Shown here: piece by piece, positions 1 through 64,000 of the stretch
How positions within the stretch are numbered: position 1 is the stretch's first letter
Layout of the letters: each line of letters opens with the position of its first letter
DNA from: Natrinema gari JCM 14663
GTDB taxonomy: Archaea; Halobacteriota; Halobacteria; Halobacteriales; Natrialbaceae
Length of the DNA stretch: 64,000 bases
NCBI RefSeq assembly: GCF_000337175.1
Contig: NZ_AOIJ01000051.1
Coordinates: 86,777-150,776 of the forward strand
Direction: 5' to 3'
Made by a program: the position numbers and the translations under genes
The notes under the pieces: generated by a model
Seen by the model: only the letters and a program-made list of their open reading frames with translations
Databases searched by the model: none
What the model was told of the DNA's origin: nothing

Positions 1-423
1 GTCGCGGCGACCGTCGGCCGAGCGACGAGATTGCCCGTCTACCGCGCCCGGATGCAGGTCGGGGCCACCCAAGCGAATCACGTGGCGTTCCACAGCGAGC
101 GCCAAGCGGGTGAGACGGCGAACGACGTCCCTGCCCGATTCGACGCGACCTACCACCCGGACGGCGAGGTCGTCACCGCCGACGCCGGCACGCTCGCACA
201 CTGGCTTACCGCGCGCCGACGGTTCTACGCCCCGGACGCCGGCACCGTCCTGACCGGCGAAATCGCACACGACCCGTGGCCGCTCCAGCCGGCCACGGCG
301 ACGATTCACGAGAACACGATGCTTTCGGCCAACGACCTGCCGACGCCGACCGGCGACCCGCTCGTCCACTACGCGGACGAAGTATCGATGGCCGGCTCGG
401 TTCCACGGCGGCTCGAGCACTGA
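1..423 (+). CDS. DUF2071/YqjF-family protein, C-terminal part (5' end outside window)
   Basis: The frame is open from the first base, so the gene begins upstream of the window. The visible 140 residues match the C-terminal half of the DUF2071 (YqjF-like, acetoacetate-decarboxylase-fold) family: the segments LPVYRARM, GTLAHWLTARRRFYAPDAG and the late motif HDPWPLQPATA-IHENTM occur in the family's usual order. The TTG at 31 looks like a start only because the upstream part is cut off. Members of this family have no firmly assigned reaction. The gene ends at a TGA 174 bp before the sugar transporter and reads in the same direction, but the gap has its own promoter-like sequence, so they are probably not one operon. 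Confidence 0.8.
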   Translation, partial: VAATVGRATRLPVYRARMQVGATQANHVAFHSERQAGETANDVPARFDATYHPDGEVVTADAGTLAHWLTARRRFYAPDAGTVLTGEIAHDPWPLQPATATIHENTMLSANDLPTPTGDPLVHYADEVSMAGSVPRRLEH

Positions 424-597
424 TCGCGCCTCGATGGGAACGCCACGAACAGCCGGTTCGGGGTCATCGATCTGCCGTCGGAACGCCGAGACGGTCCCGT
501 GTCACGGTCGCGCACGATCGGCACAGCGCTGACCTGTGTGGGCGCGTATCGTTAGGTTTGTTAACTACGGTATGAAACAATATTTCCACATAGTTCG

Positions 598-2037
598 ATG
601 TCAATGACAGGCACAGGAACGACCGGCAACGACCGGAATTCGTTCGTCTACGTCGTCGCGGCGTTGGCCGCACTCAACGGGCTACTGTTCGGGTTCGACA
701 CCGGTGTCATCTCCGGCGCGATGTTGTACATTCGGCACACGTTCGAACTGGCAACCGTCTTCGGCTATTCGATGAACGCCTCGCTGATTGAGGGGATCAT
801 CGTCAGCGGGGCGATGATCGGCGCGATCATCGGGGCGGCGCTGGGCGGCCGACTCGCGGATCGACTCGGTCGACGGCGACTCATCCTCGTGGGTGCCGTC
901 GTCTTCTTCGTCGGGTCGTTCATCATGGCGATCGCACCGACCGTCGAGATCCTGATCGTCGGTCGAATCGTCGACGGGATCGGCGTCGGGTTCGCCTCGG
1001 TCGTCGGTCCGCTGTACATCTCCGAGATCTCACCGCCGAAGATCCGCGGGTCGTTGGTCTCGCTCAACCAACTGACGATCACCAGCGGTATCCTCATCGC
1101 CTACCTCGTGAACTTCGCGTTCGCCGCCGGCGGCGAGTGGCGCTGGATGCTCGGCCTCGGCATGGTCCCCGCCGCAGTCCTCTTCGTCGGCATGCTGTTC
1201 ATGCCCGAGAGTCCCCGCTGGCTCTACGAACACGGCCGCGAGAGCGATGCTCGCGAGGTCCTCGCCAGTACCCGCGTCGAGACCCAGGTCGAGGACGAAC
1301 TGCGTGAGATCAAAGAGACGATCCGCACCGAGTCCGGGACGCTCCGCGACCTCCTCGAGCCGTGGGTGCGCCCGATGCTGATCGTCGGCGTCGGCCTGGC
1401 GGTATTCCAGCAGGTGACCGGCATCAACACGGTCATGTACTACGCGCCGACGATCCTCGAGTCGACCGGCTTCGCGGATACCGACTCGATCCTCGCGACC
1501 GTCGGTATCGGCGTCGTCAACGTCGTCATGACCGTCGTCGCGGTGTTGTTGATCGACCGGACGGGCCGCCGTCCGCTGTTGCTCGTGGGACTGGCCGGGA
1601 TGAGCGCCATGCTCGCCGTCCTGGGAATCGCGTTCTACCTGCCTGGTCTCTCGGGCGCGATCGGCTGGATCGCGACCGGGAGCCTGATGTTGTACGTCGC
1701 GTTCTTCGCGATCGGACTGGGACCGGTCTTCTGGCTGCTGATCTCCGAGATCTACCCGATGGAGATCCGCGGGACGGCAATGGGCGTCGTCACCGTCGTC
1801 AACTGGGCCGGCAACCTGCTCGTGTCGTTGACCTTCCTGCGACTGATCGACATCGTCGGGCAGACGGGGACGTTCTGGCTGTACGGCGCACTCTCGGTGC
1901 TCGCGTTGCTCTTCTGTTATCGGCTTGTACCCGAGACCAAAGGGCGGTCGCTCGAGGCGATCGAGGGCGACCTCCGCGAGACGGCGTTCGGAGCCGATGC
2001 CGGCGAGCGCCCACAGGTCACGGAGACGGACGACTAA
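598..2037 (+). CDS. MFS sugar porter (sugar:H+ symporter family)
   Basis: The 479-residue protein has about 12 hydrophobic segments and the full set of sugar-porter signatures: GRLADRLGRRR after TM2, PESPRWLYEHGR after TM6, QQVTGINTVMYYAPTI in TM7, DRTGRRPLLL between TM8 and TM9, and PETKGRSLE after TM12. It should move a hexose or pentose across the cytoplasmic membrane; the substrate cannot be read from the sequence. The ATG at 598 is preceded by an AT-rich stretch at 565-590 that could carry the promoter, implying a very short leader. A second ATG at 604 is possible. The next gene is convergent, so this is a single-gene unit. Confidence 0.93.
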   Translation: MSMTGTGTTGNDRNSFVYVVAALAALNGLLFGFDTGVISGAMLYIRHTFELATVFGYSMNASLIEGIIVSGAMIGAIIGAALGGRLADRLGRRRLILVGAVVFFVGSFIMAIAPTVEILIVGRIVDGIGVGFASVVGPLYISEISPPKIRGSLVSLNQLTITSGILIAYLVNFAFAAGGEWRWMLGLGMVPAAVLFVGMLFMPESPRWLYEHGRESDAREVLASTRVETQVEDELREIKETIRTESGTLRDLLEPWVRPMLIVGVGLAVFQQVTGINTVMYYAPTILESTGFADTDSILATVGIGVVNVVMTVVAVLLIDRTGRRPLLLVGLAGMSAMLAVLGIAFYLPGLSGAIGWIATGSLMLYVAFFAIGLGPVFWLLISEIYPMEIRGTAMGVVTVVNWAGNLLVSLTFLRLIDIVGQTGTFWLYGALSVLALLFCYRLVPETKGRSLEAIEGDLRETAFGADAGERPQVTETDD

Positions 2038-2098
2038 CGGTCGAGAACGGCGTTCCGATCGAAAAGAACCCTAATCGCGACAACCGGCGAGTCGGCGT

Positions 2099-3091
2099 CT
2101 ACTGGTCGGTATCGATCAGTCCGAAGTCGGTGCCGGCACCGTCCTCGCGGGCGGTCTCGTAGACGACCCGCGCGGCCGCGACGTCCTGAATCGCGAGCCC
2201 GGTCGAATCGAAGACCGTAACGCCCGTCTCCTCGGTCCGTCCCGCCTTCGAGCCGACGACGACTTCGCCGATTTCGCCGTGGATGTCGTCGTCGGTCAAC
2301 ACGCCCTCGTGGTAGGGGACGTTGATCTCGCCCGAGTGAGTACACTGCTCGTGGTCGTCGATGACGATCCGCGCCGCGTCCAGCAGTTCGTCGTGCAGTT
2401 CGTGTTTCCCCTCGGCGTCGGCCCCCATCGCGTTGATGTGTGTGTGCTCGCCGACGTCGGAGGGACCCACGATCGGATCCTCGACCGGCGTCACGGTCGA
2501 ACACACGTCGCAGTGACCGGCCTCGGAAATCGAGCCGCTGCGGATATCGAAGCGGTCCTCGTAGGTCTCGACGAACCGCTGTACGCGCTCCTCGTCGGGG
2601 TCCGAAACGACGACTTCCTCGATCGGTCGAATCTCGCTGATCGCCTCGAGTTGCGTGTACGATTGGACGCCGGCCCCGATGAGTCCGAGACTCGAGGCGT
2701 CCTCGACGGCGAGGTAGTCGGTGGCGACGGCGGCCGCCGCGCCGGTTCGTTTCATCGTCAGCGCCGTCCCGTCCATGATCGCAAGCGGGAGCGCGGTCTC
2801 GGGGTCGGAGTAGATCATCGTCCCCAGTACCGTCGGGAGGTCGTGCTCCGCGGGGTTGTCCGGATGGACGTTGACCCACTTCAGGCCGGCCGCGTCCCAG
2901 TCACCCGTATCGAGGTAGGCGGGCATCGATCGGAAGTCACCGTTGTACTGCGGGAGATCGATGTAGGACTTCGCCGGCATCTGTGTGGTGCCGCGCTCGA
3001 ACGCACCGAAGGCCTGTTCGATCGCATCGATGACAGCTGACATTCGTGCATACTCGTTTACATCATCGCTATCTAACAGAAGCGTATTCAT
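2099..3091 (-). CDS. Alanine dehydrogenase / ornithine cyclodeaminase family protein
   Basis: The 330 residues match the ornithine cyclodeaminase/mu-crystallin superfamily. Visible signatures are LKWVNVHPDNP (the substrate-binding Lys region), a Rossmann GLIGAGVQS nucleotide-binding loop near the middle, and the C-terminal FDSTGLAIQDVAAA. Archaeal members are NAD-dependent alanine dehydrogenases (pyruvate + NH3 + NADH to alanine); other members deaminate ornithine or reduce cyclic imines, so the exact substrate is uncertain. Length is normal for the family. It is convergent with the sugar transporter and transcribed alone, with ATG at 3091. Confidence 0.87.
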   Translation of the reverse strand: MNTLLLDSDDVNEYARMSAVIDAIEQAFGAFERGTTQMPAKSYIDLPQYNGDFRSMPAYLDTGDWDAAGLKWVNVHPDNPAEHDLPTVLGTMIYSDPETALPLAIMDGTALTMKRTGAAAAVATDYLAVEDASSLGLIGAGVQSYTQLEAISEIRPIEEVVVSDPDEERVQRFVETYEDRFDIRSGSISEAGHCDVCSTVTPVEDPIVGPSDVGEHTHINAMGADAEGKHELHDELLDAARIVIDDHEQCTHSGEINVPYHEGVLTDDDIHGEIGEVVVGSKAGRTEETGVTVFDSTGLAIQDVAAARVVYETAREDGAGTDFGLIDTDQ

Positions 3092-3584
3092 ACTCGCGGA
3101 TATTGCGGGCTACTACTTAGTTTGTCGTGGTTCAACGGGTGTATGCGGTATGTGAGCAATATGTATACTAACCAACACTAATGGACAGTGGCAATTGGCC
3201 CCACGGTCCAGGGCCACGCCGCGTTCGAGCGACCTCCCGCTCGGCTCCCCGTCCGCGGCCCCGCCGAAGACGCTGCCGACGGGTCGTGTCGGAGCGACGG
3301 CGTTCGTCATTCGCAGCTATTATTGTGAAAATACATGAACGTTTCGAGACGGCCGGTCACGAGCGATTGCCCATCGGGAGGCCGAGCGCAGCGGCTCGAG
3401 GATCAGATTCGGGAGCGCGACGAAACGGCAAGTGAAGCTGGGCCGACTCGAAGCAGCGGAAAGAGCGATCCGGGCTGGAGTCGCTCCCACCGAGTGTTCC
3501 CGCGAGCGCCGCCGATCCGACCGGCCTGACGGCCGGCGCGGAGGGACGAACGCGTCCCGGAACGGAGCGTGGTGTCGGACCTTG
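3092..3584. other. Intergenic region between alanine dehydrogenase and thermosome
   Basis: About 490 bases lie between the start of the dehydrogenase and the stop of the thermosome gene. The short reading frames here have arginine-rich, shadow-type composition and I do not accept any as a gene. Near the dehydrogenase start the DNA is AT-richer (3100-3180) and should hold its promoter. Downstream of the thermosome stop is a perfect hairpin, CCGGCC-TGAC-GGCCGG, at 3521-3536, with no T-run after it on the minus strand, so it is not a clear terminator. Confidence 0.5.
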
Positions 3585-5264
3585 TTACATCATGCCGCCC
3601 ATGCCGCCGCCCATACCGCCCATGCCGCCGCCCATGCCACCGGGGCCGCCGGCGGGCATGTCTTCGTCGTCGTCATCGTGGGAGACCGCGAGGTCGCCCG
3701 CGGCGATGACGTCGTCGATGCGCAGTAGCATGACAGCCGCCTCGGTGGCGGACTCGATGGCCTGCGTCTTCACGCGCAGCGGCTCGTAGACGCCCTCGGC
3801 GTCCATATCGATGGTGTCACCGGTGTAGGCGTCGAGACCGGCGGCGGTGTCGCCGCCGTCGTGGCCACTGCGAAGCTCGACCAGCGAGTCGATGGGATCG
3901 AGACCCGCGTTCTCGGCCAGCGTGCGCGGGATGACCTCGAGCGCGTCCGCGAAGGCTTCGACGGCGAGTTGCTCGCGGCCGCCGACGGAGTCGGCGTAGT
4001 CGCGCAGCGAGAGCGAGATATCGATCTCGGGTGCGCCGCCGCCGGCGAGCACCTTCCCGTCCTCGACGGTCGTCCGGACGACGCCCAGCGAGTCCTCGAC
4101 GGCGCGGTCGATCTCGTCGATGACGTGCTCGGTACCGCCGCGGAGGATCAGGGTGACGGCCTTGGCGTCGTCGACGTCCTCGACGAAGATCCGCTGGTCG
4201 CCGGCGATCTCCTTCTGTGCAACGCTTCCGGCAGCGCCGAGGTCGTCCTCGGTCAGGTCGTCGACGCTCGAGACCGGCGAGGCACCGGTCGCGCGAGCGA
4301 GCTGGGCCTGGTCGCTGGACTTGACGCGACGGACGGCGATGATGCCCTCCTGTGCGAGGTAGTGCTGGGCCATGTCGTCGATGCCGCCGTCGACGAAGAC
4401 GACGTCAGCACCGGCGTCGGCGACCTGTTCGGCCATCTCGCGCAGCTGTGCTTCCTCCTGTTCGAGGAACTGCTCGAGCTGGTCGGGGTCGGTGACGTTG
4501 ACCTCGGCGTCGATCTCGGTCTCCTTGATCTCTAAGTCGCCGTTGACGATCGCGATGTCGGCGTCCTCGGCGAAGTACGGCATGTTCTCGGAGACGCGCT
4601 CCTTGTCGACGATGACGCCCTCGACGAGTTCGGAGTTCTCGACGGAGCCGCCGACGACCTTCTCGACTTTGATGTTGTCCGTGTCGACGCCGTCGTCGTC
4701 GGCGACCGCGCGAACGGCCTCGACGATGAGCCCCGAGAGCAGGTCCTTGGCGTTCTCCGCGCCCTTGCCGGTCATCGCCGTCGCGGCGATCTGCTCGAGG
4801 ATTTCGGTGTCGTCCTCGTCGACGTCGATGGCGATCTCTTCCAGGGCCGCGGTGGCCTCTTCGGCGGCCTCTCGGTACCCCTGCGCGAGGGTGGTCGCGT
4901 GGATGTCCTGGTCCAGCAGGTCCTCGGCCTGGCTGAGGAGTTCCCCGGCGACGACGACGGCGCTCGTGGTGCCGTCACCGACTTCCTCTTCCTGAGTCTC
5001 GGCGACTTCGACGATCATGTCGGCCGCGGGGTGGTCGATCTCCATCTCCGAGAGCAGGGTGACACCGTCGTTCGTGACGATGACGTTGCCCGAGGAGTCG
5101 ACGAGCATCTTGTCCATCCCCTTCGGGCCGAGCGTCGTCCGAACCGACTCGGCGACGGCCTTCCCGGCCTGCACGTTCATTGACTGCGCGTCCTCCCCGG
5201 AGGTTCGCTGGCTGTCCTCCGAGAGTACGATAAGGGGCTGGTTGCCCATCTGCTGTTGAGCCAT
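3585..5264 (-). CDS. thsA: Thermosome (group II chaperonin) subunit
   Basis: This is a 559-residue group II chaperonin subunit that forms ATP-driven double-ring folding cages in the cytosol. Diagnostic segments are [15 protein letters not shown] near residue 40, [17 protein letters not shown], the ATP-site GDGTTSAVV, and the C-terminal [12 protein letters not shown]. It ends in the flexible Gly-Gly-Met repeat tail typical of thermosomes. I place the start at the ATG at 5264 ([17 protein letters not shown]), the usual family N-terminus; an in-frame extension to 5309 would run through the promoter. The gene is monocistronic, and which of the several haloarchaeal paralogues (CCT1-3) it is cannot be settled here. 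Confidence 0.96.
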
Positions 5265-5290
5265 AGTCACTCGAAGGATTGATTGTGATT

Positions 5291-5306
5291 CTATATAAGC
5301 TTTTCC
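5291..5306 (-). promoter_or_regulatory. TATA box and BRE of the thermosome gene
   Basis: On the minus strand the sequence reads GGGAAAAGCTTATATAG: a purine-rich BRE followed by a TATATA box. The box centre is about 30 nt upstream of the ATG at 5264, so the transcript should start within a few bases of the start codon. A second TATATATA run lies further up, near 5373-5381, and could give an alternative start with a longer leader. Confidence 0.75.
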
Positions 5307-5528
5307 CAATTAATCGGACAGGGTGGCTCGAGGTACTCCCTGTCGTGCGTTTTCGATGCAAGCGCTCTCCGGGTATATATAGTCATACTGCGTGAGAATC
5401 GCCGGGTAGATACCGCGTCGCTGGGGATTCGAACGGACGGTTGCTACCGATAGAAAAGCGGTTCGAACGATCGGGTCGGTCGGCGACAGCGGGGTCGACG
5501 ACGCGGGGCCCTCGTACCGGGAGAACGG

Positions 5529-6086
5529 TCAGGACTGGCCGCCGGGGAACCGGTGGTACTCCATCCCCTTGTGTTTCATCTCGTTGTGCTTCTCCTCGAG
5601 GAAGGAGTAGACCGCGCCGTGGGGCGCGCCGTCTAGGAGCATCTCGGCGGCGGTGCGGACGGCGTCGACCTCCTGTGGTGCGCCGATGATGCCCAGCGTC
5701 GAGCCGTAGATGACGACGTCGGCACCGGTTAGCTCTTCCATTAGTTCGCGGGTCCGGCCGCCCTCGCCGATGAGCCGGCCCTTCTTGCGTTTCATGTCGT
5801 TTTTGTTGCGCGCGGCGGCGTCGATGTCGACGACATCGAACAACATCATGTCGTCCTCGAGCAGTCGCAGGGCGTCCTCGGGCGCGAAGCCGCGGCCGAT
5901 CGCGCGAACGATTTCGGGGCCCTTGAGGCCGAGTACGGGATCACCGACCGTTTCGACGGCGACGGAGCCGTTCTCCGAGTCGATGTCGAGTCGTACTTCC
6001 GCCGCCGCCTCGATCTCGCGCATCGTCTCGCCTCCTTCACCGATGAGAACGCCGATGCGGTCCTGCGGAATCTTCACGTGCTGCAT
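5529..6086 (-). CDS. KH-domain rRNA-processing protein (archaeal Pno1/Dim2-like)
   Basis: The 185-residue protein carries two KH RNA-binding domains. The first has the loop IGVLIGEGGETMREIE, the second KKGRLIGEGGRTRELMEELTG, followed by the family tail GAPHGAVYSFLEEK. Archaeal relatives of eukaryotic Pno1/Dim2 take part in small-subunit rRNA maturation; in Archaea the gene is often found near the RIO1 kinase gene, which here lies 2.3 kb away beyond an insertion-prone patch. I use the ATG at 6086 (MQHVKIPQDRIG); the frame stays open for 75 codons further upstream, but that part does not look like this family. Confidence 0.92.
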   Translation of the reverse strand: MQHVKIPQDRIGVLIGEGGETMREIEAAAEVRLDIDSENGSVAVETVGDPVLGLKGPEIVRAIGRGFAPEDALRLLEDDMMLFDVVDIDAAARNKNDMKRKKGRLIGEGGRTRELMEELTGADVVIYGSTLGIIGAPQEVDAVRTAAEMLLDGAPHGAVYSFLEEKHNEMKHKGMEYHRFPGGQS

Positions 6087-6519
6087 ACGGCCCGGTACTC
6101 GCTGGGTGAGGTTAAGCGCTTGGTCCGCGAGACGGATGTGCCGTGGCACCGACGCACGCGTAATCTCGCGCAACTCTCCCAAGATAATCAGTTGCCTCAG
6201 CAATGAGGGTCTTGCCGCCCATAAAATGCCGAACCAACCAGTTCTCAAACTGTTCCAGCCAAACCGAAGCAGACATCGTCGAAAATTTGCGTCAAGCATT
6301 CGCCGTCGCATGGAACCAGCTTATCTGAACACTACCTCGTGTCCTCGCCTTCAAAGGATTCATTGGACGAAGGTGGACCGTCATAGCGGGTATCGTCTAC
6401 CATTTTCGCCGTGTCCCAGCCGTCGAAATTATCGGAGATTAGTGAGAATCTGGGTGGGTCTGGGATGTGGCACTAATTCTGACCGCACTCCTTAATAAAG
6501 AAGCCTTGAAAAAGTACTG
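6087..6519. other. Intergenic stretch with possible gene debris
   Basis: Four hundred bases with reduced GC content. On the minus strand, about 6333-6465 holds a short open segment without a good start, whose translation contains SLISDNFDGWDTAKMVDD and ends at a TAG. On the same strand, 6130-6276 holds an ATG-initiated segment beginning MSASVWLEQFENWLVRHFMG that runs into the KH gene's upstream region. Neither is recognisable and neither has a full gene length. They look like ends of displaced or decayed genes, perhaps from a mobile element. Confidence 0.35.
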
Positions 6520-7416
6520 TCAAAACCCCATGATGCTCTGGATGCCACCAGGGCCAGAACGACCCGGGACATTAAGCGAGAGACTTATCGAACAATCTTC
6601 CACTCCACACTCACAATTCAGTCCGTCAGCGTGCTGGGAGTAGCTATCAATCTCCAAGTTCATAGTATCATAGGAGGCAGGTACTTTCACCGTGAACCGT
6701 GTGTAATATGACAGTGTGTGACGTTGCCTCGGGGTGAGCAAATCGAACACATCTTGATTCGTCCAGGTCTCTTCGAGATCATTTTTAGGAGTCGTCTGCT
6801 CGGCTTCATCAACTAGCCAATTCACAATGTCTTTGCTAGCCCGTTTAACCTCCTGCTTCGTAGCGAATTTCTTAATTCCTTGCACAGCCACCTTCTTTGC
6901 AACCAGACTCCCGACGCCGCTGCTCGCGAGATAGAGAGCAGCGTCTGCGAGAACCTCGTTCGTGGTGTGTGCTTCGTCTTTGGGAATTGCTGATGCAGAC
7001 ATCTGCTTCTCTTGCGATTCATCCTGAAATATGGACGCACCAGGGTCGGGCGAATTCACCGAAAACCCGGTCTCCTCAACGATATCCGAAGGGTAGGAAA
7101 CCCAGTGGTCTCCAGTTTCTTGACGTTGGCGGTTTACCCCCGTCCCGAACAGCTCAAAGATCAGGTGGGAGTAGTCAGGACTATCTTGGTAGCTGTCTAG
7201 AAAGTTTGCCTGGAGATTGTGGTGATACAGTATATCGTTCGAGTCGATTCCCTTGCCATGGTACACTGACCTCGAGTTATCTTCCCAGCTGTTTCCTGGA
7301 GAGCCAGCTGCTGCAACTGGCTCCCCAAGAGTGTGCAATCCAACCGTCGCTGCGCCGATTCCAACGGAAGCCCTTTTCAGGAACGTGCGTCGGCCGTGAG
7401 GTGTATTTTTATCCAT
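6520..7416 (-). CDS. Tat-exported hypothetical protein
   Basis: The 298-residue protein begins with a twin-arginine signal: GRRTFLKRASVGIGAATVGL, then an Ala-rich end around AAAG. The mature part is not a family I recognise. It has a central helical, Ala/Lys-rich part (residues ~150-200) and a late cysteine cluster NCECGVEDC, then a Gly-rich tail. I start at ATG 7416, which puts the RR motif about eight residues in; the longer frame to 7458 adds 14 hydrophobic residues unlike a Tat N-region. Codon use is AT-richer than the backbone and a dead IS transposase sits directly upstream, so it is probably acquired DNA. A secreted toxin-like role is conceivable but unsupported. Confidence 0.7.
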   Translation of the reverse strand: MDKNTPHGRRTFLKRASVGIGAATVGLHTLGEPVAAAGSPGNSWEDNSRSVYHGKGIDSNDILYHHNLQANFLDSYQDSPDYSHLIFELFGTGVNRQRQETGDHWVSYPSDIVEETGFSVNSPDPGASIFQDESQEKQMSASAIPKDEAHTTNEVLADAALYLASSGVGSLVAKKVAVQGIKKFATKQEVKRASKDIVNWLVDEAEQTTPKNDLEETWTNQDVFDLLTPRQRHTLSYYTRFTVKVPASYDTMNLEIDSYSQHADGLNCECGVEDCSISLSLNVPGRSGPGGIQSIMGF

Positions 7417-7481
7417 TATGATGTCGTATACTTTGATCCGCACTAAAACAATAAACATTAACTAATATAAATATTGGGAAT

Positions 7482-7873
7482 CTATGTGAATATAAACAGT
7501 TGGAGCAACTCGTCAGCAGTTTTCGAATTAGTGTGACTGAAACAGTTTAGGAACGTAGTATCACTACGTTTTACTTCTTGAAAGACATGTTCGACGCGAC
7601 CGCTATTTCCGTATTAAGTATACCAGTAATAAATGATGCAGCAGATACAGGCGTCTTTCAGCGGTGTGGCAGCATCAACAAGGGACACGGCGTCGCTGAA
7701 ATCGTGTTTCTCGCGTAGTTCCGTAAGAAGCCCGTGAGATAAGACACACCCTCTGGTCGGTTTGAGTTTTGATGGATTAATTCGTTGGGGTCAGGGTCGA
7801 CGGCAGCGTACAGTCAATAGCGTTGATCATTGAGTTGAACTACAGTCTCGTCGTCGGCAATGTGACTCGGACA
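7482..7873 (-). pseudogene. Decayed DDE transposase (haloarchaeal IS6-like family)
   Basis: Reading the minus strand in all frames gives an ordered series of transposase pieces: DETVVQLNDQRY-stop-LYAAVDPDPNELIH, then after a frame change LKPTRGCVL...LREKHDFSDAVSLVDAATPLKDAC, then after another change GNSGRVEHVFQEVKR and FLNCFSHTNSKTADELLQLF. These correspond to the DDE core and C-terminus of haloarchaeal IS6-type transposases. At least one internal stop and two frameshifts make it non-functional, and the N-terminal third is missing. It lies directly upstream of the Tat-exported gene and marks an old insertion. Confidence 0.75.
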
Positions 7874-8009
7874 GTGACCGCTTCCAGGCATAGATCACTC
7901 AGAGAATGCCGTCACTCACGCTTCAATACTTATCAGCGCCGCGAGTACCGGGAGAGCCGTGACAACGACGTGCGTGACCGACTCGAGCCACACGGTGTGA
8001 GAAACAGCG

Positions 8010-8240
8010 CTACGCGCACACCGACCGAAACTGCACCGACCCCAACCGGGTGTCGACGATCGCGACCGTGGGGTCGTCGTCGGCCGCCAGCACGTGCGCG
8101 CCGAGGTTGAGTATCGTCGTCCGGCCGGTTTCCGATACCTCGCGCTCGTGGTGGTGACCGTAACAGACGAACTCGTAGCCGTCGCCGGCCGCCGTGCCGG
8201 AGGCGACGATCGTCCTCGAGGGTGTCGGGCACATCGGCAC
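8010..8240 (-). pseudogene. C-terminal remnant of a YfcE/MJ0936-type metallophosphoesterase
   Basis: The minus strand encodes DGYEFVCYGHHHEREV, then TTILNLGAHVLAADDDPTVAIVDT. This is the final metal-binding GHxH motif and closing strands of small calcineurin-like phosphodiesterases of the YfcE type. The first metal-binding motifs (DxH, GD, GNHD) are absent; upstream, the sequence breaks into unrelated frames. About two thirds of the gene is therefore gone. It sits between the dead transposase and RIO1, which suggests that the insertion event damaged it. Confidence 0.6.
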
Positions 8241-8350
8241 CCAGTCGGCACCGGAGCGGGTCGCGACCGCGGTGCGGGAGTTCGCCGAGGAAACGACGAC
8301 ACGGCCGATGTAAGCGGCCCGATCATCGAACGCACCGGTAAGAGGCGGTC

Positions 8351-9226
8351 TCAGTCCCGCGATGGGTCCGGCTTCGGGCTGGTGACGAACGCGAGCAGGT
8401 CGTCCGCCGTCACCGCGAGCCCTTGCCGCGAGAAAAAGCCCGCGACGTTTCGGCAGTCCCGCTCCAAGAAGTCGCGGCTGTTGGGGTGGTGGACTGTCAC
8501 GGCCTGACCGAGATCGATGAAGACGAGTTGCCCCTCGGTCTCGTCGAAGACGACGTTGTACTCGCTCAGGTCGCCGTGGATCAGGCCGGCCGAGTAGAGC
8601 CGGCGCATGTACTCACGCATGACCTCGTAGGCGGTTTGCGGGTTCTCGATGTGAACCTCGCCGAGCCGTTTCGCGCGGCCGTCGTCGGTCCCGATGTACT
8701 CCATGACCAGCACGTTCCGCTCGGTCGCGATCGGTTCCGGGACCCGCACACCGGCCGCTTTCGCCCGTCGAAGGTTTGCCAGTTCCTTCTTCGTCCACGC
8801 GAGAACGACGTCTTTCTTCTTGCCACCTAAGCCCTCGAATCGGGGATCACCCTCGAGATACTCCCGCATCTGATTGAAGTTCGAGGCATTGATCCGGTAA
8901 ATCTTGACCGCGACCTCGCGGTCGTCGCCCAGCGCATGATAGACGTTGGCTTCCTTGCCCGTCGAGAGCGGGCCGCCGAACGCCTCGACGTAGCCGTCCT
9001 GAACGAGTTTGTACAGCGCCGCGAAGGTCGCGTCGTCGAACACCGACTGCTCGACTTTGAACTGGTCGGCGTCCTTGATGCGCTCCTCGAACTGCTCGAA
9101 CTTCCGGTCGCGCTTCCGTGCGATTCGATCGGCCTCGGTCTCCGAAACATCGATCTCCTCCCACTCGTCGCCCGGGGTGTCGGCTTCCTCGAGGTCGACC
9201 AGTCCGAACTCCGTTCCCTGTCCCAT
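8351..9226 (-). CDS. rio1: RIO1-type serine/threonine protein kinase
   Basis: The 291-residue protein has the compact RIO kinase fold: GPLSTGKEANVYHA (the nucleotide loop), VAVKIYRI with the ATP-binding Lys, GLIHGDLSEYNVV as catalytic loop with Asp and Asn, and LVFIDLGQAV as the metal-binding motif. RIO1 acts in late maturation of the small ribosomal subunit. I start at ATG 9226 (MGQGTEFGLVDLEE); upstream in-frame codons are low quality and overlap the promoter of the divergent ferredoxin gene. An AT-rich TATTTAC motif about 30 nt upstream fits a near-leaderless transcript. Confidence 0.94.
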   Translation of the reverse strand: MGQGTEFGLVDLEEADTPGDEWEEIDVSETEADRIARKRDRKFEQFEERIKDADQFKVEQSVFDDATFAALYKLVQDGYVEAFGGPLSTGKEANVYHALGDDREVAVKIYRINASNFNQMREYLEGDPRFEGLGGKKKDVVLAWTKKELANLRRAKAAGVRVPEPIATERNVLVMEYIGTDDGRAKRLGEVHIENPQTAYEVMREYMRRLYSAGLIHGDLSEYNVVFDETEGQLVFIDLGQAVTVHHPNSRDFLERDCRNVAGFFSRQGLAVTADDLLAFVTSPKPDPSRD

Positions 9227-9387
9227 CTGTCCGGCTCTACGCGCCGGGTGCGGGTAAATACTGGGGCTTGGTCGGGCGGGCGTGCCGACGGCGATCGGAC
9301 GGACACGTCCACTCTTTTCTCCCTGCCCGTCGTATACCCGACCGTGAGTTCCACGACCGAGCGGCGACCGACAGTCGAGAGCCACCG

Positions 9388-9753
9388 ATGACGAGCTACG
9401 ACGTGACACTCGAGTGGACCGACGGCCGGACGCGGACGATCGACGTCGGCGAAAGCCAGACGGTACTCGAAGCGGCCCAGCGACTCGGCGTCCGGTTGCC
9501 GTACGACTGCCGAGCCGGGACGTGCATCACCTGCGTGGGCCGACTGCTCGCGCTCGAGGACGGCGACGACGGGACGGACCGGCCGCTCGACGTCGCAGAC
9601 GCGTTCGGCTATCAGCGACCGCCACAGGCGCTGACCGACGACGAACGGGACGACGGCTACGTCCTGCTGTGTATCGCCTCCCCACGAGCCGACTGCCGCA
9701 TCGAAGTCGGACCGCGGGTCCGTGCCGAAGTCGGTGACAGCCCCTGGGCATAG
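9388..9753 (+). CDS. Plant-type [2Fe-2S] ferredoxin (copy 1 of the pair)
   Basis: This 121-residue protein has the [2Fe-2S] ferredoxin pattern: YDCRAGTCITCVGRLL gives Cys-x4-Cys-x2-Cys and a fourth Cys lies in YVLLCIASPRADC. Upstream is the beta-grasp segment DVTLEWTDGRTRTIDV. It should carry electrons in the cytosol. The gene is followed 61 bp later by the SBP56 gene, which itself overlaps a second, related ferredoxin; both ferredoxins share the tail SPRADCRI-x-VG. The start ATG at 9388 puts the first strand at the expected distance. Confidence 0.9.
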   Translation: MTSYDVTLEWTDGRTRTIDVGESQTVLEAAQRLGVRLPYDCRAGTCITCVGRLLALEDGDDGTDRPLDVADAFGYQRPPQALTDDERDDGYVLLCIASPRADCRIEVGPRVRAEVGDSPWA

Positions 9754-9814
9754 GGTCCTCGCAGCCCGTCGGGGCCCGGCTAGACTTATTTCCATGCTCG
9801 TGGTGGGGCACCTT

Positions 9815-11227
9815 ATGAGTGATAGTCACGCTCAACGCGGCGCGGAGCCGGAGCACGACCACGAACAGCACCACGAGGGACCCGGCTACGCGACACCACA
9901 GGCCGCCATCGAGGAAGGCGAGCGAGAAAAACTGGCCTACGTGATGAGCCTCTACGTCGGCACGGACGTTGACGCGCCGGACTTCGTGGCGGTCGTCGAT
10001 CTCGATCCGGACTCGGACACTTACTGCGAGATCGTCGATCGGATCGAGATGCCCGAACGCGGCGACGAACTTCACCACTTCGGCTGGAACGCCTGCTCGT
10101 CGTCGTGTCACATGGAGGGGCTCAAGCGGCGACACCTGATCGTCCCCGGCCAGCGCTCCTCGCGGATCCACGTGATCGACGCCAAAGACCGGCGGAATCC
10201 CGAACTCGAGACAGTGATCGAACCCGAGGAGGTCTTCGAATACGACCTCTCGGCACCGCATACCGTCCACTGTATCCCCGACGGGGAGATCCTGATCAGC
10301 ATGCTCGGCGACGCCGACGGCGAGCTGCCGGGCGGCTTCCTCGAGTTGAACGAGGATTTCGAGATCGAAGGGCGGTGGGAGCCGCCGGGCGAGATCGAGA
10401 TGAACTACGACTACTGGTACCAGCCCCGCCAGAACGTGATGGTCTCCAGCGAGTGGGCCGCGCCGAAGACGTACTATCCGGGCTTCGATCTCGACGATGT
10501 CGAGGCGGGGAAGTACGGCCAGAAGCTCCACTTCTGGGACTGGGAGGACGGGACCGTCGAGCAGACGATCGACCTCGGCGAGGAGGGACTGATTCCGCTC
10601 GAAGTACGCTTTCTCCACACACCCGAATCGACTCACGGGTTCGTCGGGACCGCGCTCTCGTCGAATATGTTTCACTTCTGGTACGACGAGGGCACGAACG
10701 ATGGGGATGGAGCGTACCGCGCCGAGAAGGTGATCGACTTCGAGAGCCGGGAACACCCGGACTGGGAGATGCCCGTACCGGGCCTGACGACTGATATCCT
10801 GATTTCGATGGACGATCGGTACCTGTTCGGCTCGAACTGGCTCCACGGCGAGGTCTGGATGTACGACATCTCGGACCCGTCGAACCCGCGACGCGCCGAC
10901 TCGCTGTCGGTCGGCGGCACCTTTGGCGACGTACAGGAAGTACAGGGCCGCGAACTGAACGCCGGCCCACAGATGTTACAACTCTCGCTCGATGGCGAGC
11001 GCCTCTACTGGACCACGTCGCTGTTCTCGTCGTGGGACGACCAATTCTACCCCAAGGAGAGTGAGCAGGGATCGGTGATGCTGAAAGCCGACGTCGACCC
11101 CCGAAACGGACGGCTCGAGCTCGACGAGGACTTCCTCGTCGACTGGGGCGAGTGTCCCGACGGACCCGCTCGCGCCCACGAGATCCGGTGGCCCGACGGC
11201 GACTGTACGAGCGACGTCTGGCAGTGA
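9815..11227 (+). CDS. SBP56 / selenium-binding protein family (methanethiol oxidase-like)
   Basis: A 470-residue cytosolic beta-propeller of the SBP56 family. The hallmark FGWNACSSSCHMEGLKRR holds Cys94 and Cys98; other family segments are YDLSAPHTVHCIPDGEI, MVSSEWAAPKTY, LTDILISMDDRYLFGSNWLHGEV and ALSSNMFHFWY. Characterised members oxidise methanethiol to formaldehyde, H2S and H2O2; whether this one does is inferred. I chose ATG 9815 (MSDSHAQRGAEPEHDHEQ), which leaves a His-rich N-terminus. Its stop overlaps the next ferredoxin's GTG start (GTGA), evidence of translational coupling and a functional link with electron transfer. Confidence 0.92.
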   Translation: MSDSHAQRGAEPEHDHEQHHEGPGYATPQAAIEEGEREKLAYVMSLYVGTDVDAPDFVAVVDLDPDSDTYCEIVDRIEMPERGDELHHFGWNACSSSCHMEGLKRRHLIVPGQRSSRIHVIDAKDRRNPELETVIEPEEVFEYDLSAPHTVHCIPDGEILISMLGDADGELPGGFLELNEDFEIEGRWEPPGEIEMNYDYWYQPRQNVMVSSEWAAPKTYYPGFDLDDVEAGKYGQKLHFWDWEDGTVEQTIDLGEEGLIPLEVRFLHTPESTHGFVGTALSSNMFHFWYDEGTNDGDGAYRAEKVIDFESREHPDWEMPVPGLTTDILISMDDRYLFGSNWLHGEVWMYDISDPSNPRRADSLSVGGTFGDVQEVQGRELNAGPQMLQLSLDGERLYWTTSLFSSWDDQFYPKESEQGSVMLKADVDPRNGRLELDEDFLVDWGECPDGPARAHEIRWPDGDCTSDVWQ

Positions 11228-11625
11228 GCGGACACGCGAACGACCGGTCGCCGAGCCACACGGTCACCCTCGAATGGCCCGACGGTCGGACGCGGACGGT
11301 CGCGGTTCGCGAGGACGAGACGGTACTGGACGGGGCCGAACGGGCCGACATCGCACTCCCATTCGGCTGTCGGACCGGTGCCTGCGGGACCTGTACGGGA
11401 CGGCTGCTCGCGGTCGACGGAGTGGAGTCGGAGCCCGATAGCGGCGACGCCGAGGACCCCGACATTGGGGCAACCATCGCCTACACCCGCCCGCCTCGGG
11501 CCCTGAAAGATCGGCACCGCGCCGAGGGCTACGTCTTGCTGTGTCTCGCCTCCCCACGAGCCGACTGTCGGATCGCGGTCGGCTCGAGCGTACAGTCGGA
11601 ATTGGTCGAAAACCCTTGGAAGTGA
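11224..11625 (+). CDS. Plant-type [2Fe-2S] ferredoxin (copy 2 of the pair)
   Basis: The 133-residue product has the same layout as the ferredoxin upstream of the SBP56 gene: HTVTLEWPDGRTRTVAV, the cluster motif FGCRTGACGTCTGRLL (Cys-x4-Cys-x2-Cys), and YVLLCLASPRADC with the fourth Cys. The likely start is GTG 11224, overlapping the SBP56 stop by two bases; no ATG fits, and the longer frame lies inside the SBP56 gene. The two ferredoxins are clearly paralogues. This is the last GC-rich backbone gene before the low-GC island. Confidence 0.88.
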   Translation: MSGHANDRSPSHTVTLEWPDGRTRTVAVREDETVLDGAERADIALPFGCRTGACGTCTGRLLAVDGVESEPDSGDAEDPDIGATIAYTRPPRALKDRHRAEGYVLLCLASPRADCRIAVGSSVQSELVENPWK

Positions 11626-11931
11626 CCCAGGATTTGAAACAATACCAGAACAAGCAGGTTAAATAATAGGTTGAACAGAAAGTTCGAAGGTTCGATCAAT
11701 GATCAGATGACACTTGAGATATGAGTTCTATACTCTCGACAGTACATGTTATATTTTTCCACTCACTACCCAGTATAATATATTCATTAATATTCAATGG
11801 AGTAAAATATGACGAATGGTTCTGTAGACCAAATATATTATTTTAACACAGAAAATATTAATATCATGGCCCCCGTATTACTAATATGATAGGGTCGTTA
11901 CCGACTCAACGACGAGACACAGAAAACAGAC
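11626..11931. other. AT-rich left edge of the low-GC island
   Basis: GC content drops sharply after the ferredoxin stop. The 300 bases hold many TATA-like runs (11771-11785, 11831-11845, 11856-11866). One very short frame at 11809-11889 has a Shine-Dalgarno and is listed separately. I see no terminal inverted repeats, tRNA gene or attachment-site duplication that would explain how the island entered. Confidence 0.5.
11809..11889 (+). CDS. Candidate 26-residue peptide gene
   Basis: ATG to TGA encodes 26 residues, beginning MTNGSVDQIYYF and ending MAPVLLI. Seven bases upstream of the ATG is GGAG at 11799-11802, a good match to an archaeal Shine-Dalgarno. A TATA-like run at 11771-11785 is at the right distance to start a transcript near 11800. 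It is 42 nt ahead of the 120-residue gene on the same strand and stands at the edge of the synthetase/MccF cluster, so it could be a precursor peptide. In DNA this AT-rich short frames arise by chance, so the call is tentative. Confidence 0.25.
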   Translation: MTNGSVDQIYYFNTENINIMAPVLLI

Positions 11932-12294
11932 ATGAGTAAGGAAGAAGACAACGACACGCAAATCGTGCGGTACACCGAAGAATCGGAATATGACGAATCT
12001 TGGCTGGCCGCAGCCGACGCTGATCGGGCGTTTTTGGCTGTCGGAGATAATAATATCGTCGTGTACGACATGCTCACAACCGACCAGTCCCTCACCAAAG
12101 AGGGTGTCGAAAAGATCACTGCCGCAGTCGAATCAAGCGACGTACGCATCGTGTCGCTAACGCCGGTCGCAGGACGATTCAAGGTGGATGGTGAGACGGA
12201 CGCCGAGGCGTTCGTGGACCGAATCGCTAGCGTCGTCCGTGACTCGACCTACTGGAAACCAGGACAGACGTTCGAAGCGGCGGTCGCTGAGTGA
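11932..12294 (+). CDS. Hypothetical acidic protein, 120 residues
   Basis: The predicted product is a small acidic soluble protein with no membrane segment or signal: MSKEEDNDTQIVRYTEE at the start, two hydrophobic strand-like stretches (RAFLAVGDNNIVVYDML, VRIVSLTPVAGRFKV), and WKPGQTFEAAV at the end. I do not recognise a family. Codon use is intermediate, closer to the backbone than the DNA before it. It converges with the long caspase-like gene 48 bp away and is the only plus-strand gene at the left end of the island besides the possible peptide gene. It could be an accessory or regulatory protein of that cluster. Confidence 0.6.
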   Translation: MSKEEDNDTQIVRYTEESEYDESWLAAADADRAFLAVGDNNIVVYDMLTTDQSLTKEGVEKITAAVESSDVRIVSLTPVAGRFKVDGETDAEAFVDRIASVVRDSTYWKPGQTFEAAVAE

Positions 12295-12342
12295 TGGGAC
12301 CACCAATGCGATGACCGATACGAACAACCATCATCCGAATAC

Positions 12343-14322
12343 TCAGATGTGCCCAATAACCATTGTCTTCACACCGAGGTAGATGTCGAGGTTACCGACG
12401 ACGTAGGCGTACACCGGGTACTCGCCAGTAGGGAGGTCGGATGTATCGACGACGAATGAAGCGGTTCGCCTTTCGTTCGGGTCGAGTCGGAGATCGATGG
12501 ATTTCGGCTCGAACCAATCGGTGCCGCGGATCGCGTCATCATCCGAGTGGAGCCACGGAAAGTATGTCGCCCGTAGTGGCACGTCGTGGGGGTTCTCGAA
12601 GGTTACATCAAACTCCACCTCGCCGACCGATGAGTCGAACAACAACTCTCTGTCTACCGTCGGGTACGACGTGTCGGTCTCCTCAAAGCGAGGGATATCG
12701 AAGATGTTGAGACACCGGGGACACATCCCTCGATCTCTCGTGACACTTCCCCGAAGATTACGGAACCGTTTCACGAATACCGGCCGACCGCAGTACTCGC
12801 ACGGTTCCTCGGCCTCAAACACGTCGCTCGGGATGGTTCGATTCGTGTACTCTCCGGACAGGAAGCCTGGACCTCGTTCGGTCAGTTTCTCCCGGATACG
12901 TTGTTGGATTCGGTCGATACTGTCGAGTGCAGTCTCAACCCGACGACGAACATCCCGATAGGCGTTCATCCGGGAACGTTGCGCAGTGAGATCGTCGGTG
13001 AATCCGGCGATCTGATTTTCGAGATTTTCGAGTTGTCCCTTCGCCTTACGGTCGAGAAATCCGATCTCTCCCAAACCTCTACCGTTCTCCACTGCCTGAT
13101 AGATAGCTGTGAGGTCGTTGCCGCTATAGGGGACATCGTCGACGACGAACCGCAGGTGGTCTGTTTGAATCGTTCCCCACGAGTACAAAAGAATTCGAAC
13201 CATCTCGCCTTCTTCGAACGCCGTGAAGAATAGCGGTGCGTCGGCGTGTTCGTCAGTAAGGTTCCGTACGTAGTACTTCCCTTCTTCGGCATCAAATCGG
13301 TCTTGGTTGAGCGACACGTCGATGACGTTGCAGTCAATATCCGTTACACTGAGGATGCACCGACCGTCCTCGGTCGTGACCGTCGCCTCGTATTGTTGTT
13401 CGACCGGTCTGGCGGTCGTAATCTCCGGACGACCGAACACACAGAATGGATAGGATTTGACGCTTCCTGCATGTGCGTTTCGGTTCAGTACCTCACACCG
13501 TTCGGCCGCGGTGTATCCGGCCCGCAGTAGCGCGTAGTGAAGTGCCATCTCCTGATTCTTCCCGTCGTATGGCCGGTAGCCAGCGATCACCGCTCCCGAC
13601 CCTTGGAGCAGTGACAGGCCGACGTGAACAGGTAGACCTGTTCCCTCCATATTGTTGGCTGGGATCATCGGAGAACAGGAGTTGAGAAAGACGTTGTCGA
13701 ACGACCACTCATCGGCCATCACCAGCGTTCCGTCGAGCGGGCAGTCCTGTTCACCGTCAGTAACGCAGTGGGGTTGTGGTCCGTCAAACGACTCGATATC
13801 CACTGCCGTTGGGAATCCACAAAGGTAGCCGTCGGTAAGAAATGAGTGAATTGTCCGTCCGTTGGTCAGCATCGACAGCGACGAGTACTCCTCAAAACGG
13901 TCCTCGAGTCGGTCGGCAGTCGCGTCCTCTCGAACCAAGACCTCGCTGTCATCGTCGTACGTGTGGATCAACTGGTTTTCTATCCGCAAGACAATTCCGT
14001 GGTCGCCATCGCCTTCGACCTCATACTCGTACAATTCACGTGCTTCCTCAACGGTTCGCCCGGTGATGATTCCAACATCACCCTCGGTTTCGAGAGTATG
14101 TTGCTGAATATCTAGCAATTCTGATTCGTTCAGTTCCGCCACTGGACAAACGAAGAGATTGTCTGTTGTAGCTGACAGTTCATCGAGTGTCTCGACGAGT
14201 TTGTCATCACGGTCGTCAGCGATGTCCGCTGCGAGCGAACGGTATTCGGAACGTTCAGTGGAACAAATCACTGCCATAATAAAGCATAATACTATGATTG
14301 GTAAAAAGAACGTGGTTAGCAT
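12343..14322 (-). CDS. Membrane-anchored caspase/C25-like protein with zinc ribbon
   Basis: This protein of about 659 residues starts with one hydrophobic segment (MLTTFFLPIIVLCFIMAV). It then has a region like caspase-fold (CHAT/C25-type) peptidases, with RTIHSFLTDGYLCGFP giving a His (159) and DNVFLNSCSP giving a Cys (216), spaced as in a His/Cys dyad, followed by GSGAVIAGYRPYDG. A coiled-coil-like stretch (QLENLENQIAGF...) comes next, then a zinc ribbon (CEYCGRPVF ... CPRCLNIFDIP) and a C-terminal beta-sandwich-like domain. The frame is open to 14418, but that would overlap the S66 peptidase gene by 65 bp, so ATG 14322 is preferred. It is the last gene of the minus-strand operon. A precursor-processing or export-linked protease is an inference. 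Confidence 0.6.
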   Translation of the reverse strand: MLTTFFLPIIVLCFIMAVICSTERSEYRSLAADIADDRDDKLVETLDELSATTDNLFVCPVAELNESELLDIQQHTLETEGDVGIITGRTVEEARELYEYEVEGDGDHGIVLRIENQLIHTYDDDSEVLVREDATADRLEDRFEEYSSLSMLTNGRTIHSFLTDGYLCGFPTAVDIESFDGPQPHCVTDGEQDCPLDGTLVMADEWSFDNVFLNSCSPMIPANNMEGTGLPVHVGLSLLQGSGAVIAGYRPYDGKNQEMALHYALLRAGYTAAERCEVLNRNAHAGSVKSYPFCVFGRPEITTARPVEQQYEATVTTEDGRCILSVTDIDCNVIDVSLNQDRFDAEEGKYYVRNLTDEHADAPLFFTAFEEGEMVRILLYSWGTIQTDHLRFVVDDVPYSGNDLTAIYQAVENGRGLGEIGFLDRKAKGQLENLENQIAGFTDDLTAQRSRMNAYRDVRRRVETALDSIDRIQQRIREKLTERGPGFLSGEYTNRTIPSDVFEAEEPCEYCGRPVFVKRFRNLRGSVTRDRGMCPRCLNIFDIPRFEETDTSYPTVDRELLFDSSVGEVEFDVTFENPHDVPLRATYFPWLHSDDDAIRGTDWFEPKSIDLRLDPNERRTASFVVDTSDLPTGEYPVYAYVVGNLDIYLGVKTMVIGHI

Positions 14323-14353
14323 AAGATCTCGAGCCGGCACAAATAACTGCCCT

Positions 14354-15364
14354 TCAGACTGCAACACCCTCTTCGAGGAGTCGAAAATTCCCTTCCTCGG
14401 AGTCAAGTTCGGCCTCAACCCCGTATGGGAGGGTCAACTGCGGATCGGTGTGGCTGACATCGACACCATAGAGGATTGGAAAGTCATATCCTTCGGTGAC
14501 CAACTGGATTATTTTTCGGAACCGCTTAGACTCCTCGCTGTCGTACTGTTTAAACCGGCCAACGACCAGCCCTTCGATCTGTTCGAACAGTCCCGCGTTC
14601 CGTAGGTCGATAAAGTACGACTCTATCTCACGAAGCGACGACTCTTCCATCGTTTCCTCTAACACAAGGATACTCCCGTTGTGGTCCGGCCAGTAGTCTG
14701 TCCCGATAACGTGCAATAGGGAGTAAGCGTGGCCGCCCAACAGTCGCCCGCGTGCGCTCCCCTTACGAAGCCACTCATATCCATTATTGTCGTGTAGCTT
14801 GCGGCGTCGTTCCAAGTCACGACGCTCGAACCAATCGAGGAACTCGTCGGTCCAGAACTCGGACGGCTCGATCGTACCTGCCAACTGTCCGGAAATCGCG
14901 TCGAAGAAATGATCGATTGTGTACTCAAACGGTTTCGGATACTCGCCAAGTTGGGGCATCGCCGTCGGACCGTGGAACGTACAGAGTTCACTCTGGGACA
15001 GCAGCGCGTACTCCAATACGGTGAGATCAGAATAGCCGGTCAGTATCGTCGGGTTGGCTGCAATTTCGTCGTAATCAAGATGCGGCAAGAGTGCACTCGT
15101 CCGATAGCCCCCAATGGTCGGCACAATCACGTCCACATCTGGGTCACGGAACGCTGCCATCAGATCTTCGGCGCGCCGTTCGGCTCGGCGCTCACCCCAG
15201 GATCCTGACTCTCGTGTCGTCTCGTACTCTCGTACCTCGAGCCCGACCCGTTCAAGAAATGCCCGCGCCCGGTCAACCCGATGATTGGCGACAGACGCCA
15301 GCGATGAACTCGGCGACACCAGTGCGACCGTACTCCCTAACGTTGCTGGATTTGGCTTTTCCAT
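14354..15364 (-). CDS. S66-family peptidase, MccF-like (microcin C immunity type)
   Basis: The 336 residues carry the S66 serine-peptidase motifs: LTGYSDLT with nucleophile Ser112, LVLEETMEE with Glu236, and VSHTDPQLTLPYG with His305. From memory, the E. coli MccF triad is Ser118-Glu243-His311, spaced 125 and 68; here the spacing is 124 and 69, whereas LdcA has a Ser-Glu gap of about 100. EWLRKGSARGRLLGGH matches the MccF loop whose Trp stacks on the nucleobase. MccF cleaves the amide joining an aminoacyl group to the toxic nucleotide. Archaea here have no peptidoglycan, which argues against an LD-carboxypeptidase role. It is the fourth gene of the minus-strand operon, behind the ABC exporter. 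Confidence 0.85.
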   Translation of the reverse strand: MEKPNPATLGSTVALVSPSSSLASVANHRVDRARAFLERVGLEVREYETTRESGSWGERRAERRAEDLMAAFRDPDVDVIVPTIGGYRTSALLPHLDYDEIAANPTILTGYSDLTVLEYALLSQSELCTFHGPTAMPQLGEYPKPFEYTIDHFFDAISGQLAGTIEPSEFWTDEFLDWFERRDLERRRKLHDNNGYEWLRKGSARGRLLGGHAYSLLHVIGTDYWPDHNGSILVLEETMEESSLREIESYFIDLRNAGLFEQIEGLVVGRFKQYDSEESKRFRKIIQLVTEGYDFPILYGVDVSHTDPQLTLPYGVEAELDSEEGNFRLLEEGVAV

Positions 15365-15426
15365 ATGTATACTTTAGTATAATGTTTTAATTGTAAAAAG
15401 ATATTGGTTAGAAGAAGGGTGCACCA

Positions 15427-16254
15427 TCACTGAACATCCGAGCGGGTCCTAGTCAAGAGGAAAAAGATGCCAGCGACAGCGAACAAGAAGTCGAAGACGA
15501 AGAGAATCAAGAGGGCTTCGAGTGGACTGTTGGCGAGTGGGAGATCACTGACGACGTTCCTCCCAAGGATAATGGAACGGGCGACATCGACCCCGTACGT
15601 GACGGGGTTAACCAAGGCCACCGGCCGAATCCATTCGGGAAGCGCATTGACCGGGAGAAAACTACTAGAGAGAAACAACAGCGGCAACTGGAGGAGATTG
15701 GCGACGAGGGTGGTCGACTCTTGGTCCTCGGTGAGCACCGCCAGTGCGTTCGAGAAGGCTAGATACCAGCCAGAGAACACGACACCGACACCGACGACGC
15801 CGAGTATTCCGAGGGTCCCCGTTTTGATCTGTGTGCCGAGCAGGAGACCAATCACAACGACGATCGCTATTTGCACGACGATCCGGGCGAAGTCGGCGAT
15901 GATCTTCCCAAGTAACATCGCCGACGGCCGCATCGGCGACGCGAGAATCTTCTCGAACATGCCGGTCTCTATGTCGTTGACCAAGCCGACACCCGAAGAG
16001 ACAGCGGAGGCGAGCGCTACTTGCATGATGATGGCTGGCAAGAGGAACGACTCATAGCTGATGCCAGGGATAGTGTCGTTCACGGCTGTACCGGCCACGT
16101 TGCCAAAAACCGTCAGGAACAACACGAGGAATACCAGTGGCTGGATGAGCGACACGGCCAGCACGAATGGATTACGAATGGCCTTCAGTCCCCAGCGTTT
16201 CGTGTTGACTACCACGTCTCCGCCGAACGAGTTCCCAGATAGTTCGTCGGTCAC
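15427..16254 (-). CDS. ABC-2 type transporter permease (DrrB-like)
   Basis: The 275-residue protein has six predicted membrane segments and the ABC-2 permease layout: a cytosolic N-terminus, FVLAVSLIQPLVFLVLF as TM1, the conserved ETGMFEKILASPMRPSAMLLGKI loop, and FLSSSFLPVNALPEWIRPVALVNPVTYGVD before the last helix. That last motif is typical of the daunorubicin-resistance (DrrB) exporters. Its start overlaps the end of the ATPase gene by four bases (16251-16254), so the two are coupled and form one exporter. Within this cluster it most likely exports the cluster's product. Confidence 0.9.
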   Translation of the reverse strand: MTDELSGNSFGGDVVVNTKRWGLKAIRNPFVLAVSLIQPLVFLVLFLTVFGNVAGTAVNDTIPGISYESFLLPAIIMQVALASAVSSGVGLVNDIETGMFEKILASPMRPSAMLLGKIIADFARIVVQIAIVVVIGLLLGTQIKTGTLGILGVVGVGVVFSGWYLAFSNALAVLTEDQESTTLVANLLQLPLLFLSSSFLPVNALPEWIRPVALVNPVTYGVDVARSIILGRNVVSDLPLANSPLEALLILFVFDFLFAVAGIFFLLTRTRSDVQ

Positions 16255-17246
16255 GCCAACCCCTCCCCAGTGACAGCGAGGAACACGTCGTCCAATGTTG
16301 GTTTACGGATGTCAAATCCCACGACCGAAATACCAGCTTCGTCAAGTGTGACCAGCAGCATCGTCCCGTGTTCCCGAACACTGTTTCCTGTGACGCTGAT
16401 CCCGTTATCAGTCTCCTCAATTGCGTTACTGTTGAACGGACCGAGATCGCGAGCAATCTCCGCGGCCCGGCGTCTCGCGCTCTGATCTCCGGTGAGTTCC
16501 ACATCTAGAATCTCATCGCCGCCCCGCCCCTTCAAATCGTTCGGGCTACCCTTGACTATAACAGACCCGTCCTGTACGAGGACCAGTCGGTCACATAGCT
16601 TGTCGGCCTCTTCGAGGTATTGGGTCGTCAATACAATCGTCGTTCCTTGGTCATTGATTCGTTGAAAGTAGTCCCACAGTCGGTCACGCCCTTCTGGGTC
16701 AAGGCCGGTGGTCGGCTCGTCGAGAAACACCACTGGAGGTTCATGGACCAGCGCCGTTGCTGCGTCAAGACGCTTTTGCATTCCGCCGGACAGTTTATCG
16801 GCTGGCTTGTCGGCCACATCTGCGAGGTCAACCAGCGACAACAGAGTCGAAATCCGCCGGCCCCGCTCGTCGCGTGGGACACCGTACGTTTCGCAGGCGA
16901 ATCGCACGTTTTCCTCGACAGTAAGCTCCGGATCAACGACTGTTTCTTGTGCCATGTAGCCGATCGATTTGCGAACATTACGGCTATCGGTCCGTACGTT
17001 AAATCCGTTGACCCGCACCTCGCCGTCACTCGGAGTTAGTAGCGTTGCCAACACTTTGATCGTCGTTGTCTTGCCTGCGCCGTTCGGGCCGAGGTAGCCG
17101 AAAAACTCTCCCTTTCTGACAGTCATGTCGATACCGTCGACTGCTGTCGTCCCGTCGGCGTATGTCACACGAAGCCCCCTCACATCGATGGCCGAGTCCG
17201 TTGACTCTCCTTCAACCTGTTTTCGACGTTCTATATCACACATCAT
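16251..17246 (-). CDS. ABC transporter ATP-binding protein (DrrA-like)
   Basis: A 331-residue ATPase with Walker A GPNGAGKTTT, signature LSGGMQKR, Walker B PPVVFLDEPTTGLDPEG and an H-loop position replaced by Gln in VLTTQYLEEADKLCD, as is usual in the DrrA subfamily. The C-terminal ~90 residues form the extra domain seen in drug-export ATPases. Together with the overlapping permease gene it forms an efflux pump. It follows the class II synthetase gene by 27 bp on the same strand. Confidence 0.93.
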   Translation of the reverse strand: MMCDIERRKQVEGESTDSAIDVRGLRVTYADGTTAVDGIDMTVRKGEFFGYLGPNGAGKTTTIKVLATLLTPSDGEVRVNGFNVRTDSRNVRKSIGYMAQETVVDPELTVEENVRFACETYGVPRDERGRRISTLLSLVDLADVADKPADKLSGGMQKRLDAATALVHEPPVVFLDEPTTGLDPEGRDRLWDYFQRINDQGTTIVLTTQYLEEADKLCDRLVLVQDGSVIVKGSPNDLKGRGGDEILDVELTGDQSARRRAAEIARDLGPFNSNAIEETDNGISVTGNSVREHGTMLLVTLDEAGISVVGFDIRKPTLDDVFLAVTGEGLA

Positions 17247-17273
17247 TAATATAAAATAGATGATGAGGATATT

Positions 17274-18401
17274 TTATGGCTTGAGGCCGGTATGAGTGCG
17301 CGGGAAGTGTGTCACCGATATGATACTCGGCATATTCAGCAGACCCTGTACAAGTCGCTCCCATCCGACGCCGAATCCGGAGGTTCGCTCGTAGTCATCA
17401 AACCGCCGTGCACGAATGTACGGCTCATAGTCCTCGCGGGGCAAATTGAAGAGATCTGCCTTCTCCTCTACGTCTTCAAGTTGGGCAACTCGCTCGCCAG
17501 TTCCAACTGTCTCTCGGTAGCCCGGCCAGATGAAGTCAGCGTTCTTCGCCACTCGCGGACCGTCGGTATCTTTTTCAGCATGGTAGAACGGTACCTCCAA
17601 GAGCGGATACTCTTGGACAGCTACGATTTTCCCATCGAAGAGTTCGGTTAGTCGGACTTCTTCCCAGTCGCTGAAGTGGGCTTCAGTGAACTCCTCGTAC
17701 TTTTTGTCGCCAGTGTCCTCACGGAGCAGCGACAGCGCCTCGTCGAACGTTACCCGCCGAACAGGATCGTCCCTCAGCTCCTCCAGTTCCACTATCTCGT
17801 CGTGACCGAGGAACTGTTTGAGATCTGATCGGCCTTCGTCGAGTAGTCGATCAAGAATCTTCACGAGAAGTTCTTCAACGATTTCCTCGTTGCGCTCCTG
17901 TCCGATCTGGCCCTCGTACTCAATGTGGTGGAACTCGGAGAGGTGCGTGTTGTCAGCTTCTTCCTTCCGGAACGAGTTGTAGATCGAGTGGACCTGATCG
18001 ACTCCTTGCTGGGCGAGCGCGAGTTCGAGATAGACCTGCGAGGACTCCGAGAGGAACGCTGTTTTCTCCATATCGAACCACTCCAGCGTAATTGGGCTGG
18101 TTTCTTCCGTGTAGTCGATAGTCTCGGAGCCAAACACTGCGCCTGGGGAAGAGATAAGGCGCGTGGTTAGCGGCAACAGGGTGTACTTTGAGCCAAGTTC
18201 ATTGAAGTATTCTACCGTCGCTTGGTAGATGTGGTGATTGACATTCGAGAGGTGAGACCAGTGCTCTTGTTCGTGAAGTTGGTACTGCCGGTCGCTGATT
18301 CGCTCGAGGAACCGATCATCGCCCTGAATGTCTTCTATCGGATCGAAGATCTTGTTTCCCTTGTAGCTAATCGTTCCGTCTCCACTTGTCGAGTACGCCA
18401 T
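17274..18401 (-). CDS. Class II synthetase core: AspRS/AsnRS-like (AsnA-type) enzyme without tRNA-binding domain
   Basis: The 375 residues correspond to the catalytic core of aspartyl/asparaginyl-tRNA synthetase: motif 1 region around HIYQATVEYFNELGSKY, TAFLSESSQVYLELAL (the usual LaqSpQ segment), motif 2 at ~144-164 (NSFRKEEADNTHLSEFHH) and motif 3 near the end (SGFGVGWERLVQGLL). There is no N-terminal OB-fold anticodon-binding domain, only ~50 unrelated residues. Such stand-alone cores include the archaeal AspRS-derived asparagine synthetase, and as I recall the agrocin 84 plasmid encodes an AsnRS-like protein as well. It probably activates an amino acid and passes it to a small acceptor. 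It heads the minus-strand operon; ATG 18401 faces the LeuRS gene. Confidence 0.82.
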   Translation of the reverse strand: MAYSTSGDGTISYKGNKIFDPIEDIQGDDRFLERISDRQYQLHEQEHWSHLSNVNHHIYQATVEYFNELGSKYTLLPLTTRLISSPGAVFGSETIDYTEETSPITLEWFDMEKTAFLSESSQVYLELALAQQGVDQVHSIYNSFRKEEADNTHLSEFHHIEYEGQIGQERNEEIVEELLVKILDRLLDEGRSDLKQFLGHDEIVELEELRDDPVRRVTFDEALSLLREDTGDKKYEEFTEAHFSDWEEVRLTELFDGKIVAVQEYPLLEVPFYHAEKDTDGPRVAKNADFIWPGYRETVGTGERVAQLEDVEEKADLFNLPREDYEPYIRARRFDDYERTSGFGVGWERLVQGLLNMPSIISVTHFPRTHTGLKP

Positions 18402-18626
18402 GTCTGGAATTTAGCTATTCAATTAATTAAATTTTACTTTGTATACATACATATATAGCCTTCGGATTTACATCCCAATGATAATTCAATAAAACCATTA
18501 GTAAATCAGCCACATATATACTTCTGTACACTCAGGGCAATGCGTTCAGCTGTATTGTAGTTTATATGTTTTATATATAGATAGATTTCGAACAATATTT
18601 TAACGAGTGATGTGTAATAAGTCGGT
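18402..18626. promoter_or_regulatory. Divergent promoter region between synthetase core and leucyl-tRNA synthetase
   Basis: This 225-bp AT-rich spacer separates two divergent genes and must hold both promoters. For the LeuRS direction a clear box, TTTTATATATAG, lies at about 18569-18580, 52 nt before the ATG, giving a leader of some 25 nt. A second plus-strand box (CATATATAC, 18512-18521) is 23 nt before an isolated ATG at 18540. On the minus strand TATA-like sequences lie near 18421-18434 and 18446-18455. Sharing one short regulatory region suggests that production and immunity genes are co-regulated. Confidence 0.6.
18540..18560 (+). CDS. Candidate six-codon minigene (MRSAVL)
   Basis: ATG CGT TCA GCT GTA TTG TAG sits 23 nt downstream of a TATA-like box at 18512-18521, the position expected for a leaderless start. 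The encoded hexapeptide is MRSAVL. It lies between the synthetase core and LeuRS genes. It could be a chance frame, a leader peptide for LeuRS (it ends in a Leu codon), or a minimal precursor peptide as in microcin C, whose precursor is a heptapeptide. There is no statistical support for a gene this short. Confidence 0.15.
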   Translation: MRSAVL

Positions 18627-21473
18627 ATGAGAAGTTATGACCCGGGTGTAATAGAAGAGAAGTGGCGACAGCGGTGGGAGAAAACCGGTCGCTATCAGTC
18701 CGACCCCAACGACGAGGGCGAAGGAGTACTAATTACCGTTCCGTACACATATCCGAGCGGCGGGATGCATATAGGGCACGCGAGTACGTACTCAATCCCG
18801 GACGGAATCGCTCGGTATCACCGAATGAAGGGGGAGAACGTCCTTTATCCGATGGGTTGGCACGTCACTGGGACGCCGATCGTCGGTGCTGTCAATCGAC
18901 TAAAAGAGGGCGAAGAAGCCCAAATCTCTACTCTTCGAGATACATACAACGTGCCCGAATCAGACCTCGAATCCCTCGAAACGCCAATGGGATTTGCACA
19001 GTACTTCATCGAGAACTATTATAAGACAAATCTTCGGGCCCTCGGAGTGTCTATTGACTGGCGACGCGAGTTCACGACACACGACGAGCGATACCAGCGA
19101 TTTATCCAGTGGCAGTACCAAACTCTTCAAGATCGAGGATTGTTGGAGCAGGGACTTCATCCAGTCAAGTACTGCACGAGTGAAGATCAGCCGGTGACGA
19201 CTCACGACATTCTAGAAGGGGAGCATGCGGACTTTCAGGAGTACACCCTCGTCAAGTTCCAAAGCGATGATTCATTGGACGAGGCAGTCGTTCCAACGTC
19301 GACGCTCCGTCCCGAGACGGTTCGGGGAGTGACAAACGTGTATGTGAACCCGGATGTGACGTACGTCCATGCAGACGTGGACAGTGAGTCGTGGCTCGTT
19401 TCGACGGAGGCGGTCGAGAAGCTTCAGCTGCAGGAACGCGACATCTCAGTCACGAGGGAGATTTCCGGCGAAGAGTTGGTTGGAACTCGCCTTACGAATC
19501 CAGTCACCAATGAGTCGATACCAGTGTTTCCGGGCGAGTTCGTCGATCCGAACGGAGGGACTGGCGTGGTAATGTCGGTTCCAGCCCACAGCCCGGACGA
19601 CTGGCTGGAGCTACAACGTATTCAGTCGGACGAAGAGTACCTGGCCGAGTACGGCCTCGACCCCGAAGTCGTTCAATCCATTGATCCGCAAACGGTCGTC
19701 TCGACGGAAGAGTACGGTGAGATTCCAGCGCGCGACGTTGTCGAACGAAACAACATCTCGTCGGTCGACGATGCTAAGTTGAGCGAGGTCACCGAAACAC
19801 TGTACGAACGTGAATACCATCAGGGTCGTCTTGTAGATAGTTACGACGACAAGTACGCCGGAGAAGTTATCGAAGAGGTTCGTGACCAACTCCGTGCAGA
19901 GTACAAAGCCGATGGAATCGCCGATTCGCTATACGACTTCGCCGAAGAGGTGATCTGTCGGTGTGGTGGCAAGGTAGAGGTCGCAAAACAGGATTCGTGG
20001 TTTATTCGGTACAACGACGAGACATGGAAGCAGAAGACGCGCCAGGCGGTCGAGCAACTCGAACCGGTACCTGAAAGCACTCGCGAACAGTTCCATCATG
20101 CTATCGGTTGGCTCGAAGAGTGGCCCTGCATCCGAAACTTCGGGTTAGGAACGCCACTTCCAGCCGACGAAGACTTCATAATCGAACCGTTGTCAGACTC
20201 GACTATCTATCCAGCGTTCTATACAATCGCCCACCGGTTGCAGAATATCCCGCCTGAGGCGCTGGACAAAGAGTTCTTTGACGCGCTGTTCTTCGGGCTG
20301 GACGCGGTCGATGATCCCGACGAGCGTGCCTTGGACCTGCGTCAGGAGTGGCAATACTGGTATCCGGTAAACGTGCGATTGTCAGCGAACGATTTAGTCG
20401 AGAACCATCTTACGTTTTACCTCTACCATCACGCGGAACTGTTCGACAAGTCGATGTGGCCGGAAGGTATCACCATAATGGGAATGGGCCTGTTGGAAGG
20501 TCGTGGGATGAGCTCTTCAAGCGGACACGTCGTCCTGCCGGACAACGCTGTCTCGAAGTATGGCGCGGACGCCGTCCGGCTGTTCCTGTTTAATAGCTCG
20601 GAGCCGTGGCAGGATTTTAATTGGAAAGAAGAATCCGTCTCTTCAGCGAGAGATCAGATCGAGAGCTTCTACGAACGAGCGATGGAAGTCATTGAGATGC
20701 CGGAGGGCGAGCAGTCGTTAGAGCGTATCGACCGATGGTTACTCTCGAAGCTCCAAGACGCCATCCGGGAGACGACATCAGCGATGGAGAACTACGAGAC
20801 CCGCTCAGCGAGTCAGACAGCGCTATATCAGATGAACAAACATCTCCGATGGTACCGGCGTCGGACGGACCTCGACCGACCCGGCGCACGCTGGACGCAA
20901 CGGCAGGTGCTGGAAACGCAACTCCGACTTCTTGCGCCCTTCGTCCCGTTCATCACGAACGAGTTATACGAGCAATTGACTGGCGAACCAGTAGAGGATG
21001 CGAGTTGGCCGACAGTGAACGAAAAGTTCGATGATGAGCGTGCCAAACTCCAAGAAGAGTTGATTCGAGACTTGACCGACGACATACGAGACATCGAGAG
21101 AGTCACCGACACAGATCCTGACACCATCACATTAGCGCTCGCTGACAAGTGGAAACACGAGGTTTTCGAGACCGTCGTAGCGGCGGACTTCGAGACAAAC
21201 GCGGCGATGGAAGAGTTGATGACCACTGATGAAACGCGCAAACGTGGTGACGCAGTCAGCGACCTCGTCTCACAGTTCGTTGACCGTTTCCGTGGTCGCG
21301 ACGAGGCAGAGCTTGCACTGTTGACCGACATAAACGAGAGGGATGTCTACGAATCAGCTGTCGAGTTCCTCGCCAACGAATTTGGCGCGAGTGTCCAAAT
21401 CGATGGCGGTGATGTTCCTGACGCGGACGCAGAAAAAGCCGATCCGTTCCGGCCTGCCGTCCACATCGAGTAA
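18627..21473 (+). CDS. leuS: Leucyl-tRNA synthetase, archaeal type, probably an accessory copy
   Basis: The 948-residue protein is a full-length archaeal LeuRS: N-terminal SYDPGVIEEKWRQRWE, HIGH as MHIGHASTYS near residue 50, the CP1 editing domain with STLRPETVRGVTNVYV and GTGVVMSVPAHSPDDW, a zinc-type CRCGGKVEVAKQDSWF segment, and the KMSKS position near residue 628 reading RGMSSSSGHVV, where the usual signature lysines are Ser or absent. The anticodon-binding helices and C-terminal part are intact. GC content is well below that of backbone genes, so it is likely transferred and not the housekeeping copy. Next to an MccF-like peptidase and exporter it looks like a resistant target copy. ATG at 18627 overlaps the stop of a possible 6-codon frame at 18610. 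Confidence 0.92.
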   Translation: MRSYDPGVIEEKWRQRWEKTGRYQSDPNDEGEGVLITVPYTYPSGGMHIGHASTYSIPDGIARYHRMKGENVLYPMGWHVTGTPIVGAVNRLKEGEEAQISTLRDTYNVPESDLESLETPMGFAQYFIENYYKTNLRALGVSIDWRREFTTHDERYQRFIQWQYQTLQDRGLLEQGLHPVKYCTSEDQPVTTHDILEGEHADFQEYTLVKFQSDDSLDEAVVPTSTLRPETVRGVTNVYVNPDVTYVHADVDSESWLVSTEAVEKLQLQERDISVTREISGEELVGTRLTNPVTNESIPVFPGEFVDPNGGTGVVMSVPAHSPDDWLELQRIQSDEEYLAEYGLDPEVVQSIDPQTVVSTEEYGEIPARDVVERNNISSVDDAKLSEVTETLYEREYHQGRLVDSYDDKYAGEVIEEVRDQLRAEYKADGIADSLYDFAEEVICRCGGKVEVAKQDSWFIRYNDETWKQKTRQAVEQLEPVPESTREQFHHAIGWLEEWPCIRNFGLGTPLPADEDFIIEPLSDSTIYPAFYTIAHRLQNIPPEALDKEFFDALFFGLDAVDDPDERALDLRQEWQYWYPVNVRLSANDLVENHLTFYLYHHAELFDKSMWPEGITIMGMGLLEGRGMSSSSGHVVLPDNAVSKYGADAVRLFLFNSSEPWQDFNWKEESVSSARDQIESFYERAMEVIEMPEGEQSLERIDRWLLSKLQDAIRETTSAMENYETRSASQTALYQMNKHLRWYRRRTDLDRPGARWTQRQVLETQLRLLAPFVPFITNELYEQLTGEPVEDASWPTVNEKFDDERAKLQEELIRDLTDDIRDIERVTDTDPDTITLALADKWKHEVFETVVAADFETNAAMEELMTTDETRKRGDAVSDLVSQFVDRFRGRDEAELALLTDINERDVYESAVEFLANEFGASVQIDGGDVPDADAEKADPFRPAVHIE

Positions 21474-21548
21474 CGGCACTCGCAACACATCGTTCGCGTC
21501 AACCAATCCAGCCTCGCACCAAAAAACAGCAGACTTAACGGTCAGTCG

Positions 21549-22358
21549 TCAGTTGTTGACCGGACTATTGGTGAACAGTTCGGCTTCGTATCCCGGATCC
21601 TCGCGATATATCAGCAACGAGTACCGGAGGGGTTGTAGATTCTCACGGAATAAAAGCAAGTATTCTCGGTACGTCTCATTGATTAGTTCGCGGTCGTCCC
21701 GATCGAACTCGGAGAGGTCACTCTGTTCGAGGATCTCGTCGGCGTATGCTTCGACTGCCGACTCTGGGGCGAAATCGAATTCGTATTCGGAATCATGATA
21801 CAACCTGAGGTCGGACCGATCGAAGAATTCCCGCCAGTGGTCGCGAGTTGTTACGTCGATGTGCGTCCCAATGGCATCACGCACGTCGGCCAACAACTCT
21901 TCATCTGGCTGTCGGACATAGTACATCGGTAATGCAACGAGGAACCCGCCTGAACGAAGGACGCGTCGGTACTCTTCAAGCGCAGCCTCAGTATCACCAA
22001 CGTACGACGTGACGTTGCCGACGAATACTACGTCAAACGTTTCGTCATCGTACGGTAGGTTCGTCGCATCTTCCTGTTCAAATGAAATGTTCTCGTCGGC
22101 GTTAAGATTCTTGGCTCGGCGTTGGGCTTCCGTGAGGCTCTCCTCGTTGATGTCGATAGCCGTTACCGAACAGCCAATGAGTCGCGATAATTCAATGGCA
22201 GTGAAGCCAGTACTCGTTCCCACTTCCAATACCTCGTCGTCGACAGTAAGTAGGGTTCGCTGAGCCGCTTCCGTCACTGACTCGATCCCGCCAGGTGGAC
22301 GGTTTGTCTCGTTGACGATCCCGATGATATCCATGTAATTTGGCTCCTCTATATCCAT
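21549..22358 (-). CDS. SAM-dependent methyltransferase (class I)
   Basis: The 269-residue protein has the class I methyltransferase core: motif I EVLEVGTSTGFTAIEL, acidic motif II SVTAIDINEESL, motif III region EQEDATNLPYDDETFDVVFVGN, and the ubiE-like block EYRRVLRSGGFLVALPMYYV. The C-terminal 100 residues are family-specific and may bind the substrate. It converges with LeuRS 75 bp away, has the same low GC content and is the last intact gene of the island. In the cluster it may tailor the product; the substrate is unknown. Confidence 0.83.
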   Translation of the reverse strand: MDIEEPNYMDIIGIVNETNRPPGGIESVTEAAQRTLLTVDDEVLEVGTSTGFTAIELSRLIGCSVTAIDINEESLTEAQRRAKNLNADENISFEQEDATNLPYDDETFDVVFVGNVTSYVGDTEAALEEYRRVLRSGGFLVALPMYYVRQPDEELLADVRDAIGTHIDVTTRDHWREFFDRSDLRLYHDSEYEFDFAPESAVEAYADEILEQSDLSEFDRDDRELINETYREYLLLFRENLQPLRYSLLIYREDPGYEAELFTNSPVNN

Positions 22359-22399
22359 ATTTGGTAATTGTTGAGAGAATAAATATAATTAACGATTTA

Positions 22400-22704
22400 G
22401 CAACAACAATACAGGATGGCCACTGTCTCAGTACCTCCTCAGCTAGCGTCTGTCTATCGAGCAGCTGATGCGGTCTCTGGTGGTCATAATAATGCACGAA
22501 CTATTCAATCCATTCGCGTGCGCTGTCAGCAAGCCGATGTACCCTGTTCCAGACTGCACCGTGAGAGCGCTCAACGCCTAATTCAGTAGGATCGTTGTAT
22601 ATTCCGAATAGACAACCAGTCTGGTGGAGGCGAACGGCCTTTGGAACGTTCGCCGTCCGCTCGTTTTCCCAAGGTTCTTCTAAATCTTCGTTGTATCCTC
22701 CGTT
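22400..22704 (-). pseudogene. Internally deleted IS transposase (haloarchaeal IS6-like)
   Basis: One minus-strand frame reads NGGYNEDLEEPWENERTANV, then KAVRLHQTG, then LGVERSHGAVWNRVHRLAD, which is the N-terminal part of a haloarchaeal transposase. It passes directly into SAREWIE-stop-FVHYYDHQRPHQLLDRQTLAEEV, the C-terminal end of the same type of protein. The central DDE catalytic core of roughly 130 residues is missing and an in-frame stop follows, so it is dead. It stands between the island's methyltransferase and ligA and marks the right edge of the low-GC region. Confidence 0.75.
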
Positions 22705-22780
22705 AAGCAGGTCTAGTGAGCATTAGCCCAACTCAACGGCCTGTTCACTTCTCAAACTGGCTCAACTAGACAGTTCCTAG

Positions 22781-24970
<2,190 letters not shown>

Positions 24971-25022
24971 CCGCCCCGACCGAATCGTCGTCAGCGAGCC
25001 GACGACCGCCGAAGCGCGCGGG

Positions 25023-25187
25023 CTATTCGATTCGGACGAGTCGCCCGTTCCAGCATTCCTGACACGTCGTCTCGTTGGTCCCGTCCGTACACCCGCAGTT
25101 CGAGCATCGATAGATCCGCTGTTCCCGTTTGACCCGATACAACCGCCGTAAGTACTTCTTGAGGCGCTTCACGTGGATCAGTAGCAT
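25023..25187 (-). CDS. Small zinc-ribbon protein, 54 residues
   Basis: A short minus-strand frame starting at ATG 25187 encodes a basic N-terminus (HVKRLKKYLRRLYRVKREQ) followed by a zinc ribbon: YRCSNCGCTDGTNETTCQECWNG, i.e. Cys-x2-Cys-x-Cys then Cys-x2-Cys, and the end LVRIE. The pattern and regular residue composition indicate a real gene, though it is easily missed because of its length. It may bind nucleic acid through its basic helix. It is convergent with ligA 53 bp away. Confidence 0.7.
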   Translation of the reverse strand: MLLIHVKRLKKYLRRLYRVKREQRIYRCSNCGCTDGTNETTCQECWNGRLVRIE

Positions 25188-25260
25188 GCCAGCTACGCCC
25201 CCGAACAGTCAGTGTCGGAGTATACCGATCCGGCCGCGAGGACTGACGACAACCGCGGCC

Positions 25261-25449
25261 TCACCCGCGACGGCTGAGAACCACGGCGACAGCGATGCCC
25301 GCGGCGACGACCCCGATCACCGTCGGGACGAGCCGTCCGGAGCCCCAGTCCCAGCCGAGGACCTGCGTGCCGACGATGGCGACGAGTGCGACAGCAACGC
25401 CGATCCCCGTGACGATCGGGGACGAGTTCCGGCCGAGCGAGAGTGCCAT
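25261..25449 (-). CDS. Small two-helix membrane protein
   Basis: A 62-residue product beginning MALSLGRNSSPIV with two hydrophobic helices (VTGIGVAVALVAIVGTQVL and VIGVVAAGIAVAVVLS) and a basic C-terminus. The start at ATG 25449 is preferred to a longer frame to 25500 because the extension is not hydrophobic and lacks a better signal. It lies 56 bp downstream of the ArsA-type ATPase stop on the same strand, so the two may be co-transcribed. It has no recognised family. Confidence 0.6.
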   Translation of the reverse strand: MALSLGRNSSPIVTGIGVAVALVAIVGTQVLGWDWGSGRLVPTVIGVVAAGIAVAVVLSRRG

Positions 25450-25505
25450 ACTGTAACGGAGACCGTCCAACGGCATAAATCCGGGCGTGGAAGCCGGCAC
25501 GGTGC

Positions 25506-26510
25506 TCAGGCCGGCACCCGCTCGGCGATCACCGCCAGCGACTCGCGTCCCCTGACTTCCCCCTCGAGTTCGGGAAGCGTCACGACCTCGAGATCCGGAA
25601 ACGTCGATCGAACCGTTGCGAGCCGAGCCTCGTGGCGCTCCCGACGCGACCGACAGCGCGGACAGCCCTCGTAGGGGTCCTCGAGGACGCGGTTCACGAG
25701 CAGCCGTTCGACCGGCACGCCGGCCTCGCGGAGCCGATCGACGAGCCGTTCGGATTCGGAAATCGCCATCGATTCCGGCGTGAGGACCACCCGGAACTCG
25801 GTCCGTGCCGGATCGACGAGGAGGTCGCGGGCGCGCTCGAGGCGGGCCTGAAACGCTTCCAGACTCTCATCTTCGTCGTCACTGTTGCCGGTCATCATCG
25901 ACATCGGCCCCAGGACGGCCGTTCGGGCGGCATTGCCGATCCGCTTTGCCTGCCCGCGAAGCGACCGCGCCGTCTCGAGTGCCAGTCCCAGTACCTCGGG
26001 CATGTCGAACAGCCGCAAGGTGTGACCCGTCGGCGCGGTGTCGAAGACGATGGTGTCCCACTTGCCCGCGTCGACGTACTCGACCAGTAAATCGAGCGCC
26101 GCGATCTCGTCGCTGCCGGCCGGCGCACCCGTCGCGAAGAGCCGTTTGACCTCCGCATCGGACAGGCTGATCCCGGCGCTCCGGAGGTCGGCGGCCAGCG
26201 CCCGCGCCAGTTTCTCGTACCGCTCGCGTTGAGTCTCGGGATCGATCTCGACGGCCCACAGGCCGCCCGCCGGATCCGTATTCGCGGCGGGTGCCGTCGC
26301 AGTGTCGCTCCGCTCGAGGCTGACGGGAGCCGCGAGTTCGGTCGGTTCCGAACCGATGTCGGCCTCGAGCGAGTCGGCAAGCGAGTGCGCGGGATCGGTC
26401 GAAACGACGAGCGTCTCCCGGCCGGCGGCGGCCAGTTTGAGAGCGGTCGCGGCCGCACAGGTCGTTTTCCCGACGCCGCCCTTGCCGCCGTAGAAGATGC
26501 AGTCGGTCAC
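25506..26510 (-). CDS. ArsA/Get3-type ATPase
   Basis: A 334-residue single-domain ATPase of the ArsA/Get3 family: deviant Walker A YGGKGGVGKTT at the N-terminus, switch I STDPAHSLADS, IVFDTAPTGHTLRL with the family P-loop partner, and the CPRCRSRRERHE motif whose Cys pair matches the zinc-binding CxxC of Get3. It may target tail-anchored membrane proteins or serve metalloid resistance; single-domain archaeal members are usually considered Get3-like. The start is GTG 26510 (VTDCIFYGGKGG), since the longer frame up to 26645 reads through low-quality sequence. Confidence 0.88.
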   Translation of the reverse strand: MTDCIFYGGKGGVGKTTCAAATALKLAAAGRETLVVSTDPAHSLADSLEADIGSEPTELAAPVSLERSDTATAPAANTDPAGGLWAVEIDPETQRERYEKLARALAADLRSAGISLSDAEVKRLFATGAPAGSDEIAALDLLVEYVDAGKWDTIVFDTAPTGHTLRLFDMPEVLGLALETARSLRGQAKRIGNAARTAVLGPMSMMTGNSDDEDESLEAFQARLERARDLLVDPARTEFRVVLTPESMAISESERLVDRLREAGVPVERLLVNRVLEDPYEGCPRCRSRRERHEARLATVRSTFPDLEVVTLPELEGEVRGRESLAVIAERVPA

Positions 26511-26604
26511 GACCGTGCGTACGACGGCTGCGACCGTAAACGAAGTCCCCTGCGGAAAACGGGTCACCGACGCGTGCCGGGGACGAACTGCGATGGTTCC
26601 GCGA

Positions 26605-27564
26605 TCAGATGTCGCCGCGATCGAACAGGTAGAGCGCGACGACAAGCGGGACGACGATCCAGAACAGCAGGATGGCGAGGGAGAACCAGTCCTGCAGATA
26701 GAACGGGAGCCCGTTGGGGAAGGCGGCCTCGTTGAACGTCGTCCCGATGTTCTCGCCCGAGAGGCCGCTGAACAGCGTGATGGTGTTCTGATACGCGGTC
26801 CCCGGATCGATCATATCGATGAACAGCGCCCAGTCGGGCAACCGAGTCATCTCTCGTTGCTGGCCGGTGAGGGTCGTCGTCATGTAGCTGACACCGTCGA
26901 TGTACCCTCGCCGCATCAGGAGTCCCAGTGCGGACCGGATCGAATTCCAGACGATGTAGAACAGAACGAAGACCCCGAACATCGCCGCGCCGGCCATCGT
27001 CGTCGACCGCGTCACCGACGAGAGCGAGACGGCGATGCTCATGTACGCCAGTCCGTACAGGATCGTCATCGCCAGAAAGGCGACGTACGCGGGGAACGAG
27101 AACTCGGTGACGGCGAACGCGACGGCGAGCATCCCGATGACGAAGCCGATGCCGAGCGACAGCGAGAGCACCGCCGTTCGCCCCAGTAGCTTGCCGACGA
27201 GGACGTCCTTCCGGGAGTGTGGCAGCGACAGCAAGACCTTGATGCTGCCCGTCTCGCGTTCGCCGGCGATCGACTTCCAGCCGAGCACGAGCGCGATCAG
27301 CGGAATGACGAGCTTACACACCTGGCTGATGAGGCTGATAAACCCGAGCGTCGTCAGTTCCTCGGGCTCCGCCCACGCGATAAAGCCGGCCAAGGCGGCC
27401 ATCAGCGTGAAGAAGAACACGCTCAGCCCCCAGAACAGCCACGACCGGACCGAATCCTGGAAGTCCTTCTTCGCGATCGCGCGGACGCTCTCGAGGGTGA
27501 GCGAACTCGATGCCGAGCCGCCCGCGGCCGCCGGTTCGGTGCCGGTCCCGGCCTGGGAGGTCAT
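26605..27564 (-). CDS. ABC-2 family permease
   Basis: The 319-residue protein has six predicted membrane helices with a long soluble loop before the last one. Family features are IAKKDFQDSVRSWLFWGLSVF at the N-terminus and the coupling-helix region GWKSIAGERETGSIKVLLSLPHSRKDVLVGKLLG, typical of ABC-2 permeases (NosY-like). Its start overlaps the ATPase stop by four bases, so the pair is one transport unit. The substrate is unknown. Confidence 0.88.
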   Translation of the reverse strand: MTSQAGTGTEPAAAGGSASSSLTLESVRAIAKKDFQDSVRSWLFWGLSVFFFTLMAALAGFIAWAEPEELTTLGFISLISQVCKLVIPLIALVLGWKSIAGERETGSIKVLLSLPHSRKDVLVGKLLGRTAVLSLSLGIGFVIGMLAVAFAVTEFSFPAYVAFLAMTILYGLAYMSIAVSLSSVTRSTTMAGAAMFGVFVLFYIVWNSIRSALGLLMRRGYIDGVSYMTTTLTGQQREMTRLPDWALFIDMIDPGTAYQNTITLFSGLSGENIGTTFNEAAFPNGLPFYLQDWFSLAILLFWIVVPLVVALYLFDRGDI

Positions 27565-28487
27565 CGCGCGTGCACCCCCGTGTCAGTCGTGTACGATTGG
27601 AAGACATCGTCGAGCGACGCTTCGGTGGTCGAGAAGTCCCGGACCTCGATGCCGCGGTCCTCGAGCGTCGAGAGGACGGCGGTCTTCGAGCCGTCGACCG
27701 TGACGACGATCGTCGGCGGCGTCCGGTCCTCGACGGTGGCGTCGCCGACGTCCGGCAGCGATCGGACCGCCTGGAGGGCGTCGTCGTCGATTCGATCGAC
27801 GGTGACCCGCAGCGTCGTGCCGCCCTCGACGGAGTCGCGCAGGCCCTCGACGGAGTCGACGGCGACCATCTCGCCGTCGCGCAGAATGCCGACGCGGTCA
27901 CAGACCGCCTCGACCTGCTCCATGATGTGACTCGAGAAGAAGACGGTCGCGCCCCGTTCGTTCTCCTCGCGGACGATTTTCCGCATTTCGCGGGCTCCGT
28001 TGGGGTCGAGGCCGGTCGAGGGCTCGTCGAGGATCAGCAGGTCGGGTTCGCCGACCAGCGCCATCGCGAGCATGAGCCGCTGGGCCATCCCCTTCGAGTA
28101 GCCGCCGGCCTTCTTGTCGATGGCGTCGACGAGGCCGACGCGCTCGAGCAGCCGTTCGGGCTCGGTATCGGCGTTTTTGGATTGGATGGCGAACTCGAGG
28201 TGTTGGCGGGCGGTCAGGCGGTCGTACAGGTCGACGCCTTCGGGGAGAACGCCGGTTCGGTGCCGGATCGCCCGGCTGTGTTGCTGGGCGTCCATTCCGA
28301 GGACGCTGACATCGCCGGACGTCGGGCGGGCGAAGTCGAGCACGATGTTGATCGTCGTCGACTTGCCGGCCCCGTTGGGACCGAGGAAGCCGAACACTTC
28401 GCCCTCTTCGACCTGGAAGGACAGATCGTCGAGTGCGAGGGTCTGACCGAAGGATTTGGTCAGATTGTCGACTGTGATAGCGGGCAT
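27561..28487 (-). CDS. ABC transporter ATP-binding protein
   Basis: A 308-residue ATPase with Walker A LGPNGAGKSTT, a Q-loop near GVLPEGVDLYDRLT, signature GGYSKGMAQRLM, Walker B LLILDEPSTGLDPNG and the H-loop FFSSHIMEQVEA. The C-terminal part (TLRVTVDRIDDDALQAV onwards) is the regulatory extension found in NatA/CcmA-type ATPases. It is translationally coupled to the ABC-2 permease gene that follows it on the minus strand. Confidence 0.92.
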   Translation of the reverse strand: MPAITVDNLTKSFGQTLALDDLSFQVEEGEVFGFLGPNGAGKSTTINIVLDFARPTSGDVSVLGMDAQQHSRAIRHRTGVLPEGVDLYDRLTARQHLEFAIQSKNADTEPERLLERVGLVDAIDKKAGGYSKGMAQRLMLAMALVGEPDLLILDEPSTGLDPNGAREMRKIVREENERGATVFFSSHIMEQVEAVCDRVGILRDGEMVAVDSVEGLRDSVEGGTTLRVTVDRIDDDALQAVRSLPDVGDATVEDRTPPTIVVTVDGSKTAVLSTLEDRGIEVRDFSTTEASLDDVFQSYTTDTGVHAR

Positions 28488-28612
28488 AGCTGTGTGGTCG
28501 CAGTGTTGCCCGAAAAGGTTTGTGACATCACCGCTATCGGGGAGATCGACGAAATACGTTCTTTCGGAACCTCTGTCCCGTTATTTCTCCACAGTTCTCG
28601 TGGATGAAACCC

Positions 28613-28882
28613 CTATATCGGATCGTCGGGATCGTACCGCTGTGCGGTCCGGTCGGCTTCCTCGGCGTATCGCTCCCGGGTCTCCGCGTCGGGTACCGGC
28701 TCGAGTTCGGCTTCCGGAATGTCGGTCGCCGCGGTCACCGCAGGCCCGGTCCGCAGCGCCGTCGACGACCGCTGGCGCTGCTGGAACCGCGATCCGTCCG
28801 GGGTCGCGTAGACGAGTGTCACGAAGTCCCGATCACCCAGTTCCCGTTCGACGAGCCAGCACTGTATCGTCGAGTCGCTCAT
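28613..28882 (-). CDS. Small conserved haloarchaeal protein
   Basis: An acidic 89-residue protein (MSDSTIQCWLVERELGDRD at the start, then FVTLVYATPDGSRFQQRQRS) with no membrane segment. It resembles short, uncharacterised proteins common in haloarchaeal genomes, though I cannot name the family. It precedes the ABC operon on the same strand by 125 bp but the gap suggests a separate unit. Confidence 0.7.
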   Translation of the reverse strand: MSDSTIQCWLVERELGDRDFVTLVYATPDGSRFQQRQRSSTALRTGPAVTAATDIPEAELEPVPDAETRERYAEEADRTAQRYDPDDPI

Positions 28883-29007
28883 ACCCAGCGGGTTGGCAGT
28901 CGAGCATCGAGAATGTACCGAGTCGGTTCCGCACGAAGGCAGAGCTTACGCGGTCGAACGGGCACCGACGTACTTGGCGGTCGGCGTCGGAGGAGTGACG
29001 ACTACCG

Positions 29008-29724
29008 ATGGCGCGAACCCGACGCGAGCGCGTCGAGCAGTGGCGCGATCACGTCGACGAACTCTGCCACGAGGGGGAGCACGTCGAACACCGGACGGAC
29101 CTCGCGGACGCCACCGTTGCCGTCACGAACCAACGCGTGCTGGCGTTGACGGCCGACTCGAGCGACAGGGCCTTTCGCCACGTCGATCGGCCGAACGTCG
29201 GGACCGTCTCCGTCGAAACCAGCGCGCGGGTGAGCCACCTCTGTGCGGGACTCGCCGCGGCATTCGTCGGGGTCGGCGTCCTCGAGGTGGCGACGAACGG
29301 CAGCGGGACGACGCTGGGTCCGGCCGTCGATCTCGATTCGGTTCCGGGGCCGACCGCGCTGACGCGGCTCGCCGAGAGCGCGGTCGCGGCCGTCGAAACG
29401 ATCCTGGAACTGGTCGAGTGGGGCGTGCTCCTGGTCGGCGTCGCCGCGCTCGCGCTCGCCGTCGGTCTCGTCGGCTCCTATCTGCGCTCGCGGTCACGGC
29501 GGCTCGTACTCCGAGTGAGCGGCGGCGATGACCTCGTGTTGCCGGTCGGCGACGCGGAATTGGGCGACGGAGCCATCGCCGACCTCGAGCGGGCGATTCG
29601 GCCGGGATCGGGGTCGGAACTCGCGGACGCGGGCCGGCGCGACGGTGATCGAGCGAGCGAGGAGCGGTGCGCCGATCGCGACCGGACGGCCGGTGACGGG
29701 ATCGAGGCCGATGAGTCAGGCTGA
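29008..29724 (+). CDS. Membrane protein with PH-like N-terminal segment
   Basis: The 238-residue protein begins with a soluble, charged part ([40 protein letters not shown]) that resembles PH-like domains of bacterial and archaeal membrane proteins. It then has two hydrophobic stretches ([17 protein letters not shown], ~77-95, and [24 protein letters not shown], ~133-158), and ends in a long disordered acidic tail. Function is unknown. It reads into uvrC 26 bp later and may share its transcript. Confidence 0.72.
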
Positions 29725-29750
29725 AGCCTCCCGCCTCCGTAGGCCCGCCG

Positions 29751-31610
29751 ATGAACGCCGATGGGGTTCGCGAGCGTGCCGGATCGTTGCCCCGCGAGCC
29801 GGGGGTCTACCAGTTCCGCGAGGGAGAGACGACCCTCTACGTCGGAAAGGCGGTCGATCTGCGCGATCGGGTTCGATCCTACGCCGATCCCCGCAGCGCG
29901 CGGATTCGCCGGATGGTCGACCGCGCCGACGACGTGGAAATCGCCGTCACGGACACCGAGACCCAGGCCCTGTTGCTCGAGGCGAACCTGATCAAGCGCC
30001 ACCAGCCCCGCTACAACGTCCGGCTCAAGGACGACAAGTCCTACCCGATGATCCAAGTGACCGCCCACGAGGCCCCGCGGATCGAGATCACCCGCGATCC
30101 GGACGGCGAGGTCCAAAGCGCCTCGAACGGGAGTAGCGCGGAACGGAGTTCCGCGGACAGTCGGGCGGTGCAACCGCGTGACGACGGCGAAACCACGACC
30201 GGAGCCGCGACCGTATTCGGCCCTTACACTAGCAAGACGCAGGTCGAGACCGTCGTCAAGGCCCTGCGGGAAACGTACGGGATCCGTGGCTGTTCGGACC
30301 ACAAGTACGCGGGTCGCGAGCGGCCGTGTCTGGACTACGAGATGGGGCTGTGCACCGCGCCTTGCACCCGCGAGATCGACCTCGCAAGGTACGGCGAGGA
30401 TGTGACCGCGGTCAAACGGTTTCTCGAGGGTGAAACGGGTGTGCTCGCGGACCCGCTGCGCCGGGAGATGGAGGTCGCGGCACAGGAGCGGCACTTCGAG
30501 CGCGCGGCGAACCTGCGGGATCGCCTCGAGACCGTCGAGGCCTTCCACGGCGAGGGCGGCGAAGCGGTCCAGTCGGTCGGCGACGAGCAGGGCGTTGACG
30601 TCCTCGGCGTCGCGATCGAGGGTGAGGACGCGACCGTCGCTCGGCTACGCGCCGAGGACGGCAAGCTGATCGAGCGGGACCGACACACGCTCGAGGCACC
30701 CGGATCCGCCGGGACGGGGGCCAACACGGCTGGTCGGAGGGACGGCGTGCCGGTCGTACTCACCGCCTTCATCGTGCAGTACTACGCCGAGCGCGAACTG
30801 CCGGACGCCCTGCTCCTGCCGGAACGCCACGGCGACGAGGAGGTCGCGGCCTGGCTCGCGGCCGAGGGCGTCTCGGTCCGGGTCCCGGGGGCAGGCCGGG
30901 AGGCGAAACTCGTCGAACTCGCGCTGAAAAACGCCCGCCGCAACGTCGGTCGGCGCGACGAGTGTGGCATGCTCGCGGACGCCCTCGAGATCGAGTCGGC
31001 CGGACGGATCGAGGGGTTCGACGTGAGCCACGCGCAGGGGAAGGCGGCGGTCGGGAGCGACGTCACGTTCGTCGACGGCAGCGCCGAAAAATCCGACTAC
31101 CGGCGGAAGAAGCTGACCGACCAAAACGACGACTACGACAACATGCGTGCCTTGCTCGAGTGGCGCGCCAGCCGCGCCGTCGAGGGCCGCGACGACCGGC
31201 CCGACCCCGATCTGCTCCTGATCGACGGGGGCAAGGGACAGCTCAAGGCCGCCCGCGACGCGCTCAAGACGGTCGGGTGGGACGTGCCGGCCGTCGCGCT
31301 GGCGAAAGCCGAGGAGCGCGTGGTCATGCCCGAGCGGTCGTTTTCGTGGCCCAGCGACGCGCCTCACCTCCACCTCCTCCAACGGGTCCGCGACGAGGCC
31401 CACCGCTTTGCGGTGCAGTACCACCAGACCGTCCGCGACGAGGTTACGACGGTGCTCGACGACGTCCAGGGGATCGGTCCCAAAACTCGAAAGCGGCTAC
31501 TCGGCCGCTTCGGCAGCGTCGAAAACGTCCGCGAGGCCAGCGTCGACGACCTTCGGAGCGTCGAGGGGATCGGCGAGAAGACGGCGGAAACGATCAAATC
31601 CCGGCTCTAA
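29751..31610 (+). CDS. uvrC: UvrC, excinuclease ABC subunit C
   Basis: The 619-residue nuclease makes the dual incisions of nucleotide excision repair. Visible domains are GIY-YIG at the N-terminus ([25 protein letters not shown]), a Cys-containing region (GCSDHKY ... [13 protein letters not shown]), a UVR motif ([20 protein letters not shown]), the RNase H-like second nuclease domain ([17 protein letters not shown]) and C-terminal HhH motifs ([33 protein letters not shown]). A ~25-residue Ser/Arg-rich stretch at ~124-150 is not normally present and coincides with two perfect DNA palindromes. uvrB is 8 kb downstream on the other strand. Confidence 0.96.
30137..30177. repeat. Two adjacent perfect palindromes inside uvrC
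   Basis: Hairpin 1, CGCGGAAC-GGA-GTTCCGCG (30137-30155), has a perfect 8-bp stem and a 3-nt loop. Hairpin 2, GCGGT-GCA-ACCGC (30165-30177), has a perfect 5-bp stem and again a 3-nt loop. Both fall in the part of uvrC that encodes the extra linker between the GIY-YIG and Cys regions, and the reading frame is kept. This resembles a small palindromic element inserted in frame. Confidence 0.6.
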
Positions 31611-31702
31611 CGGACCGTCGAGGACACAGCCGAGCGACGCGGACGCTCGCACGTGCGGAAGGAGAAGAAGGCATATTGCGTCGTCCCGTCGATGACACTG
31701 CT

Positions 31703-32293
31703 ATGCACGAGGACGTGTCTCGCCGACGCTTGCTCGGTGCCGCCGGGGCGGTCACGGTCGCCGGGTGTCTCGACACGAGCGACTCGAGGGGCACCAACGA
31801 CTCGAAGGGCACGGACGACGGGACGGCCGGTGACGGCGCGGAGACGACTGCGTCGGCTGCAAACGAGTCGGACGACGCTGCCCCGACGGTTCACGCGGAC
31901 TACGAGACGACCGCGGTCCGGGTCGTGGGGACCGACGGCGACGAACTCGGGAAGGTGACGGCGGCGATCGCCGACACGGATGATCTCCAGTACCTCGGTC
32001 TCAGTGATACCGACGAACTGCCGCCCGATCGGGGTATGCTGTTCGTCTACGGATCGGTCGCGGATCGGTCCTTCGTCATGCGGGAGATGGACTTCGGCAT
32101 CGACATCGTCTACGCCGATGCGGACGGGACGATCACCGGCATCCATCACGCGCCGGCACCCGGCCCGGACGAGAACGGGAACGACCAGCACTACCCCGGA
32201 CGGGGACAGTACGTGCTTGAGGTTACCTACGAGTGGACGAGCGATCACGGCGTCAGCGAAGGGGATGTCCTCGAATTCGATCTCGAAGAGTGA
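31703..32293 (+). CDS. DUF192 lipoprotein, Tat-exported
   Basis: The 196-residue protein has a signal with twin arginine and lipobox, SRRRLLGAAGAVTVAGC, so it is probably exported folded and lipid-anchored outside the cell. A Thr/Asp/Gly-rich linker (to ~60) leads to a DUF192 domain: YLGLSDTDELPPDRGMLFVY, FVMREMDFGIDIVYADADG and YVLEVTYEW. DUF192 proteins are small beta-barrel domains of unknown role. ATG 31703 gives an N-region of six residues before the arginines. The gene follows uvrC by 93 bp. Confidence 0.85.
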   Translation: MHEDVSRRRLLGAAGAVTVAGCLDTSDSRGTNDSKGTDDGTAGDGAETTASAANESDDAAPTVHADYETTAVRVVGTDGDELGKVTAAIADTDDLQYLGLSDTDELPPDRGMLFVYGSVADRSFVMREMDFGIDIVYADADGTITGIHHAPAPGPDENGNDQHYPGRGQYVLEVTYEWTSDHGVSEGDVLEFDLEE

Positions 32294-32375
32294 TCGGGCC
32301 CGCCGACGGAGCAGCCACACCGACCGTTGCGAACGCAAGGAGAGGGCTATCTCACCGGCCACCCTATGCCACCAC

Positions 32376-32672
32376 ATGGCAAACGATGACGAGCTCGACG
32401 AACTGCTCGACGAACTCGACAGCCAGGGCGACCTCGAGGCCTCCCAGCAAGTCCTGTCGGTCCGGACGGAGAGCCGTCGGTACGACAAGCCGGTGACGAT
32501 CGTCGAAGGGTTCGATCTCGGGCCGGACGAGATCAAATCGATCGCGTCCGACCTCAAGCGGTCGATGGGGACCGGTGGGACCGTCGACGAGGATCGGATC
32601 GAACTACAGGGCAACCACCGAAACCGGGTTCCCGAACTCCTTCGCGAGCGGGGGTTCGACGTTCGCGAGTGA
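32376..32672 (+). CDS. Translation factor SUI1/eIF1
   Basis: A 98-residue protein of the SUI1 family. The C-terminal half has YDKPVTIVEGFDLGPDEIKSIASDLKRSMGTGGTV, then GNHRNRVPELLRERGF, the standard eIF1/YciH fold that monitors start-codon fidelity on the small ribosomal subunit. The N-terminal 30 residues are acidic (DELDELLDELDSQGDLE). I use ATG 32376 (MANDDELDELL). Confidence 0.93.
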   Translation: MANDDELDELLDELDSQGDLEASQQVLSVRTESRRYDKPVTIVEGFDLGPDEIKSIASDLKRSMGTGGTVDEDRIELQGNHRNRVPELLRERGFDVRE

Positions 32673-32822
32673 TCGGGTAGTCGACGGTCGCCAGCGAACG
32701 CGCCATCCTAACGCGAGGGCGCTCGCTCGAGTCGCGTGCCCGGTCGCTCGAGTCCCGAACGCCGTCCGATTCCACGACCCCGCGTCGGCGAGTTATTTAT
32801 ATCTCACGTTCAATAATGGGGT

Positions 32823-33302
32823 ATGAACGTTCGAGCCGCAACGGCCGAGGACTTCGAGGCGATCACCGCCGTCGCTCGCGCCACCTGGCACGATACTTAC
32901 GACGAACTCGACGCCGACACGATCGACCGGACCGTGGATACCTGGTACACCGACGACTCGATGCCGCTCGAAGCCGCCTCGACGGTCGTGCTCGTCGCCG
33001 AACGAGGGGACGACCTCGTCGGGTTCACCCACGCGGTCGCCCAGGGCAAGACCGCCGACATCCTCCGGATGTACGTCCACCCCGATCACCAGGGTGAGGG
33101 GATCGGGAGCGAACTCCACGAGCGACTGATGACGGCCCTCGAGACGACCGACGCCGAGCGGATTCGCGCGTTCGACTTTGCGTTCAACGACACGAGCCGC
33201 ACCTTCTACGAGGGGCTGGGCTTCGAGCGGACCGACGAAGGCACCGTCGAGATCGACGGCGAGTACTACCCTGAGGCGGTCTACACGCTCGAGATCGACT
33301 GA
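32823..33302 (+). CDS. GNAT acetyltransferase (tandem copy 1)
   Basis: The 159 residues form a GNAT domain: TWHDTYDELDADTIDRTVD near the N-terminus, the acetyl-CoA loop YVHPDHQGEGIGSELHERL (R/Q-x-x-G-x-G/A pattern), and NDTSRTFYEGLGFERTDEG before the last strand. It should transfer an acetyl group to an unknown amine. The next gene encodes a clear paralogue with the same TWHDTYDELD segment, so the pair arose by tandem duplication. ATG 32823 is preceded by an AT-rich box at 32793-32800. Confidence 0.88.
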   Translation: MNVRAATAEDFEAITAVARATWHDTYDELDADTIDRTVDTWYTDDSMPLEAASTVVLVAERGDDLVGFTHAVAQGKTADILRMYVHPDHQGEGIGSELHERLMTALETTDAERIRAFDFAFNDTSRTFYEGLGFERTDEGTVEIDGEYYPEAVYTLEID

Positions 33303-33428
33303 CTGGACGGATCGCGCCGCGCGCGAACCGGCTCGAACCGCGCCGTCAGGGGGTCGTCCCGGGCCTGCCGGACGGCACCTAACTGAGACGGTGGAACTAC
33401 TTTGGTATCCAATGGCATAGCATGCAGT

Positions 33429-33911
33429 ATGGAGATCAGACCGGCCAACCGCGACGACCGCGAACGGATCAGGAGCGTCGCCCGCGAAACGTGGCACGAC
33501 ACCTACGACGAACTCGACAGCGAAACCATCGATCGGACCATCGACGAGTGGTACGGCGACGACGCGCTCGAGACGGCGCTCTCGAAGCCGGGTACCGCCT
33601 TCCTCGTCGCCGAGGTTGACGGGGAGGTCGTCGGCTTCACCCATGGCGTCGTCACTGTAGACGAAGGCGACGTCCTCCGCATGTCCGTGCATCCGGCCCA
33701 CCAGGGCGAGGGGATCGGGACGGCGCTGTACGAACGGCTCCGCGAGGATCTGCGGGACTTCAACATGGAGCGGATCAGAGCGATCGACCTCGCCTCGAAC
33801 GAGGGAGGGCGGGAGTTCTACGAGGCACACGGGTTCGAGCCGACCGACGAGGACGAAGTCGAGATCGGCGGCGAACAGCGGCGGGAAGTAGTCTACACGC
33901 TCGAGTTGTGA
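33429..33911 (+). CDS. GNAT acetyltransferase (tandem copy 2)
   Basis: A 160-residue GNAT protein, paralogous to the preceding gene: ETWHDTYDELDSETIDRTID, the CoA loop SVHPAHQGEGIGTALYERL, NEGGREFYEAHGFEPTDED. Start at ATG 33429 (MEIRPANRDDRERI) matches copy 1 in length. The 126-bp gap before it contains its own AT-rich promoter-like sequence, so the copies are likely expressed separately. Confidence 0.88.
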   Translation: MEIRPANRDDRERIRSVARETWHDTYDELDSETIDRTIDEWYGDDALETALSKPGTAFLVAEVDGEVVGFTHGVVTVDEGDVLRMSVHPAHQGEGIGTALYERLREDLRDFNMERIRAIDLASNEGGREFYEAHGFEPTDEDEVEIGGEQRREVVYTLEL

Positions 33912-34112
33912 ACGCATCGAACTGAGCGCGGCCGGCTCGACGCGCACCGTCACCCGGGGTCGGCGAACGGCGTTCGGGTTCGGGGACATCGTTCAGGGGC
34001 GGAGAGGGTCGGCGCGCTCGGGCGCGGGTAGCAATCGCCCGGCGGCGACCCCGACCTTGCAAATTCAGTGCACGGACGCAAGTGGGACGCCGATGAGTGT
34101 CACCGTAGCACG

Positions 34113-35429
34113 ATGGGGACGAAAACGCCGAGCGAGGCCGACATCTTGCGGCCGATCGGAGCAGTGTCGAAAACGTACGTCGCGATGGTCGGGATCGCGG
34201 GGCTGGCGCTCGTCGCTTTCCTGATCGGGTGGGCCTACCAACTCCAGCAGGGGTTGGCCGTCACCGCCCTCGGCGACTGGGGCAGCGGCGGCGGCGTGAC
34301 CTGGGGGGTGTACATCGGCGCGTTCATCTGGTGGGTCGGCATCGCCCACGGCGGGATTATCCTCTCGGCGGCGGTCAGGCTCCTGGGAATGGACCGGTAC
34401 ATGCCCGTGGCGCGACTCGCGGAGTTGCTGACTATCGGCGGGCTCTCCGCGGCGGGCTTCTATATTATCGTCCACCTCGGCCGGCCGGACCGGATGGTCA
34501 CGAGCGTCATCGGCCACTATCATATCACGGTTCACAGTTCCCCGCTGGTGTGGGACGTGACCGTCATCACGGCCTACTTCGTGTTGACGGCGACCTATCT
34601 GTCGTTGACGCTGCGCTACGACGTCAGCCGACTGCGTAATCAGCTCCCCGACCGTCTCGGACCGCTGTACAGCCTCCTGACGATCGGCTACACCGAGACG
34701 GAAGACCGCGTCGTCGAACGGATGGTCTGGTGGCTCGCGCTGGCGATCATTATTATGGCCCCGCTGTTGCTCCACGGCGGGGTTATTCCGTGGCTCTTCT
34801 CGGTGATCCCGACGATGCCGACCTGGTTCGGCGGCGTCCAGGGGCCACAGTTCCTCACCATCGCGCTCACCTCGGCCATCAGCGGAGTGATCATCCTCGC
34901 CTATTCGTTCCGGGCCGCCTACGACTGGGATCACATCTTCACCGACGACATCTTCCGCGGGTTGCTCCTGTGGCTGGGCTTTTTCTGTCTGCTCTTCCTG
35001 TGGCTCCAACTCCAGCAGAACATCACCGGGCTGTTTCAGGCCCCCGTGGACCTGACCCACGCCGCCGTCGCCCGAGCCACCAGCCCGATCTATCTCACCT
35101 CGATGTTGCTGGTCTTCCTGACGCTATCGTACATCTTCGCGCAGTCGATCCGGCCGTCCCTGTTCACCAAGAAGCGGGCCGTCGTCTCCGGGTTCGCCGT
35201 CCTCACCGCGACGATCATGGAGAAGGTGCTGTTCGTCGTCGAGGGATTCCTTCACCCGACCTTCGACATCTACGCCGCAACGCCCGGCACCTACATCCCG
35301 AGTCTGATCGAGATCATGTCGATTATCGGAACCATCGGCATGGTGACGCTCCTCTTCCTCACCGTGTCCAAGATCGTCCCGGTGGTCGAACTCCACGCGA
35401 TCGAGCACCTGCGCGACGAGCACGAGTAG
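34113..35429 (+). CDS. NrfD/PsrC-family membrane quinol oxidoreductase subunit, unaccompanied
   Basis: A 438-residue integral membrane protein of about ten helices. The stretches WGVYIGAFIWWVGIAHGGIILSAA, LSAAGFYIIVHLGRPDRM, and HSSPLVWDVTVITAYF match NrfD-type subunits of molybdopterin and Act-type complexes that exchange electrons with quinones. Partner genes (iron-sulfur and molybdopterin subunits) are absent on both sides, so it may work with a remote complex. The ATG at 34113 (MGTKTPSEADILRPIG) is preferred to the in-frame ATG at 34068. Confidence 0.85.
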   Translation: MGTKTPSEADILRPIGAVSKTYVAMVGIAGLALVAFLIGWAYQLQQGLAVTALGDWGSGGGVTWGVYIGAFIWWVGIAHGGIILSAAVRLLGMDRYMPVARLAELLTIGGLSAAGFYIIVHLGRPDRMVTSVIGHYHITVHSSPLVWDVTVITAYFVLTATYLSLTLRYDVSRLRNQLPDRLGPLYSLLTIGYTETEDRVVERMVWWLALAIIIMAPLLLHGGVIPWLFSVIPTMPTWFGGVQGPQFLTIALTSAISGVIILAYSFRAAYDWDHIFTDDIFRGLLLWLGFFCLLFLWLQLQQNITGLFQAPVDLTHAAVARATSPIYLTSMLLVFLTLSYIFAQSIRPSLFTKKRAVVSGFAVLTATIMEKVLFVVEGFLHPTFDIYAATPGTYIPSLIEIMSIIGTIGMVTLLFLTVSKIVPVVELHAIEHLRDEHE

Positions 35430-35628
35430 CGACCGGCCGATTCCGACGCGAGCGGATCACAACCACCGCCCGGTCCGCTCCCTCAAGCACTGCGGTACGG
35501 CTGCTCCGATAAGCCACGCCTCGCCGACCGACTTCGTCCTCCTCGTCCGCCTAAAGCGACTGCACAGGCTGGGTTCGCCCGCGACCGTCATCACCAGCAA
35601 CTATTTACCTCATGCCACTAAACTCATT

Positions 35629-35644
35629 TTTAGAGATGCCTAAA
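35629..35644. promoter_or_regulatory. Candidate operator: TTTAG-N6-CTAAA inverted repeat
   Basis: An inverted repeat TTTAG-AGATGC-CTAAA lies 39-54 nt upstream of the GTG start of the 10-TM metal exporter. An ATGCC-ACTAAACT sequence just before it (35613-35625) looks like a partial second copy. The shape resembles operators of DtxR/MntR-type metal regulators, which would suit a metal exporter. It is a single short repeat and could be coincidental. Confidence 0.35.
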
Positions 35645-35682
35645 CTTCGGTTCGATCGGACTCGTGCATCGAGTGATGCCCC

Positions 35683-36912
35683 GTGAACGAACTCCTCGTG
35701 GTCCTCCTCGAGTCGTTACGGGATGGCTACGTTCAAGTGAGCGCGTTCGTCGCGGTCACGGTGCTGGCGTTCGGACTCCTCCAGTACTGGACCGACGGCG
35801 CAGTGATCGGCGCGATCGAAGGCAACGAGCGGTTACAGGTGCTATTCGGCGCGCTCCTCGGACTGACGCCCGGCTGTGGCGGCGCGATCGTCGTGATGCC
35901 GCTGTACATCCGCGGGACGGTCAGCTTCGGGACAGTCGTTGCGACGCTCGGCGCGACTGCGGGCGATTCGGCCTTCGTCATTCTCGCGCTCGCACCCGAA
36001 GCCGCGCTGTACGCCTACGCCATCGCGTTCGTCGCCTCGGTCGCGACCGGCTACCTCGTCGACTCCGTCGGGCTCGGCGTCTCCCGCGTCGACGCCGCCG
36101 TCGCACAACTCTCGCCCACCGCGACGCCGGACGGCGGCACCGCAGTCGACGGGGGGATCAGGCCGAACCCCGCCCACGACTACGGCGGCCCCGCACCGAC
36201 CCACGCCCACGAGAGCGGTCCCGATCGCCACTCGCGAGTACTCACCCCGCTCTCCCATTTCGCACACGTCCTGTGGTGGGTCACCGCCGTCTCGGGGCTC
36301 GTCCTCGGAACGCTCTACCTGCTCCGTGGCGGTCCCGAGGTCGCGCTGGTCGCCGACTTCGGCTTCGACGGACTGTTCACGATCACCGGCATCGTCGGCG
36401 CGGTGCTGTCGCTGTACCTCTACGTCGTCGGCCGCCACTACGTCGGCGAGGGCGAGATCGCCCGGGCTCGAGAGTCCTTCGCGTCGGCCTACGATACGCT
36501 CACCCACGCGGCGATGGAGACGAGTTTCGTCACCGTCTGGGTGCTCGCGGCCTTCCTCGTCTACGAGTACTTCGTCCTCCTCAGCGGGGTGAACATCGCA
36601 ACCCTCGCGTCGACGGCGGGCGTCCTCGCCCCGATCGGCGGCGCGGCGGTGGGGCTGATCCCCGGCTGTGGGCCGCAGATCCTGCTGGCCAGCGTCTACG
36701 CCGAAGGTGGGCTGCCGTTCTCCGCCCTGACCGCGAACGCGATCTGCCAGGACGGCGACGCCCTGTTCCCGCTGCTGGCCGTCGACGCCAAGGCCGCTAT
36801 CGTCGCGACGATCTACAACTTCCTGCCCGCCGTCGTCGTCGGCGTCGCGCTCCACTTCCTGTGGGGATCGGTGTTCGGCATGGCGGAGTTCGGGTTTGGC
36901 GTACTGGGATGA
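35683..36912 (+). CDS. 10-TM heavy-metal exporter family protein (ArsP_2-like)
   Basis: The 409-residue membrane protein has two related halves of five helices. Each half contains a matching motif: LLGLTPGCGGAIVVMPLY in the first, VGLIPGCGPQILLASVY in the second. This Pro-Gly-Cys-Gly repeat is typical of the putative 10-TM heavy-metal (or Mn) exporter family. The central loop is His-rich (HDYGGPAPTHAHESGPDRHS), suggestive of metal binding. Substrate unknown. It begins with GTG 35683. A possible regulator-binding site precedes it. Confidence 0.8.
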   Translation: MNELLVVLLESLRDGYVQVSAFVAVTVLAFGLLQYWTDGAVIGAIEGNERLQVLFGALLGLTPGCGGAIVVMPLYIRGTVSFGTVVATLGATAGDSAFVILALAPEAALYAYAIAFVASVATGYLVDSVGLGVSRVDAAVAQLSPTATPDGGTAVDGGIRPNPAHDYGGPAPTHAHESGPDRHSRVLTPLSHFAHVLWWVTAVSGLVLGTLYLLRGGPEVALVADFGFDGLFTITGIVGAVLSLYLYVVGRHYVGEGEIARARESFASAYDTLTHAAMETSFVTVWVLAAFLVYEYFVLLSGVNIATLASTAGVLAPIGGAAVGLIPGCGPQILLASVYAEGGLPFSALTANAICQDGDALFPLLAVDAKAAIVATIYNFLPAVVVGVALHFLWGSVFGMAEFGFGVLG

Positions 36913-37167
36913 CCTCAAGATCGGCTCTGGTATCGGTTTGTTGAGTCGACGTTAGGCCGCCACCAACACCTGGTACAGTCCACCCCACGTCATATCTGAC
37001 CAGCGTCTCTTGGTGCTTTAAAAACACGTACTTCGATTATTCATAGTAGGTTTTCGTATCGATATCGTTTCGATCGGAATATTTCCAAGAGTAGAGTTCA
37101 AAGGTGTCTGTCAGTTCGTACGCATCTCTCCCCATTGTGCGCTTCGATTCCGACGCGACAGGTATCG

Positions 37168-37334
37168 TCATAGAAGATAAACTCCAACACGAATGAATAC
37201 ACGCCAACGACCCGTCTTTTTCGTGGTAGACACACCCATGTTCCGCAGCAGTTCCTCAAGCGACGCGTAGAGCGTAATGAATCCCGCCGGCGTCTGTACA
37301 ACGAACCACAGACCATCGGGTATCACAATCAGCT
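37168..37334 (-). pseudogene. Unrecognised gene fragment with frameshift
   Basis: One minus-strand frame reads IPDGLWFVVQTPAGFITLYAS, LEELLRNMGV and TGRWRVFIR before a stop at 37168; another frame continues plausibly as VLEFIFYDDTCRVGIEAHNG. The two parts look like one protein broken by a frameshift, with no start codon. I do not know the family. It lies within insertion debris. Confidence 0.35.
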
Positions 37335-37373
37335 TCTACCAGTCGTGTTTGTTTTCTAGTCAAACGACACTGT

Positions 37374-37470
37374 CTAGTTCTGCACTTCCATGATTGGTGT
37401 CTGTCCACTGAGGACCTGGTATGGTCTCTGCCGGAGTAGTATGCATAAATTGTTCAAACGATACACGGAT
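37374..37470 (-). pseudogene. C-terminal remnant of an IS transposase
   Basis: On the minus strand, NLCILLRQRPYQVLSGQTPIMEVQN-stop aligns with the usual haloarchaeal IS ending F(V/I)HYYNxxRPHQALxGQTPxEEVQN. The remainder of the transposase is not present. It is the third IS relic in this window, again beside AT-rich genes. Confidence 0.6.
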
Positions 37471-37569
37471 GTTTGAGTGACTGCTATCCATGGCTCATCT
37501 ATGAACCCGGTTGCGGATAATGTATTTGAGGGGTAAATTATTAATATCTGTACTGTGTATAGATGTAAT

Positions 37570-38085
37570 ATGGCACATAGAAAGCCAATTAACAGTAGTC
37601 GAAGGAAAGTACTGAAGACGCTAGGTGCTACATCTGTTGTGAGTTCTGGATTCGTGGTTACTGGAGCGGCGTCACGTGGTTCAAAGGTTGTAGGAGTTGC
37701 ATATAATCCTTATACCCACGAAATTTTGGGTGAGGCATCTGCTCAATTCAACCAGAATTCTGATAAGCTTGTTGGCAATTTGAACATAGATGGTAGGAAA
37801 TATAGAATCGACCAGAAAAATACACATTCAAATTTTAATTACCCAAATAAAAATCTGAATATTAGGTCCTTTAGAGAGGTGAAAAAACCGATGGGACAAA
37901 AGAAGAAAAAAGGAAAATATAATGAAATGGTCAAGGTCATGGTCCCAGACAATGGTAACATCACCGGCTTTGTTCGTTCTCCGGAGTCGCTTGAAAGAAC
38001 AGGATTTACATTAAGTAATGAAAGAAATGGCAAATATGATAGTCTCCTGAACACGCTCGAAAAAACGGAAAAAGGTGAACAATAA
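37570..38085 (+). CDS. Tat-exported hypothetical protein of the AT-rich patch
   Basis: The 171-residue product begins with a twin-arginine signal (SSRRKVLKTLGATSVVSSGF, then VTGAAS). The mature domain is basic and polar, unusual for a halophile (NIDGRKYRIDQKNTHSNFN, and a KKPMGQKKKKGK stretch), with strand-forming KVVGVAYNPYTHEILGEASAQF at its start. I do not recognise a family. It starts at ATG 37570; the stop overlaps the next start (TAATG), so the two are coupled. Codon use is strikingly AT-rich compared with the flanks, indicating recent transfer. Confidence 0.72.
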   Translation: MAHRKPINSSRRKVLKTLGATSVVSSGFVVTGAASRGSKVVGVAYNPYTHEILGEASAQFNQNSDKLVGNLNIDGRKYRIDQKNTHSNFNYPNKNLNIRSFREVKKPMGQKKKKGKYNEMVKVMVPDNGNITGFVRSPESLERTGFTLSNERNGKYDSLLNTLEKTEKGEQ

Positions 38086-38789
38086 TGTCTACTCTAAATG
38101 TTGACGGGACTTACGAGGTCATTCCAAGTGCATGCCAATCTAAAGATAGACATGATTTTTCGGAATATATTGAAGACGACTATAAGTATACTACATATAT
38201 ACTAGCGGATACAGATGTTGATTCCTTTGAGGAACCATTAGATCCTTCAATTCCTTCCGGAGATTCGACTACCTGGGCATTTATGTGGCATTATATAGAT
38301 GAGCCAGAGCGTAAGGGAGAGTACAAAGATTATCCAGATTATGGATGGACTTGGAACAATATGGAAGTGTCGCTAGAATATGGTGACGATAGGTTTGAGA
38401 CTGATATAGATGTTGAGAATCCATATCCAAGTGGGTCCAGTGAATATGATGAATTTGCACTCTCAGTTGGCGCAGGGTATGGGCCAATATCAGTAGGTGT
38501 ATCAAAATCGGTTACCCCCGATGGGGTTTCAGTAGACAGTGAGGACTATCAATATACCGAATGGGAAATTCCATTTAATTCATTCCCCACTAGTCAAGAG
38601 GACGCTGCAGGAGTTGCATTTGATATAAAAGGTGGAAATAGTTATATAACATCACCACTTACTGCAGAATGGTCCCGGGGGTTTGGAGTTATTGAATATG
38701 TCCCTCAGGCAAGAGAACCCTACGACGTTATTTATAGCCGTGAAGAGGGAGATTCAATGGACATAGAAGTTGATATTAAGCCCAGCTGA
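38085..38789 (+). CDS. Hypothetical protein, coupled to the Tat-exported gene
   Basis: The 234-residue acidic protein has no signal peptide or membrane helix. It is rich in Tyr, Asp and Ser with aromatic strand-like segments (TWAFMWHYIDEPERKGEYKD, YGWTWNNMEVSLEYG, SVGAGYGPISVGVSKSVTP), suggestive of a beta-rich fold. The GYGPISVGVSKS segment is reminiscent of beta-barrel or toxin-like sequences, but I cannot assign it. It overlaps the upstream stop by one base, so both products may work as a pair (for example secreted factor and partner). Confidence 0.65.
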   Translation: MSTLNVDGTYEVIPSACQSKDRHDFSEYIEDDYKYTTYILADTDVDSFEEPLDPSIPSGDSTTWAFMWHYIDEPERKGEYKDYPDYGWTWNNMEVSLEYGDDRFETDIDVENPYPSGSSEYDEFALSVGAGYGPISVGVSKSVTPDGVSVDSEDYQYTEWEIPFNSFPTSQEDAAGVAFDIKGGNSYITSPLTAEWSRGFGVIEYVPQAREPYDVIYSREEGDSMDIEVDIKPS

Positions 38790-38861
38790 TTAACTGCCAT
38801 ATTACAATTCCCATATGGTGTTTTAAAACATTTTAGTATAAATAGATAGAACAAACATACA

Positions 38862-39500
38862 ATGTTGAGCAGACACAATTTATTAACTGTATTAATATTT
38901 TCCACAGGATTGGTTTTAATTCTGAGTACCAGCTATTTTTATCCAGAGGGAGGCGGTGATAGGAAAATGACCTATAATGTTGAAAAAATAGAGAATGAAT
39001 CAATGGCAGAAGCAGCTCTTATGTTATCAGACCAAACATTAACTTGCCCTGGTGCCAGAGAATGCGTTTTTGAAGAGGAGGTTCACGAAGAGGGTCCGCT
39101 AAAATATAATGGACAAATTGATCGGGGTCCCTCTTACCCTGTTGTTCAAATAGAGGGAATAACATACATTCCAAAACATAATATAAGTGGAAACAATACT
39201 GAATTCACATTACAGGAGATATCCGCTATTAATGCAATTGAATATGCTGCTATCCCAGTTGAAGACCAATCTTCAGAAGTTCAGAAAGCGGTCAAAACGG
39301 GATCAGTAACTGTATATGATAAAGAAGTCCAATCATTTGAACAAGGAGATATTCTGGAGTTTGAAAATGAATATTATTATAAAACAGGAAAGCAGTCTCA
39401 ACCAACTTCTTGGGTAGCAGGGAGTGGAACCACCATAGTACGGAGTGCTATTTGCATTGCAGGAGGGCTATTAATCTTCCTCGCAGGAAAAAGAGCCTGA
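38862..39500 (+). CDS. Two-helix membrane protein of the AT-rich patch
   Basis: The 212 residues have an N-terminal helix (LLTVLIFSTGLVLILSTSYF), an outward-facing domain with two close cysteines (LTCPGARECVFEEEV) that could form a disulfide, and a C-terminal helix (TTIVRSAICIAGGLLIFLAG). It has its own TATA-like box at 38834-38846, about 22-28 nt upstream of the ATG. Family unknown. The position after two coupled unknown genes would fit an immunity or anchor protein, but that is only inference. Confidence 0.68.
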   Translation: MLSRHNLLTVLIFSTGLVLILSTSYFYPEGGGDRKMTYNVEKIENESMAEAALMLSDQTLTCPGARECVFEEEVHEEGPLKYNGQIDRGPSYPVVQIEGITYIPKHNISGNNTEFTLQEISAINAIEYAAIPVEDQSSEVQKAVKTGSVTVYDKEVQSFEQGDILEFENEYYYKTGKQSQPTSWVAGSGTTIVRSAICIAGGLLIFLAGKRA

Positions 39501-39623
39501 TTTAGATGATTCTATTCAAACTTTTTAGAGAGGTAATGCAGATTAACTGTAAATTCAGTCGCGCATTGGGGCCCAGCGGAAACCAACCAGAAGCAACGAC
39601 AGTCGAAAACGCAGACTCGAACC

Positions 39624-41678
39624 TCAAATCTCGTCGGTCGGCGGCGCGATCCCCTCGTCTCCGCCCTCGAGGTCGAACTCCTCGCGCACCTCCCGAATCC
39701 GGTCGCGAATATCGGCCGCCAGTTCGAACTCGAGGTTGTTCGCAGCCTCCTGCATCTGCGCCTCGAGCTCGTCAATGTAGCGGGCGGCATCGTCTTCGTC
39801 CTCGAGTTCCCGACCGGAGACCTCGCTGGTGTCGGTCTTCGACCCGGGCAGGTTCGTCTCGCCGATCTCCTTCTCGATCGTCGTGGGCTCGAGGCCGTGG
39901 TCCTCGTTGTATTCCTGTTGAATTCGGCGGCGGCGCTGGGTTTCCTCGATGGCGGACGCCATGGCGTTGGAGGGCTCGTCGGCGTAGAGGACGACCTCGC
40001 CGTTGACGTTCCGGGCGGCCCGGCCCATCGTTTGGACGAGCGTCGTTTCGCTCCGCAAAAAGCCCTCCTGATCGGCGTCCAGAATCGCGACCAGCGACAC
40101 CTCGGGGATGTCCAGCCCCTCCCGCAGGAGGTTGATCCCGACGAGTACGTCGATCTCCCCTAAGCGAAGGGAACGGATGATCTCGTGGCGCTCGAGCGTG
40201 TCCGTCTCGTCGTGCATGTAGGCCACGTCGACGCCGGCCTCCTCGAGGTACTCGGTGAGGTCCTCGGCCATCCGTTTGGTCAGCGTCGTCACGAGCGTGC
40301 GCTCGTCGCGCTCGATCCGCTTGTCGATGCGATCCATGAGGTCGTCGACCTGGCCGGTTGCGTCCGAAACCTCGATCGCCGGATCGACGAGGTGTGTCGG
40401 TCGAACGATCTGTTCGACGATCCGCCCGCTCTCCTCGCGCTCGTAGTCGCCCGGCGTGGCGCTGACGTACAGCGTCTGGTCGGTTTTCTCCTCGAACTCC
40501 TCGAAGGTCAGCGGCCGGTTGTCGTAGGCGGTCGGCAGGCGGAACCCGTTCTCGACCAGCGAGTCCTTGCGGGACTTGTCGCCGGCGTACTGCCCGCGAA
40601 CCTGCGGCAGCGTGACGTGGGACTCGTCGACCACTGTCAGGAAGTCGTCGGGGAAGTAGTCCAACAGCGTGTACGGCGCGTCGCCGGAGTCGCGATCCGA
40701 GAGGTAGACCGAATAGTTCTCGATCCCCGAACAATAGCCCGTCTCCTGCATCATCTCGAGGTCGAACGTCGTCCGCTCCTCGATGCGCTGGGCGGCGATC
40801 ATGTCGCCTTGCCGCTCGAAGTAGGAGATACGGGAGTCCAGATCGTCCCGGATCTCGTCCATCGCCTCCTCGAGTGTCGTCTCCGGAATCGAGTAGTGTT
40901 CCGCGGGATGGACGAGGACGGCTCGTTGCTCGCCCTGGGTGGTCCCCTCGAGCGGATCGACCTTGACCATGCGATCGATTTCGTCACCCCAGAGTTCGAC
41001 ACGCACCGCATAGCGGCCGTACATCGGGTAGATCTCGATGGTGTCGCCCCGCACCCGAAACGTGCCCTGGGTGAAGTCGACATCGTTGCGCTCGTAGTTC
41101 AGGTCGACCAGTTGTGCAAGCAGGTCGTCGCGGCCGATCTCCTCGCCGACCGCGAGTCGCAGGGACATGTCGATGTAGTTGCGCGGATCACCGAGGCCGT
41201 AGATCGCGGAGACCGAGGCGACAACGATGACGTCCTCGCGGGTTAGCAGCGACCGCGTGGCGGAGTGGCGGAGGCGGTCGATCTCGTCGTTGATCGAGGC
41301 GTCCTTGTCGATGTAGGTGTCGCTCTGCTCGACGTAGGCTTCAGGCTGGTAGTAATCGTAGTAGGAAACGAAGTACTCGACGGCGTTGTCCGGAAACAGG
41401 GAGCGGAACTCCTCGTAGAGCTGGGCCGCAAGCGTCTTGTTGTGGGCGATCACCAGCGTCGGCTTCTGGATCTCCTCGACCACCCACGAGACGGTGTTGG
41501 TCTTGCCCGACCCGGTCACGCCGAGCAGGGTCTGCTTGTCCATCCCCGACCGAAAGCCGTCGACGAGCTGTTCGATCGCCGCAGGTTGATCCCCCGCGGG
41601 CTCGAACGGAGCGTCGACCCGGAACGGGCGATCGACATCAGGACGGTCCGGCTGGAGGGGACCTTGCGCGTCACTCAT
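39624..41678 (-). CDS. uvrB: UvrB, excinuclease ABC subunit B
   Basis: This 684-residue helicase-like protein has Walker [15 protein letters not shown], the damage-probing hairpin [14 protein letters not shown], helicase motif II region [11 protein letters not shown], motif [11 protein letters not shown], and a C-terminal UVR domain ([26 protein letters not shown]) that contacts UvrC. It loads on damaged DNA and recruits UvrC. Length is standard. Bacterial-type UvrABC is common in haloarchaea; uvrC is 8 kb upstream and uvrA is not in this window. Confidence 0.97.
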
Positions 41679-41803
41679 TATCGGAGTCAGGGGTTCGAGC
41701 CACTTTACGCGCTCGCATACGGACCGCGACTGCGAGGCGTCAGCCGGACCGCGACCGTCCGGTCCGACCGACTCCAGTCGAGGCGTCGCTCGAGCGGCAG
41801 TGC

Positions 41804-42550
41804 TTACGTGCTGCTATCGTCGGCCATCGGGCCGTCGACAGCCACTTCCACGGTGAGTTCGCGGTCCGTCACGTCCGTTGGCGGCTCGAGGTAGCCGATC
41901 GCGTACCCGGTGTAGGCGGTGCCCCGCTCGAGCGTCACGTCGAACGAAGCCACGGCCTCCATCCCGCCGGCCGGCCTGACCGAGAGGGTGTACTGGCCGG
42001 CGGGAACCGGAACGTAGTCGGTCGCGTCGGTGAACGAGACATCCTCGAAGAGCAGGGTATCGTCGGCGTAGACATCGACAGCAGGTGCGTCGGGCGAGGC
42101 GTGGACGAGGCGGACGAGGACCGAGCCGGCGTCTACCAACACTGCCGGCTGGAAGGTGTCGGCCTCGAGTTCGCCGATCGCGGCGACGGTGTAGAACGCG
42201 GCACCGAACGTCACCTCGCCCTCGAACGCGACCGTCTCCGGGTCGCCGGCGGCCGTAATCGTCACCGTGTACGTTCCCGGCTCGATCTCGAGGTACGGCG
42301 AGACGTCGCCGTAGGCGATGTCCGCGAGCACGCGATCGTCGTCGACGTAGACGTCGACGTTCGGTGCGTCCGGCGAGAAGTGCGCGATCCGAACGGCCGC
42401 GCCCGGAATCGTGTCGTCGGTCGATTTCTCGTCGGAGGTCGGCCGCTCGTCGTGTTCGTGTTCGCCGGTGGCCAGAACGGGTCCACTCGCTGCAGTCAGT
42501 CCACCTGCGATCCCCATCGTCTTCAGAGCAGTTCGTCGTGTTACTGGCAT
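41804..42550 (-). CDS. Tat-exported DUF4397 protein
   Basis: The 248-residue protein starts with a Tat signal ([20 protein letters not shown]), then a His/Asp-rich linker, and two tandem DUF4397 repeats: [22 protein letters not shown] and [22 protein letters not shown], each followed by [13 protein letters not shown]- or [13 protein letters not shown]-type strands. It is a secreted beta-sandwich protein of unknown role. The start at ATG 42550 gives an N-region of three residues before the arginines. Confidence 0.88.
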
Positions 42551-42803
42551 GATGCACCCGAGTCGGGGGACTACGGTCGAAAAAAGCCGAGCGTTCGTCT
42601 CACGAGTAGTGCCGACGTTTCCGATCCGTGACGGTCGCGTATGCGCTCCCTGTCGCCGGAAGGATGTGCGTATCGCGACGCGGCAGCGGTTTTCGGGAAC
42701 CGACAGCGCCAATCGGACCCCTGCCTCCCCGTGGTTGCGGGATCGACCGGACGTGGCCATGGCTCGCCCAACCGTTATGGATCGTGTCGGAGAGGTGGTG
42801 TCC

Positions 42804-43073
42804 ATGACGGCACAACTCCAGCAGGCCCGCGACGACCTCGAAGAGGCGGCGAAGTCGACGGACGACGACGATGTCCGCGAGGATATCCGCGAGACGGCCG
42901 ATGCGTTCGCCGACTACGTGATGGGCGACCCCACGCCCGATCACGCCATCCTCGACGAACGGCTCAATACGCTCCGACAGGCCCGCAAGCGGGCCGACGG
43001 CACCACCGAAGACAGGCTCGAGGCAGCGATCGAAACGGTCGAAGACTACCGTGAACAGGTGGATCAAGCCTAA
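42804..43073 (+). CDS. Small haloarchaeal helical protein
   Basis: An 89-residue acidic, almost wholly helical protein (MTAQLQQARDDLEEAAKSTDDDDVREDIRETA... in part), with HAILDERLNTLRQARKRADG in the middle. It resembles short conserved haloarchaeal proteins without known function. ATG 42804 is chosen over an upstream in-frame ATG at 42759 as it matches the start of the helical repeat. Confidence 0.72.
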   Translation: MTAQLQQARDDLEEAAKSTDDDDVREDIRETADAFADYVMGDPTPDHAILDERLNTLRQARKRADGTTEDRLEAAIETVEDYREQVDQA

Positions 43074-43153
43074 GCTCCCCCCTGTGAACGGATCCCCGAT
43101 CGATCGGAACGGAAACGGCCGTCACCCGGTGCTGTCGACTACTGACGGGCGAC

Positions 43154-44284
43154 TCACTCGAGCCGCTCCAGCACCGCCTCTTTTTCGTAGGACAACGTGA
43201 GCGACCGCGAGCGACCCCGTCCGTCGACGTCCGCGTAGTCGGCGTCGATGAGTCCGAGCTGGTCGAGTTTGTTGACGATTTCGGAGTAGCGGGTGTAGCC
43301 CAGCTCGGTCCGGTCGTGGAAGGCGTCGTAGACCTCGCCGGCCTGTTCGCCGTCGTGTTCGGCGATGACCTCGAGCAGCGTCCGCTCGGTGTCGGTGAGC
43401 CCGGAAAGGCTCCGCGAGAGGTTGATATACTTGGACTTCTCGTAGGCGTCTTCGACGTCCTGGCGCTCGACGGTGCGGCTGGCCCGCATCTCCGCGTTCA
43501 GCCCGGCGCGGCGCAACAGGTCGATTCCGACCCGGAGATCACCGCTCTCGGCGGTGAGTTCGGCGACGTACTCGAGCGTGGGCCGATCGATGACGCCGTC
43601 GTTGAAGCCGCGTGTGACGCGCTCGGCGAGGATGTCGACGATTTCGGGCTGGTCGTAGACCGGGAAGTAGACATCCTCCGGGCGGAAGACGCTCTGGACC
43701 CGGGAGTCGAGGTCGTCGATCACGTCGAGTGCGGGGTCGGAGGAGACCACGACGACGCCGATCTTCGCGCCGGGGTACTCCTCGTGGGCGCGCAGAAGCG
43801 AGTAGAGCGTGTCCGAGGCCTCGTTCTCGTAGAAGAGGTAGTTGATGTCGTCCAAGGCGACGACCAGTACGTTGTCCTCTTCGACGAGTTTCTCGGCGAT
43901 CTGGCCGAACAGCTTCTTGAACGAGATCCCGGAGGAAGGGGGCTCGTAGTCGAACGTCCCCTCGAACAGCCGGGAGAACACCGAGTAGCGGGTGGCGTTG
44001 ACCTGACAGTTGACTCGGATCGTCCGAACCTCGCTCGTCTGGGCACCGACCTCGTCGAACAACTTCTGGATCGCCGTCGTCTTCCCGGTTCCGGGCGGAC
44101 CGCGAACCACGACGTTCAACGGCCGCGACCCCCGCACCGCCGGGCGCAGCGCGTACGTCAGACTCTGGGTCTGGCCCTCGCGGTGCTTGAACGTCTCGGG
44201 AACGTAGTCGATTTCGAAGACGTGCTCGTTTCTGAACACGGATTCGTCCCACGACAACATCCCCTCCTCGGGGTCATCTCCCAT
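43154..44284 (-). CDS. Orc1/Cdc6 replication initiator
   Basis: The 376-residue AAA+ protein has Walker A RGPPGTGKTTAIQKL, Walker B LVVALDDINYLFY, sensor-type VVVVSSDPALDVI, the box VII-like RVQSVFRPEDVYFPVY, and a C-terminal winged helix (LGYTRYSEIVNKLDQLGLID). It binds origin DNA and loads the helicase. I use ATG 44284 (MGDDPEEGMLSWDESVF). Several paralogues exist in haloarchaea; nearby DNA does not show the ORB-type repeats that would mark an adjacent origin. Confidence 0.93.
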   Translation of the reverse strand: MGDDPEEGMLSWDESVFRNEHVFEIDYVPETFKHREGQTQSLTYALRPAVRGSRPLNVVVRGPPGTGKTTAIQKLFDEVGAQTSEVRTIRVNCQVNATRYSVFSRLFEGTFDYEPPSSGISFKKLFGQIAEKLVEEDNVLVVALDDINYLFYENEASDTLYSLLRAHEEYPGAKIGVVVVSSDPALDVIDDLDSRVQSVFRPEDVYFPVYDQPEIVDILAERVTRGFNDGVIDRPTLEYVAELTAESGDLRVGIDLLRRAGLNAEMRASRTVERQDVEDAYEKSKYINLSRSLSGLTDTERTLLEVIAEHDGEQAGEVYDAFHDRTELGYTRYSEIVNKLDQLGLIDADYADVDGRGRSRSLTLSYEKEAVLERLE

Positions 44285-44411
44285 CACTTTCACCCTGCTT
44301 CCGCAGCGTCTTAACCTTTCGGTGAACTCACAACTGCGACGTCCTGTGACGTGTGTTGGGTTTTTACACAGCCACAATACTTACTAATCAGCATATTCAT
44401 CTCGGTAGCAA

Positions 44412-44663
44412 ATGGCAGTATTGACTCCACCGGATGCGATCCCGGACTTCTTAATCGAGCACTTTGACGATCTCTCTCCGGAAACCCTGCGGGGAACCGC
44501 CGACTACGCTCGAGGCGAAGCGTACCTCCCACCCGACGAGATGCCTGATAAGATGAAGGAAGCGTTCGTGCTACAGGACGACGAGACGGTGGCGGCGATC
44601 GCGGACTACGCGGACGAGCTCGCCGCGGTCTTGGAAGAACAGAACGGCGACGAGTCGTGGTGA
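44412..44663 (+). CDS. Small conserved haloarchaeal protein
   Basis: The 83-residue acidic helical product (MAVLTPPDAIPDFLIEHFD, then LSPETLRGTADYARGEAYLPP) resembles short proteins widely conserved among haloarchaea and divergent from orc1 genes. No function is known. An AT-rich box near 44375-44385 lies at the right distance for a leaderless transcript. Confidence 0.72.
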   Translation: MAVLTPPDAIPDFLIEHFDDLSPETLRGTADYARGEAYLPPDEMPDKMKEAFVLQDDETVAAIADYADELAAVLEEQNGDESW

Positions 44664-44844
44664 CTCCGGCGGGTTCGACAGTGACACGAGTGACGACGGG
44701 TCGCGAACGCGGACGAAGCGACGCCGGGCGGACGATATCGGATTAAATAGGTCGAGACGTACGAGCAGCCACGCCGGGTCGACTGTCGCCGAGGAAGACG
44801 GAACGTCACACGGTCGTTTCCTGCCGGCTACCCGGCGCGCAGCG

Positions 44845-45618
44845 TCAGGGCCCTCGGCGACCGCGCCGGCCGATCGAGCGACCGGCCAGTCGCTGGAGCA
44901 GGCCCCGAACGCGGTCGACTATCGGCTCGAGAATCGGGTTCGCGGTGACGGCGACGTACGCCGGCAGGGGGTCATATCGCCCGGTTTCGAGGGCGTGTAG
45001 CGCCGCCGCCGTCGCCCGATGGTTCCCGTCGGCGACGAACCACGGAGTTGCGCCGCGTCTGGTCCGGACGATCAGCGGGTCGAACCGCGTTCCGGCGGCC
45101 AGTTCGTCGCGGTAGGTTCGGATCGCCGCGGCGTCGATCCCCGCCGCTTCGAGCGGCCCGTCCCCCTCGGTGTGGACCCGCTCGGCCACGCCGAAGAGCG
45201 TGCCGTCCGTGGAGACGTCCCGCCACAGGAGGTCGTCCGGCCCGTCTACCGGCCGGAGAGCGACGAACCGATCCCGCTCGAGGACGAGTCGGTACCACCG
45301 GATCGGTTGCTCGCGCCAGAGGAACGCGGCCGCCCCCGGCTTCGCCGAGAGGAGCGCGTCGAGCAGCGCCGTCGTGCTCGTCGGGACCGTCCCCGAATCG
45401 ACGGCATCCGCATCGCGTTCGATCTCCCGTGCGAGCCAGTCCTGGAGGACGCGCACCTCGGAGACCCGGACCGGCGGTCGGTGTTCCGGTGGCGGCGACT
45501 CCGGGGCGGGACTGTCGCTTGCGGCGTCCGTGTGAGACACGAGTCGTTCCGGACGATCCCTACGACGGTGTACGGCATATAGCTGGGGCCGGGAGCGATC
45601 GCGCTCCCGAACGGACAC
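44845..45618 (-). CDS. ParB/sulfiredoxin-like domain protein
   Basis: The frame codes for up to 257 residues. The C-terminal half has RTYRDELAAGTRFDPLIVRT and WFVADGNHRATAAALHALETG, which resembles the ParB/Srx fold with its D-G-x-H-R core. The N-terminal part includes a Pro-rich linker. The start is uncertain: ATG 45618 gives a poorly ordered arginine-rich extension, and a GTG at 45537 (VSHTDAASDSP) may be the true one. No partner ParA is near. Function unknown. Confidence 0.55.
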   Translation of the reverse strand: MSVRERDRSRPQLYAVHRRRDRPERLVSHTDAASDSPAPESPPPEHRPPVRVSEVRVLQDWLAREIERDADAVDSGTVPTSTTALLDALLSAKPGAAAFLWREQPIRWYRLVLERDRFVALRPVDGPDDLLWRDVSTDGTLFGVAERVHTEGDGPLEAAGIDAAAIRTYRDELAAGTRFDPLIVRTRRGATPWFVADGNHRATAAALHALETGRYDPLPAYVAVTANPILEPIVDRVRGLLQRLAGRSIGRRGRRGP

Positions 45619-45730
45619 GGCACGGGGACGGGGAGTCGGCTAGCGGAGCGACTGAGCCGAGTTACGCACTGATCGTACACCGGTCGTGCGAGTCGGGATG
45701 CAGTGACTGCAGTCAGTACGACAGCGCCCA

Positions 45731-45740
45731 TACATTATAC
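45731..45740 (+). promoter_or_regulatory. TATA box of the GTP cyclohydrolase III gene
   Basis: TACATTATAC at 45731-45740 stands about 27-33 nt before the two possible GTG starts (45764, 45770), which implies a leaderless or near-leaderless transcript for the first gene of the pterin-like cluster. Confidence 0.55.
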
Positions 45741-45769
45741 CGATGGACATGGTACGGGGGGGAGTGACC

Positions 45770-46540
45770 GTGACCGAAACGCAGGTAACGTTGATCCAGA
45801 TCGACAACTACGGGCCGTGGACGGTGTCGCCATCGCCGAGACGGGAGCCGGACTTGCAGACGCTTCAGTCCCGGCTGTACGCGGACCTCTCACAACTCGT
45901 CGCCCATTACGACGGCTACGTGTTTTCCACGCGATTCGATAACATGATCGCCGTCACCAACGGGATCGACCTGGCGGGTCACCGACGCATTCAGACTGCC
46001 GTCCGCAACCGCTATCCCGTGACGGTGAGCCTCGGTGTCGCCACGGGGACCTCGCCGCGGGAGGCGGTCGGCGAGGCGACGGCGACGCTTCAGGCGGCCG
46101 GGAGTGCCCAGGACAGCGACCGGACCGAAATCCTGCGTGGCGAGCCGCTGTGCGAGGACGGGTCGGTCCAGATTGCCCACTTCGACGTCAACGACGCGAC
46201 GGGCCGGTACACCGACGAACTCAACGCGTTCGACGTGTTCCGCCACATCGACCGCGGGTATTCGGCGCTGCTCGAGTACATGTACGACGCCCACGACTCG
46301 CTGTCGTTTTTCATCGGCGGTGACAACGTCATCTCGGTAACGCCCAGCCTCGACCGGGCGGCGTTCGCCGAGACGATCGATCACGTCGCCGAGACAGCGG
46401 GGATCGAACTCAAAGTCGGCGTCGGCCGCGATCTCACCGCCGGCGACGCCGGCATGGCTGCCAAGGAGGCACTCGAGCGCTGTCGGAACCGAGGGACGCG
46501 CGTCGAAATCGGCACCGGTGAGAGCGCGGGGAGGGCATAA
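45770..46540 (+). CDS. GTP cyclohydrolase III (archaeal GCH)
   Basis: The 256-residue product matches archaeal GTP cyclohydrolase III throughout: TQVTLIQIDNYGPWTVSPSPRRE at the start, LYADLSQLVAHYDGYVFSTRFDNM, HIDRGYSALLEYMYDAHDSL and FFIGGDNVI. The enzyme opens the GTP ring to give the formylaminopyrimidine used for riboflavin, F420 or pterins. GTG 45770 is favoured because the family begins with the segment T-x-TQVTL; GTG 45764 and ATG 45743 are in frame. The stop at 46540 is five bases before the dehydrogenase start. Confidence 0.92.
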   Translation: MTETQVTLIQIDNYGPWTVSPSPRREPDLQTLQSRLYADLSQLVAHYDGYVFSTRFDNMIAVTNGIDLAGHRRIQTAVRNRYPVTVSLGVATGTSPREAVGEATATLQAAGSAQDSDRTEILRGEPLCEDGSVQIAHFDVNDATGRYTDELNAFDVFRHIDRGYSALLEYMYDAHDSLSFFIGGDNVISVTPSLDRAAFAETIDHVAETAGIELKVGVGRDLTAGDAGMAAKEALERCRNRGTRVEIGTGESAGRA

Positions 46541-46544
46541 TCCG

Positions 46545-47609
46545 ATGGCGGCCCAGTCGGTGTACTTCACGGGGCCCCGCGAGGTCGACGTTCGGGAGAC
46601 GGCGGTCCCCGACCCCGGCCCGAACGAACTCGAGGTGACAGCGACGGTATCTGCCATCAGTTCCGGAACGGAGCTGTTACTCTACCGCGGCGAGATGGAC
46701 CCGGAGATCGCCGCGGACGAGACGCTCGAGGCGCTGTCGGGATCGTTCTCCTACCCGTTTCCGTACGGCTACGCGGTCGTCGGGACGGTGACCGCCGTCG
46801 GCGCGGACGTGGACCCAGCGTGGCGCGGCGAGACGGTGCTCGCCTTTCATCCCCACGCCAGCGAGTTCGTCGTCGGGGTCGACGAGGTAAGCATCGTCCC
46901 GGCCGACGTGTCGCCCGCGGCGGCGGCGTTTCTCCCGAACGTCGAGACGGCGGTCAACCTGGTTCTCGACGGGGGGCCGCGCATCGGCGAGCGGGCGGTC
47001 GTGTTCGGTCAGGGCGTCGTGGGGCTGTTGACGACGGCACTGCTGGCCGAAACGCCGCTCTCGTCGCTCGTGACCGTGGACTGCTACGAGGAGCGACGGC
47101 AACTCTCGACGGCGTTCGGGGCGGACCGGAGCCTCGATCCCGACGGACCGGACCCGATCGCGGCGCTCCACGAACGGACGACAGCGCCCGACCGACCGGG
47201 GTCGCCGTCCGGGCGATCCGAACGGGAGCAGTCCCCACGTCGGGCGGACCTGACCTACGAACTCTCGGGTAACCCCGCGGCACTCGACGCCGCCGTCGAC
47301 GCGACCGGGTACGGAGGCCGCGTCGTCGTCGGGTCGTGGTACGGGACCAAGACGGCCGAACTCTCGCTCGACGGGCGGTTCCACCGGAGCCGCATCCGGC
47401 TGATCAGCAGCCAGGTCAGTACCATCGCCCCGGAACGGCGCGGACGCTGGACCGTGGCACGCCGGCTGGCGACCGCGTGGCGACGGCTCGAGGGCCTCGA
47501 GACCGACCGGCTGGTAACCCACCGCGTCCCGATCGCGGACGCCCCGAAGGCCTACGAACTGCTGGACGAGCGCCCGGACGAGACCGTGCAGGTGTTGTTG
47601 ACGTACTAA
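46545..47609 (+). CDS. MDR-family zinc-type dehydrogenase
   Basis: A 354-residue medium-chain dehydrogenase: the catalytic domain has SAISSGTELLLYRGEM and YPFPYGYAVVGTVTAVG, and the nucleotide-binding fold has AVVFGQGVVGLLTTALLA. The structural-zinc Cys cluster is absent. An Arg/Ser/Pro-rich stretch (PDRPGSPSGRSEREQSP, ~215-235) interrupts the Rossmann domain. Related proteins act on side chains of tetrapyrroles or sugars, but here the neighbours suggest a pterin-derived substrate. It is four bases after the GTP cyclohydrolase and probably co-translated. Confidence 0.85.
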   Translation: MAAQSVYFTGPREVDVRETAVPDPGPNELEVTATVSAISSGTELLLYRGEMDPEIAADETLEALSGSFSYPFPYGYAVVGTVTAVGADVDPAWRGETVLAFHPHASEFVVGVDEVSIVPADVSPAAAAFLPNVETAVNLVLDGGPRIGERAVVFGQGVVGLLTTALLAETPLSSLVTVDCYEERRQLSTAFGADRSLDPDGPDPIAALHERTTAPDRPGSPSGRSEREQSPRRADLTYELSGNPAALDAAVDATGYGGRVVVGSWYGTKTAELSLDGRFHRSRIRLISSQVSTIAPERRGRWTVARRLATAWRRLEGLETDRLVTHRVPIADAPKAYELLDERPDETVQVLLTY

Positions 47610-47706
47610 TCCCCGCAACCCGTTCGACTGTGCTCCGTCGGACCGCCGAATCGTGCTCGCCTCGTCCCACCCCAGATTTTAGTTGACATACGTGGTCCAA
47701 CGGTGT

Positions 47707-48084
47707 ATGTATACGGTAACAGTCACCCGCGATTTCGTCGCCCAACACTGGCTCACGGTCCCTGACCCCGGTCCCGAGGGAGCCCTCCACTCCCACCACC
47801 TGACGGTGGAAGTCGAGGTCGAGGGCGAACGGCTCGGCGAGTACGGCTACCTCGTCGACATCGACGACCTCAAAGCGGTCGTCGACGCGCTGGTCGACCG
47901 CTACCGGGACGCGACACTCAACGACCTCCCGGAGTTCGAGGGACGCAATCCGAGCGTGGAGCACTTCTCGCGGTGCTTCGCCGAGCGAGTCGCCGACGGC
48001 ATCGAGACCGACCGTCTCGACGCCGTCGCGGTGACGACGTGGGAAGAGGACGCGGCGGCCGCCTCCTACGCTGCGAGCGTCTGA
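47707..48084 (+). CDS. 6-pyruvoyl-tetrahydropterin synthase-like protein, non-canonical active site
   Basis: The 125 residues have the PTPS/QueD fold: RDFVAQHWL (first Zn His), ALHSHHLTVEVEVEGE (the other two Zn His in HSHH), YLVDIDDLKAVVDALVD and NPSVEHFSRCFAERV. The catalytic Cys normally just before the HGH motif is missing, and the usual LDHxYLN triad reads YRDATLN, so Asp and His are replaced. The zinc site is therefore kept while the known catalytic residues are lost. It probably handles a different side chain. ATG 47707 is used; the glycosyltransferase follows four bases later. Confidence 0.8.
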   Translation: MYTVTVTRDFVAQHWLTVPDPGPEGALHSHHLTVEVEVEGERLGEYGYLVDIDDLKAVVDALVDRYRDATLNDLPEFEGRNPSVEHFSRCFAERVADGIETDRLDAVAVTTWEEDAAAASYAASV

Positions 48085-48088
48085 TTCG

Positions 48089-49177
48089 ATGCGACTGGGA
48101 GTGATCGTCTACGACGGACTCGAGGAAACGTCCGGCGGCTATCGCTACGATCGGCGGCTCGTGGCGGGACTTCGCGACCGGGGCCACGAGGTCACGGTCG
48201 TCACGATCCCGAGACGGCGCTACGGGGCGAACCTGATCGATAACGTCTCCAGGGATGTCGCCGCCGAGTTGGCCGCCCTCGAGGTCGACGTACTGTTACA
48301 AGACGAGCTCTGCCACCCGTCGCTCATCCGGCACAACCACCGGTACGACGACGCCACGCCGATCGTCTCGGTCGTCCACCACCTCCGATGTCGGGAGCCC
48401 CGCACAGCGTGGCGAAACGCGTGCTACAGGGCGATCGAGCGACGCTATCTCGAGACCGTCGACGCGTTCGTATACAACAGCGAGACCACCCGGGAAACAG
48501 TCGAGGCGCTCGTCGGACCGACGCGGGGCGTCGTCGCGTACCCCGGCGGAGACCACGTCGAGACGGATCTCACGCGGGCGACCATCCGGACGCGCGCCCA
48601 CGACTCCGGGCCATTGCGACTCGTCTTCGTGGGGACGCTCGTCGAACGGAAGGGGCTCCACACGCTGCTCCGGGGACTGGCCGCTCGCCCGGCTGACGAG
48701 TGGACCCTGACAGTCGTCGGCGACCCGACGGTCGATCCGGCGTACGCCCGGCGCATCGGCCGGCTGATCGATGGGCTTGGCATCGCGGAGTCGGTTACGG
48801 TCGCGGGCCGGCAGCCCGACGCGGCGCTGGCGTCGACGCTGCGTGAAAGCCACGTCCTCGCCGTCCCCTCCGGCTACGAGGGGTTCGGCATCGTCTACCT
48901 CGAGGGGATGGGGTTCGGGCTGCCGGCGGTCGCGACAGCCGCCGGCGGCGCGAGCGAGGTCGTGACGGACGGGAAGACGGGGAGACTGGTTCCGCCGGGC
49001 GAACCGCGGGCCGTGGCAGCGGCGGTCGGGTCGTTCGCGACGGATCGCGAGCGCCTCGCCGAGATGGGAGGTGCCGCCCGGGACGCCTACGACGCACATC
49101 CGACCTGGGACGACACCGTCGACCGCGTCGCATCGTTTACGACTCGACTCCGCGACGGCGGGAGGGTATCCCCATGA
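48089..49177 (+). CDS. GT4-type glycosyltransferase
   Basis: The 362-residue enzyme has the GT-B two-domain plan. The N-terminal part holds GGYRYDRRLVAGLRDRGHEV, the C-terminal part LRLVFVGTLVERKGLHTLLRGL, then VAGRQPDAALASTL and PSGYEGFGIVYLEGMGFGLP with the E-x7-E donor-binding motif. It adds a sugar from a nucleotide donor. The acceptor is unknown, but its coupling to GTP cyclohydrolase and the PTPS-like gene suggests a glycosylated pterin. Confidence 0.9.
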   Translation: MRLGVIVYDGLEETSGGYRYDRRLVAGLRDRGHEVTVVTIPRRRYGANLIDNVSRDVAAELAALEVDVLLQDELCHPSLIRHNHRYDDATPIVSVVHHLRCREPRTAWRNACYRAIERRYLETVDAFVYNSETTRETVEALVGPTRGVVAYPGGDHVETDLTRATIRTRAHDSGPLRLVFVGTLVERKGLHTLLRGLAARPADEWTLTVVGDPTVDPAYARRIGRLIDGLGIAESVTVAGRQPDAALASTLRESHVLAVPSGYEGFGIVYLEGMGFGLPAVATAAGGASEVVTDGKTGRLVPPGEPRAVAAAVGSFATDRERLAEMGGAARDAYDAHPTWDDTVDRVASFTTRLRDGGRVSP

Positions 49178-49217
49178 CGTCCGGAGTTACGCCGCCGCGA
49201 CTCGAGGAGGGTAAAGC

Positions 49218-50141
49218 GTGACCGAGCCCGACCGCTACTCGTTTCGGCGCTATCTCGATGCCAAGCGAACCGTCGACCGTCGCGCCCGGAATCGGCGTGT
49301 CGAGACGGCGTTTCGCCGTTCGCTCGCGGCGGTCGACGAGCCCGTCGAACTCTGCGAGATCGGTGCCGGGACGGGGACGATGATCGAAACGGTCCTCGAG
49401 TGGACGCCCGACACCGAAGTTCGATATACGGCCATCGACGCCGACCCGACCCTCGTCGACGCCGCGACGGACCGCATCGCCGACCGCGCGGCGGCTCGGA
49501 ACCGCGATTCCGATCGCTCGGGCGGGCCAGTACGCATCGACCGCGACGGCGCGGCGTTCGAGGTCGAGTTCCGTGCGGAAGACGCGCTCGCCCACCTCGC
49601 GGCTCACGCGGGAACCTACGATGTCGTCGTCGCCCAGGCCTTCCTCGATCTGACGGACGTACGGGCGGCGCTGGAAACGGTCGCTGACGGGCTTTGCCCG
49701 GGCGGGGTCGCCTACTTCCCGATCACGTTCGATGGCGTGACATCGCTGTTGCCGCCGGTCGACACCGATCTCGAGGATCGCATCGAACGGCGGTTTCACC
49801 GCCGGATGGACACGACCGAGAAGGTCGGTGGCGAGACTGGTGACAGCACCGCCGGCCGCCACCTCCTCACGGCGGTCCCGGCGACCGGCGGCCGGATCGT
49901 CGCGGCCGGCGGCTCCGACTGGGTGGTCCGGCCGACCGACGGCGGCTACGAGGGCGACGAGGCGTACTTCCTCCATCACATCGTCGATACCATCGAATCC
50001 GCGCTCGTGGCCGACGGGGCACTAGCCGCCGAACGAGTGCGCGCGTGGGCGGCAGCTCGTCACGAACAGGTCGACGCAGGAGCCCTCGTCTACCTCGCCC
50101 ACCAGCTAGACGTCCTCGCCACGTGGCCGGGAACGGCGTAG
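49218..50141 (+). CDS. SAM-dependent methyltransferase of the pterin-like cluster
   Basis: A 307-residue class I methyltransferase: motif I ELCEIGAGTGTMIE, motif II YTAIDADPTLVDAA, motif III region EVEFRAEDALAHL, TYDVVVAQAFLDL and GGVAYFPITFDG. A family-specific C-terminal half contains GGYEGDEAYFLHHIVDTIE. It begins with GTG 49218, behind the Shine-Dalgarno GAGGAGGG. It is last in the plus-strand series that starts with GTP cyclohydrolase III. Confidence 0.85.
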   Translation: MTEPDRYSFRRYLDAKRTVDRRARNRRVETAFRRSLAAVDEPVELCEIGAGTGTMIETVLEWTPDTEVRYTAIDADPTLVDAATDRIADRAAARNRDSDRSGGPVRIDRDGAAFEVEFRAEDALAHLAAHAGTYDVVVAQAFLDLTDVRAALETVADGLCPGGVAYFPITFDGVTSLLPPVDTDLEDRIERRFHRRMDTTEKVGGETGDSTAGRHLLTAVPATGGRIVAAGGSDWVVRPTDGGYEGDEAYFLHHIVDTIESALVADGALAAERVRAWAAARHEQVDAGALVYLAHQLDVLATWPGTA

Positions 50142-50206
50142 TGAGCGATTCGCGCCAGCGGCGGTCCTGGCCCGGTTATACGGCAGTCGACCTCGTAGCT
50201 CGAGCT

Positions 50207-50461
50207 ATGCACTGGACCCGGCGACGCGATCTCGAGGGCGGCAAGGAACTGGGCATCTGGCTTCTCGTCGACGACGAGGGCACGGTCGAAGAGGAACTGT
50301 ACGTCGAGAGCCACGAGTATCGCGGTGGCGGGTTCGACGTCTACACCGCAACTCCGGATGGGGAGTGGACCCACGAAGGCGAGTTCGAGGACGCCAAGGC
50401 TGCCTTCGAACGGGCGCTCGACGCGATCGACGAGAGCCCCCATCCGTCAGCGACCCCGTAG
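50207..50461 (+). CDS. Small haloarchaeal protein
   Basis: The 84-residue acidic protein (MHWTRRRDLEGGKELGIWLL, then YVESHEYRGGGFDVYTATPD) is a small beta-alpha type protein of unknown role. GGTTATACGG about 30 nt upstream looks like a TATA box and implies a leaderless transcript. It converges with the MutS-like gene 24 bp away. Confidence 0.7.
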   Translation: MHWTRRRDLEGGKELGIWLLVDDEGTVEEELYVESHEYRGGGFDVYTATPDGEWTHEGEFEDAKAAFERALDAIDESPHPSATP

Positions 50462-50485
50462 TCGGCCGGGGCCGAGACGCGACCG

Positions 50486-52492
50486 CTATTCGAACTTCTC
50501 GAGCAGGGCCCCGTAGAACGCGCTGTCGTGTTCGCCCGCTAATTTCTCGACGATCAACTCCGGCGTCGACCGCGCGAGGTGGTCTTTGACCGGCGAGCGG
50601 TTCACCTCGAGTTCCCCATCCACGAGTCCGACGGCTTCGATGCCGTCGACGGTCACGTCGAAGTCGGCCATCTCGCGGATCTCGTCGGCCAGATGCGAGA
50701 CGAACACCGCCGTCGCCCCGTTCTCGGAGAGCGCTTCGAGGATGCCCGCGATGATCCTCGCCGACGCGCCAGGTTCGGTGATGCTCTCGAGTTCGTCGAC
50801 CAGGACGAGCGAGCCCTCGCCGCCTTGTGCGAGGTCGGCGAACTCCCGGACGGTCGACTCGAACGCCCCGGCGTCGAGCGTCCCCTGGGTTTTCGCGTGG
50901 TAGTGCAGATCGTCGAACCGCCGCAGTCGAACGCGCTCGGCGGGGACGGGCAGCCCCATGTGTGCCAGTATGACCACGCTCGCGACCAGATCCAGCATGG
51001 CGGTCTTGCCACCGCTGTTGACCCCCGAGAGCAGAGCGACGCCCGAGACCTCGTAGTCGACGGGATCGATTCGCTCGAGCGGTTCGTCGAGCACGGGCGA
51101 GCGACCGCCTTCGATCGCGAAACCGACCCCTTCGGCGCTCTCGGCTCCGATATCGCCCGGTTCGACGACCGTCGGCATCGTACACGCGAAGTCGTCTGCG
51201 AAGCGGGCGATCGCGAGTTCGACGTCCAGTTCGAGGGCGTCACGGACGAGCCGACGCGCTCCCTCGCGCCGATCGGCGAGGTCCGCCGCGAGGTCGCGTT
51301 TGAGCCTGCCCGCGCGCCGTTCCTTGGTTGCCGTCAACTCCTCGCGCAGTCGGCCGAGCACGTCCTCGTCGCGCTCGACCGGAAACGTCGGCTCGTCGCT
51401 GAACGCGCGGCGGGCGATCTCGCTTTCCCCCTGGTCGAGATCGAGCGCGTCGACGAGGTGTTCGCGGGCCGCCGCGACCGCGCGGGCGTACTCGTCGGCG
51501 AGTTCGCGGGAGAGCAACGAGTCGACGCCGGCCCCGCGCTCGACCAGCGACAGCAGGTCCGAGCCCTCGATCGTCACGTCCTGTTCGCGGATCGCCTCCC
51601 GAAGGTGATCGTTGGCGACGCTCTCAGCCGCACTCGCCGCCGCGTCGAGGTCGTCGATCGCCGTCGTCAGCCGGTCGAGTTCGTCGTCGCCCGCGACCGT
51701 CCCGTCCTCCGTCAGCCGCGCGAGACCGTCCTCGAGCGCCGCGAGATCGCAGGGTGCCTCGAGATCGGCGGCCCGGTGGACCGCGATGGCGGCCTGCAGT
51801 CGATCGCGGTTGCGCGCGAAGAAAGCAAGCGGCCGCTCGGGGACCACCTCGGCCGGGGTCTCGAGGGCGTCGGGGCGGACCTGTACGTCCCCGTCGATAG
51901 TGACGCCGGCGAAGGACTCGTCGAGGGCGATCACCGTCGAGTACCCCCGTGCGAGTTCGGCCAGCCCCTGTGCGTCCTCGACGACCTCGACGGAAAGTTC
52001 CGGAATCGCCTCGCGGGCCTCGCTGTAGCGTTCGGCGTCCGCCGTCGCCAGACACCGCTCGCGAACCCGCACGTCGCCCGGCTCCCGAAGCGGTGCCACT
52101 CCCTCGAGCGCCGCGAGCACGTCGGGATCGGGCTCGCGCTCGAGGGCCTCGCGGGCGAACGCCTGCACGTCCGCGATGCGTGACCGGCAGGGGCTCGGAT
52201 AGATCGTCGCGAGTCGCTTGGCGGCGTAGTCGGTGACCGTCCGCGCCTCGAGCAACGAGCGGACCGTCCGGTAGACCTCGCGGGCGCGATCGGTCGCGAG
52301 GAAGCCGCCGGGATCGTCGTGCTCGAGTCGGATCGCGCCGCGGGCGATCCGGGCGGCCCGGCCCTCGGAAATCCCCGGCGCGGTCGCGATCGTCGCCACG
52401 TCGCCCGTCCGCAGCGCGCGCTCGGGATCGTCGAGTTCGGACAGCGCTCGGGCCGTCTTCTCGCCGACGCCCGGAATCGACTCGAGGTCCAT
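50486..52492 (-). CDS. MutS-family ATPase with N-terminal helix-hairpin-helix
   Basis: The 668-residue protein begins with HhH motifs (ESIPGVGEKTARALSEL, PGISEGRAARIA) and ends with a MutS-type ATPase: Walker A LLSGVNSGGKTAMLDLV, Walker B SLVLVDELESITEP, and AVFVSHLADEIREM. Long helical levers lie between. It lacks the mismatch-binding N-terminal domain of MutS1, so it resembles the MutS2/archaeal MutS5 group, probably acting on branched DNA. I use ATG 52492 (MDLESIPGVGEK). Confidence 0.88.
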   Translation of the reverse strand: MDLESIPGVGEKTARALSELDDPERALRTGDVATIATAPGISEGRAARIARGAIRLEHDDPGGFLATDRAREVYRTVRSLLEARTVTDYAAKRLATIYPSPCRSRIADVQAFAREALEREPDPDVLAALEGVAPLREPGDVRVRERCLATADAERYSEAREAIPELSVEVVEDAQGLAELARGYSTVIALDESFAGVTIDGDVQVRPDALETPAEVVPERPLAFFARNRDRLQAAIAVHRAADLEAPCDLAALEDGLARLTEDGTVAGDDELDRLTTAIDDLDAAASAAESVANDHLREAIREQDVTIEGSDLLSLVERGAGVDSLLSRELADEYARAVAAAREHLVDALDLDQGESEIARRAFSDEPTFPVERDEDVLGRLREELTATKERRAGRLKRDLAADLADRREGARRLVRDALELDVELAIARFADDFACTMPTVVEPGDIGAESAEGVGFAIEGGRSPVLDEPLERIDPVDYEVSGVALLSGVNSGGKTAMLDLVASVVILAHMGLPVPAERVRLRRFDDLHYHAKTQGTLDAGAFESTVREFADLAQGGEGSLVLVDELESITEPGASARIIAGILEALSENGATAVFVSHLADEIREMADFDVTVDGIEAVGLVDGELEVNRSPVKDHLARSTPELIVEKLAGEHDSAFYGALLEKFE

Positions 52493-52813
52493 GGTCTCGA
52501 GGTGCGTATCAAACCGAAGCGAGAAAAACCTCCCGCCCGGGCGTTTCGTGACCTGCGCGGTAGCTCGGCACATGATGATTGGTGTCGACCGCCACAGCAG
52601 TCGGCGCTGTCGGCGCTCGGCGAGCCGATCCGCCCGGAGCGGGTGCGTGTTCGGTGAGCAACACGCGCTGACGGCGTTGTCGCACTTTTATACGCCCCCA
52701 CGTCGCCCATTCGAGCATGCAACCGAAACGACAGCCCGGTCCGGTCGACGCGACCCGGCGGCATCGAGCGCGACCCGCCCGCGACTCGAGGCGGCTCTCG
52801 AAGGAGCGAACGC

Positions 52814-53773
52814 ATGGAGTATGAGCGATCCGACATCGCAATCGACCGCCTCGAACTCTTGCGGACCTACGGCTACGGGCTCTGTATGGGTGCCGCGGAC
52901 GCCCTCCCGGGCGTTTCGGGCGGGACCGTCGCGCTCCTGCTTGGCTTCTACGGCCGGCTGATCGCCGCGGTCACCGCGCTCACACCCCGCCGAGCGATCG
53001 CCGTGCTCCGTGGCTACCGCCGCGAGCGCCGGCCTCAGGCGCGGGAAGCGCTCCTCGAGATGGACCTGCAGTTTCTGGTACCGCTGGGCGTCGGCGTGAT
53101 CACCTCGGTCGTCCTCATCGCCGAGGTGGTCTCGTCGCTCGCGGAATCGAACCCGATCGCGATGTTCGGCTTCTTCACCGGGCTGATCGCCGCCTCGGCG
53201 ATCACGCTCGGCCGGAGCCTCGCGTTCGACTCGCCGGCCCGTATCGGTGCCGCAGTCGTGGGGACGACGCTCGCATTGTTGGTCGCTGCCGATGTCGTCC
53301 ACCTCCCTGGCAGCGGGCCCGTCGTCATCGTCATCGCCGGCGCGATCGCGGTCAGCGCGATGATCCTGCCCGGGGTGTCCGGCTCGCTGCTCTTGATCCT
53401 GTTTGGCCAGTACGTCTTCCTCTCGAGCGAGCTGAGCGCGTTCGTCCACGCGATCAGCGATCTGCTCAGTGGCGGCTCGGTCGCGGCCGTGATCGATCCG
53501 GGAACGACCGTCGCCCTGTTCGTCGTCGGCGGCGCTGTCGGTCTCGTGACGATCGCCCGCGTCGTCCGCACCGCGCTGGCTCGCAACCGCGGGCTGACCC
53601 TCGTCTTTCTGGTGAGTCTCATCGCCGGCTCGGTCCCCGCTCCCCTGCATAACATCGGCGAACTGCACGCCTGGACAACGGAGACGATCGCGCTGACGGC
53701 CGCGTGGGGCGCACTCGGCGCGATCGCTCTGTTCGTCCTCGAGTACCTGATCGGCGGGTTCGAACCGGAATAA
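52814..53773 (+). CDS. DUF368 membrane transporter (polyprenyl-phosphate carrier family)
   Basis: The 319-residue protein has about nine membrane helices and the two DUF368 signatures, GAADALPGVSGGTVALLLGFY and SAMILPGVSGSLLLILFGQY, one in each inverted half. Bacterial DUF368 members were recently identified as undecaprenyl-phosphate flippases; a dolichyl- or polyprenyl-phosphate role in Archaea is an inference. The ATG at 52814 precedes the charged N-terminus MEYERSDIAIDRLE. Confidence 0.88.
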   Translation: MEYERSDIAIDRLELLRTYGYGLCMGAADALPGVSGGTVALLLGFYGRLIAAVTALTPRRAIAVLRGYRRERRPQAREALLEMDLQFLVPLGVGVITSVVLIAEVVSSLAESNPIAMFGFFTGLIAASAITLGRSLAFDSPARIGAAVVGTTLALLVAADVVHLPGSGPVVIVIAGAIAVSAMILPGVSGSLLLILFGQYVFLSSELSAFVHAISDLLSGGSVAAVIDPGTTVALFVVGGAVGLVTIARVVRTALARNRGLTLVFLVSLIAGSVPAPLHNIGELHAWTTETIALTAAWGALGAIALFVLEYLIGGFEPE

Positions 53774-53809
53774 GCGGTCCCGTTCCGGGCTCGTTAGCGA
53801 GTTTCGGAA

Positions 53810-54034
53810 TCAGTCGCCGAACGCGGCCGATTCGACGTGGTCGTTCGCGAGGGCAACCGCCGTGAGGCCGTCCGCGACGACAGCGACAGCGGCTGTCATC
53901 TCCCTGGCGATGGCGGAACTATCGTCGAAGCGGACCATCGGGGCGCGTACGGATTCGCCGATCGGTCGGATCGTCGCCGCGAATAGAAACGCGCATCCAA
54001 AATAGAACCGCGTTTCGCGCGGCGAACTCACCAT
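53810..54034 (-). CDS. Small haloarchaeal hypothetical protein
   Basis: The 74-residue protein starts MVSSPRETRFYFGCAFLFAA and ends with a helix (SAIAREMTAAVAVVADGLTA). AATATTAT about 24-31 nt upstream of the ATG looks like a TATA box. The frame is open further up but that part is weak. I do not recognise a family. Confidence 0.5.
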   Translation of the reverse strand: MVSSPRETRFYFGCAFLFAATIRPIGESVRAPMVRFDDSSAIAREMTAAVAVVADGLTAVALANDHVESAAFGD

Positions 54035-54114
54035 TGGTAGAATGTGTGGACTTCCGTCCGATAATATTGCTCGTTGCGATACGAACGTAGCGCTAGAGTC
54101 GGTATCAGTGATCG

Positions 54115-54471
54115 ATGGACACCGACGTCCCGCCCGAGTGGACAAGCGAAGTGTGCCGGACGTACACCCCGGCCGACACGGATCGGGAACTGCAGTATCG
54201 GACGTATCTCCACGAGTCAGGGGATCTGCGACTGAAGGTCGCGCCCGCCGCGCTCGACGGCGAGGCGCATCCCGGCTACGCGCTGACGGCGACGAGCTAT
54301 CCGGGACTCGATCTCTCCGAGACGGTCCGAGTGAGAACCGTCCTGCTGTTCGAACGGTGTACCCGGATCGCCGGCGATTTCATGGAACTGTTCTCGGCCA
54401 GCTACGACGGCCCCGGCTCGCTCGAGGACGCGCTCGATTACGCCTACGAGCGGACCCGCGAGCACCGGTGA
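54115..54471 (+). CDS. Haloarchaeal hypothetical protein
   Basis: The 118-residue product (MDTDVPPEWTSEVCRTYTP, then RELQYRTYLHESGDLRLKV) has mixed strands and helices and no membrane segment. The C-terminal part contains a helix, RVRTVLLFERCTRIAGDFME. No family is recognised. Codon use is that of the backbone. Confidence 0.65.
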   Translation: MDTDVPPEWTSEVCRTYTPADTDRELQYRTYLHESGDLRLKVAPAALDGEAHPGYALTATSYPGLDLSETVRVRTVLLFERCTRIAGDFMELFSASYDGPGSLEDALDYAYERTREHR

Positions 54472-54536
54472 CCGACGGCTCGAGCGCGGTCGCAAGTCGC
54501 CTGCCGGCGTCCGCGAGACACCGACTCGAAGGCGTC

Positions 54537-54821
54537 TCACTCGATTTCGAGCGTGTCGCCACCGCCGTCTGTCCCGTCGGTCTCGTCCCACTCGAGTTCG
54601 AACTCGACGCTCAACTCGCCCGGACCGTCGGCCGGGCCCTCGCGTTCGACTTTGACCTCGAAGGTGGGCCGGGTGGGCGGCTCGAGCGTCACGGAGTCGG
54701 CCCCCGCTGTGAGCGTGATCGACTCGCCGTCCTCTAAGTTGTCCGCGACGCGACGGAGCAACGACGCGATCTCCGCTCGGCTCCGGTCGGTTTCCGATTT
54801 GAAGAGTACTTCTTCGGGCAT
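54537..54821 (-). CDS. Amphi-Trp domain protein
   Basis: A 94-residue protein matching the amphi-Trp family: MPEEVLFKSETDRSRAEIAS, then LLRRVADNLEDGESITL and RPTFEVKVERE, with an acidic tail. These small proteins are frequent in haloarchaea and bacteria and have no known function. The start is ATG 54821; the frame extends upstream through the nitrite-reductase pseudogene. Confidence 0.82.
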   Translation of the reverse strand: MPEEVLFKSETDRSRAEIASLLRRVADNLEDGESITLTAGADSVTLEPPTRPTFEVKVEREGPADGPGELSVEFELEWDETDGTDGGGDTLEIE

Positions 54822-54825
54822 AGGA

Positions 54826-55312
54826 GACAGTACGATCCGTGAACTGATAAAGACACGCTCGAGCAATCGAGTCGATCGCACCGGGCGCTTCGTCGGCCGA
54901 CACGCGCTGTTGCACCCAGTCGATGACGGAGGGGGCCTCGCCGACGCCGATGCCGAACGCCTCGACCATCTCGCCGTCCTTGCGGGCGCGCATCCCGTGC
55001 GGCCGATATCGGCGGTCATCGCCTGTCCGCAGTCCGCGGCACACCGGAGGAGTGCATCTTGATCGTACCGACGTCATCGGGCAACTCGACGTTCTCGTTG
55101 ACCCAGCGCAGCATGCGGGCCAGCCGCGCTTTCGTCTCAGTCAATGCGATCGAGCAAAATTCCGTTTCCGTGCAGGCCATCGCGCCGCGCTCGAAGGAGT
55201 TCGGTTCGGCGGGGTACGTCTCGAGCAGGGGACCTGCCTCGACGAACTCCGCTGCTTTCCCGTAGAGCGGATCGTCCGAGATGTTGCGCAAAACGGAACC
55301 CGACTGGAGCGC
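54826..55312 (-). pseudogene. Ferredoxin-nitrite/sulfite reductase (NirA-like), C-terminal pseudogene
   Basis: Three minus-strand frames joined together give the C-terminal third of a siroheme nitrite/sulfite reductase: ACTETEFCSIALTETKARLAR (first Cys pair of the 4Fe-4S/siroheme site), ENVELPDDVGTIKMHSSG, then after a frame change CAADCGQAMTADIG (second Cys pair), and after another change MRARKDGEMVEAFGIGVGEA and VIDWVQQRVSADEAPGAI. Two frameshifts and the missing N-terminal two thirds make it non-functional. All four metal-ligating Cys codons are still present, so decay is recent. It lies between tatC1 and the amphi-Trp gene. Confidence 0.75.
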
Positions 55313-55314
55313 GA

Positions 55315-56283
55315 CTACTCCCGCCCGACCCACTTGAGGATCAGCAACGTCCCCTCGAACAACAGGATCATCGTGACGGCGACGAGGATGGGGGCCATCA
55401 TCGTCGGATCGATCGTGAACATAAACGAGAGGCCGGCGAAGGCCGCCCAGAAGTACAGCCGCTTCTGGGCCAGCCAGCGACGGGTCGTCACGCCCAACAT
55501 GATCGCCAGCATGATGAACAGCGGAATCTGGAAGACAATGGCGAGAAAGCCGGTCAACGTGATGATCAGATTGAACGTATCACCGAGCGCGTACGCGATC
55601 TCCGCGCTCCCCTCTGCGTAGTACGTGAAGTACTCGAAAAGCAGCGGCAACACCAGCACGTACGAGAACACCATCCCGCCCGCCGCCAACACGACGCTCG
55701 TGGGCACGGCCGCGAGGTAGTACTTGCGCTCGTTGGGGTACAGTCCCGGCCGCATGAACAGGTAACACTCGTAGACGAACGCCGGCAACGCGACCATGAT
55801 CCCCAACAGTGAGGAGATCTTGATCCGCGTCAACCACAACTCGAGCGGGTTGTAGAGGTGCGGCGGCGGGGCGTTACCACCCTGTGGAAAGACGTTGAAC
55901 CAGACGGAGACGATGGCATCGGAGGCCCACAGCAGGCCGATCGCCGTCCCGCCGGCGCCGAACAGGAGGACGACCGCCAGTCGGAGCACCATCTCCTCGA
56001 TGTGGTCCGCCAGCGGCATCTCCTCGTCGTCCGGCGGCGTCGAGATCCCGCCGATATCGTCGTCGCGATCGGGATAGGTCGGCTCGGGGTTGTGCGGATC
56101 GCTGACGACGCCTTCGCCGTCGGTCTCGAGACTGGGGCCGTCCGCGTCGTCGGTCTTGGTCAACCCGTCTCCGGAGTCGGTGGGGTCGGAATCGGAGCCG
56201 GACGCGACTGACTGTCGCTCGTCAGGGTTATCACCCGGCTCTCGGGGGCCCTCGACATCGCGGTCGTCCGGTTCGTCCGACAT
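55315..56283 (-). CDS. tatC: TatC1, twin-arginine translocase subunit
   Basis: The 322-residue protein has a long acidic N-terminal extension (~90 residues) followed by six TatC helices: MPLADHIEEMVLRLAVVLLFG, then FVYECYLFMRPGLYPNERKYY with the conserved loop-1 Glu/Pro pattern, and FQIPLFIMLAIMLGV. TatC recognises twin-arginine signals; many proteins in this window carry them. It is divergent from the fused double TatC gene by 141 bp. Confidence 0.93.
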   Translation of the reverse strand: MSDEPDDRDVEGPREPGDNPDERQSVASGSDSDPTDSGDGLTKTDDADGPSLETDGEGVVSDPHNPEPTYPDRDDDIGGISTPPDDEEMPLADHIEEMVLRLAVVLLFGAGGTAIGLLWASDAIVSVWFNVFPQGGNAPPPHLYNPLELWLTRIKISSLLGIMVALPAFVYECYLFMRPGLYPNERKYYLAAVPTSVVLAAGGMVFSYVLVLPLLFEYFTYYAEGSAEIAYALGDTFNLIITLTGFLAIVFQIPLFIMLAIMLGVTTRRWLAQKRLYFWAAFAGLSFMFTIDPTMMAPILVAVTMILLFEGTLLILKWVGRE

Positions 56284-56424
56284 CTACAGGATATTGATAG
56301 GCCGCTGGTTATAGGCCTTTTTCTTACGGACCCCCATCGAAAAGCGAGAAGGTCGTTCGAGCGGCCCTCGAACCGGGTACCCACTCGAAAGGTTGATAAC
56401 TGGATGTCAGTTACCGTGTATCCA

Positions 56425-58755
56425 ATGAGTTCTGCCGTCGACGAGGACACTGCCAAGGCCCTCAACACCGGCCGGGAGACGATCGGTGCACTACTCTCGG
56501 GTGCCCAACAGCACCTTCAGAAGGTGTTTATCGTCTTTCTCGTTGGCTTCGTCGGCTCCTTCTACGCGCTGCGCGTGGTCGTCTGGGACTTCCTCAAGGC
56601 GACCGCGAAGGCCAAGATGGGCCAGCAGGTCGCCGGCTCGACCGACGTCATCACCCGGACGCCGTTCGAAGTGATCCTGCTCCAGGCGAAGATCGGCATG
56701 GTCACAGGCATCATCGTCGCGATCCCGGCCTTACTCTTTTTCTCTCGGAAAGCGCTCCGCCGCCGTGGCTACACCAGCGCCATTCCGATTTCGAAGGGCT
56801 ACATCGCCGGCTTCATCGCGATGGCACTGTCGTTGTTCATGGCGGGCGTCATCTACGCCTACAATATCTTCTTCCCGTACGCCTTCGGGTTCCTCGCGAA
56901 AAACGCCGTCAGCGCCGGCATCAAACCCAGCTACGGTATTACCGAGTTCACCGAGTTCATGGCGCTGCTGACGCTGTCGTTCGGCCTCGCCGCCCAACTG
57001 CCGCTGTTGATGGGCGTGTTGTCCTATACCGAGATCGTTCCCTACGAGACCTTCCGCGACAAGTGGCGACACGCCGTCGTCGCAATCGTCATCTTCGGGG
57101 CCCTGTTCTCGCCGCCGGACCCGTTCACGCAGGTCATGTGGGCGATGCCGATGGTCGTCCTCTACGTCTTCAGTCTCGGGCTGTCCAAGGTGGTCACCAA
57201 CGTCCGCCGGCGCGGCGCGGCGAAATACGCCGGTACGGGGACGAGCCACGTTAAACGCCGTCTCCTCCAGTTCGGCGGCGTTCTGGCCGTCGTCGCTCTC
57301 GGAACCACCGCCGCGGTCAACCAGGGCGGCTTCGGCTACCTCCGCGAGTCGGTCTACCCCACGTTCCCGTCGTGGCTGCGACCCAGCGGGACGACCGGCC
57401 TCGAGACGATGGCGATCGAACACGGCCTCCTCGGGGAAATCGGGGTCGGGCTGGTCGTCGCTGCCGGCGTCGGTTTCGTCGTCCTGCTCGGCTACACGAT
57501 TCACGTGCTCCAACAGCCCGTCTACCCGCGACAGGACGACATCCGACGAGCGAGCACCCACGAAGATGTCGACTTCGAGACGCTCGCGGTCGAGGACATC
57601 GAGGACGTGTCGACGCAGGTCTTCCGGACGATGAGCGAGGACCAGGCCCTCGAGTACTCCCGGCAGGCCATGTACGACGACGATCGAGCGAAAGCCCAGG
57701 CGATCCTCGATCGGTTCGATACGGTCGAGGAGATGGACGACGAGTCGGCGGCGGCAGCGGGAGGCGCGGCCGCGACGGGAGCGGCGGGGAGCCAGGAGGA
57801 CGAGGGTGGCCTCGTCGCGAGCACCGCCGCCGGCATGCTCGATCCGTTCACCGAGGACGAGACGAGCGAAGACGACATCGGGGGCTACGCCTACGACATC
57901 GCCTTTATCTTCAACAGCCTCACCTCGAAGGTGTTCCGCATCGTCGGGCTCTTCATGGTCGTCATGGGGGGGACCTTCTTCTGGCTGTACTCGGACGGCC
58001 TCGGGAATATCCTCAAACTCTTCCTCGATCGTGTTCCCCGGCACGTGCTCGAAGAGGTCGTCGGGAAAGGCGTCGATCCGAGCACGCTGACCCTCTCCGA
58101 ACTTATCGAAAAGATGGATATTGTCATCGCCTTGAATCCAGTCGAAGTGCTCATTTTCGAGGCGAAGGTGAGCGCCCTTGCTGGTTTCGTCGCCGCGTTG
58201 CCCGTAATCCTGTTTTATGCCTGGGAGCCAGCCAAGGAGCGCGGCCTGGTCTACGGCGACCGTCGCACGTTCATCGTCTGGGGTGGCGGTCTGCTGGCCG
58301 GCTTCGCCGTCGGAACCTACCTCGGGTTCTTCTGGGTCGCGCCGTCGATCATCTCGTATCTGGTTTCCGACGCGCTCGCCAACAAGATGGTCGTCTCCTA
58401 CCGGATCAAGAGCTTCTTCTGGCTCGTGATCTTCACCACCGTTGGCATCGGCTTCCTGTTGAACATCATCGTCACGATGGCCCTGTTCCACGTCGGCGGC
58501 ATCGTCAGCTACCGCTCGATGCTCGAGCGCTGGCGGCCGGTTGTGGTCGGCATCTTCGTCGTCGCCGCCTTCTTCAGTCCGAAGGGGATCCTCATGATGT
58601 TGCTGTTCGCCATCCCGATCTCGTTCACCTACCTGCTCGGGCTCGCCGTCCTCTACGTGCTGACCGCCGGTGGACGGCTGTTCGGCGGCGGTGGCGGATC
58701 GGCAGCCGAGGCCGACGCCGACGCCGAAGACGCCGGCGTCGCTGCCACGGAGTAA
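56425..58755 (+). CDS. tatC: TatC2, fused double TatC (haloarchaeal TatCt type)
   Basis: The 776-residue protein contains two complete TatC units joined by a soluble linker (Ala/Glu/Asp-rich, near residues 410-480), some 14 membrane helices in all. Unit 1 includes FEVILLQAKIGMVTGIIVAI, unit 2 VEVLIFEAKVSALAGFVAALP, both with the E-A-K segment of TatC. Such fusion is a known haloarchaeal feature. ATG 56425 (MSSAVDEDTAKALN) is used rather than the ATG at 56404. It faces tatC1 divergently. Confidence 0.93.
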   Translation: MSSAVDEDTAKALNTGRETIGALLSGAQQHLQKVFIVFLVGFVGSFYALRVVVWDFLKATAKAKMGQQVAGSTDVITRTPFEVILLQAKIGMVTGIIVAIPALLFFSRKALRRRGYTSAIPISKGYIAGFIAMALSLFMAGVIYAYNIFFPYAFGFLAKNAVSAGIKPSYGITEFTEFMALLTLSFGLAAQLPLLMGVLSYTEIVPYETFRDKWRHAVVAIVIFGALFSPPDPFTQVMWAMPMVVLYVFSLGLSKVVTNVRRRGAAKYAGTGTSHVKRRLLQFGGVLAVVALGTTAAVNQGGFGYLRESVYPTFPSWLRPSGTTGLETMAIEHGLLGEIGVGLVVAAGVGFVVLLGYTIHVLQQPVYPRQDDIRRASTHEDVDFETLAVEDIEDVSTQVFRTMSEDQALEYSRQAMYDDDRAKAQAILDRFDTVEEMDDESAAAAGGAAATGAAGSQEDEGGLVASTAAGMLDPFTEDETSEDDIGGYAYDIAFIFNSLTSKVFRIVGLFMVVMGGTFFWLYSDGLGNILKLFLDRVPRHVLEEVVGKGVDPSTLTLSELIEKMDIVIALNPVEVLIFEAKVSALAGFVAALPVILFYAWEPAKERGLVYGDRRTFIVWGGGLLAGFAVGTYLGFFWVAPSIISYLVSDALANKMVVSYRIKSFFWLVIFTTVGIGFLLNIIVTMALFHVGGIVSYRSMLERWRPVVVGIFVVAAFFSPKGILMMLLFAIPISFTYLLGLAVLYVLTAGGRLFGGGGGSAAEADADAEDAGVAATE

Positions 58756-58949
58756 CAGCCCGCACGCCGTCTGTGAAGATCGGCTCGAGGTGCGGCCGAT
58801 CGGGGCTTTTCGTTCGGTCTTATGGCCCCTGAGATGGAGCGCTCGAGCGACCGCTGGCGCAGTGGCGGGAACGGACGGTGAAGCCGGCTGCCGAATCCGT
58901 GTGAGTGACTACTGTTAAGTCGGCGACTTGCGAACGCTCAGCCAGACTG

Positions 58950-59126
58950 ATGCCCAAGATCAGCGTCGAAATCCCACAGGAACTCCTCGACGATCTGGAC
59001 GATCACGTCGGCGACGACGGCAAGTTCGTCAACCGCAGCGACGCGATTCGATCCTCGATCAGGAAGAATCTGGATATCTTAGACGAGATCGACAAACGAC
59101 ACGACCGCCTCGAGGAGGACGTATAG
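58950..59126 (+). CDS. Ribbon-helix-helix (CopG-type) DNA-binding protein
   Basis: The 58 residues fit the RHH fold: strand MPKISVEIPQELLDDLDDHV, helices with FVNRSDAIRSSIRKNLDILD. It should bind DNA as a dimer. The start is ATG 58950. It lies 135 bp before the halocin-like gene on the same strand and could regulate it, though it may equally be a backbone gene. Confidence 0.85.
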   Translation: MPKISVEIPQELLDDLDDHVGDDGKFVNRSDAIRSSIRKNLDILDEIDKRHDRLEEDV

Positions 59127-59261
59127 TAGTTTCAAGCCACATTTGATATTCCCGAACCACAGTAAAATCCTGTCGCCAACCATAGCCATATAAATCAGAA
59201 CCATTAAAAAATAGAATAGGGAGAAGATATAAATGAATAGCTATAGTATACTTTAACGTAG

Positions 59262-59966
59262 ATGTCGAAAGATAACTTGAAGATCGAGGCTTCAAGGAGA
59301 AAAGTTCTTCGAACAATGGGTACAAGCGGTGCAGTAGCAACCGGAATAGCAGTTTCGTCCAATACCGTTTCTGCTCGTTCAGAGTATGAATCAGAGCTTC
59401 AAAAACTCGAACAAAAATACGACTCTAAACAGTCGATCCAACGAGCAATAGATGAACATTCACTGGCTACCCTTCAATTACTCTCGAAACACGATATTAT
59501 TGACAAGCCGTCATCTTCATCGTTACCTCTTGGACAGTCAATCAATATCGCTGATGTAGAATCGGCACAGAACAGAGACGGTTTTGCTGTTACGTCAATC
59601 GTTGAAGATGGAGAAGCGACAGGATTCATCGCAATTTCACATACTACTGACGACCGTGACCTCTCGTTATACGTTCAACCCGAACGGGAGGAGTCCTATG
59701 CGTATGTAAGAGACGATGAGGGAACGAAATTGTTCCAATCAAAATCGAGAGAGGATGAACCAAGTGAATCATCCGAAGACGGCACTGTAACGACGTTACA
59801 AGACTGTTCAGAAGTGTGCTACGAGTCAAGATGTACAAATAGAGATTGCTATGTTATCTGGAATGTAGGTGTCGACTATAAGTGTTGTGTGGATGAAAAC
59901 GGGAATGAAGAATGTAACAGAACAGGAAGTTCCGGCTGCCAATGTGGAGATCGAAAATGTGAGTAA
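59262..59966 (+). CDS. Tat-exported Cys-rich precursor, halocin C8-like
   Basis: The 234-residue protein has three parts: a twin-arginine signal (ASRRKVLRTMGTSGAVATGI), a hydrophilic pro-region (~40-178), and a C-terminal tail of about 53 residues with ten Cys (182, 186, 191, 196, 208, 209, 218, 226, 228, 233). Its pattern starts DCSEVCYESRC and includes EECNRTGSSGCQC. From memory, mature halocin C8 also has ten Cys, opens with CSxxC and ends with ACNRAGLC, and is cut from a Tat-exported precursor whose pro-part gives immunity. The organisation here is alike, so a secreted peptide antibiotic is likely. AT-rich codon use marks it as acquired. Confidence 0.75.
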   Translation: MSKDNLKIEASRRKVLRTMGTSGAVATGIAVSSNTVSARSEYESELQKLEQKYDSKQSIQRAIDEHSLATLQLLSKHDIIDKPSSSSLPLGQSINIADVESAQNRDGFAVTSIVEDGEATGFIAISHTTDDRDLSLYVQPEREESYAYVRDDEGTKLFQSKSREDEPSESSEDGTVTTLQDCSEVCYESRCTNRDCYVIWNVGVDYKCCVDENGNEECNRTGSSGCQCGDRKCE

Positions 59967-60037
59967 TACTGTTAAAAGTCGCTATCACATATTACAAACC
60001 AATTATTTTATTGTCCACATACAGACAGTATTAGAAG

Positions 60038-60811
60038 TTATGTTTTGTTGAGTCGCTGGGCGAACCCGAAGTTCGGCTTGACGTCTTCGACGCGTACCTC
60101 GACCGTGTCCCCTTCGTCGGCTCCGGACACGAACAGCCGGTAGCCGTCGACGGACGCGATGCCGTCGCCCTCGTCTCCGACGCTTTCGATTTCGACCTCG
60201 AGTTCGTCGCCCGACCGTACCGGGGCGGTGAGCCGGCCTTTCCCGATGAAGTAGACCTCGGATGACTCGTCGCGGCTGGCCTTCGGCGAGGTCGCGCGGA
60301 CGTACTGGAACTCCGCTTCGGCGTCGGCCCGGAAGTCGTCGACGTCCGGCCCTTCGAAGACCTTCACGACGAAGTCACCGCCGCTGTCGAGGAGTTCGTC
60401 GGCGGTTTCGAACGCCTGCCGAGCGAGGTGGAGCGAGCGGGCCTGATCGAGCGAGTATTCGCCGGACATGTTGGGTGCCATGTCCGAGATGACGGCGTCG
60501 ACGGAGCCGTCGGCGGCGTCGACGACCCGCTTGCGGGTCTTGTCCTCGGTCATGTCACCGCGGAGTGTCTCGACGTTGTCGTGGTCTTCGAAGTCGTCGA
60601 TCCGCTGGAAGTCGACGCCGATGACGTTCCCTTCCGGGCCGACTTCCTCGGCGGCCACCTCGAGCCACCCGCCGGGCGCGGCCCCGAGGTCGACGACCGT
60701 GTCGCCGCGGTCGATGACGTTCTCGAGTCGGTCGAGTTGTTTGAGCTTGTAGGCCGCTCGGGAGCGGTACCCCTCCTGTTTGGCCTTGTTGTAGTAGTGA
60801 TCGCGCGTCAT
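60038..60811 (-). CDS. rlmE: 23S rRNA 2'-O-methyltransferase RlmE/FtsJ with TRAM domain
   Basis: The 257-residue enzyme has the FtsJ core (SRAAYKLKQLDRLENVI, VVDLGAAPGGWLEVAAEEVG, AVISDMAPNMSG, DFVVKVFEGPD) with the K-D-K-E catalytic residues in place, and a C-terminal TRAM domain (GDELEVEIESVGDEGDGIA ... FVSGADEGDTVEVRVEDVKP). It methylates a ribose in 23S rRNA. The TRAM fusion is typical of Archaea. It converges with the halocin-like gene. Confidence 0.95.
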   Translation of the reverse strand: MTRDHYYNKAKQEGYRSRAAYKLKQLDRLENVIDRGDTVVDLGAAPGGWLEVAAEEVGPEGNVIGVDFQRIDDFEDHDNVETLRGDMTEDKTRKRVVDAADGSVDAVISDMAPNMSGEYSLDQARSLHLARQAFETADELLDSGGDFVVKVFEGPDVDDFRADAEAEFQYVRATSPKASRDESSEVYFIGKGRLTAPVRSGDELEVEIESVGDEGDGIASVDGYRLFVSGADEGDTVEVRVEDVKPNFGFAQRLNKT

Positions 60812-60970
60812 GGCTCCCCGCCCGGCGTTCGCGTCGGTTTCGGTCTCCTCGTACTCGAGTTCGCGTCACTCATACACTGAGAAATGCGTCGTGCGGTGAA
60901 AGGGCTGACGCAACTCGCGTGCGCGGCCGGAAAGCGAGTTGCGCCGAGGGGTCGGCAGCCCGACCGGGTC

Positions 60971-61972
60971 TCAGTCGTTGCGCAGAACGAGCCGTCCGAA
61001 CGCGCGGCTGGGCTCCTCGGGGACGAGCCACGCCGGCACCGCACGCGTGAGAACGACCATCCCAGCCAGTTCGACGAGCGTCTGGGTCACGACGACCGCA
61101 GGCACGAGTTCGTAGCCCGCCGGCAACGCGAGCGCGAGGGGTAACACGACGAGCGAGTTCCGCGTCGTCGCCGTAAACACGAGCGCGCGGGCCTCGCCGG
61201 TCGCCATTCCCAGACGGTTGGCCACGAACCGGCCGAGCAACGGCATCACGACGAGGAACGCGACGTAAACGGGGACGACCGACGCGATGCGGCCGATCGA
61301 ATCCTGCACGCGGGGCAGTTGCGACGCGATGACGACCAGCAGCGTCGCCGCCATCATCGGGACGGGCAGCCAGCCCATCGCCGACTGGAAGCGACGTCCC
61401 GGTCCGGCGCGGGCCGCCCACACCTCGGTCAGCCACGCCAGCGCCAACGGCAGCCCGATGAGTGTCGCGAAGGCCTCCACGAACGGCCCGGGATCGACGA
61501 TGTCGGCGATCCGGCGGCCCATGAACAGCCAGAGATACGCCGGTAACAGGAGTAATTGAACGAGCAACAGCGCCGGCGTCGCGGCGGTGATCTGCTCGGC
61601 GTCGCCGTCGGCAAGGTCGGTAAACGCGATGACGTAGTCGATACACGGCGTCAGCAACACCATGAACGCGCCCACGAGGAGGACGGGCTCTTGCGGGAGG
61701 AGTCGAGTCAGCCCGTAGACGACCGCCGGCACGACGAGGAAGTTCATCCCCAGGGCGGCGGCCATAAACCGGCCGTTCGTGACGGCCCGACGGAACCGGA
61801 CGAACGGAATCTCGAGGAAGGTCACGTACAAGAGAACCGCCAGTACGGGCGTGATGAGTCGCTCGAAGAACGACGCGGCGGCGGGCCTCCCGAGTCCGAT
61901 CCCGAGCGCGAGGAGAACGGCGACCGCGTAAACCGCGATCTGGTGTCGCTGGAGCCAACGCGGACCGATCAT
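60971..61972 (-). CDS. ACR3/BASS-type transporter
   Basis: The 333-residue protein has ten membrane helices of the bile acid:sodium symporter superfamily. LLTPCIDYVIAFTDLADGDA with its conserved Cys matches the ACR3-type arsenite permeases, and TATTRNSLVVLPLALALP the second half motif. Arsenite or another anion could be exported. No ars regulator or reductase is adjacent. ATG 61972. Confidence 0.82.
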   Translation of the reverse strand: MIGPRWLQRHQIAVYAVAVLLALGIGLGRPAAASFFERLITPVLAVLLYVTFLEIPFVRFRRAVTNGRFMAAALGMNFLVVPAVVYGLTRLLPQEPVLLVGAFMVLLTPCIDYVIAFTDLADGDAEQITAATPALLLVQLLLLPAYLWLFMGRRIADIVDPGPFVEAFATLIGLPLALAWLTEVWAARAGPGRRFQSAMGWLPVPMMAATLLVVIASQLPRVQDSIGRIASVVPVYVAFLVVMPLLGRFVANRLGMATGEARALVFTATTRNSLVVLPLALALPAGYELVPAVVVTQTLVELAGMVVLTRAVPAWLVPEEPSRAFGRLVLRND

Positions 61973-62260
61973 GTGACGTGGATTCGGTCGTGAGAGTGAA
62001 AACGCCGCGGTCTCCGTGCGATGGGGGACCGTCCGATGGGAGCCACTGACCGTCGCTGCACACCTGATCGGACGACAGTCCGACGATCGGTGTGAATCGT
62101 TTCAGTGGCTACTATATAGTCTCGCCAACCGTCCAGACGGGCCGCGACTCGAGGCGGCGCGGTCTACCGGTCCGCCGCCGATCACGAGTCGAGGGCGACC
62201 ACGAGCGAGGCCGCGCGTAAAGGGTGGCTTTTTATGTCGACCGTCCGTACGCCGACCTAT
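61973..62260. other. Divergent intergenic region ahead of PCNA
   Basis: No reading frame of quality lies here. The PCNA TATA box (CTTTTTATG at 62228-62236) stands about 28 nt before the PCNA ATG, so that transcript is leaderless. An AT-rich ACTATATAG at 62110-62118 could serve as an additional promoter on either strand. Confidence 0.55.
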
Positions 62261-63004
62261 ATGTTCAAGGCCATCGTGAGCGCCGAAACGCTCACCAGCG
62301 CGCTCGATTCGGTGAGCGTGTTGGTCGACGAGTGCAAGATCCACCTCGAGGAAGACGGGCTGGAGATCCGGGCCGTCGATCCGGCGAACGTCGGGATGGT
62401 CGACCTCTCGCTCGATGCGGCTGCGTTCGAGTCCTACGAAGCGGACGGCGGGCTGATCGGCGTCGACCTCTCGCGGCTCGAGGATATCGCTGGCATGGCC
62501 GATTCCGGCCAGCTCATCCAGCTCGAACTCGACGAGGAGACCCGCAAGCTCCACATCCAGATCGACGGGCTCGAGTACACGCTCGCGCTCATCGATCCCG
62601 ATTCGATCCGCCAGGAGCCGGACATTCCGGACCTCGATCTACCCGCGGAGGTCGTCCTCGAGGGCAACGATGTCAACCGCTCGGTGACCGCCGCCGACAT
62701 GGTCTCCGATCACATCGCGCTCGGCGTCGACGAGACCGAGGAGTACTTCTACGTCGACGCGGAGGGCGACACCGACGACGTCCACCTCGAACTCACCCAG
62801 GAGGATCTGATCGACCTGCAGGTCGGCCCGGCTCACTCGCTGTTCTCGCTGGACTACCTCAAGGATATGAACAAGGCGATTCCCAAGGACACCGAAGTCA
62901 CGCTCGACCTCGGAGAGGAGTTCCCCGTCAAGATTTACTTCGGGTTCGGTGAGGGGAAGGGACAGGTCACGTACATGCTCGCACCGCGGATCCAGAGCGA
63001 CTGA
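62261..63004 (+). CDS. pcn: PCNA sliding clamp
   Basis: The 247-residue protein is a standard [65 protein letters not shown] and the end [19 protein letters not shown]. It forms a trimeric ring that tethers polymerases and nucleases. ATG 62261 gives the canonical start; transcript is likely leaderless. Confidence 0.97.
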
Positions 63005-63187
63005 CGAACGCGCCACGCGAGCAGTAGCGCCGATTTTCTCGCGAAAGTGTGCCCGTGCCGGACGAAATGCACCAGCGGTATTCTCTACAGTGATTAATAT
63101 ACTCCCAGTGACTACTTTAATTAGTCATATACCTTCCGGATTGCATACTTTTATTGCTTTTAGTAATGTCGATTGCTACTCGCAACA

Positions 63188-64000
63188 ATGATGGACGGTT
63201 CCAGCCGACCGACCGTGTTCGTGGTGCTGATGACGCTGTTGCTGGTGACGTCACCAGTCGTCGCGGCAACGGGAAGCCTCACGGATGCGAGTGCCGAGGC
63301 GGACGGAGACGCGCTTACGGTTTCGGACGTACAGACACAGTCAGGAGCGGACGTTCGGATTGCATCCGAGCTCGAGCAGTCAGCGGCCGCGGCGGACACT
63401 GTCGAGGTGTTCGTCCGCATGGATGCCGCGGTCTCGGAGTTCGCAACCGCAACTGACGCTGCGAGCGCGACCGCGCTCAAGCGGGAAGCAGCCGCGACAC
63501 AGCGGCCTCTCGAGACGTACGCCGACGGCGTCGATGGCGTCGAACTCGTCACCGAGTTCTGGCTCACGAACGCGGCCCTCGTCGAGATCGACACGACGCG
63601 GGTCGATCTCGAGGACCTCGCGCGGGTCGACGGAGTGATCGAACTCCACCCGAACTACGAGGTCGAGGTCGGCGAGCCGAACGTGACCGACGGGTCACCC
63701 GCCGACGGCGAGGTCACGTACGGCCTCGAGCAGGTGAACGCGCCCGCGGTGTGGGAGGAGTTCAACGCGACCGGTGAGGGCGTCTCGGTCGCCGTCGTCG
63801 ACACCGGACTCACGGCGTCCCACGAGCAGTTCGCGGACCGGAAGGACGTCGCGGACAACTGGGCGGAGTTCGACTTCGACGGCAGCGAAATCGAGAGCAA
63901 GCCCTACGATCGGAACGGGCACGGTACCCACGTCGCCGGGACGATCCTGGGCGGTGACGCCGACGGCCAGCGGATCGGCGTCGCACCCGACGCGGAGCTG
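63188..64000 (+). CDS. Subtilisin-like serine protease (S8), N-terminal part, truncated by window end
   Basis: The frame from ATG 63188 stays open to the last base (271 codons seen). It starts with a Sec-type signal (VFVVLMTLLLVTSPVVAA), then an inhibitor-like pro-region (~40-165), then the start of the S8 catalytic domain: GVSVAVVDTGL with the catalytic Asp, and NGHGTHVAGTILGG with the catalytic His. The Ser motif would lie beyond the window. This is a secreted protease. ATG 63191 is an equally possible start. Confidence 0.88.
   Translation, partial: MMDGSSRPTVFVVLMTLLLVTSPVVAATGSLTDASAEADGDALTVSDVQTQSGADVRIASELEQSAAAADTVEVFVRMDAAVSEFATATDAASATALKREAAATQRPLETYADGVDGVELVTEFWLTNAALVEIDTTRVDLEDLARVDGVIELHPNYEVEVGEPNVTDGSPADGEVTYGLEQVNAPAVWEEFNATGEGVSVAVVDTGLTASHEQFADRKDVADNWAEFDFDGSEIESKPYDRNGHGTHVAGTILGGDADGQRIGVAPDAEL

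Follow-up and report, generated by a model that had tools for sequence, protein, structure and literature searches.

The 64,000-nucleotide stretch of DNA analysed here (the window) contains an island of low GC content (0.532, compared with 0.637 in the remaining window), flanked on the left by a 2Fe-2S ferredoxin gene (end at 11625) and on the right by ligA (start at 22853). An initial annotation had described such a low-GC island at 11809-22358; its location holds, but its natural boundaries were corrected to approximately 11,630 and 22,850, a block of ~11.2 kb. The genes that had been proposed for it, namely an S66 peptidase, an ABC permease and ATPase, a class II synthetase core, a LeuRS, and a methyltransferase, were recovered at or near the positions where they had been placed (Table 1).

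Table 1. Features of the low-GC island, in window coordinates
Feature	Coordinates	Strand	Basis
Low-GC island	11630..22850	.	Between 2Fe-2S ferredoxin gene and ligA; empty site, flank identity, GC
120-aa protein, function unknown	11932..12294	+	Counterpart in N. altunense copy, 81%
~644-aa protein, function unknown	12343..14277	-	Start revised; no family match
S66 peptidase, MccF type, predicted self-immunity hydrolase	14354..15364	-	S112, W178, E236, H305
ABC-2 permease (DrrB-like), predicted exporter	15427..16254	-	
ABC ATPase (DrrA-like), predicted exporter	16251..17246	-	
AgnA-type synthetase, 375 aa, predicted acyl-adenylate/phosphoramidate-forming	17274..18401	-	AsnRS core without OB-fold
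Archaeal-type LeuRS (LeuRS-A), divergent; predicted self-immune target copy	18627..21473	+	HIGH, editing, anticodon domains
SAM-dependent transferase, MccD/AgnB1 family, 269 aa; predicted phosphate decoration	21549..22358	-	

Only ~40-60 bp separate the ferredoxin gene from ligA in five further genomes of the genus, and a second carrier, Natrinema altunense AJ2, has the island genes in identical order with protein identities of 80-95%. The island is therefore a genuine insertion, with the same site occupied in a second species. The synthetase was seen in 2 of 29 genus genomes, the source genome included; one of the scans for it covered 23 of the 29 directly. In one genus genome, the ligA match is split in two, and one of the pieces has an in-frame TAA (G028:C1:3111777-3114050). 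Elsewhere in the window, a low-GC open reading frame at 59262-59966, whose product carries a Tat-like signal and is rich in Cys at the C-terminus, recalls secreted halocin precursors. A region of very low GC at 37555-39500 holds three open reading frames of unassigned family; a Tat-like signal is present in the first, and the ends of the third are hydrophobic. Neither region had a Pfam or NCBIfam match.

The class II core aligns to positions 113-449 of the 451-position AsnRS profile and retains the class II motifs. Because the match begins only at position 113, the N-terminal OB-fold (anticodon-binding) domain is missing, consistent with the earlier description of a core without a tRNA-binding domain. 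Its identity is 25% to AgnA directly and 30-33% to bacterial AgnA-like proteins, and a DPANN relative used as a tblastn query against pAgK84 matched AgnA (27%, E 6e-20). In a tree of 44 proteins, 25 archaeal or metagenomic and 8 bacterial AgnA-like proteins form an AgnA-type clade (support 100/100) separate from the sampled AsnRS, AspRS, and LysRS, with the caveat that long branches meet and that archaeal asparagine synthetase A was left out. These 33 proteins share S85, P86, D150, and H159, where the sampled AsnRS have E, G, N/K, and M, and the ATP-binding Arg of motifs 2 and 3 is retained in AgnA-type proteins. By these comparisons, the island core belongs with AgnA, the agrocin 84 synthetase. 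A review of the agn locus describes agnA as a truncated AsnRS homologue turned biosynthetic enzyme (PMC4392301). AgnA-like proteins are frequently annotated as asparagine synthetase A; plain asparagine synthetase A (PRK06462) was rejected for the window protein, which scores 49-97 bits against cut-offs of 309-389. In a search of the PDB, AsnRS structures were much better matches than solved AS-A for AgnA and the window protein alike.

The methyltransferase-fold protein is 40% identical to the product of the gene adjoining agnA (AgnB1), 43% and 47% identical to the corresponding neighbours in Xenorhabdus and Streptomyces, and 29% identical across 174 residues to MccD of pMccC7-H22. Its top solved structure is likewise MccD (E 1.3e-21; next match 7e-14). 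On identity and structure search it is thus assigned to the MccD/AgnB1 family, with aminocarboxypropyl versus methyl transfer undecided. In microcin C, MccD and MccE add an aminopropyl group to the phosphate (PMC7136475, PMC9239234). Two loci without a partner aaRS (L018 and L024) carry a PLP decarboxylase with weak similarity to the N-terminal portion of MccE.

The S66 peptidase, which had been called MccF-like, matches MccF structures best, with up to 185 bits compared with 42-96 bits for LdcA-type structures; an LD-carboxypeptidase or peptidoglycan role was rejected on these scores. Its S112, W178, E236, and H305 correspond to S118, W186, E243, and H311 of MccF, and these four key positions (a Ser-Glu-His triad plus Trp) are kept in all 16 S66 proteins aligned, which came from AgnA-type and mcc loci. 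From structural work on MccF, we take W186 to be the residue that stacks against adenine. The island copy is 31% identical to AgnC5 and is the single S66 gene in the 4-Mb source genome. It is predicted to be a self-immunity hydrolase of the MccF type, an activity inferred from the conserved catalytic and adenine-binding residues.

The island LeuRS is of archaeal type (1043 bits against a cut-off of 677) and full length, its profile match retaining the HIGH motif and the catalytic, editing, and anticodon-binding domains. The enzyme had been described as divergent, and the tree bears this out: it nests inside haloarchaeal LeuRS-A on a stem of 0.57, compared with end branches of ~0.01-0.25 elsewhere. 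Additionally, 28 other haloarchaeal LeuRS-A share 346 invariant positions, of which 42 are altered in the island enzyme, whereas the others have 0-7 such changes when left out. Nine of the 42 fall within residues 30-80 around HIGH (p 0.015, although the region was picked post hoc), and those beside HIGH include P41T and R53S. GMSSSSG replaces KMSSSKG, which is not a unique resistance mark because several ordinary haloarchaeal LeuRS-A also vary there. AgnB2, the tested resistant immunity LeuRS of agrocin 84, which weakens tRNA-dependent toxin binding, is also changed around HIGH (T42) and in KMSKS (KQSKS) (PMC5059758). The Pro-to-Thr change near HIGH in the island enzyme is not that of AgnB2, as it lies two residues away at a different site, and AgnB2 is only 23-27% identical to the island LeuRS, over parts. 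Changes in the HIGH and KMSKS regions of both enzymes, at differing positions, are therefore suggestive only. The island gene appears to encode a fast-evolved archaeal LeuRS; its resistance to the product is inferred, as the sequence gives accelerated change only.

The initial annotation had proposed looking for a second leuS, without which an immunity role would fail. Two further genes were found in the source genome (G000:C51:83700-86327 and C62:39055-41802), so that the LeuRS-A gene is not the sole leuS. Both are bacterial type and match the island LeuRS only weakly (~30% over parts), as would be expected of the haloarchaeal LeuRS-B form (PMC3436685). The first of these bacterial-type genes is on the same contig as the island LeuRS, ~20 kb from it and immediately ahead of position 1 of the window. 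It can be hypothesised that an archaeal LeuRS could resist, by descent, a toxin built for bacterial-type LeuRS.

The 644-aa protein had been labelled a caspase-like membrane protein, and this label is doubtful. A homologue in another haloarchaeon begins at the equivalent of position 14277, which is the likeliest start rather than 14418; the hydrophobic N-terminus therefore seems to stem from a start called too far upstream, and the protein itself is more probably soluble. Pfam, NCBIfam, and PADLOC gave no match for it, and its predicted structure is unusable (pLDDT 37). An SC motif is the sole basis for the caspase reading, and where the homologue has the His of an HG motif, the window protein has Asn. 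Homologues in other haloarchaea adjoin an MFS transporter (L165), have a MATE efflux gene and an aminopeptidase nearby (L193), or sit within a biosynthetic-looking cluster (L194). From these neighbours, it may be guessed that the protein takes part in export or self-protection.

Of 391 haloarchaeal genomes sampled, 4 carry the synthetase; it also occurs in 10 of the 371 genomes from one DPANN phylum and at 23 loci recovered by a GTDB-wide scan, which demands exact peptide words. No relative was found in IMG/VR viral contigs. Most named matches are from Woese-, Pace-, Nano-, Micr-, and Parvarchaeota, and a few bins that carry it and are labelled bacterial may be misbinned. Among 27 archaeal or metagenomic loci other than the window, an MccD/AgnB1-type methyltransferase is beside the synthetase in 19, and an S66 gene is within the examined stretch in 14; several of the other loci end near the synthetase. 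In most sampled synthetase-bearing genomes, the only S66 gene, or one of 2-3, is within a few kb of the synthetase, and this linkage therefore exceeds chance. A search for co-occurrence in other genomes had also been proposed at the outset: all of the gene families are together in N. altunense, and the core set recurs in DPANN archaea, Halomicroarcula, and bacterial plasmids. The Halomicroarcula loci have the synthetase and methyltransferase with no aaRS nearby, and the S66 gene is 7-24 kb off.

The partner aaRS varies in specificity among loci (Leu, Pro, Lys, Ala, and perhaps Asp), as expected if the partner marks the target. LeuRS-partnered loci are those of pAgK84, Xenorhabdus, the window, and N. 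altunense; LeuRS is the sole aaRS partner in pAgK84 and both Natrinema islands, and a full LeuRS is accompanied by a ProRS-like protein in Xenorhabdus. Similarly, a full bacterial-type ProRS adjoins a divergent ProRS-like protein in L023 and L078, L077 has a full LysRS and a LysRS-like protein, and plasmids of Peribacillus and Exiguobacterium (L087 and L088) have a full AlaRS and an AlaRS-related protein. L016 has an AspRS-like protein and, on the opposite strand, a normal AspRS, possibly the housekeeping copy. Most simply, the full-length partner can be read as the immune copy of the target and the stripped paralogue as a biosynthetic enzyme. Where the two have the same specificity (Lys in L077, Pro in L023 and L078, Ala in L087 and L088), they may predict targets.

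Two further plasmid loci were noted. In Streptomyces sp. NBC_01707 (L089, 9926-18068), an AgnA-like gene occurs with a methyltransferase, FAD and molybdopterin subunits of molybdenum-hydroxylase type, a ProRS-like protein, and an S66 gene. This gene set would fit phosmidosine, which we take to be a prolyl phosphoramidate of 8-oxoadenosine whose phosphate is methylated, and the locus is a candidate phosmidosine-type cluster. In Pantoea agglomerans (L086, 9395-10990), an AgnA-like core is part of a 531-aa protein annotated as a GNAT acetyltransferase and adjoining an MFS transporter, possibly a fusion of synthesis and MccE-like immunity.

Overall, the interpretation given in the initial annotation, a cluster that makes, exports, and resists a leucyl-adenylate mimic, is largely upheld and more firmly supported. 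The island is considered likely, with a rough probability of 0.76, to encode synthesis of, export of, and self-immunity to an aminoacyl-phosphoramidate nucleotide aimed at LeuRS; the product, the acid coupled in it, and the resistance of the LeuRS are matters of inference. Judged by homology, the synthetase of AgnA type would activate a carboxylic acid with ATP and form a stable N-acyl phosphoramidate of AMP, without loading a tRNA. The MccD/AgnB1-type transferase would then modify this intermediate, most likely at the phosphate, and the DrrAB-like ABC pump would export the product. Immunity would have two layers: the MccF-type peptidase, given its conserved catalytic and adenine-binding residues, would cut the acyl-nucleotide bond of product remaining in the cell, and the extra archaeal LeuRS would sustain leucylation if the product, as a leucyl-adenylate mimic, inhibits both LeuRS of bacterial type. 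Susceptible neighbours with bacterial-type LeuRS only would be the victims. Against this reading, AgnC-type genes and a second aaRS-like paralogue are both absent from the island, in which no enzyme that obviously makes or loads a leucine-like acid was found; the Halomicroarcula loci, without a nearby aaRS, also count against it. The acid could be a common metabolite used by the AgnA-type enzyme or could be supplied by a chromosomal enzyme.

It is conceivable, although unlikely, that the locus makes an aminoacyl-nucleotide for which the LeuRS provides leucyl-AMP or leucyl-tRNA as a building block, rather than serving as an immunity copy. In its favour, such cassettes commonly contain divergent aaRS paralogues (ProRS-like, LysRS-like, and AlaRS-related) of biosynthetic appearance, no other aaRS-like paralogue accompanies the LeuRS in the window, and the KMSKS loop of the LeuRS is altered. 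However, unlike the stripped paralogues, the island LeuRS is full length and keeps HIGH and the editing and anticodon-binding domains, and the corresponding LeuRS of pAgK84, AgnB2, is a tested immunity enzyme (PMC5059758). Less plausible still is a cassette that makes a non-antibiotic nucleotide metabolite (a signal, a cofactor, or part of tRNA or asparagine metabolism), with the LeuRS an unrelated passenger. Linkage of the synthetase to an MccF-type S66 peptidase, an MccD-type methyltransferase, an exporter, and variable aaRS partners argues against this, as do the characterised relatives agrocin 84 and microcin C, which are toxins (PMC4392301, PMC9239234). The absence of S66 or aaRS genes from several loci would agree with such a metabolite, as would the asparagine synthetase A annotations and the weak match of the window protein to those profiles, but its scores fall short of the cut-offs given above. 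S66 peptidases, ABC pumps, and alternative LeuRS are known types of resistance. That the island only detoxifies or withstands a toxin made by others, for which each of these three has precedent (PMC9239234, PMC5059758), is very improbable in the presence of an AgnA-type synthetase and an MccD-type transferase, whose counterparts on pAgK84 and in mcc operons serve production. Anti-phage defence was also set aside, as PADLOC gave no match except a generic methyltransferase match (mad2).

With less assurance than the LeuRS-aimed antibiotic itself, the balance of evidence tilts toward a wider class, in which AgnA-MccD-MccF cassettes would make nucleotide antibiotics across domains with exchangeable target modules: a copy of the attacked aaRS (Leu, Pro, Lys, Ala, and perhaps Asp), often joined by a stripped, amino-acid-loading paralogue. 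Such a class would recur in uncultivated DPANN archaea and, in haloarchaea, would provide the first archaeal antibiotic that mimics an aminoacyl-adenylate. To our knowledge, halocins and sulfolobicins, the known archaeal antibiotics, are all peptides or proteins. If true, a nucleotide antibiotic of agrocin type in a haloarchaeal genus that can be cultivated would be a new chemical class among them. It would also directly explain at least one case of haloarchaeal LeuRS duplication, an open question (PMC3436685), and would open to testing what DPANN archaea may produce against neighbouring cells. Additionally, the sequence of the paired aaRS genes would by itself predict which target each cluster has.

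The comparison with agrocin 84 drawn in the initial annotation can be extended from analogy to homology, as pAgK84 of Agrobacterium radiobacter K84 carries AgnA, AgnB1, AgnB2, and the MccF-like AgnC5, all detectably related to window genes. Shared with the agrocin 84 locus are the AgnA-type synthetase, the AgnB1-family transferase, a second LeuRS, the MccF-like S66 peptidase, and the lack of any precursor peptide found; when one was sought in the island, no conserved small open reading frame was present in the gap between synthetase and LeuRS. In contrast, agnC1-C4, C6, C7, D, and E, which account for the special acid, sugar, and glucosyl parts, are missing from the island, and no agnC/D/E genes for the methylpentanamide, 3'-deoxyarabinose, and N6-glucosyl parts were found in 11,630-22,850. 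Furthermore, the island has a DrrAB-like ABC exporter, its LeuRS is archaeal whereas that of the agrocin 84 locus is bacterial, and the hosts belong to different domains (Archaea and Bacteria). The microcin C operon (mccABCDEF, pMccC7-H22) shares the MccD-family transferase and the MccF immunity peptidase. Unlike that operon, the island is without an MccA precursor, a ThiF-type MccB (profile searches of the island gave no ThiF match), and MccE; its exporter is ABC rather than MFS, an AgnA-type synthetase is present, and LeuRS rather than AspRS is implied.

Also related are the AgnA-type clusters of Xenorhabdus bovienii, Peribacillus, Exiguobacterium, Streptomyces, and Bradyrhizobium plasmids, which share an AgnA-like core with a methyltransferase and/or S66 gene and, in X. 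bovienii, a full LeuRS. They differ in having extra biosynthetic genes, aaRS-related paralogues, and other partner aaRS (Ala, Pro-like). The coexistence of archaeal and bacterial LeuRS is shared with the haloarchaeal LeuRS-A/LeuRS-B duplication, for which antibiotic resistance has been raised as a possible reason (Andam et al. 2012, PMC3436685). That study reports no linkage of LeuRS-A to antibiotic-type genes; the island LeuRS is a long-branch LeuRS-A copy. The initial annotation knew of no such system in Archaea, and the searchable literature, with many journals outside the search, likewise yielded no archaeal agrocin or microcin C system. Neither an agrocin 84 locus nor an mcc operon, the island falls within the broader AgnA-MccD-MccF group as one of its archaeal members.

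Follow-up and report, generated by a model that had tools for sequence, protein, structure and literature searches.

A single-gene insert in Natrinema gari encodes a predicted Tat-type pre-pro-peptide with a cysteine-rich tail, a putative family of its own with an architecture like that of the halocin C8 precursor

The DNA analyzed is a 64,000-nucleotide stretch of the genome of Natrinema gari JCM 14663 (contig NZ_AOIJ01000051.1, positions 86,777 to 150,776), hereafter the window. It contains an open reading frame for a 234-residue precursor that was confirmed as a real gene and is single-copy in this 4.02-Mb genome (G000); its features are collected in Table 1. Inspection of the precursor sequence reveals an N terminus of the Tat type, in which SRRKVLRT is followed by a hydrophobic stretch, although Tat profiles matched it weakly and below the cut-off in an NCBIfam scan (E 0.0013). 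Apart from this generic Tat region, no match to the precursor was found in NCBIfam, and none was found in Pfam. Cysteine is absent from residues 1–181 and occurs ten times within residues 182–233, giving a C-terminal tail with the framework C-3-C-4-C-4-C-11-CC-8-C-7-C-1-C-4-C and the last residues GDRKCE. The position of a TATAAAT element upstream of the gene would fit an almost leaderless transcript.

Table 1. Features of the focal locus (window positions) and of loci with ComQ-like genes (positions within the named locus)
Feature	Position	Strand	Basis or remark
Pre-pro-peptide gene, 234 aa	59262..59966	+	ORF, ATG to TAA; relatives found; no Pfam or NCBIfam family
Predicted Tat-type signal peptide, about residues 1-39	59262..59378	+	SRRKVLRT at residues 11-18
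Cys-free pro-domain, about residues 40-159	59379..59738	+	AlphaFold2; sequence stretch common to the family
Acidic linker, residues 160-181, TVTTLQ ahead of the first Cys; presumed cleavage region	59739..59804	+	pLDDT about 50; junction motif; putative cleavage
Cys-rich C-terminal peptide, residues 182-234	59805..59963	+	Ten Cys, all kept in the G117 orthologue
TATAAAT, centre 31 bp 5' of the ATG	59228..59234	+	Sequence inspection; putative function
Single-gene insert, 911 bp, RHH stop to rlmE stop	59127..60037		Flank spacing across 29 genus genomes
58-aa RHH protein gene, core flank, outside the system	58950..59126	+	29/29 genus genomes
257-aa rlmE/FtsJ-like methyltransferase gene, core flank, outside the system	60038..60811	-	Name presumed, no profile test
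ComQ-like genes beside W-terminated members	L092:6083-6931, L071:6045-6905, L080:7925-8779, L086:5076-5933, L093:7697-8548, L098:7756-8619, L105:5888-6763
34-aa ORF ending APW, ...RRKQRDEEYAKLAPW	L195:1348-1449	+	About 50 bp from ComQ-like gene
34-aa ORF ending GVW, ...RRKDRDEEYARLGVW	L196:2377-2478	-	About 50 bp from ComQ-like gene
Tat protein with hydrophobic Cys-containing tail ending NNSWI, a different tail type	L193:638-1333	-	Adjoins ComQ-like gene

The precursor gene is flanked by an RHH gene, which was found at 89–100% identity in each of the 29 genus genomes, and by a convergent gene that we take to encode an RlmE/FtsJ-like methyltransferase. The site between these flanks is empty (0–100 bp) in 27 of the 29 genomes and filled in only two, namely G000 (911 bp) and G117, which belongs to another species (970 bp); in both, the precursor gene is the sole gene of the insert. 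A reading made from the sequence alone (the sequence-only reading) had counted a nearby RHH regulator among the features that suit an acquired bacteriocin-type gene. A linked regulator was ruled out, since the RHH gene belongs to the core of the genus, usually occurs without the insert and is thus no part of an acquired cassette. What has been inserted at this clean site is a single gene, that of the precursor, next to which the RHH gene is a bystander; no immunity, transport, receptor or kinase gene was found in the 911-bp insert. The same reading had inferred an acquired gene from its low GC content, and here the genome comparison agrees with it: the gene is patchy and accessory, and its GC content is 43% (37% at third codon positions) against 62% for the window. 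Low GC is also a trait of the family described below, 60 of 66 members lying below their flanks with a median deficit of 0.066. A plasmid and phage search returned no copies of the focal protein. Just upstream (window 55315-58755) lie genes for two membrane proteins of 322 and 783 residues that look TatC-like in sequence.

Comparison of the two filled sites showed 60% protein identity for the precursor, against 79% for RlmE, 91% for RHH and 95% for PCNA. All ten cysteines are conserved in the G117 precursor. Synonymous sites are saturated in this pair, and non-synonymous change amounts to 0.21–0.24. That non-synonymous change lies far below synonymous change and that the ten cysteines are kept indicate that pro-region and tail alike are maintained by selection.

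Among 391 haloarchaeal genomes, all of one class, a single-sequence search detected relatives of the focal protein in 30, and a profile search recovered at least 66 full-length members from 36, a lower bound obtained with seven candidates scored per genome. Short profile matches confined to positions 1–60, which occur in most genomes, represent other Tat proteins and were excluded from the count. Full-length relatives matched the profile with E values down to 1e-62; the focal protein, itself part of the seed, scored 7e-63 and combines the Cys-free pro-domain with an even-Cys tail. The layout proposed from the sequence, a Tat signal followed by a pro-region and a Cys-rich C terminus, recurs in all 66 members. 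Nor are these housekeeping proteins, as full-length members occur in just 4 of the 29 genus genomes. Some genomes carry up to six or seven members, and tandem copies with different tails were found at L086 (three), L077 (two) and L111 (two). The arginine pair of the Tat motif is invariant or nearly so across 64 members, and a TDDxxLxLYVQPE..xSYAxV stretch within the pro-domain is common to the family.

Except for Tat signals, comparison of the 64 members with Pfam and NCBIfam gave no meaningful match. Among 295 genomes of the phylum, ten candidates per genome being scored in the first pass, no match at 1e-7 was found outside the haloarchaeal order, and the focal protein had no match in the named genomes. 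A match in a bacterial contig of Xanthovirga aplysinae (31% over 58 residues in a two-sequence alignment) was weak and was judged unreliable. As judged from their sequences, the proteins with a Tat signal, this pro-domain and an even-Cys tail are a separate family unmatched in Pfam or NCBIfam. The Makarova et al. 2019 survey of archaeal antimicrobial peptide families is said to have predicted Cys-rich secreted haloarchaeal peptides; it may already list relatives, which weakens the claim to novelty.

Several kinds of gene adjoin individual members. An ABC ATPase and an ABC-2 permease, possibly an immunity or export pair, lie directly downstream of two members with related 16-Cys tails (L104:7660-9389 and L109:5250-6979), and a subtilase adjoins the member at L088. 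Related secreted or lipoprotein-like proteins directly adjoin four members (L126:5540-6739, L100:5680-6990, L108:7676-8866 and L076:7708-8826); HExxH is kept in two of them (L100 and L126, putative metallopeptidases) and lost in the other two. A membrane protein of ∼275 residues containing EYTGxxRCxPCTxVN...YLRGYLVPGTPTLTK adjoins several members (L122:7723-8535, L119:5933-6814 and L086:8628-9461), and its L122 copy had no match in Pfam.

AlphaFold2 predicted the focal pro-domain with pLDDT values mostly of 85–97 as helices at residues 35–52, 56–66 and 68–76 followed by a four-stranded sheet at 107–151, and the linker that follows (residues 160–182) at low confidence, with pLDDT ∼50. The best Foldseek hit among solved structures had an E value of 0.5. 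With VIA-align the top Z score of 5.0, to actin-capping protein, lay within the chance range, and the score of 3.8 to IVY lysozyme inhibitors was insignificant. No convincing resemblance to a solved structure emerged. A search of solved structures with the family sequences returned Tat signals only.

The tails have diverged strongly, with a median identity of 24% across members and cysteine numbers that range from 4 to 22. Accordingly, the ten-Cys pattern to which attention had been drawn holds for the focal protein and its closest relative, but beyond these it is an even number of cysteines that is conserved instead: 63 of 64 tails contain an even number, as do 55 of the 56 clusters obtained when tails are grouped at 45% identity, the cluster result being expected with P ∼8e-16 under random parity. 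The first 120 residues are Cys-free in 56 of the 64 members. Because neither metal sites nor random enrichment in cysteine would give such parity, the tail is read as a disulfide-stapled module, the pairing itself being predicted from the parity. The focal protein shares a CC-x(7-9)-C-x(5-8)-C core with ten further members. The focal tail was modeled by AlphaFold2 as low-confidence strands. Members at L079:7001-7657 and L097:6983-7651 carry 20–22 tail cysteines and have a metallothionein-like look.

The closest known counterpart in architecture is the precursor of halocin C8. The sequence that we take to be mature halocin C8 was matched letter for letter by a precursor in G004. Mature halocin C8 defines the NCBIfam family TIGR04449 (halocin_C8_dom), which the true HalC8 matches at 1e-16, and the exact sequence is present in one genome of the focal genus. 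A near-identical mature sequence is found in the focal genome itself (G000:C52:23253-23834; L199:5254-5835, minus strand), in a frame that opens with neither a start codon nor a Tat signal and therefore looks broken. ProC8 and the focal precursor are alike in possessing a Tat-type signal, a Cys-free pro-region and a ten-Cys C terminus, all encoded by one self-contained gene. In contrast, neither the focal protein nor any of the 64 members matched TIGR04449; the halocin C8 framework starts C-2-C-7-C-3-C, whereas the focal tail starts C-3-C-4-C-4-C; the focal tail is shorter, at 53 residues against 76, and hydrophilic, with a GRAVY of -0.81 against +0.89; and strands are predicted for it, at low confidence, where halocin C8 is predicted to form helices. 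A profile comparison of the family's tails with halocin C8, the check that had been proposed on the mature part, found no similarity. The focal protein therefore lies outside the halocin C8 family. The sequence-only reading had been right that the mature part differs and is shorter; of its suggestion of a distinct halocin C8 subfamily, the distinct family and the like architecture stand, and membership in halocin C8 is ruled out by the TIGR04449 non-match, the Cys spacing and the hydropathy.

The pro-domains present a different picture. The predicted order of elements, helix-helix and then antiparallel sheet, is alike in both precursors. Just before the first tail cysteine, the motif V-[STE]-[TPASI] was found in 32 of 64 family members, against 21% of background windows, and in 17 of 28 halocin C8 precursors, against 18%; V-[ST]-x at this junction is shared by many members of both families. 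Its enrichment in both suggests a common processing site. A first hhalign comparison of the pro-domains, made with a coarser alignment and filters on, gave no match. When the pro-domain lacking its Tat region was searched with filters off against ∼6,770 proteins, halocin C8-domain precursors were the top three outside the family, the best with E 0.004 and collinear, two of the three being near-duplicates. A repeat of hhalign with a cleaner alignment and a halocin subfamily gave a weak match (probability 26%). A distant homology of the focal and halocin C8 (HalI) pro-domains is thus possible, and the proteins are best described as forming a family of their own, similar in architecture to the halocin C8 precursors and perhaps homologous to them in the pro-domain. 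More tentatively, and rather doubtfully as yet, a single export-and-silencing pro-domain, distantly common with halocin C8 precursors, may have had unrelated C-terminal peptides swapped onto it in evolution: hydrophobic helical halocins, hydrophilic disulfide-stapled peptides and W-terminated peptides to which ComQ-like prenylation may apply.

The model that best accommodates these observations, to which a probability of about one-half is assigned, is that of a self-contained, horizontally patchy secreted pre-pro-peptide from which a disulfide peptide of ∼6 kDa would be released outside the cell, most likely as an antagonist. The folded precursor would leave the cell by the Tat pathway while the Cys-free pro-domain, a helical hairpin plus a four-stranded sheet, accompanies the tail and keeps it silent. 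The exposed acidic linker would be cut outside the cell, probably by an extracellular subtilisin-type protease, to free a peptide of ∼53 residues with about five disulfides, which would most likely inhibit competing haloarchaea. The producer would probably be protected by the pro-domain or the uncut precursor, in the manner of HalI for halocin C8. For HalC8 and HalH4 it is established that the active part is released from the C-terminal end, and in Haloferax mediterranei the serine protease HlyR4 frees the active C-terminal fragment of HalH4 extracellularly (PMC12893001); the likeness to the focal precursor lies in the presumed release route.

Antagonism is preferred on three grounds: the gene is accessory, the tails are strongly divergent and several members occur per genome. 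The neighbors of some relatives, namely the L088 subtilase, the putative HExxH lipoproteins and the ABC transporter pair, were also counted in its favor. An insert that holds no separate immunity gene and a pro-domain that starts with helices fit the halocin C8 plan, in which, according to Sun et al. 2005 as cited in PMC11509114, a single gene provides production and immunity and, according to titles cited there, the N-terminal helix-loop-helix of HalI is required. On the other hand, every halocin described to date is reported to be hydrophobic (PMC11509114), so that the strongly hydrophilic focal tail counts against an antagonist, and tail-specific immunity is hard to square with one pro-domain combined with tails so unlike one another. 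Also weighed against it were the lack of tail similarity to halocin C8, the absent and later weak pro-domain match in hhalign, and structure searches that gave no pointer to a function.

Tails that diverge, genomes that hold several members and tandem copies whose tails differ are what one would expect of a diversifying weapon or signal, and a conserved pro-domain carrying divergent C-terminal peptides would also suit a pheromone, exported and processed in the same way but sensed by kin with no killing of rivals. This reading draws on a subset of members that end in tryptophan. A gene for a ComQ-like enzyme of ∼285 residues, with an invariant EYYDIxDDxxDxD and a profile match of 5e-7 to isoprenyl synthases in the PDB, adjoins seven of the eight loci with such a member and none of 51 other loci (Fisher p 2e-8). 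For the eighth locus the gene lies elsewhere in the genome, so that all eight loci have the enzyme in the same genome; it was found in 11 of the 391 genomes. Where genomes have the enzyme and no W-tailed member, three of five show a neighbor of the ComQ-like gene that ends in or near tryptophan: the 34-residue frames at L195 and L196, which are related to each other and are candidate ComX-like short precursors, and the Tat protein at L193 (Table 1). In Bacillus, ComQ prenylates a tryptophan of the ComX pheromone (PMC4008528). The haloarchaeal arrangement looks like ComX/ComQ-type tryptophan prenylation of secreted peptides, and the members with a ComQ-like neighbor suggest that some of the family, at least, serve in signaling. 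The likeness to the Bacillus subtilis system is limited to the W-terminated subset with the neighboring isoprenyl-synthase-related enzyme: the focal protein has no C-terminal tryptophan, G000 has no ComQ-like gene, and neither receptor nor kinase is encoded in the focal insert. Moreover, a 53-residue peptide with ten cysteines is large for a pheromone, and prenylated peptides may also be toxins. For the focal gene a pheromone is therefore considered unlikely, and the antagonist remains preferred.

Small disulfide-stapled domains are often inhibitors, and the tail might accordingly be a secreted protease inhibitor, or another protective disulfide-rich protein, directed against halolysins or grazers. 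Proteases do adjoin some relatives (the subtilase at L088 and the HExxH lipoproteins at L100 and L126), but they are few and none is present at the focal locus, and the extreme divergence of the tails together with the empty sites suits conflict better than housekeeping protection, making this interpretation improbable. An exported metal- or redox-binding protein with the cysteines as ligands, as the few relatives with 20–22 cysteines (L079 and L097) might lead one to suppose, is likewise improbable, since the even parity of the clusters is expected for disulfides and not for metal sites, the Cys spacing is unconserved and the tail would be extracellular if exported.

The sequences of very few peptide toxins from archaea are known, and the toxins described so far are said in the literature to be hydrophobic. 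The family adds dozens of disulfide-rich candidates which, with their pro-domain, empty sites and parity signature, form a direct list of genes for testing, and it offers a way to learn whether immunity and delivery are a general function of the HalI-type pro-domain. Through the ComQ-like subset, the prenylation of peptides in haloarchaea, and possibly signaling by peptides, would become accessible to experiment. Should a common pro-domain indeed have carried exchangeable peptides, it would amount to a modular, conotoxin-like arsenal or signaling repertoire in Archaea.
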